Of a DNA stretch of 22,808 bases, positions 1 through 22,808 are shown one piece after another (positions within the stretch are counted from its first letter, which is position 1; each line of letters starts with the position of its first letter). The notes under the pieces were generated by a model. It was not told the origin of the DNA. It saw nothing but the letters and a program-made list of their open reading frames with translations, and searched no databases. The position numbers and the translations under genes were made by a program. Source of the DNA: Streptomyces sp. NRRL F-5727 (GTDB lineage: Bacteria > Actinomycetota > Actinomycetes > Streptomycetales > Streptomycetaceae); NCBI RefSeq assembly GCF_000719555.1, contig NZ_JOGX01000089.1:1-22808 (forward strand). The letters run 5' to 3'.

Positions 1-246
1 CCGTCAGCCGACCCCGCCGCCGCCCCGCCCCCACACCGAAGGGGGCGTAACGGGTGCCGGAGGGCGCGTGGTGCCGGCGCGGCGGACACGGCCGGTGCCG
101 GCGCCACTCGCGTCGGAGTCGTGCGGTCCGGGAGTCGCGCGCCGCTCATCGCTTAACCGCATCCGTCTTGCTCTAGACAACGTTGTCATCCGTCGGCAGA
201 GTGGTGCTTCGTAAGGTCGGATGGTTCGGAGAGGTTGGGCGGGATC
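1..246. other. Upstream intergenic region of the ROK kinase
   Basis: This GC-rich stretch lies before the kinase. It contains a perfect 12-bp palindrome at 176-187, annotated separately, and a half-site-like CTTAACCG at 152-159. A minus-strand ATG at 149 opens a frame that runs off the left edge. That frame is Pro/Ala/Arg-rich, has no ribosome binding site and resembles no family, so I do not call it a gene. Confidence 0.4.
176..187. promoter_or_regulatory. LacI-type operator GACAACGTTGTC upstream of kinase-manA
   Basis: A perfect 12-bp palindrome with a central CG, the usual form of LacI/GalR-family operators. It sits about 60 bp upstream of the kinase start, and its right half contains a -35-like TTGTCA. 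The same core recurs as a 16-bp palindrome upstream of the mannanase at 12641-12656, which supports a shared regulator. That it is a repressor site for mannan catabolism is an inference. Confidence 0.7.
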
Positions 247-1218
247 GTGTACGGAGCGCTGGACATCGGTGGTACGAAGATCGCCGGGGCGCTGGTCGAC
301 GCGGAGGGGGGCGTGGTGGCGCGGGCGCAGCGGCCGACGCCCGCGCGCGAGTCCGCCGAGGCGCTGATGGGCGCGGTGACCGGCGTCCTGGACGAGCTGG
401 CCGCCCGTCCCGAGTGGGCGGCGCTGTCCTGTCTGGGCATCGGGAGCGCGGGGCCGGTGGACACGTTCGCGGGCACGGTGAGTCCGGTCAACATCCCGGC
501 CTGGCGCTCCTTCCCCCTGGTGGAGCGCGTGCGGAGCCATCCCGCCGTCCCGGACGGGATCGAGCCGGTGCTCGTCGGCGACGCGGTCGCGATGGCGGCG
601 GCGGAACACTGGATCGGCGCGGCGAAGGGCGCGGCGAACGCCCTGTGCATGGTCGTCTCGACCGGCGTCGGCGGCGGCCTGGTCCTGGGGGGTTCCGTCC
701 ACACGGGGAGGACCGGGAACGCCGGTCACATCGGCCACATCACCGTCGAACAGCACGGCCCGCTGTGCCCCTGCGGCGCCCGGGGATGCGTCGAGCGCTA
801 CGCCAGCGGTACGGCGATCGCCGCCCACGCCCTGGAATCCGGCTGGACGCCCCCGGCCGGCCTTCCCGCCACGGCCCGCGAGGTGGCCGCCTCGGCCCGC
901 GCGGGCGACCCGAGGGCGCTCGACGCGTTCGACCGGGCCGGCCGCGCCCTGGCCGCCGCCATCGCCGCGACCGCCGCGCTCGTCGAACTCGACCTGGTCG
1001 TCTTGGGCGGCGGGGTCTCGCAGGCCGGCGACGTGCTGTTCGCGCCGCTGCGGCGGCACCTGAAGGCGTACGCCGCCCTCGACTTCACGCGCGACCTCCC
1101 GGTCGTGCCCGCCGGCCTGGCCCTCGACGCCGGACTGATCGGCGCGGCCGCCGCGGGCGTCGCCGCCGCCGACCTGTTCCGCGCCGCGGCCGGCACGCGG
1201 GGGCGGACGGCCGGCTGA
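247..1218 (+). CDS. ROK-family sugar kinase (probable manno/glucokinase)
   Basis: The 323-residue product is a typical stand-alone ROK kinase without the DNA-binding domain of ROK repressors. The N-terminal phosphate loop DIGGTK is at residues 6-11. The ROK zinc motif is clear: a GHI His followed by CPCGARGCVE, with cysteines 174, 176 and 181. The GTG at 247 is preferred because GGAGAGG ends 12 bases before it and the protein then begins directly at the phosphate loop; an in-frame TTG at 235 would leave no room for that site. ROK kinases phosphorylate hexoses at O6 with ATP in the cytoplasm. Next to manA and a mannanase, mannose is a plausible substrate, giving mannose-6-P for ManA, but glucokinase activity cannot be excluded. 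The gene is 110 bp upstream of manA and probably shares its operator-controlled promoter. Confidence 0.9.
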   Translation: MYGALDIGGTKIAGALVDAEGGVVARAQRPTPARESAEALMGAVTGVLDELAARPEWAALSCLGIGSAGPVDTFAGTVSPVNIPAWRSFPLVERVRSHPAVPDGIEPVLVGDAVAMAAAEHWIGAAKGAANALCMVVSTGVGGGLVLGGSVHTGRTGNAGHIGHITVEQHGPLCPCGARGCVERYASGTAIAAHALESGWTPPAGLPATAREVAASARAGDPRALDAFDRAGRALAAAIAATAALVELDLVVLGGGVSQAGDVLFAPLRRHLKAYAALDFTRDLPVVPAGLALDAGLIGAAAAGVAAADLFRAAAGTRGRTAG

Positions 1219-1328
1219 CCTCCGGCCTCCCCGGCGGCCGGACGCGGCGGGCCTCCTCCCCGTGCCCGCGCGCATCGGCACCGGACGCCCCCGGTTCCAC
1301 CCCACCGCACGCACTCCAGGAAACGACC

Positions 1329-2519
1329 ATGGACCTCCTTCACAACACCGTCCAGTCCTACGACTGGGGCTCCCGCACCCTGCTGCCGGAACTCACGGGC
1401 GAGCCGCCCACCGGAGCGCCCCAGGCCGAACTCTGGATGGGCGCCCACCCGGCGGCGCCCTCCCGCGTGCTCCGGGAGGACGTCCTCACACCCCTGGACC
1501 GGGTGGTCGCCGGGAACCCGGAGGGCGAGCTCGGTGCGGCCACCGTGCGCCGGTTCGGGCCCCGGCTTCCGTTCCTGCTCAAGCTCCTGGCCGCCGACGC
1601 GCCGCTCTCCGTCCAGGTGCACCCGGACCTCGCCCAGGCCCAGGCCGGGTTCGCCCGGGAGAACGCGCTCGGTGTGCCTCTCGACGCGGCCCACCGCAAC
1701 TACCGCGACGACCAGCACAAGCCGGAGATGATCGTCGCCCTCACCCCGTTCCGGGGGCTGTGCGGCTTCCAGGCCCCGGCGGACGCCGCCGACCTGCTCG
1801 ACTCCCTGGAGGTGCCGGCGCTCCGGCCGTACGCCGAGACCCTGCGGGTCGTCGCCGAACCCCAGGCGCTCGCGGAGGTCTTCCGGGCCTTCCTCCGCCC
1901 CCCGGCGGGGCTCCTCGACGCCGTCGCCCGGGCGCTGGCCGTCGCGGCGAAAGGCCCGGCCGAGGCCCACATCGCCGCCTACGACCGCATCGCACGGGCC
2001 CACCCGGGCGACTCCGGGCTGCTGTCCGCGCTGCTGCTCCGGTACGTCGAACTGAGCCCCGGCGAGGCGCTGTTCCTCGGTGCCGGGGTCCCGCACGCGT
2101 ACCTGTCCGGGCTCGGCGTGGAGATCATGGCGAACTCCGACAACGTCCTGCGGTGCGGACTGACCTCCAAGCACGTCGACGCCGAGGAGCTGACCCGGAT
2201 CGTCCGCTTCGGCACGCCCCCGGCCCGCGTGCTGACCCCCCGCGGCGAGGAGGGCGAGGAGGTGTACCCGGCGCCCGTGGACGACTTCCGTCTGTCCCGG
2301 TACGACCTGCGGACCGGTGAACCACGCCGGCGCCTGACGCTGGACGCCCCGCAGATCCTCCTCTGCACCGCCGGGACCGTGACCGTCTCCTCCTCCGGGC
2401 GGAGCCTCGGCACCGGCCCCGGACAGGCCGTGTACGTGCCGGCGGGCGCCGAGGCGTGGCTGGAGGGGGACGGGACGGTGTTCCGCGCCACGACGGGCAC
2501 GGCGGAGCGCCTCGACTGA
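1329..2519 (+). CDS. manA: Mannose-6-phosphate isomerase, class I
   Basis: The 396-residue product interconverts mannose-6-P and fructose-6-P in the cytosol. The class I zinc ligands are all readable: Gln96 and His98 in QVHPD, Glu133 in HKPE and His256 in GVPHAY. The family signature follows, with ANSDNVLR then GLTSKHVD, and a C-terminal cupin-like segment. Length matches the family. The ATG at 1329 is chosen because the conserved N-terminal motif NTVQSYDWGS follows immediately; the ribosome binding site (AGGAAA) is weak. The frame is open far upstream, but that part overlaps the kinase in another frame and is not real protein. In this locus it would feed mannose from mannan breakdown into glycolysis. 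A Streptomyces genome usually also carries a housekeeping manA near the GDP-mannose genes, so this copy may be catabolic. Confidence 0.95.
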   Translation: MDLLHNTVQSYDWGSRTLLPELTGEPPTGAPQAELWMGAHPAAPSRVLREDVLTPLDRVVAGNPEGELGAATVRRFGPRLPFLLKLLAADAPLSVQVHPDLAQAQAGFARENALGVPLDAAHRNYRDDQHKPEMIVALTPFRGLCGFQAPADAADLLDSLEVPALRPYAETLRVVAEPQALAEVFRAFLRPPAGLLDAVARALAVAAKGPAEAHIAAYDRIARAHPGDSGLLSALLLRYVELSPGEALFLGAGVPHAYLSGLGVEIMANSDNVLRCGLTSKHVDAEELTRIVRFGTPPARVLTPRGEEGEEVYPAPVDDFRLSRYDLRTGEPRRRLTLDAPQILLCTAGTVTVSSSGRSLGTGPGQAVYVPAGAEAWLEGDGTVFRATTGTAERLD

Positions 2520-2556
2520 ACGGTCGGGACGGGTCGCGAAACAACCGCTGGGTTAG

Positions 2557-2572
2557 CTTAACCGGTTATGTA
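2557..2572. promoter_or_regulatory. Third ACCGGTT-type operator-like palindrome
   Basis: CTTAACCGGTTATG contains the perfect 10-bp palindrome TAACCGGTTA and matches the two promoter operators at 6271-6286 and 6390-6405 in the CTTnACCGGTT core. It lies downstream of both manA and the convergent lacI gene, and I see no good promoter beside it. It could be an auxiliary site for looping, an operator of an unseen transcript, or a remnant. Confidence 0.45.
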
Positions 2573-2699
2573 AAGGCTCCCGTGGTCGGCCATCCCGGCC
2601 GTATCTTTCATTCGACCGCCGGGAATCGACCGGAGAACCCGCCGACCGGCAGAGGCGATGACCTGAACCGCATCCGGCGGACCATCCCCACCGCGGGAA

Positions 2700-2731
2700 C
2701 GAGGGGCTTACCCGTACGGGTAAGCCCCTCG
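2700..2731. terminator. 32-bp perfect palindrome, bidirectional terminator
   Basis: A perfect 32-bp inverted repeat whose arms read CGAGGGGCTTACCCGT and its complement. It starts 18 bp past the stop of the minus-strand repressor gene and also faces manA. A hairpin of this strength between convergent genes is best read as a two-way terminator, although there is no T-tract, as is common in Streptomyces. Confidence 0.8.
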
Positions 2732-2748
2732 ACGCCGTCTCCGACCGC

Positions 2749-3795
2749 CTACACGCGGCGCGGCGGCCCCGTCGAGCCCCTCGGCGTCAGGGTCGGGGTG
2801 GGCACCTGGAGGGAGCCGGAGCGGGTCCCCTCGATCACGCCGAACAGGGTCCGGGCGACCTCCTCGCCGAAGTGGTGGACGTCGTGGCTCATCGCGGAGA
2901 GCGGCGGATGCGTCAGCCGGCACAGCTGCGAGTCGTCCCAGGCGAGGAGGGAGACGTCGTCGGGGACCGAGAGGCCCATCTCCGAGGCGACCGCCGCTCC
3001 GGCGACGGCCATGATGTCGTTGTCGTACAGGATCGCCGTCGGCCGGTCCGGGGACATCAGGAGGCTGCGGGTGGCCCGCGCGCCCTCCTCCCCGACGAAG
3101 CCGGTCGCCACCTGCCGCCGTCCGTCCAGGCCCAGTTCGGCCATGGTCGCCTCGAAGGCGGCGGCGCGGATGCCGCTGTGGCCGAGGCCGGCGGGCCCAC
3201 CGACCCGGGCGATCCGCCGGTGGCCGAGGGCCGCCAGGTAGCGCACGGCCTCGGCCGCCGCGGAGGCGTCGTCCGTCCAGACGGACGGGAAGCCGCCGGT
3301 CAGGGACGGGTGGCCGACGGCCACCGCGGGCATGCCGAGCGCCCGCAGCGGCGGGATGCGCGGGTCGTCCCGGTGGAAGTCGACGAGGATCGCCCCGCCG
3401 ACCGTCCGGCTGCGCCACCACTCCCGGTAGAGGTCGGTCTCCTCGGCCAGGTCGCGGACCAGCCGGAGGAGGAGGGAGCAGGAGCGCTCGGCGAGGACGT
3501 CCTCGATGCCGGAGATGAACTCCATGTAGAAGGGTTCGAGGCCGAGGAGCCGGGCGGGGCGGCAGATGGCCAGGCCGATGATGCCCGTCCGCCGGCCGGA
3601 GAGGTTCCGCGCGGTGTGGTTCGGGCTCCAGCCGAGCTCCTCGGCGGCCGTGAAGATGCGTTCCCTGGTCGCCGGGGACACCCCGGGCCGGTTGTTGAAG
3701 GCGAGGGAGACGGCGCCTTTGGACACGCCGGCCCGCGCGGCGACATCGGTGATCGTGACACGCGGGCCGGGGAGACGGGGGGAGGGGGCGCTCAC
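2749..3795 (-). CDS. LacI-family repressor, mannosidase operon
   Basis: The 348-residue product has the LacI/GalR layout: an N-terminal helix-turn-helix (residues about 13-40, VTITDVAARAGVSKGAVSLA), a hinge helix around ARNLSGR, and a periplasmic-binding-protein-like sensor domain ending in TPTLTPRGSTGPP. The GTG start at 3795 overlaps the mannosidase stop (GTGA) and has GGGAG upstream, so it is translationally coupled to the enzyme. Being last in the mannosidase operon, it would be autoregulated. The best candidate target is the ACCGGTT-core operator at the operon's own promoter, and the ligand is probably a manno-oligosaccharide. Both points are inferences. Its sensor domain is clearly paralogous to the second repressor at 9850-10884; both share an EPFxMEFISGxExVLAE stretch. 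Confidence 0.93.
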   Translation of the reverse strand: MSAPSPRLPGPRVTITDVAARAGVSKGAVSLAFNNRPGVSPATRERIFTAAEELGWSPNHTARNLSGRRTGIIGLAICRPARLLGLEPFYMEFISGIEDVLAERSCSLLLRLVRDLAEETDLYREWWRSRTVGGAILVDFHRDDPRIPPLRALGMPAVAVGHPSLTGGFPSVWTDDASAAAEAVRYLAALGHRRIARVGGPAGLGHSGIRAAAFEATMAELGLDGRRQVATGFVGEEGARATRSLLMSPDRPTAILYDNDIMAVAGAAVASEMGLSVPDDVSLLAWDDSQLCRLTHPPLSAMSHDVHHFGEEVARTLFGVIEGTRSGSLQVPTPTLTPRGSTGPPRRV

Positions 3796-6191
3796 GCCGC
3801 TCCCACGCTGAACAGGGCCGCCCGTACGGCCTCCGGGTCGTCGCCCGCCCAGCCGCGCACCGTGATCCGGACCTCCTCGCCCGGCAGCAGGGTGACCAGC
3901 CCGTGGTCGGCGCTCGCCGCCGGGGCGAGGCGGTCCGCCTGGAGGAGCAGGTCCCGCACCAGGGTCCGGGCGGTGACCGTCACGACCGCGTCGCCGTCAC
4001 CGGCCGGCTCGACCAGGACGTCGTACGCGGGCTCCGGATAGGCGAAGTCCTTCTCGTACACGGGGAGGTGGACCGCGCGCAGGCCGTCGGCGTCGGCGAC
4101 CAGGAGCTCCTTGCCGGAGTCGGCCGTCGGCAGGAGGGAGGCCGGGACGACCAGGCGTACGACCGTCCGGGCGGCGGCCTCCAGGTCGAGCACGGCCTCC
4201 TTGAGCACGGTGCCGTCGGCGGCGACGCGGCGCAGGGTGACGGTGGTGAGCCAGGTGGTGCCGGACTGGTTGTCGAGGGCGAGGACCGGGCCGTCCGCGG
4301 CGGGCACGAGGCTGAGGAGCCGGTCGGCGTAGACGCGGCGCAGCTCGTGGTAGAGCGGCTTGAGGTGCCCCTCGCCGTCGATCGCGGCCCAACTGCTGAC
4401 CGGCCAGCAGTCGTTGAGCTGCCAGACGACCGTGCCCGCGCAGACCGGCCAGTGGGAGCGCCAGTGCTCGATGCCGGCGGCCACCGCCCGGGCCTGGACG
4501 ACCTGGGCGAGGTAGTGCCAGCGGTCGAAATCGCCCTCGGGCAGGCCGAAGTGGCGGTCGATGCCGCGGTTCAGCTTGCCGTTGCCGTCCTCGGCCTTCT
4601 GGTGGTGGAGCATGCCGGGGGAGTCGGGGGCCAGGTCCTCGCCGGGCAGGGCGCGCCGCAGGGTGCTGACCGCGGGCGGGGCCTGCCAGCCGAACTCGGC
4701 GCAGAAGCGCGGCACGTCGGCGCGGTACTCGGCGTAGTCCTGCCGGTTCCACACCTCCCACGAGTGGTGGGTGCCGTGCCGGGGGTCGTTGGGGTGGTGG
4801 TCCCAGGAGCCGGACCAGGGGCTGCCGGCCGTGTACGGGCGGGTCGGGTCGAGCTCGGCGACGATCCGGGGGAGGACGCCGAGGTAGTAGCCCTCGCCCC
4901 AGGAGTCGCCCGCCAGCGGCTCCTCCCAGTCCCAGTCGCGGAAGCCCCACAGGTTCTCGTTGTTGCCGTTCCACAGGACGAGGCTGGCGTGCGACATCAG
5001 CCGGACAACGTTGTCGCGCGCCTCGGCCTCGACCTCTCCGCGCAGCGGCTGCTCCTCGGGGTACGCGGCGCAGGCGAAGAGGAAGTCCTGCCAGACCATG
5101 AGGCCCAGCTCGTCGCAGACGTCGTAGAAGGCGTCGTGCTCGTAGATCCCGCCGCCCCAGATCCGTACCAGGTCGACGTTGGCCTCGGCGGCCTGGGTGA
5201 GGCGGGTGCGGTAGCGCTCGGGGGTGACCCGGGACGGCAGGACGTCGTCGGGGATCCAGTTGACGCCGCGCGCGAAGATCCGCGTGCCGTTGACGACGAA
5301 GGTGAAGCCGGTGCCGTGTTCGTCGGCGGACCGGTCGACGGTCACCGTGCGGAAGCCGATCCGCCGCGACCAGGAGTCGAGCGGCGCGCCGCCCTCGTCC
5401 AGGAGCTCGACGGCGAGCCCGTACAGCGGCTGGGCACCGTATCCCCGGGGCCACCACAGCTCGGGCTCGGGCACCTCCAGGCGGAGCACGGCCTCCGCGC
5501 CCGTGAAGGAGGTCTCGGCGACCACGCCGGCGACCGTGGCGCGCAGGGTGAGCGAGCGGTCGGTGCCGCTCGCGGTCCGGGCGGCCCGGACGCGCAGCTC
5601 GACGTGGCCGGTCGCGCCGTCGACGGTGACCAGCGGGCGGACCTCCGCGAGCCGCGCGGTCGACCAGCGCTCGATCCGCACCGGCCGCCACATGCCGGCG
5701 GTGACCACGGTCGGGCCCCAGTCCCAGCCGAAGGAGCAGGCCATCTTGCGGATGTACTGGAACGGCTCGGGGTAGACGTTCGGCCGGTCGCCGGTGAGCG
5801 CGCGGACCCGCTCGGCCTCGTCGTACGCCGAGGCGAAGCGCACCTCCAGGCGGCCGGTCCGCCCCGTCACGTCCAAGCGGTGGACGCGGTGCATGTTCCG
5901 GGTCGAGCCGAGCGACTCGCCGTCGACCAGGACCTCTGCGGCGGTGTCCAGGCCCTCGAAGACGAGCTCGCTCCGCTCGTGCCCGCCGTCGGCGGCGGTG
6001 AGTTCGGTCTCGTACGACCACGAGCGGCGCCCGACCCAGGCGATCTCCGTCTCGTTCCGTCCGAGGAACGGGTCCGGGATCACCCCGGCGGCGAGCAGGT
6101 CGGTGTGGACACAACCGGGCACCTGCGCGGGGAGCAGCGCGTCCTCGTGGCGCAGGCTCCACCCCTCGTGCAGTCGGGTGACGTCCTTCAT
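3792..6191 (-). CDS. GH2 exo-beta-mannosidase
   Basis: The 799-residue product has the order typical of GH2 beta-mannosidases: an N-terminal jelly-roll sugar-binding domain (WVGRRSWSYETE, FEGLDTAAEVLVDGE), an immunoglobulin-like middle domain, a TIM-barrel and a C-terminal beta domain. The acid/base Glu412 lies in WNGNNEN and the nucleophile Glu499 in CAEFGWQ. It removes beta-1,4-linked mannose from the non-reducing ends of manno-oligosaccharides. There is no signal peptide, so it acts inside the cell on imported sugars. The ATG at 6191 is preferred over an upstream in-frame start because GGAG lies 9 bases before it and the family start motif (LHEGWSLR) follows. It heads an operon with the lacI gene, overlapping by 4 bp. 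Codons for Asp-Asn-Val-Val at 5004-5015 form a perfect operator-like palindrome. Confidence 0.94.
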   Translation of the reverse strand: MKDVTRLHEGWSLRHEDALLPAQVPGCVHTDLLAAGVIPDPFLGRNETEIAWVGRRSWSYETELTAADGGHERSELVFEGLDTAAEVLVDGESLGSTRNMHRVHRLDVTGRTGRLEVRFASAYDEAERVRALTGDRPNVYPEPFQYIRKMACSFGWDWGPTVVTAGMWRPVRIERWSTARLAEVRPLVTVDGATGHVELRVRAARTASGTDRSLTLRATVAGVVAETSFTGAEAVLRLEVPEPELWWPRGYGAQPLYGLAVELLDEGGAPLDSWSRRIGFRTVTVDRSADEHGTGFTFVVNGTRIFARGVNWIPDDVLPSRVTPERYRTRLTQAAEANVDLVRIWGGGIYEHDAFYDVCDELGLMVWQDFLFACAAYPEEQPLRGEVEAEARDNVVRLMSHASLVLWNGNNENLWGFRDWDWEEPLAGDSWGEGYYLGVLPRIVAELDPTRPYTAGSPWSGSWDHHPNDPRHGTHHSWEVWNRQDYAEYRADVPRFCAEFGWQAPPAVSTLRRALPGEDLAPDSPGMLHHQKAEDGNGKLNRGIDRHFGLPEGDFDRWHYLAQVVQARAVAAGIEHWRSHWPVCAGTVVWQLNDCWPVSSWAAIDGEGHLKPLYHELRRVYADRLLSLVPAADGPVLALDNQSGTTWLTTVTLRRVAADGTVLKEAVLDLEAAARTVVRLVVPASLLPTADSGKELLVADADGLRAVHLPVYEKDFAYPEPAYDVLVEPAGDGDAVVTVTARTLVRDLLLQADRLAPAASADHGLVTLLPGEEVRITVRGWAGDDPEAVRAALFSVGAA
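5004..5015. promoter_or_regulatory. Intragenic GACAACGTTGTC palindrome in mannosidase
   Basis: The identical 12-mer found upstream of the kinase gene occurs here inside the mannosidase coding sequence, about 1.2 kb from its start. It uses the codon GTT, which is rare in this GC-rich gene. It may be a secondary repressor site or a roadblock. Chance is possible. Confidence 0.4.
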
Positions 6192-6244
6192 GGTGTGCGG
6201 CTCCAATCGCCTGGCAGCGGGCGGGATGCGGGTACGGGCCGACA

Positions 6245-6273
6245 AGCTAGCCGTACATTTACTTAACTGTCCA
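6245..6273 (-). promoter_or_regulatory. Promoter of mannosidase-lacI operon
   Basis: On the minus strand a -35-like TGGACA (6268-6273) is separated by exactly 17 bp from a -10-like CTAGCT (6245-6250). The predicted start lies about 45-50 bases before the ATG at 6191. The ACCGGTT-type operator overlaps the -35 element. Confidence 0.5.
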
Positions 6274-6286
6274 TGAACCGGTGAAG
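6271..6286 (-). promoter_or_regulatory. ACCGGTT-type operator at mannosidase promoter
   Basis: Read on the minus strand this is CTTCACCGGTTCATGG. It matches the transporter-side copy CTTTACCGGTTCACGA at 13 of 16 positions, in the corresponding orientation relative to its own gene. The overlap with the -35 box fits repression by blocking RNA polymerase. Confidence 0.7.
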
Positions 6287-6389
6287 TTCAGTCGGCACGG
6301 GAAGAGCGCGGATTGAGCGCGGGACGCCGACTGACCGGGATAAGCGGCTGGTCCCCGGTAACGATTAGGCATCACGCGGGAAATCAGCA

Positions 6390-6405
6390 CTTTACCGGTT
6401 CACGA
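6390..6405 (+). promoter_or_regulatory. ACCGGTT-type operator at transporter promoter
   Basis: CTTTACCGGTTCACGA is the partner of the site at 6271-6286. It covers the -35-like TTTACC of the transporter promoter. The two sites are about 119 bp centre to centre, a distance that could permit looping by a tetrameric repressor. Confidence 0.7.
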
Positions 6406-6419
6406 CTGGCTGACATAGT
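6391..6419 (+). promoter_or_regulatory. Promoter of the sugar ABC transporter operon
   Basis: TTTACC (6391-6396) and CATAGT (6414-6419) are spaced by 17 bp, about 50 bp upstream of the binding-protein ATG. The -35 element lies within the operator. Confidence 0.5.
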
Positions 6420-6468
6420 GCCGTCATCCCACCGCTGACCTGAGCCGTGACTTTGAAGGAGTTGGGCC

Positions 6469-7794
6469 ATGGGGAACAAGAAGACGACCGTGCTCCCGGG
6501 CGCCGTGCTGGCCGCTGTGATGCTCGCGCTGTCGGCGTGCGGCGGCGGAGGTGGTGGCGCCACCGGAGAGGTGGCCGCCCCGCCGTCCGACCCGCAGGAG
6601 GTCTCCGGCGAGATCAAGGTCCTCACGCAGCGGACCGACCTGGTGCAGAACGGGACGCTCCAGAAGTACGCGGCGGAGTTCAACAAGATCTACCCCAAGG
6701 TGAAGGTGAAGTTCGACGGCATCACCGACTACGAGGGGGAGGTGAAGATCCGCATGAACACCAACGAGTACGGTGACGTGCTCCTCATCCCCGGCGCGGT
6801 GGCCAAGAGCGACTACCCGAAGTTCTTCGCCCCCCTCGGCACCACCGCCGAGCTGTCGAAGTACCGCTTCAGCGACAAGAGCGAGGTGGACGGCAAGGTC
6901 TACGGCATCGCCCAGTTCGGCACCGCCAACGGCTTCGTCTACAACAGGAAGCTCTGGAAGCAGGCAGGCGTCACCAGCTGGCCGAAGACCCCGGAGGAGT
7001 TCCTGGCCGGCCTGAAGGCGGTCGGGGAGAAGACCGGCGCCACGCCGTACTACACCAACTTCAAGGACGGCTGGCCGATGGTCCAGTGGACCGCCAACCT
7101 GGGGGTCGTCGGCTGCGACGCCCAGGCGGGCAACGCCCTCGCCGGCCCGGTCTCGCCCTGGAAGGCCGGGAGCGAGCTGAACGCCATCGACAGCCTCCTG
7201 TACGACATCGTGAAGCAGGGCCTGTCGGAGAAGGACCCGACCACCACCAACTGGGAGACCTCCAAGGCGCTCCTCGGTGAGGGCGAGATCGCCACGATGA
7301 TGCTCGGTTCCTGGTCGATCACGCAGATGCAGGACGCGGCGAAGAAGGCCGGCGGCGCGCCGGAGGACATCGGCTTCATGCCCTTCCCGGTCCAGAAGGA
7401 CGGCAAGCACTGCGCCGCCCTGGTGTCCGACTACCAGCAGGCCGTGAGCGTCCACTCGCACAACAAGTCCGCGGCGCGCGCCTGGGTGGACTGGTTCACC
7501 GAGAAGTCCGGCTTCGCGGAGAAGGAGGGCGTGGTCTCCGCCGTGAAGTCCGCCCCGATGCCCGCCACTCTGAAGGAGTTCGTTGACAACGATGTCAGGT
7601 TCTTCGACCGCTCCGAGGCGAAGACCGCGACCGTCAACGACATCGACGAGGCGGCCGAGATCGGCCTCAACAAGCAGGACTACCGCCAGAAGCTGATCGA
7701 CACGGCCCGCGGCGCCGCCAAGGGCAGCCTGGAGGACTTCTTCGCCGACCTGAACAAGAGGTGGGACGAGGCGGCGAAGACCGTCGGCAGCTGA
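6469..7794 (+). CDS. ABC transporter sugar-binding lipoprotein
   Basis: The 441-residue product is a family 1 extracellular solute-binding protein. It begins with a lipoprotein signal: a KK n-region, a hydrophobic core and the lipobox LSAC with Cys24 as the lipidated residue, followed by a Gly-rich linker. The ATG at 6469 has AAGGAG 7 bases upstream. In the CUT1 family this protein captures oligosaccharides outside the membrane and delivers them to two permeases; here manno-oligosaccharides are the likely ligand because of the adjoining mannosidase and mannanase. The gene heads a three-gene operon. A strong hairpin after its stop may keep its transcript more abundant than the permease part. 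Codons 372-377 embed a one-mismatch copy of the GACAACGTTGTC site using the rare codons GTT, GAT and AGG. Confidence 0.93.
   Translation: MGNKKTTVLPGAVLAAVMLALSACGGGGGGATGEVAAPPSDPQEVSGEIKVLTQRTDLVQNGTLQKYAAEFNKIYPKVKVKFDGITDYEGEVKIRMNTNEYGDVLLIPGAVAKSDYPKFFAPLGTTAELSKYRFSDKSEVDGKVYGIAQFGTANGFVYNRKLWKQAGVTSWPKTPEEFLAGLKAVGEKTGATPYYTNFKDGWPMVQWTANLGVVGCDAQAGNALAGPVSPWKAGSELNAIDSLLYDIVKQGLSEKDPTTTNWETSKALLGEGEIATMMLGSWSITQMQDAAKKAGGAPEDIGFMPFPVQKDGKHCAALVSDYQQAVSVHSHNKSAARAWVDWFTEKSGFAEKEGVVSAVKSAPMPATLKEFVDNDVRFFDRSEAKTATVNDIDEAAEIGLNKQDYRQKLIDTARGAAKGSLEDFFADLNKRWDEAAKTVGS
7584..7597. promoter_or_regulatory. Intragenic near-palindrome TGACAACGATGTCA
   Basis: It differs by one base from the TGACAACGTTGTCA core at 12642-12655 and sits in the binding-protein gene. 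The codons around it (GTT, GAT, AGG) are unusual for this genome. A function as a secondary repressor site is possible but unproven. Confidence 0.35.
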
Positions 7795-7806
7795 TACCGG
7801 CGGGGT

Positions 7807-7836
7807 GGCCCCGGCCGTACGACACCGGCCGGGGCC
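7807..7836 (+). terminator. Intercistronic hairpin after binding-protein gene
   Basis: Perfect 11-bp arms (7807-7817 and 7826-7836) flank an 8-base loop, 12 bp after the stop codon. Hairpins at this place in sugar-transporter operons usually act as partial terminators or mRNA stabilisers that raise binding-protein levels over permeases. Confidence 0.6.
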
Positions 7837-7873
7837 CCTGGACCTTCCGCAGCCGCGGACACGAAAGGCCGAT

Positions 7874-8890
7874 ATGACCCACACCACCGACACCGCACCA
7901 GAGGGCGCCGCCATGACAGGGCGATCCAGCACGGACAAGGCCGAGGCCGACACACAGGGGGGACGGCCCCGGCCGGCGGGCCGCCGCGGCGGCCCCGCCG
8001 CCGGACGGACGAGATCCTGGCGGGACTCGCCCCTGCGGCGGATCACGCCCTGGCTCTTCCTGGCGGCCCCGCTCGCCCTGCTGATCACGTTCACCTACGT
8101 CCCCGTCGCGAGCATGATCTCGTACAGCTTCACCGACTGGGACGGCGTGAGCCCGGACCGGGAGTACGTCGGGTTCGACAACTACGTCCGGATCTTCACC
8201 CGCCCCGAGCTCTTCCGCGTCTTCTACGTCAGCGGCTACTACCTCGCGGCCTCCGTGGTCCAGATCGCCGTCGCGCTGTACTTCGCGGTGATCCTCAGCT
8301 TCAACCTGCGGTTCCGGAACTTCTTCAAGGGGATCCTCTTCTTCCCCTACCTGATCAACGGCGTCGCGATCGGCTTCGTCTTCCTGTACTTCTTCCAGGA
8401 CGGCGGCACCCTCGACTCCGTGCTCGCCTGGTTCGGCGTGACCACCGGTCATCCCTGGCTCGGTGACCCGACCTCCGCGAACGTCTCCCTCGCGGGCGTC
8501 TCCGTCTGGCGCTTCACCGGACTGAACTTCGTCCTCTTCCTCGGCGCGATCCAGTCGATCCCGGGCGAGCTGTACGAGGCGGCGGAGCTCGACGGGGCGG
8601 GGAGGTGGAAGCAGTTCCGGCACATCATCGCCCCCGGCATCAAGCCCGTCATCAGCCTCAGCGCGCTCCTGGCGATCTCCGGCTCGTTGTCGGTCTTCGA
8701 GATCCCCTACATCATGACCGGCGGCGCCACCGGCACCCAGACCTTCGTCATCCAGACGATCAAACTCGCCTTCCAGTTCAACAAGACCGGCCTGGCCTCG
8801 GCCGCGGCCGTGGTGCTGCTCCTGATCATCCTGCTGATCACCTGGATCCAGCGCCGGCTCGTGCCCGACGACAAGGTGGACCTCGTATGA
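7874..8890 (+). CDS. Sugar ABC transporter permease (MalF-like)
   Basis: The 338-residue inner-membrane protein has a long, hydrophilic, Arg-rich cytoplasmic N-terminus (about 55 residues) and then six predicted membrane segments, starting at WLFLAAPLALLITF. The permease EAA loop that contacts the ATPase reads ELYEAAELDGAGRWKQF. The ATG at 7874 is preferred because GAAAGG lies just upstream; an earlier in-frame ATG lies within the intercistronic hairpin. It pairs with the next gene as the MalF-like half of a CUT1 importer. No ATPase gene is present. In Streptomyces such transporters are energised by the shared ATPase MsiK encoded elsewhere, so the same is inferred here. Confidence 0.92.
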   Translation: MTHTTDTAPEGAAMTGRSSTDKAEADTQGGRPRPAGRRGGPAAGRTRSWRDSPLRRITPWLFLAAPLALLITFTYVPVASMISYSFTDWDGVSPDREYVGFDNYVRIFTRPELFRVFYVSGYYLAASVVQIAVALYFAVILSFNLRFRNFFKGILFFPYLINGVAIGFVFLYFFQDGGTLDSVLAWFGVTTGHPWLGDPTSANVSLAGVSVWRFTGLNFVLFLGAIQSIPGELYEAAELDGAGRWKQFRHIIAPGIKPVISLSALLAISGSLSVFEIPYIMTGGATGTQTFVIQTIKLAFQFNKTGLASAAAVVLLLIILLITWIQRRLVPDDKVDLV

Positions 8891-9765
8891 CCTCCCCCGA
8901 CCTCACCACCGCCACCGTGCAGGGGACCCGCGCCTCCCGCCGCCGGCCGCGCGTCGGAGGCGCGCTGACCTACCTGTCGCTGATCGTGGCGTCCGCGGTC
9001 GTCCTGATCCCGCTTGCCGTCGTCTTCCTCACCTCGCTCAAGACGTCGGAGGAGGTCGGCTCGGGCAGCGCGCTCTCCCTGCCCGGGAACTGGTTCAACT
9101 TCGAGAACTACGTCACCGCGTTCCACGACGGCAAGATGCTGACGGCGTTCGGGAACACGGCGTTCATCCTCGTCTTCTCGATCGGCGGGACGGTGGTCAT
9201 CGGCTCCATGACCGCGTACGCCGTCGACCGCTTCGACTTCCGGGGCAGGAAGCCCGTCATGGCCGGCTTCCTGATCGCCACCCTCGTGCCCGGCGTCACC
9301 ACCCAGGTCGCGACCTTCCAGGTGATCAACAGCTTCAGCCTCGTCGACACCCGCTGGGCCCCCATCCTGCTCTACATGGGCACCGACATCGTCTCCGTCT
9401 ACATCTTCCTGCAGTTCATCCGAGGCATCCCCGTCTCGCTGGACGAGGCCGCCCGGCTCGACGGGGCCAACGCCTTCACGATCTACCGGAAGATCATCTT
9501 CCCGCTGCTCAAGCCCGCGATCGCCACCGTCGTCATCATCAAGGGGATCACCACCTACAACGACTTCTACATCCCCTTCCTCTACCTGCACTCCGAGGAC
9601 CTGGGGACGATCTCCACCGCCCTGTTCCGTTTCAAGGGACCCTTCGGAGCACACTGGGAGGCCATCTCGGCCGGCGCGATCCTGGTCATCGTCCCGACAC
9701 TGGTGGTCTTCCTGCTCCTCCAGCGCTGGATCTACAACGGCTTCGCCCAGGGAGCCACCAAGTAG
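8887..9765 (+). CDS. Sugar ABC transporter permease (MalG-like)
   Basis: The 292-residue product is the second permease of the CUT1 importer, with six predicted membrane segments (the first is LTYLSLIVASAVVLIPLAVVF) and the EAA motif SLDEAARLDGANAFTIYRKI. Its ATG overlaps the stop of the preceding permease gene in the ATGA arrangement, so the two are translationally coupled. The C-terminus RWIYNGFAQGATK is typical of the family. Substrate is inferred from context to be a beta-manno-oligosaccharide. The gene ends 84 bp before a convergent repressor gene. Confidence 0.93.
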   Translation: MTSPDLTTATVQGTRASRRRPRVGGALTYLSLIVASAVVLIPLAVVFLTSLKTSEEVGSGSALSLPGNWFNFENYVTAFHDGKMLTAFGNTAFILVFSIGGTVVIGSMTAYAVDRFDFRGRKPVMAGFLIATLVPGVTTQVATFQVINSFSLVDTRWAPILLYMGTDIVSVYIFLQFIRGIPVSLDEAARLDGANAFTIYRKIIFPLLKPAIATVVIIKGITTYNDFYIPFLYLHSEDLGTISTALFRFKGPFGAHWEAISAGAILVIVPTLVVFLLLQRWIYNGFAQGATK

Positions 9766-9830
9766 GGAAGTGCCCATGCCATCCAGCGGGGCCGGGCCGT
9801 ACGAGGGAGCGGTCAGGCCCCGCATGGCCC

Positions 9831-9842
9831 CCCCCCGGGGGG
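9831..9842. terminator. Possible weak convergent terminator
   Basis: A C6G6 palindrome lies between the permease and the convergent repressor stop codon. It has almost no loop and no T-tract, so it is a weak candidate. The region holds nothing better. Confidence 0.25.
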
Positions 9843-9849
9843 CGGGCGA

Positions 9850-10884
9850 TCAGCGACGGCCGGGCTCCGGCGGCGGGGCCGTACTGCCCCGGGGCACGAA
9901 GTGCGCGTATCCCTCGCGGATGCTGCCGACGTCCTCACCGCCGATCAGGGCGAGCAGCGCGGTCGCGGAGCGGGCCCCGTACGCCGGGATGTCACGACTG
10001 ACGGCCGACAGCGTCGGGCGCACCACCTGCGTCAGCGCCGACTCGTCCCAGGCCACCACCGACAGGTCGGCGGGGATCGACAGGCCCAGCTCCTGCGCCA
10101 CGGACAGCGCGGCGACCGCCATGATGTCGTTGTCGAACACGATCGCCGTCGGCCGTTCGGGGGCGATCAGCAGGGCCCGCGCGGCCCGCGCGCCCTCGTC
10201 CCCGGTGTAGTCGGTGTGCACGACGGCCGCCGCCGGGATGCCGGCCTCCCGGCAGACCTCCGCGAGCGCCGCGTCGCGGACCGCCGTGTGCGCGAGCCCG
10301 GCGGGGCCCGCCACCCGCGCGATCCGCCGGTGTCCCAGCGCCGCCAGGTACCGCACGATCTCGCGCACGCTCTCGCCGTCGTCCGACCAGACGGCCGGCA
10401 GCTCCCCGGCGACGTCCGGCGGCCCGATGGCCACCGCGGGCAGCCCGATCTCCCGTACCGCGCCGACCCGTTCGTCATCGGTCTGCAGGTCCATGAGCAG
10501 GACGCCGTCGACCCGCCGCTCACCCCACCAGCGCCGGCAGATCTCGATCTCCTGCGCCTGGTCCGTCACCATCTGCAGCATCAGCGCGTACGCGTGCTCG
10601 GCGAGCACCGTCTCCACACCGCTGATGAACTCCATGAAGAACGGCTCGACCCCCAGCGTCCGCGCCGGCCGCCGGACCACCAGCCCGACCGCCTGCGCCC
10701 GCCCGCCGGTCAGCGCCCGTGCGGCGCTGTTCGGGCGCCAGCCCAGCTCCTCGGCGATGCTCTTGATCGAGGCGCGGGTGGCCTCCGACACTCCGGGCTG
10801 GTCGTTGAGCGCGTACGAGACCGCCACCTTCGACACGCCCGCCCGACGCGCGATGTCCGCCATCGTCGGCCGCTTCACTGCCAC
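9850..10884 (-). CDS. Second LacI-family repressor
   Basis: The product, about 344 residues, has an N-terminal helix-turn-helix (TMADIARRAGVSKVAVSYAL), a hinge near ARALTGGRAQ and a ligand-binding domain closely paralogous to the other repressor in the locus. The frame is open far upstream, but that part is implausible protein. The likely start is GTG 10884, with GGAG five bases upstream; GTG 10878 is nearly as good. The recognition helix (SKVAVSYAL) differs from the first repressor (SKGAVSLAF), so a different operator is expected. By elimination I assign it provisionally to the GACAACGTTGTC sites upstream of the kinase and mannanase genes. A separate palindrome upstream of its own start may be an autoregulatory site. 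Confidence 0.92.
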   Translation of the reverse strand: MAVKRPTMADIARRAGVSKVAVSYALNDQPGVSEATRASIKSIAEELGWRPNSAARALTGGRAQAVGLVVRRPARTLGVEPFFMEFISGVETVLAEHAYALMLQMVTDQAQEIEICRRWWGERRVDGVLLMDLQTDDERVGAVREIGLPAVAIGPPDVAGELPAVWSDDGESVREIVRYLAALGHRRIARVAGPAGLAHTAVRDAALAEVCREAGIPAAAVVHTDYTGDEGARAARALLIAPERPTAIVFDNDIMAVAALSVAQELGLSIPADLSVVAWDESALTQVVRPTLSAVSRDIPAYGARSATALLALIGGEDVGSIREGYAHFVPRGSTAPPPEPGRR

Positions 10885-10943
10885 CCCAGCTCCATCCTGA
10901 ACCCTCGACACCCCGACCCTACCGCCAGGACGTGCCGCGGGCG

Positions 10944-10955
10944 GCAGACGTCTGC
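10944..10955. promoter_or_regulatory. Palindrome GCAGACGTCTGC upstream of second lacI
   Basis: A perfect 12-bp palindrome with a central CG, nested inside an outer imperfect repeat (CGTGCC at 10931-10936 and GGCACG at 10957-10962). It is about 60 bp upstream of the repressor start. A role as its autoregulatory operator is an inference. Confidence 0.35.
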
Positions 10956-11061
10956 GGGCACGGCGCGAGGCGGGCGCGATCCCAGGAGGCCGCGCGCCAC
11001 GGCGAGAGGCGCGGCCGGCCACCACGAAGGAAGTCCCCAGAAACCGTGACGCGCAGTCCGC

Positions 11062-11300
11062 TCGACCACCGCTACCCGGGCACAGGTCCAGGAGGCGCTC
11101 GTGCGTCTCGTCGCCGGCTCGGACGGTCTTCGTCGTCGCGCACCGGCTCTCCACGATCAGGCGCGCGGTCCGGATCGTGGTGCTGGAGCGGGGGCGGGTG
11201 GTGACGTCCGGAAGCCACCGTGAACTGCTCGCCCGCGACTCCGCCTCCGTGCGCCTGCAGGGCGACCCAGCCGGCCTGATCCGCGGCACGACACGGGGTG
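11062..11300 (+). pseudogene. Remnant of ABC exporter ATPase domain, frameshifted
   Basis: Two adjacent frames read the C-terminal part of an exporter-type ATPase domain. In the first (11071-11118) the sequence [16 protein letters not shown] corresponds to the helix after the Walker B/D-loop. After one extra base at 11119 the second frame (11120 onward) reads [13 protein letters not shown], which contains the switch His, followed by [20 protein letters not shown]. These are family hallmarks of exporters with fused membrane and ATPase domains. No Walker A, signature motif or membrane domain is present upstream, where a repressor gene begins on the other strand. The fragment is therefore a truncated, frameshifted relic with no plausible function. 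Its origin could be a drug or peptide exporter. Confidence 0.8.
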
Positions 11301-11332
11301 CCCGCCCGCCGGCCAGGACGGGAGGACACCCT

Positions 11333-11395
11333 TCAGTGGTCAGTGGTCAGTGGTCAGTGGCCGGTGGCCGGTGGCCGGTGGCCGGTGGCCGGTGG
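11333..11395. repeat. Tandem heptamer repeat, nine copies in two blocks
   Basis: Four exact copies of TCAGTGG (11333-11360) are followed by five exact copies of CCGGTGG (11361-11395). Degenerate units (TCGAGGT, CGGCGGT, CAGCGGT) continue to about 11416 and so reach the last codons of the mannanase. The two unit types differ at two positions, which suggests separate expansions by replication slippage. Confidence 0.95.
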
Positions 11396-11408
11396 TCGAG
11401 GTCGGCGG

Positions 11409-12581
11409 TCAGCGGTCGGCGGCGCTGCCGCGGACGACGCAGGAGCGCTGGTTCTCCCAGCCCCAGCCGTCGCCGTCGGGGTCGGAGGAGCTGCCGTTGA
11501 CGCAGTACGGGTAGCCGTTCGGGGCCGTTCCGCCGGTGTCGCCGCCGCCCCCGCTTCCGCCTCCGAAGATCGTGGCGCGGGTCGAGGTGGCGGCGATCCC
11601 GTCGGCGCCGTTGAAGAAGCGGTTGCCCCAGGGGGTCAGGGAGCCGGCGTCGAAGCCGTTGACCATGTCGAGGTATTCGACGCCGCTGCCGTTGCCGCTC
11701 CAGGACCAGCCGAGGTAGCCGACGCGCAGCGAGCGGGCGGTGGCCATGATGGCGTTCTCGTCGGGGTCGCCGTCGCTGTGGTGGTCGCCGAACTCGCCGA
11801 CGACGATGGGGAGTCGGTTGGCGACGAAGTGGTTCAGGTAGTCCTGGACCTCGGCGGCCGTGTCGTACACGCCGTACATGTGGATGGAGAAGATGGTGTT
11901 GCGGCGGGGGTCGGCGGCGAAGACCGAGGCCGCGTCGGACCGCATGGTGTTCGACCAGTCCTGGCCCCAGTTGGGGGCGTCGACCATCAGCGCGTTGGCG
12001 ATGCCGGCGTTCCGGAGCTTCACGACGGCGTTCTTGGTGGCCTCGGTCCAGGCGGTGTAACCGCTGTTGCCGTAGGGCTCGTTGCCGATGTTGACGACGA
12101 CGTAGTCCTCCTGGCCCTGGAGGGCGCTCCTGATGCCGACCCAGTAGTCGGCGGCCTGGTCGAGGGTGGCGGCGGCGCCGTCCTCGCCGTATCCGGTGGT
12201 GTCGTGCACCTCCAGGACGCAGATGACCTTGTTCGCCTTGCAGTCGCCGATGATCGAGGACACCTGTGAGGTGCTGGTCTCCGTCCAGCGGTCGCCGCTG
12301 GACAGCACGACGCGGACGGTGTTGGCACCCTTGGCCGCGATGTCGGCGACGGCCCCGGTCTCGGTCGGGTACCAGGTGTGCGCGTGGTTGACCCCGCGCA
12401 TCACGAACTCGTTGCCGTTGGCCTCGTAGATCCGGCCGTTGCTGACGTGGATGCCGGACTCGGCGGCCGGGGCGGCCTGGGCGGTTCCGGCGGTGCCGAA
12501 GACGGGCAGCAGCAGTCCGGCGACGCCGGCGAGGGCGCTGCCGGCGGCCGTGAGCCACGTCCTGCGCGGTGACTTGGTCAT
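11409..12581 (-). CDS. Secreted GH5 endo-beta-1,4-mannanase with CBM10-like module
   Basis: The 390-residue product starts with a twin-arginine-like export signal ([16 protein letters not shown], cleavage near AQAA). The GH5 catalytic domain follows, with features of the actinobacterial mannanase subfamily: [20 protein letters not shown] near the N-terminus, acid/base Glu168 in NIGNEP and nucleophile Glu263 in VVGEFG. A Gly/Ser/Thr linker leads to a short Cys-containing module ([23 protein letters not shown]) that resembles CBM10. It would cleave mannan outside the cell to oligosaccharides for the importer. The ATG at 12581 has AAGGAGAGG just upstream and places the signal at the N-terminus. 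A 16-bp operator lies 60 bp upstream. Being a cellulase is less likely than a mannanase given the HAHTWYP motif and the neighbours. Confidence 0.92.
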
Positions 12582-12640
12582 GCCTCTCCTTGGTGGAAAT
12601 GGGGGAAGGAGCCCCTTCGGCGCAGAATTCCCGAGGACTA

Positions 12641-12656
12641 CTGACAACGTTGTCAG
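12641..12656. promoter_or_regulatory. 16-bp operator upstream of mannanase
   Basis: CTGACAACGTTGTCAG is a perfect 16-bp palindrome, the longest copy of the TGACAACGTTGTCA family in the window. It is centred about 67 bp upstream of the mannanase ATG. The -35-like TTGTCA in its right half fits a repressor that occludes the promoter. Confidence 0.75.
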
Positions 12657-12799
12657 AGAGTGCATTCTCGACTCGGTTGCTGGTCTGCGCGTCGGGGGTG
12701 TCCCCCATGAGGCACCCGGGGCCGGATCCGTGTCAAGCGTGAAGGGCGCTTTGACGGCGAGGAGTTGAGACGGGGAGGTCGGTTCAGTACATCCGCACT

Positions 12800-12815
12800 G
12801 AACGTGCGCACGTTC
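12800..12815. promoter_or_regulatory. 16-bp palindrome GAACGTGCGCACGTTC
   Basis: A perfect palindrome that overlaps the right arm of another inverted repeat (12782-12803). It could be a terminator-like structure for the minus-strand phosphoesterase, which ends 84 bp away, or a regulator binding site. Function unknown. Confidence 0.35.
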
Positions 12816-12898
12816 TGGTGGATCGGTTGTCGAATGCCGGCCGCTCGTCTACTGAATCGCGGTGTGCGTCGGGTATGGGTGGGGAGAGGAGACGTCGG

Positions 12899-14107
12899 TC
12901 AGTGCCGCGGGGAGCGGAGGACGAGGAGGGTGATCTCGCTGGGGGCGAAGACGCGGAACGGCGGGCCCCAGAAGCCGGTGCCGCGGCTGGTGTAGAGGAG
13001 GGTGCGGACGCCGTGGTGACTCAGGCCGGCGACGGTGGGCTGGTCGATGCGGACCAGGTGGTGGAAGGGCCAGATCTGGCCGCCGTGGGTGTGGCCGGAG
13101 AGCTGGAGGTCGATGCCGGCGGCCGCTGCCTGACCGACGAACTTGGGCTGGTGCGCCAGAAGCAGCACGGGCAGGTCGGGGTCGGTGCCGCTCAGGGCTC
13201 CGGCGAGGTGGGCGCGGTGGCCCGCCAGGCCGGAGGACTCGGCGGTGACGTCGTCCACCCCGGCGACCACGAGGGTGTCACCTCCGCGTTCGAGCAGCAG
13301 ATGGCGGTTGCGGAGCGGCTGCCAGCCCAGTTCGTCCATCAGGTCGACCCAGCCCTGGGCCTCGCTGTAGTACTCGTGGTTGCCGGTGACGTACACACGG
13401 GCCCGGGTCGCCCGCACGGTGCCGAGCGGTGTGGCCTGGGCGCGGCGGCGTTCGGCGGTGCCGTCCGCGATGTCACCGGTGTGGCAGACCAGGTCGGCCT
13501 CCAGGGTGTTCACCGTCTCGCACACCCGGGCCGACCAGCGGGCCCGGTCCAGGGGGCCGTAGTGGGTGTCGGTGATGAGGGCGACGCGGAAGCCGTCGAG
13601 GCCGGGACCCAGGCGCGGGAGTACCACGTCGAGCCGGCGCACCCGCGGCACGCGGCGGGCCTCGGCGTACCCCCAGCCGAGCAGTACGGCGGTGACGCCG
13701 AGGACGGCGCAGGCGACGATCCGGGCCCGGTCCTGGCTCTCGCCGACGCCGGCCACGGTCAGGGCGAGCCGCAGGAGGACGCCGAGCAGGACGGACCAGG
13801 TGAACAGGACCCAGCCGACGCCCAGCAGGGTGTCACCGACGATCGCCGCCCGGTCCTGCTGACGCCTTCCGTGGCCGCGCGCCATCGCGAACGGCATCCC
13901 GACGAGAGCGAGGGCGAACAGCGCGGTGCCGACCGGAGTGGCGGGCGGCGGCCAGTGCTGGCCGCCGTACAGGAGCACCCAGCAAGGCACGGCCCACAGC
14001 AGGACGGGGGCGATCAGGGGGACGTGACGCATCAGGCGCTGCAGCCGGTTCTGCCGCGGCGCCCGCGCTTCCCCCTCGGCGGGACGGGTGTTGCCGGCCT
14101 CGGTCAC
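12899..14107 (-). CDS. Membrane-anchored metallophosphoesterase
   Basis: The 402-residue product has an N-terminal membrane part of about 150 residues with roughly four hydrophobic segments (for example VPLIAPVLLWAVPCWVLL and AIVGDTLLGVGWVLFTWSVLL), then a calcineurin-like metallophosphoesterase domain. All metal-binding motifs are present in order: DTH (Asp180, His182), GDIAD, GNHE, an isolated His in LLLAHQP, and GHTHGGQ. This domain order is shared by YaeI/YkuE-type phosphoesterases, some of which act on lipid-linked phosphates; the substrate here is unknown. The GTG start at 14107 follows a purine-rich GGGGAGGGGG site. It lies downstream of lanM on the same strand with a 130-bp gap containing a perfect inverted repeat, so it probably has its own promoter and need not belong to the lanthipeptide locus. 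Confidence 0.9.
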   Translation of the reverse strand: MTEAGNTRPAEGEARAPRQNRLQRLMRHVPLIAPVLLWAVPCWVLLYGGQHWPPPATPVGTALFALALVGMPFAMARGHGRRQQDRAAIVGDTLLGVGWVLFTWSVLLGVLLRLALTVAGVGESQDRARIVACAVLGVTAVLLGWGYAEARRVPRVRRLDVVLPRLGPGLDGFRVALITDTHYGPLDRARWSARVCETVNTLEADLVCHTGDIADGTAERRRAQATPLGTVRATRARVYVTGNHEYYSEAQGWVDLMDELGWQPLRNRHLLLERGGDTLVVAGVDDVTAESSGLAGHRAHLAGALSGTDPDLPVLLLAHQPKFVGQAAAAGIDLQLSGHTHGGQIWPFHHLVRIDQPTVAGLSHHGVRTLLYTSRGTGFWGPPFRVFAPSEITLLVLRSPRH

Positions 14108-14121
14108 GCCGAACGCCCCCT

Positions 14122-14163
14122 CCCCGACCGGATTGTTGTTGCGCGCACTGTATCCGGTCGGGG
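14122..14163 (-). promoter_or_regulatory. 12-bp inverted repeat in phosphoesterase 5' region
   Basis: Perfect arms CCCCGACCGGAT (14122-14133) and ATCCGGTCGGGG (14152-14163) flank an 18-base spacer. On the minus strand the second arm abuts the purine-rich ribosome binding site, and ATACAGT between the arms could be a -10 element. It may be an operator, or an RNA hairpin affecting translation. Confidence 0.45.
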
Positions 14164-14184
14164 CGGGGCGGGGCGGACGGGCGT

Positions 14185-14216
14185 CGCGAGGCCCCCGGCG
14201 CGATCTCGACCTCGCG
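14185..14216 (-). terminator. Possible weak terminator after lanM
   Basis: Seven-bp arms CGCGAGG and CCTCGCG enclose an 18-base loop, 22 bp downstream of the lanM stop. The stem is short and has no T-tract. Confidence 0.3.
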
Positions 14217-14237
14217 GGCGATCCCCGAGCCCGGGAC

Positions 14238-17081
14238 CTACGCGGACGCCGGGGGGAGGGCGAGGAGGAGCGGGGAGCTCAGACGGGCGTCCGGGTGCAT
14301 CCGCAGCAGGTGGTGGACCACTCCCGAGAGGCCGGGGAGGAGGCCCGGTGCGAACGCCTCCTTCGCGAGGCCGCCGACCGGGCCGCGCTGTTCGATGCCG
14401 GTGAGCAGCTCGGCGTCGGCCTGGGTGGCGGACGGGCCCGCGTACCCCCGCAGAGCGCGCAGGTGGTGGAGGAGTTCCCAGAGTCCGAGGTCGCCGTGGC
14501 AGAGGGTGTGACTCCAGCCGAAGCCCTCGCGCAGGCCGGCCGGTCCGGAGCGGAGTGCGGTGTCCAGATGGCGCGGGTCGCCGGTGCGCTCGTGGAGGTC
14601 GACGGCGGCCAGGCCGATGCCCGTGCTGCCGTGGCACCACGCGGTGGGGTGGTCGACGTCTCCGCCGACCCGCGCGTCGGTCCAGGCGCCCTCCTCGGGG
14701 GAGTACAGCGACTCCTCGAAGTCATGGGCCAGGGAGCCGAGTTCGTGCCAGCGACGCCGTTCGGTGCTGCTCCCGCCGGGGGACAGGGCGAGCCGGGTGA
14801 GGGCCCATCCGGCGCCGGTGGCGCCGTGCGCGAAGCCGCCGATGCCCTCCGGGAACATCACGGTGGACCACCGCGCCCCCCGGCCGTCGACGATCGCGGT
14901 GCGCTCCAGCCGCCGGCCGGCTTCCGCGGCGACGTCCAGCCACCTCTCCTCGCCGGTGAGACCGGCGAGGTCGAGCAGCGGGACGATCACGCCGGCCGCA
15001 CCGCCGAGGACGTCCAGGGCCCGGTCCTCGGCGATGGCCTCCGGGGTCAGCAGCGCGGCCCTGGCGCGGGCGCGGTCGAGAAGCCCCGGCGTACCCAGGA
15101 GGCGGTGCAGGGCGGCCCAGGTCCACACCTGCGACGCGAGGCCGGTGAACCCGCCGAGCTGGCGGGTCGGCGTGGTGTCCTCCGTGGCGGCCAGCACCTC
15201 CAGTGCGCCGGCCAGCAGGGGCTCGACACCGGCCACCGGGTCGGCCCGCCCGGCCCGCTGCTCCCGCAGGTACTCGGCCAGGGCGAGGGCGACGCCGCCC
15301 TGGCCGGTGTAGAGGTCCGCGCCGAGCGGGCGGACCGCCCAGCCGTAGTCCGTGAGCACCGGGCTGATCCAGGTCGTGGTGGCGTCGGTCCCGCGTACGG
15401 CCGCCGCGCGGATCGTCTCCACGGCCTGGGCGGCCAGGGCGCGCCGCCGCCCGTCCAGGTCCTCGGCGCCCGGCGAGACGGCCGGTGTCCGTACCCGGTC
15501 GGGGAGCCGGCGTTCGTTCAGATAGGCGCCGACCAGTGCGCTGCGGATGGTGTCCCGTTCGCGGGCGAGGTCCGCCCGTCGCCATCCCGCCAGGAAGGAG
15601 GTCAGCCGCCGGTCGTCCACGCGTTCGGTGAACACGGGGACGTCGCCGATCATCAGGTCCGCGATCTCCCCGTCGATCACCGCCGGCTCGCGGGGGGCTC
15701 CGGGGGCGGCGAGGGCGTTGCGGTGGAGGATGTCGCGGGCCCGCGCGAGGGCGGCGTCGGGGTCGTGCAGCGAAGCCGGGTGCCAGAGCATCCGGCCGAT
15801 GTCGGTGTACGTCTGGGTGGGCCGTCGGATCATGCGGACCTCGCAGCCGTCGAACCTCCCCAGCAGCGTGCGGAGTTCACCACGCGCGTCGAGTCGCGCA
15901 AGCGCCCCGGTGAGGTCGTCGAAGCCGGACAGCACCTGGTCCCAGTGGCGGATCAGCACCGGTTCGGGGCTGGGGTGGTTACGGGCCGGCGGCAGGTCCA
16001 CGACGCCGACCTCCATCCGGGCGGTGTCCAGGCCCCCGTCCGCGATGACCGGGACGCGGATCCGCGGCTGCTGGCCGGGCAGACCGCCCGCGGCGGAGAG
16101 GTCGACACCGGCGAGGGCGTACCCGTCGGTGCGCAGCGGCAGGATGCCGGTGCGCAGCACGGTGTTGCGGATCGTCCGGGCCGCCCGGTCGACGGCGTCG
16201 CCGCGTCCGCTCGGCGGAACCTCGACGTCGGGCGTGAACAGGGCCTCGGCGTCGACGACGGCGGGCACCGTGCCGTGGGCGACCAGGTTCTCGGCGTGCA
16301 GGTCGGTCCCGCCGAGGAGCCGCATCACCGCCAGCCAGCCGCCCAGGGCCCGGTAGAAGCGGGCGAGTTCCGCCTCGTCCCGGCAGTAGCGGTGGTCGAG
16401 GTGCTCGGCCCAGCCGTAGCCGTCCCGGACCACCACCCGCGGTACGCCCAGGTCCTCGGCGCCGGGGACGGCGGACACGAAGGAGCGCAGCGCGGCGTCC
16501 ACCTCGACCGGCCGCGGCTTGTACATGGCGCTGCCCGCCCCGAAGACCAGTCGGGCCACCGCCCGTCCCCCGTGGTGGGTGTCCCCGCGCGCGAGCTCCA
16601 GGACGCGCAGCGGGCCCGGGTCGTCGCCGAGCAGGCGGGCGATGTCCCGCCGGTCCGCGGCGAGCCGGGCGCCCAGCTCCACGGCGCCCTCGACGAGGAG
16701 GCGCCCCGAGGCGAAGGCGCGGGGGCGCAGCGCCGGGTACCGTCGGTGCAGAGCCTCGGTGAACCCGCGGGCGGAGGCGTGCCGGAGGAAGGCGTCCCAG
16801 CGGGCGGCCGAGTCCGCGCCGGGCAGTTCGCCGGCCAGGACGGCGGCCCGCAGTTCCAGCAGGAGCACCCGGTTGAGCCGGAGCTGGAGGGTGCGGTTCA
16901 GTGCCTCGCGCGTCGCCTCGCGGAGCACGGCGCGCTCGTCGGGGATCAGGCCGGCGATCCCCTGGATCCGGTCGTCCAGTTCCGCGAACAGCGGGCCCGC
17001 GAAGGCGCCCACCGGTACCGCGAACCATCCCTCGGGCGGCGGTCCGTCGGCCGATCGGGGCGCTGCCACCGGTTCCACCAT
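14238..17081 (-). CDS. lanM: Type 2 lanthipeptide synthetase LanM
   Basis: The 947-residue product has the two-domain LanM layout and normal length. The N-terminal dehydratase (about residues 80-450) has the kinase-like motifs AMYKPR (Lys188) and GGTDLHAENL (Asp260, His262, Asn265), followed by VDAEALF. It phosphorylates and eliminates Ser/Thr in the precursor. The C-terminal LanC-like cyclase (about 560-947) keeps the zinc ligands Cys816 in WCHGSTG and Cys861-His862 in LCHGDLG, and adds Cys thiols to form lanthionine rings. The ATG at 17081 has AGGAGAGG eight bases upstream. The frame stays open for about 2 kb further upstream, but that part crosses the precursor and oxidase genes and is not protein. 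The gene lies 92 bp downstream of the precursor gene, separated by a strong hairpin. Confidence 0.95.
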   Translation of the reverse strand: MVEPVAAPRSADGPPPEGWFAVPVGAFAGPLFAELDDRIQGIAGLIPDERAVLREATREALNRTLQLRLNRVLLLELRAAVLAGELPGADSAARWDAFLRHASARGFTEALHRRYPALRPRAFASGRLLVEGAVELGARLAADRRDIARLLGDDPGPLRVLELARGDTHHGGRAVARLVFGAGSAMYKPRPVEVDAALRSFVSAVPGAEDLGVPRVVVRDGYGWAEHLDHRYCRDEAELARFYRALGGWLAVMRLLGGTDLHAENLVAHGTVPAVVDAEALFTPDVEVPPSGRGDAVDRAARTIRNTVLRTGILPLRTDGYALAGVDLSAAGGLPGQQPRIRVPVIADGGLDTARMEVGVVDLPPARNHPSPEPVLIRHWDQVLSGFDDLTGALARLDARGELRTLLGRFDGCEVRMIRRPTQTYTDIGRMLWHPASLHDPDAALARARDILHRNALAAPGAPREPAVIDGEIADLMIGDVPVFTERVDDRRLTSFLAGWRRADLARERDTIRSALVGAYLNERRLPDRVRTPAVSPGAEDLDGRRRALAAQAVETIRAAAVRGTDATTTWISPVLTDYGWAVRPLGADLYTGQGGVALALAEYLREQRAGRADPVAGVEPLLAGALEVLAATEDTTPTRQLGGFTGLASQVWTWAALHRLLGTPGLLDRARARAALLTPEAIAEDRALDVLGGAAGVIVPLLDLAGLTGEERWLDVAAEAGRRLERTAIVDGRGARWSTVMFPEGIGGFAHGATGAGWALTRLALSPGGSSTERRRWHELGSLAHDFEESLYSPEEGAWTDARVGGDVDHPTAWCHGSTGIGLAAVDLHERTGDPRHLDTALRSGPAGLREGFGWSHTLCHGDLGLWELLHHLRALRGYAGPSATQADAELLTGIEQRGPVGGLAKEAFAPGLLPGLSGVVHHLLRMHPDARLSSPLLLALPPASA

Positions 17082-17113
17082 GCTGAGTCCTCTCCTGACG
17101 GCTGGTCCACGGG

Positions 17114-17143
17114 CCGGGGAGCCCGTACGCACGGGCTCCCCGG
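17114..17143 (-). terminator. Hairpin between lanA and lanM
   Basis: Perfect 13-bp arms (17114-17126 and 17131-17143) flank a 4-base loop. It lies between precursor and synthetase genes and would act as a partial terminator, giving much more precursor than enzyme, a common arrangement in lanthipeptide operons. Confidence 0.7.
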
Positions 17144-17173
17144 GTGTCGCGTCTGGTGCGGTACGGCGGATCG

Positions 17174-17377
17174 TCAGCAGCAGTAGCTGTGCCACGAACC
17201 GGAACAGCTGCTGCACCCGGTGAACAGCGCCTCGGTGGCGTCGGTCAGCGCGGCCTCGCCGGCCGCACCGCCCACATAGAGCGGGCCGGCCGGGTTGTAC
17301 TCGCCGAGCGCGGTCTCGGCTCCCTGGAGCCAGGCGGTGACGATCTCGTCCGTACGAGCGGCGGGCATAACGGGCAT
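17174..17377 (-). CDS. lanA: Lanthipeptide precursor peptide LanA
   Basis: The 67-residue peptide has an acidic, Ala-rich leader and a short C-terminal core, FTGCSSCSGSWHSYCC. The core has cysteines 55, 58, 66 and 67 with serines 56, 57, 59, 61, 64 and threonine 53, so up to four thioether rings are possible. The leader begins with RTDEIVTAWL, which resembles the helical leader start of mersacidin/lichenicidin-type precursors, and contains NPAGPLYVGG. The double Gly at 36-37 is a possible cleavage site, but that would give a 30-residue product; cleavage nearer Gly54 would give only 13. The ATG at 17377 has AGGAGG seven bases upstream. I do not recognise the core as any described lantibiotic. 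Its position directly before lanM makes the assignment firm, although ring pattern and activity are unknown. Confidence 0.9.
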   Translation of the reverse strand: MPVMPAARTDEIVTAWLQGAETALGEYNPAGPLYVGGAAGEAALTDATEALFTGCSSCSGSWHSYCC

Positions 17378-17806
17378 GCGGTGCCTCCTGTGTGTCGCAG
17401 GGAATGCGCGGAGCTACAGAATGTGCCGGATCCCTTCCGTCCGGATCGTCCGCAACCGGCCAATTGTCGGAGGGAGTTCGGGACCGCTCGGTGAGCACCG
17501 GGAGCCGTCGTCCCGCCGTCCCGGCCGGTGGTCGCCGACCGGTGCGCCGGCACGGGACACGAGGTGGCGGACGGTGCTCGTCCTCGGGCGACGCGGTCTC
17601 GCGCGGTGGCCCCGGCGGTGACGCGCGGAGGTGACCGGGCGCGTCAAGGGGTGCGGCGCACGCGCATTCGGCCATTCCACGCCCGCTGCCCGTTGCCCGC
17701 TGTCCGCCTTCGCTTCGGCCGCGCGGGTGCCATCGCCTGACACGGACAGGGGGCGAGCCCCCAGCGCCGGGACGGGGCTGGGGGCTCGGAAGGGGGGCGG
17801 GTGGGG
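17378..17806. other. Intergenic region upstream of lanA
   Basis: About 430 bp without a credible gene. It must hold the lanA promoter on the minus strand, but I cannot identify -35 and -10 boxes with confidence. A short heptamer tandem (CCCGCTG, CCCGTTG, CCCGCTG) lies at 17682-17702. The oxidase terminator is at 17754-17788. Confidence 0.5.
17754..17788 (-). terminator. Terminator of the copper oxidase gene
   Basis: Perfect 12-bp arms (CGAGCCCCCAGC at 17754-17765 and its complement at 17777-17788) enclose an 11-base loop, starting 18 bp after the oxidase stop codon. Confidence 0.75.
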
Positions 17807-19840
17807 TCAGTCCGCGGATGCCTTGGTTGCGGGCTTCGCCTCGGCCTGGGGCTTGGTCTCGGCCTTGGGCTTGGCCGCGGCGGCGGTGGCGTTCGTGGCC
17901 GCCGTCGACGGCTTGAGCTGGATCCAGCCGGCCTTGCTCGGGGCGCCCTCCTCGTTCAGGAGGAAGAGCATGTAGTAGCCGGGCGGGGCCGCGGCCGCGT
18001 TCGGCGGGGCCTGGAGCTCCAGGAAGTTGCCGCTCCGGCTCTTGACGCGCAGTTCGAGGTGGCGCTGGCTGGTGTTGATCGAGTGCGTCGCGGTGGTCGG
18101 GGCGAGCAGGACGGCGCGGGTGACGTCGCCGGGCGTGCTGGTGCTCACCGTGATCTTGTCGTTGTAGCCGACGGTGGGGTTGAAGACCATGCCGAGCTGG
18201 GGGCGGCTGCCCTGGTGGAGGTAGGCCGGCTCGTAGATCTCGATGCTGCCGTTGTTGGTGTCGTCGATGTCGGGGTCGTTGGCGAGCTGCTGGAGCTCGT
18301 CGCCGGTGATCATGACGCGGCCGTCCGGGAGGACCACGGCGTTGGAGTGGTAGCCGCGGGGGAGCCGCTGGACGGGGCCGAGCTTCCAGTCGCCGTTCTC
18401 GTCGCGCAGTTCGGTCTGCCGGAACTTCAGGTCCGCGTTCGGGTTGTACGGTCCGTTGCCGTAGTCGCGGATGTCGAAGGCGCCGTTGACGGTGAGCAGG
18501 TTGCCGTTGGGCAGGAGCAGGGTGTCGTCCTGGGTGCGGCCGAAGGCGCGGGGCTTCTCGGTGTTCCACTTGCCGCCGGCCAGGCGGTAGGTGTTCGGGT
18601 CGTTGCGGTCGCCGCCGAGGACCAGGACCGAGTCGGGGCCCCGGAAGCCGGCCGGCAGGGGGACCGCGGAGCCGTAGTTGCGCCGCCATTCCCCGCCGTC
18701 GGGGCCGGGCATGTTCTTGTTGACGTCCGGGCGGTTCGGCAGGTCGGTCCTGGTGTCGGTGGCGGTGTCGAAGACCCACTGCTGGTCCACGGAGCGGCCG
18801 AGGCCGTAGATCTTCCCGTCGCGCAGCGAGAACAGGTGGGGGTAGTCCCACTTGAACGGCGCCTCGGTCTTCAGGGTGTCCACCGCCCAGCCGACCGGCT
18901 TGACCGCCTTGTCGAACGGGACGGGGTGCGCCGCGCCGGGGAAGCGCTCGACGACCGGGGTGGGGGTGCCCCAGCCGAGCTCCGACTGCCCGGACATGAC
19001 GACCTGGCGCCCGTCGGCGCCGGTGACGACGCTGGGGTACCACCGGCCGACGGACATGTCCTTGTTGAGGTACCACTCCTCCGCCCAGGGGTCGAACACC
19101 AGCGACAGCTTGGCGCCGGAGCCGCCGTTGCCGCCGAGGTTGCCGCCGAAGACCCCGAGCATGCCGTTGGGCAGGTAGGAGTGGCCGGCGCAGAAGAACG
19201 GGGCGGGCCGGGGCTCGTTCTTGCCGTCGGGCATGTTGACGACCGGCGGCTTCTTCTCGGTGAACGCGTCAGCGCCGGTCCCCTTGGCGGGGTCCCAGAT
19301 CCAGGCCCGGCCGGCGTTCGGCTTGCCGATCGTGTCGGTGGGGGCCGGTTCCTTCTGCGGGTTCACCTCGATCCGCTCGAAGGAGAACAGCAGGACCTTG
19401 CCGGTGGGCAGCAGCGCGATGTGGGCCGCGAAGTCCGGGGACTGGAAGTACTCCCGGAACCGGCCGAACTCCGAGGCGTCGAAGCCCGCGTTCGCCTTCT
19501 CCTGGGAGGCGGTCAGCGCGCCGAGCCGTGCCGTCCGGGTGGTCTGCGGGTACTCGCCGACGTCGGCCATCGCCTTGCGGGTGCGGGCGTGTTCCTCGGC
19601 GTGCTCCTCGCCGAGCGTCGCGGCCTCGGCGGGGTCGACGGCCACGGGGGCCTTCGCCGCCCGGGAGGCGGGGGCGTACGGGAAGGCGTCGCCGTGGTCG
19701 GCGTCTCCGTGGCCGGTGTGGGCGAGGACGGGGCCGGCCGACACCAGGGCCATGGACGCGGCCATCGCGGTGGCCGCGCAGAGGGAGAGCGCCGTGACGA
19801 GCCCGCGGCGGGCGGGCCGGGGCGGGTTTCCGGGGGACAT
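17807..19840 (-). CDS. Exported galactose-oxidase/GlxA-type copper radical oxidase
   Basis: The 677-residue product has an N-terminal export signal (RRGLVTALSL to VLAHTG), a Kelch-type beta-propeller and a C-terminal DUF1929-like immunoglobulin domain. The active-site residues of copper radical oxidases are present: Cys217 in FFCAGHSY and Tyr268 in GRWYPS, which form the thioether cofactor, axial Tyr497 with His498 in RGYHSN, and His586 in THSINTS. The stacking Trp of fungal galactose oxidase is not at the equivalent place (Glu287), although Trp290 is near. The family oxidises primary alcohols or aldehydes and releases H2O2. In Streptomyces the relative GlxA is needed for glycan deposition at hyphal tips. 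A C-terminal low-complexity Ala/Lys/Thr tail (from about residue 645) is unusual. The ATG at 19840 has AAGGAG six bases upstream. It is divergent from a peroxidase gene. Confidence 0.92.
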   Translation of the reverse strand: MSPGNPPRPARRGLVTALSLCAATAMAASMALVSAGPVLAHTGHGDADHGDAFPYAPASRAAKAPVAVDPAEAATLGEEHAEEHARTRKAMADVGEYPQTTRTARLGALTASQEKANAGFDASEFGRFREYFQSPDFAAHIALLPTGKVLLFSFERIEVNPQKEPAPTDTIGKPNAGRAWIWDPAKGTGADAFTEKKPPVVNMPDGKNEPRPAPFFCAGHSYLPNGMLGVFGGNLGGNGGSGAKLSLVFDPWAEEWYLNKDMSVGRWYPSVVTGADGRQVVMSGQSELGWGTPTPVVERFPGAAHPVPFDKAVKPVGWAVDTLKTEAPFKWDYPHLFSLRDGKIYGLGRSVDQQWVFDTATDTRTDLPNRPDVNKNMPGPDGGEWRRNYGSAVPLPAGFRGPDSVLVLGGDRNDPNTYRLAGGKWNTEKPRAFGRTQDDTLLLPNGNLLTVNGAFDIRDYGNGPYNPNADLKFRQTELRDENGDWKLGPVQRLPRGYHSNAVVLPDGRVMITGDELQQLANDPDIDDTNNGSIEIYEPAYLHQGSRPQLGMVFNPTVGYNDKITVSTSTPGDVTRAVLLAPTTATHSINTSQRHLELRVKSRSGNFLELQAPPNAAAAPPGYYMLFLLNEEGAPSKAGWIQLKPSTAATNATAAAAKPKAETKPQAEAKPATKASAD

Positions 19841-20170
19841 GGGACTCCTTGCCGGGTGGGACGGCGTGCCGGTTCCGACGACGGGGACAGGGTCGGGGCA
19901 CGCCGGTGACAGGACTGCCACGTGTTCACGCACAGTGACGCGACTCAGTGTTCCGGCGGGTCGGCGGGCTGTCGCCCCGACCGACGCAGCCGGGTGATCG
20001 CGAGCGCCGAAAGCGCCCCGGTGCGCCCCGTGCGCCCCCTGACCAGCCCGTTTGTCGTCGGTGAACGAGTGAAGGGGGCGCTCCCCGGCCGTCGCCCCCT
20101 CCCTGCTCGCTTACGTTGCAGGTCACTCTGCGCGACAAGGGTGCGGAGGTGTCGATCTTCTGGAGGGACC
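19841..20170. other. Divergent intergenic region, oxidase and peroxidase
   Basis: This 330-bp region must carry both divergent promoters. An 8-bp inverted repeat (20073-20080 and 20093-20100) and a direct repeat of GTGCGCCCC near 20021-20039 are visible. I find no reliable -35/-10 pair and no gene. Confidence 0.45.
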
Positions 20171-22438
20171 ATGGCGGACGAGCTGAGACTGCGTGAGAGC
20201 GACGACATCCAGGGCGATGTGATCGCCGGCTTCAAGAAGGACCAGATGACCCTGCTGTTCCTCAAGTTCGAGGATCCGGCGAGGGCGCGCGCCTGGGTCA
20301 GGGCGCTGGAGCCGCAGATCTCCACGACGAGGCAGGTGGCGACCTTCAACGCCGCCTTCAGCAGGGCCCGGAAGGCGTCGGCGGGCGACGACCCGAAGAC
20401 GCTGCGGGCCACCTGGATCAACGTGAGCTTCACCTACGAGGGGCTGCGGGAGCTGACCGGGAAGGACCCGCTGCCGTCCGTCCCGCCCGGCAGCGGCCTG
20501 GAGGCGTTCAAGCAGGGCTCGGACAAGCGGGCCCTCGGCGACACCGGGGACAGCTCGCCCGAGATGTGGCTCTTCGGCGACGGCAAGGGCGAGCAGGTCC
20601 ACGCCGTCCTCACGATCGCCTCCGACACCCTCCAGGACCTCCAGACGGCGGTCCGGCAGCAGCGCGAGGCGTGCGCCGGGGCGAAGATCGTGATCGTCTT
20701 CCAGCAGGACGCCGCCACCCTGCCCGGCACCCGCCGGGGCAAGGAGCACTTCGGCTTCAAGGACGGCGTCAGCGAGCCCGGGGTGATCGGCTTCGACGAA
20801 CCGGACCCGGTCAAACCCGAGTACGTCAAGGGTCATCACGGCACCCGGCTGATCCCGCCCGGCGAGTTCGTCGTCGGGCTCGACCGGGTCGACGGCGAGC
20901 CGCGCGCGACGCCCGACTGGGCCGACAACGGCAGCTTCCAGGTGGTGCGCCGGCTCGGCCAGGACGTCCCGGGCTTCTGGTCGCAGGTGGCCGGACAGCT
21001 GAAGGTGCTCAAGAACGCCAAGGTGGTGCCGCCCGAGGCCACCACGGAGTGGCTGGCCGCCCGCCTCGTCGGCCGCTGGCGGTCCGGCACCCCCGTCGCC
21101 ACCTGCCCCAACGCCGACCGGCCCTCCAACGCGCTGGCCGACGAGGACAACGACTTCGGCTACCGCGACGACCCCGAGGGCTTCCGCACCCCGCTCTTCT
21201 CGCACCTGCGCAAGACCAACCCCCGCGACGGACTCCAGGAGCACCCGGGGGAGCGGCCGTTCGACGAGAACCCGGTCATGGACCGCCGCCGGATCATCCG
21301 CCGCGGCGCCCCCTACGGCGCCCCCTTCGACCCCGCCTCGGAGGGGCCCGGCGGGCCCGACGAGAAGCGCGGCCTGCTCTTCGTCTGCTACCAGTCCGAC
21401 CTCGTGCAGCAGTTCGAGTTCATCCAGAAGGCGTGGATCGACAGCCCGGACTTCCCGCCGAACCGGGCCGAGAAGCCGGGCCCCGACGGGATGGTCGGCG
21501 CCGCCGGCACGCTCAGCTACGAGACCCCCGGGAAGACCACGAAACTGACTCTCAGTCAGTTCGTGGTCACCGAAGGGTCCGTGTACGCCTTCGTGCCCTC
21601 TCTACGGCTGCTACGGCTCCTGGGCGACGGCCGGCTCACCGACAAGCCGCCCGCCGTCGTCCGCACGACCGACGCCTTCCTGCCGATCCCCGACATGCAG
21701 CGGACCGGAGGCAAGAGCTGGTACTGGGCGTACGGGACGGGCGCCGACGGCACCCCCGTCTGCCGGACCCTCTCCATCGCCGACGGGGACGACCACACGG
21801 ACGTCCGGGAACGCCCGGACCGGCCCCTGACCGCCTGGCCCTGCTACGCCGGGGTGACGAAGGTCGACGCGATCCTGCCCGTCCCGGACGAGCAGCGGGT
21901 CGACGGCCGCAGCCGCTTCTGGCTGTTCCACACGGTCGAGGGCCGGCAGGTCTACCGGCTGATCTCGGTCGCCGACGGAGCCGAGACCGGACTCCCGCCC
22001 GAGCGGGCCGCCCGGATCGACCGCCCGGACCGCTCCCTCTCCGCATGGGTCTCGCTCAACGGCGTGGAGCAGGTCGACGCCTTCCTGCCCGTCCCCGACC
22101 TGCAGCGCGTCGACGGCAAGAGCTACTACTGGGTGTTCCACACGCTCATGGGCGCCCAGGTCTACCGGCTCATCTCGGTCGCCGACGGCAGGGCGCACCA
22201 GGACGCCGTCGAGCGCGGCGACCGCGGCCTCGACCTGTGGCGTTCGCTGACCGGGATCAGCCGGGTCGACGAGTTCCTCGCGGTACCCGACATGCAGCGG
22301 ATCAACGGCCTGAGCCTCTTCTGGGCGTTCCACCAGGACGCGTACCGGATCATCGTGATCCGCGACGGCCGGGGCCACGAGGACCAGATCACGGTCGAGG
22401 ACCGCCCTCTCACCCTGTGGACGTCCCTGACGGGCTGA
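20171..22438 (+). CDS. DyP-type peroxidase with C-terminal four-repeat domain
   Basis: The 755-residue product begins with a complete dye-decolorising peroxidase domain (about 1-480). The GxxDG motif reads GFKDGVSEPG with catalytic Asp198; the proximal haem ligand is probably His345 in SHLRKTNPRD and the distal Arg lies in RRIIRRGAPYG (about 377). From about residue 500 there are four repeats of 64-70 residues, starting near 500, 566, 636 and 700. Each begins VDAFLPVPDxQR, then GKSYYWVFHT, YRLISVADG and DRPLxxWxSLxG. DyP enzymes usually end before this region, so the product is a fusion. The ATG at 20171 follows GGAGGG and starts right at the family N-terminus (DDIQGDV); no signal peptide is visible, so export, if any, would not use a Sec or Tat signal. 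Haem would oxidise substrates using H2O2. Confidence 0.93.
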   Translation: MADELRLRESDDIQGDVIAGFKKDQMTLLFLKFEDPARARAWVRALEPQISTTRQVATFNAAFSRARKASAGDDPKTLRATWINVSFTYEGLRELTGKDPLPSVPPGSGLEAFKQGSDKRALGDTGDSSPEMWLFGDGKGEQVHAVLTIASDTLQDLQTAVRQQREACAGAKIVIVFQQDAATLPGTRRGKEHFGFKDGVSEPGVIGFDEPDPVKPEYVKGHHGTRLIPPGEFVVGLDRVDGEPRATPDWADNGSFQVVRRLGQDVPGFWSQVAGQLKVLKNAKVVPPEATTEWLAARLVGRWRSGTPVATCPNADRPSNALADEDNDFGYRDDPEGFRTPLFSHLRKTNPRDGLQEHPGERPFDENPVMDRRRIIRRGAPYGAPFDPASEGPGGPDEKRGLLFVCYQSDLVQQFEFIQKAWIDSPDFPPNRAEKPGPDGMVGAAGTLSYETPGKTTKLTLSQFVVTEGSVYAFVPSLRLLRLLGDGRLTDKPPAVVRTTDAFLPIPDMQRTGGKSWYWAYGTGADGTPVCRTLSIADGDDHTDVRERPDRPLTAWPCYAGVTKVDAILPVPDEQRVDGRSRFWLFHTVEGRQVYRLISVADGAETGLPPERAARIDRPDRSLSAWVSLNGVEQVDAFLPVPDLQRVDGKSYYWVFHTLMGAQVYRLISVADGRAHQDAVERGDRGLDLWRSLTGISRVDEFLAVPDMQRINGLSLFWAFHQDAYRIIVIRDGRGHEDQITVEDRPLTLWTSLTG

Positions 22439-22489
22439 GGAGCAGGCCGCCCGGCGCGGCCGGGGAGGGGCCGGTCCGCCGGACGGCGA

Positions 22490-22519
22490 CGGGCCGTCTC
22501 GCGGGGGCGGGACGGCCCG
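22490..22519 (+). terminator. Terminator after peroxidase gene
   Basis: Nine-bp arms CGGGCCGTC (22490-22498) and GACGGCCCG (22511-22519) enclose a 12-base loop, about 50 bp after the stop codon. Confidence 0.55.
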
Positions 22520-22559
22520 GAGGGCGGGGTGCCGGGCGCTGTCCGGTGAGTGAGACGGG

Positions 22560-22590
22560 TTTTCCGTGGTGTGACCCTCCGTGGCACGAT
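22560..22590 (+). promoter_or_regulatory. Possible promoter of leader transcript
   Basis: A -35-like TTTTCC/TTTCCG (22560-22566) and a -10-like CACGAT (22585-22590) are spaced by 18-19 bp. Transcription would begin about 22597, the A of the leader-peptide ATG, so the transcript would be leaderless. Confidence 0.4.
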
Positions 22591-22596
22591 CCGGGC

Positions 22597-22644
22597 ATGC
22601 AGCGGCGGCTCATTATCAGCGCCCGCGTGCCGGCACCGAGGTGA
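22597..22644 (+). CDS. Putative 15-codon leader peptide
   Basis: The short ORF encodes MQRRLIISARVPAPR and has no ribosome binding site, but its ATG would coincide with the transcript start predicted from the -10 box. It stands 10 bases before a sequence that can pair with the downstream terminator. This is the layout of ribosome-mediated attenuation, in which stalling on the leader changes RNA folding. The Arg-rich, Pro-rich end could be a stalling site. Homology is unknown, and translation is inferred. Confidence 0.45.
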   Translation: MQRRLIISARVPAPR

Positions 22645-22686
22645 CCCGGAGGCGACCCCTCCCGGCCGACCCCACCGCCCGCACGC

Positions 22687-22720
22687 AGACCTCTCGTGTT
22701 CCACGAGGGGTCTTTCTGTT
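22687..22720 (+). terminator. Intrinsic terminator/attenuator before partial gene
   Basis: Twelve-bp arms (22687-22698 and 22702-22713) with one G-U pair and a 3-base loop are followed by the T-rich TTCTGTTT. The 3' arm GAGGGGTC (22705-22712) is also perfectly complementary to GACCCCTC at 22654-22661, so an antiterminator fold excludes the terminator. It precedes a gene start by about 45 bp, which makes it an attenuator rather than the end of an upstream gene. Confidence 0.75.
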
Positions 22721-22764
22721 TCCCCGGAAAACCCCGACCCGGCAGACCTGGACAGGAACACCCC

Positions 22765-22808
22765 ATGGCACACGACAAGGCTTTCGCCCCCGCCCCCGCC
22801 CCCGCCCC
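22765..22808 (+). CDS. Partial gene start, cut by window edge
   Basis: Only the first 14 codons are visible: MAHDKAFAPAPAPA, a Pro/Ala-rich low-complexity N-terminus. The ATG follows a weak AGGA site. The family cannot be told. The attenuator upstream suggests an inducible gene, for example antibiotic resistance or stress response, but that is inference. Confidence 0.5.
   Translation, partial: MAHDKAFAPAPAPA

Follow-up and report, generated by a model that had tools for sequence, protein, structure and literature searches.

The window, a stretch of 22,808 nucleotides from Streptomyces sp. NRRL F-5727, carries a short gene for a lanthipeptide precursor and, behind it on the same minus strand, a gene for a lanthipeptide synthetase. 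The precursor gene (LanA; 17377-17174) encodes a peptide of 67 residues, MPVMPAARTDEIVTAWLQGAETALGEYNPAGPLYVGGAAGEAALTDATEALFTGCSSCSGSWHSYCC; an AGGAGG ribosome-binding site can be read at 17384..17389 (minus strand), 6 nt upstream of the ATG. The peptide ends in TGCSSCSGSWHSYCC (residues 53-67; 17177..17221, minus strand), which is predicted to be the modified region from homologue comparison and conservation; the mature start could differ. These 15 residues contain four Cys, five Ser and one Thr, as an earlier, preliminary description of this DNA had counted. That description proposed the open reading frame without stating its strand, and suggested a search against precursor families. The search finds DUF6229 in Pfam (PF19740; 90.7 bits, cut-off 25, E 5.4e-26); the frame is genuine and not a chance one.

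The leader contains the motif NPAGPLYVGG (residues 28-37; 17267..17296, minus strand), located by alignment; Pro29-Leu33 and Gly37 are invariant among 18 aligned rows. This motif had been taken as a possible mark of an uncharacterised family, which is incorrect: DUF6229 peptides have been described as lanthipeptide precursors since 2022 (PMC9576775). Twelve more proteins with 57-88% identity retain the C...CC core length; in one of them (P0012), Pro replaces Cys58. No NCBIfam precursor model for the named lantibiotic families matches the peptide at E <= 1, in line with the initial remark that the core was not recognised as a described class II product.

LanM (14238..17081, minus strand; 947 aa) starts 92 bases past the precursor stop codon. 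It matches DUF4135 (E 3.4e-88) and LANC_like (E 8.4e-34) in Pfam, and TIGR03897 with 490 bits (cut-off 304). Alignments with LicM2 and CylM place D167, H169, K188, D260, H262, N265, D277, R416 and T422 at the positions of CylM D252, H254, K274, D347, H349, N352, D364, R506 and T512; C816, C861 and H862 correspond to the CylM zinc ligands C875, C911 and H912, an assignment that rests on the LicM2 alignment, as the CylM alignment is non-significant there. The roles of these residues are taken from PMC4550811. Since all nine dehydratase residues and three zinc ligands are in place, LanM is, by sequence, an intact class II synthetase. Dehydratase and LanC domains with intact residues, next to a precursor with a Ser/Thr/Cys-rich core, are the features of a class II system; the assertion that the precursor has its own intact LanM is upheld. 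By these matches, the locus is a class II precursor with its synthetase, from the already known family DUF6229.

The pairing of these two genes is highly constant. A LanM match adjoins the precursor in 53/53 loci found through leader-peptide patterns and in the 13 loci above the cut-off in a Streptomyces sample; three loci below the cut-off (L014, L068 and L069) have no LanM match. Among 12 further regions, 11 contain a LanM match, so that a family listed by Pfam as of unknown function is found with LanM in both sets; the twelfth, L116 (precursor L110), has none within 10.5 kb. The genome that carries L110 and L116 (G737) holds a second DUF6229 copy, with LanM (L115). In L063 (Lysobacter) and L065 (Rhodanobacteraceae), two DUF6229 precursor genes precede one LanM. 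In Streptomyces diastatochromogenes ATCC 21481 (L021), the LanM match (10473-13263) is in several pieces, possibly due to an assembly error.

Beyond these two genes, little is shared between loci. Codon-usage gene calls in 54 loci, including the window, place the LanM cluster in 53 (the LanM of L067 was missed by this method and found by tblastn) and the next commonest gene cluster in seven. The gene after LanM has the same strand in 23 and the opposite strand in 27 of 52 loci, and the gene before the precursor in 24 and 26, the remainder lying at contig ends. Among 74 flanking proteins of up to 900 aa (from loci other than the window and 13 near-duplicate or truncated ones), no Pfam family occurs more than three times among the best 25 of 97; ABC_tran and MMPL occur twice each. 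No recurrent transporter, protease or immunity gene is found near the unit in either comparison. Across the loci compared, precursor and LanM alone make up the conserved unit.

In the window, a galactose-oxidase-like gene lies before the unit and metallophosphoesterase and GH5 genes lie after it, all on the same strand; the metallophosphoesterase gene begins 130 bases past LanM. Local co-transcription of the unit with these flanks is possible, and is not conserved elsewhere. A DNA flank search of 60 other genomes finds the metallophosphoesterase gene near full length, at 85-90% identity, in at least nine. In two genomes (G016 and G033), the DUF6229 gene and the metallophosphoesterase match are on separate contigs; the site is not shared there.

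The genome of NRRL F-5727 has a single DUF6229 copy. In the phylum sample, 3/396 genomes match DUF6229, and only this genome is above the cut-off; in the family sample, 23/394 match, all above the cut-off, and four of the 22 new loci have no recognisable precursor motif. The 53 loci from the leader-pattern scan are in Streptomyces, Kitasatospora, Amycolatopsis, Wenjunlia, Lysobacter and Rhodanobacteraceae. Among the 120 of 259 protein-search matches listed, relatives also occur in Myxococcus, Pyxidicoccus and Archangium; a plasmid search finds two Embleya records with 49-52% identity.

The locus could be degenerate, its peptide modified if at all and never exported or matured; the lack of a recurrent transporter, protease or immunity gene nearby would fit this, as would a DUF6229 match in just 14 of 295 sampled Streptomyces genomes (13 above the cut-off). 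Against it, the core Cys and Ser/Thr are kept in distant hosts and the LanM catalytic residues are retained. In addition, the 66 pairs from 12 loci give a lower pN/pS for the core (0.43) than for the leader (0.66), which is weak evidence in high-GC DNA. Degeneration is considered improbable.

A hairpin with a perfect 13-bp stem and a 4-nt loop lies between the two genes (17114..17143, minus strand), found by folding and by an inverted-repeat search. The 92-nt gap folds at -42.3 kcal/mol (z -2.29); 4 of 200 shuffled sequences fold equally well. A stem of at least 11 bp is present in all eight loci of the close group (the window and L015-L021), in which the hairpin changes on both arms (GGGGAGCCC/GGGCTCCCC versus GGGGGACCC/GGGTCCCCC forms). 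Among 53 loci with a gap of at least 25 bases, 28 have a stem of at least 9 bp and 25 do not; some of the searched stretches enter LanM, since the LanM match begins inside the gene. The hairpin at 17114-17143 is not followed by a T run; for this reason, it is less likely to be a full terminator than a partial block or an element that stabilises the transcript. It would probably tune the LanA:LanM ratio.

Ring partners can be sought in the natural variation of the core, as DUF6229 offers a series (C58/P58/A58, C55/L55, CGTxC) from which they are readable by co-variation. The core set pools 187 precursor entries (P0002, 119 proteins among the matches listed, and the PAGP-motif loci L001-L069), of which 162 are distinct: 136 have the spacing of the window's core, 24 are other cores ending in CC and two do not end in CC. 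The 136 were chosen by pattern, and their CC end and Ser/Thr at 59 follow from that selection; hydroxyl 53 and Cys58 (numbering of the window peptide) are untouched by it. Ser56 is conserved in 136, Ser61 in 135, Cys55 in 135, Ser57 in 123 and Ser64 in 103 of these sequences, not all of which is given by the selection. One precursor (P0102; core TGCSACTGCADVHCC) has Cys in place of Ser61, giving five Cys and three Ser/Thr in the core.

Hydroxyl 53 and Cys58 are both kept in 74 of the 136 distinct precursors and both lost in 62; there are no mixed cases. Because they are present or absent together, a Thr53-Cys58 methyllanthionine ring is predicted. A different ring map would join Thr53 to Cys55 in a tiny ring; type B would then have lost Cys58 for an unrelated reason. 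The T-x-C spacing permits such a small ring, and the co-variation may reflect replacement of a linked segment. Moreover, in the C-type core (xCGTxCSxS....CC), which is related and falls outside the 136, six of the eight precursors seen have a hydroxyl at 53, while L105 and L106 break the rule by combining Gln53 with Cys58. However, Cys55 is present in 62/62 sequences that have no hydroxyl at 53, and L062, which has lost Cys55, retains both 53 and 58. This survival of each without the other points to the Thr53-Cys58 ring, and the Thr53-Cys55 map is thought unlikely.

The number of times the pair was lost bears on the weight of this co-variation. Type B, which lacks Cys58, forms a single clade (100/100) in a 51-row LanM tree; a second tree of 35 rows, which contains 10 of the 34 B rows, places L112, another case without Cys58, within the clade of the window (98/97). 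This suggests two events of co-loss in the LanM phylogeny. A single origin gives a p-AU of 0.056, which falls short of a firm rejection, and two independent pairs are too few for significance.

No invariant Ser/Thr upstream of Cys55 is left free. The hydroxyls at 45, 48 and 50 are inconstant; the partner of Cys55, although uncertain, is therefore most likely a later residue, 59 or 61. Rings in which Cys precedes its Ser/Thr partner are found among the LanM products of the cinnamycin/duramycin group; these are backward rings of the kind that Cys55 would need, in a core that is different. Genes for cinnamycin-group tailoring are not found among the window proteins scanned by profile.

The four conserved Ser/Thr (53, 56, 59 and 61) equal the four Cys in number, 53 being counted as a conserved hydroxyl only where Cys58 is present; the prediction on this basis is of four dehydrations and as many rings. 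The preliminary description had allowed up to six dehydrations. Six are possible, but four are favoured, as Ser57 (123/136) and Ser64 (103/136) are not strictly kept. By calculation, four dehydrations (-72 Da) would shift [M+H]+ of the untagged, full-length precursor from 6826.07 to 6754.02, and that of its AspN fragment beginning at Asp46 from 2314.85 to 2242.81.

Several known systems resemble the window in part. The lacticin 481 group is also class II and its cores end in CCS; a CC pair at the end of a core is thus not unusual in this class. It differs from the window in leader, core and LanT-dependent maturation. The rhodanocins of Dyella sp. 333MFSha (LanII) belong to the same class and the same Pfam family; a Dyella DUF6229 peptide is modified by its LanM with four dehydrations and three rings, in contrast to the four rings predicted for the window (PMC9576775). 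As an AspN fragment, which is likely not the native product, this peptide acted against Klebsiella at 126 uM. The name rhodanocins was proposed in the same paper, which divides DUF6229 into at least two lanthipeptide groups. Three Rhodanobacteraceae loci (L065-L067), which stand in here for the Dyella core, resemble the window in leader motif, terminal CC pair and adjoining LanM; their cores (GATTCSFSG...CACC-like) differ in spacing and are of the 'otherCC' type, while that of the window is AB.

In Lysobacter, 21 of 27 unique class II precursors are DUF6229, and the precursor network contains six families that are apparently unlike in ring topology (PMC11451712, a 2024 preprint). The L. antibioticus core (L063) is of the same CSSCSAS....CC type as that of the window; it comes from another phylum, and its LanM is 50% identical to the window's. 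The available part of the preprint gives no product or ring map for these peptides. In literature text searches, the core and leader strings have no match and the word rhodanocin occurs in PMC9576775 alone; the accessible portion of PMC7268733 does not mention DUF6229 by name. The window's core type was not found characterised in these searches on family names, "rhodanocin" and core or leader strings.

Mersacidin- and lichenicidin-type maturation uses a C39/LanT peptidase, and the Peptidase_C39 profile has 0 matches in the genome of NRRL F-5727, which is 99.99% complete; of 14 control genomes, 8 are positive in the same search. One alternative is a lantibiotic of the conventional class II kind, whose leader is cleaved behind the GG at 36-37 by a LanT C39 transporter with its gene at another genomic site. 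This would be consistent with the likeness of VGG to double-Gly sites. C39 domains are also common in Streptomyces (77 of 101 genomes), and among 19 other genomes with a DUF6229 match, 13 have one. Since six of these 19 have none, and the frequency in DUF6229-bearing Streptomyces (9/12) does not exceed that background of 77/101 (which includes the present genome and some other carriers), C39 is neither required nor enriched. In addition, the first Gly of the GG is replaced by Glu in five Lysobacter/Rhodanobacteraceae rows of the 18-row alignment, and the C39 protease LahT150 failed to cleave the Dyella peptide (PMC9576775). As Peptidase_C39 is without a match in this genome, the GG of the leader does not serve as a LanT-type cut site in it; cleavage by a C39 transporter is rejected for this strain, and the conventional scheme as a whole is very improbable. 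With no linked protease and no C39 match in this genome, the locus raises the question of how DUF6229 peptides mature.

The preferred reading, held at a probability of about 0.85, is that of a minimal class II DUF6229 locus in which LanM makes a tetracycle, including a Thr53-Cys58 methyllanthionine, and the leader is removed by a protease other than C39. In this mechanism, the adjoining LanM would bind the leader (residues 1 to about 46-52), then phosphorylate and eliminate Thr53, Ser56, Ser59 and Ser61 within the C-terminal 15 residues. Its cyclase domain would link Cys55, Cys58, Cys66 and Cys67 to the dehydrated residues, giving a compact tetracycle. The intergenic hairpin would keep the precursor in excess of the enzyme. 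The leader would be cut off by a protease encoded elsewhere, which is presumably not a C39 transporter-peptidase since the genome shows no match to one, and a general exporter would carry the product out. By analogy with the Dyella relative, the likeliest guess is that the product is a weak antimicrobial or a signalling peptide.

A more speculative extension, regarded as doubtful, is that these loci are mobile, stand-alone two-gene cassettes with no exporter, protease or immunity gene of their own. The dense tetracyclic 15-residue product would combine the Thr53-Cys58 ring with a backward ring from Cys55 to Ser59 or Ser61, and would be released by housekeeping proteolysis; it might act in or on the producer and not as a secreted antibiotic.

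Elsewhere in the genome of NRRL F-5727, three contigs (C19, C1 and C45) hold five more LanC-like matches, all above the cut-off; these are probably other lanthipeptide-type loci.
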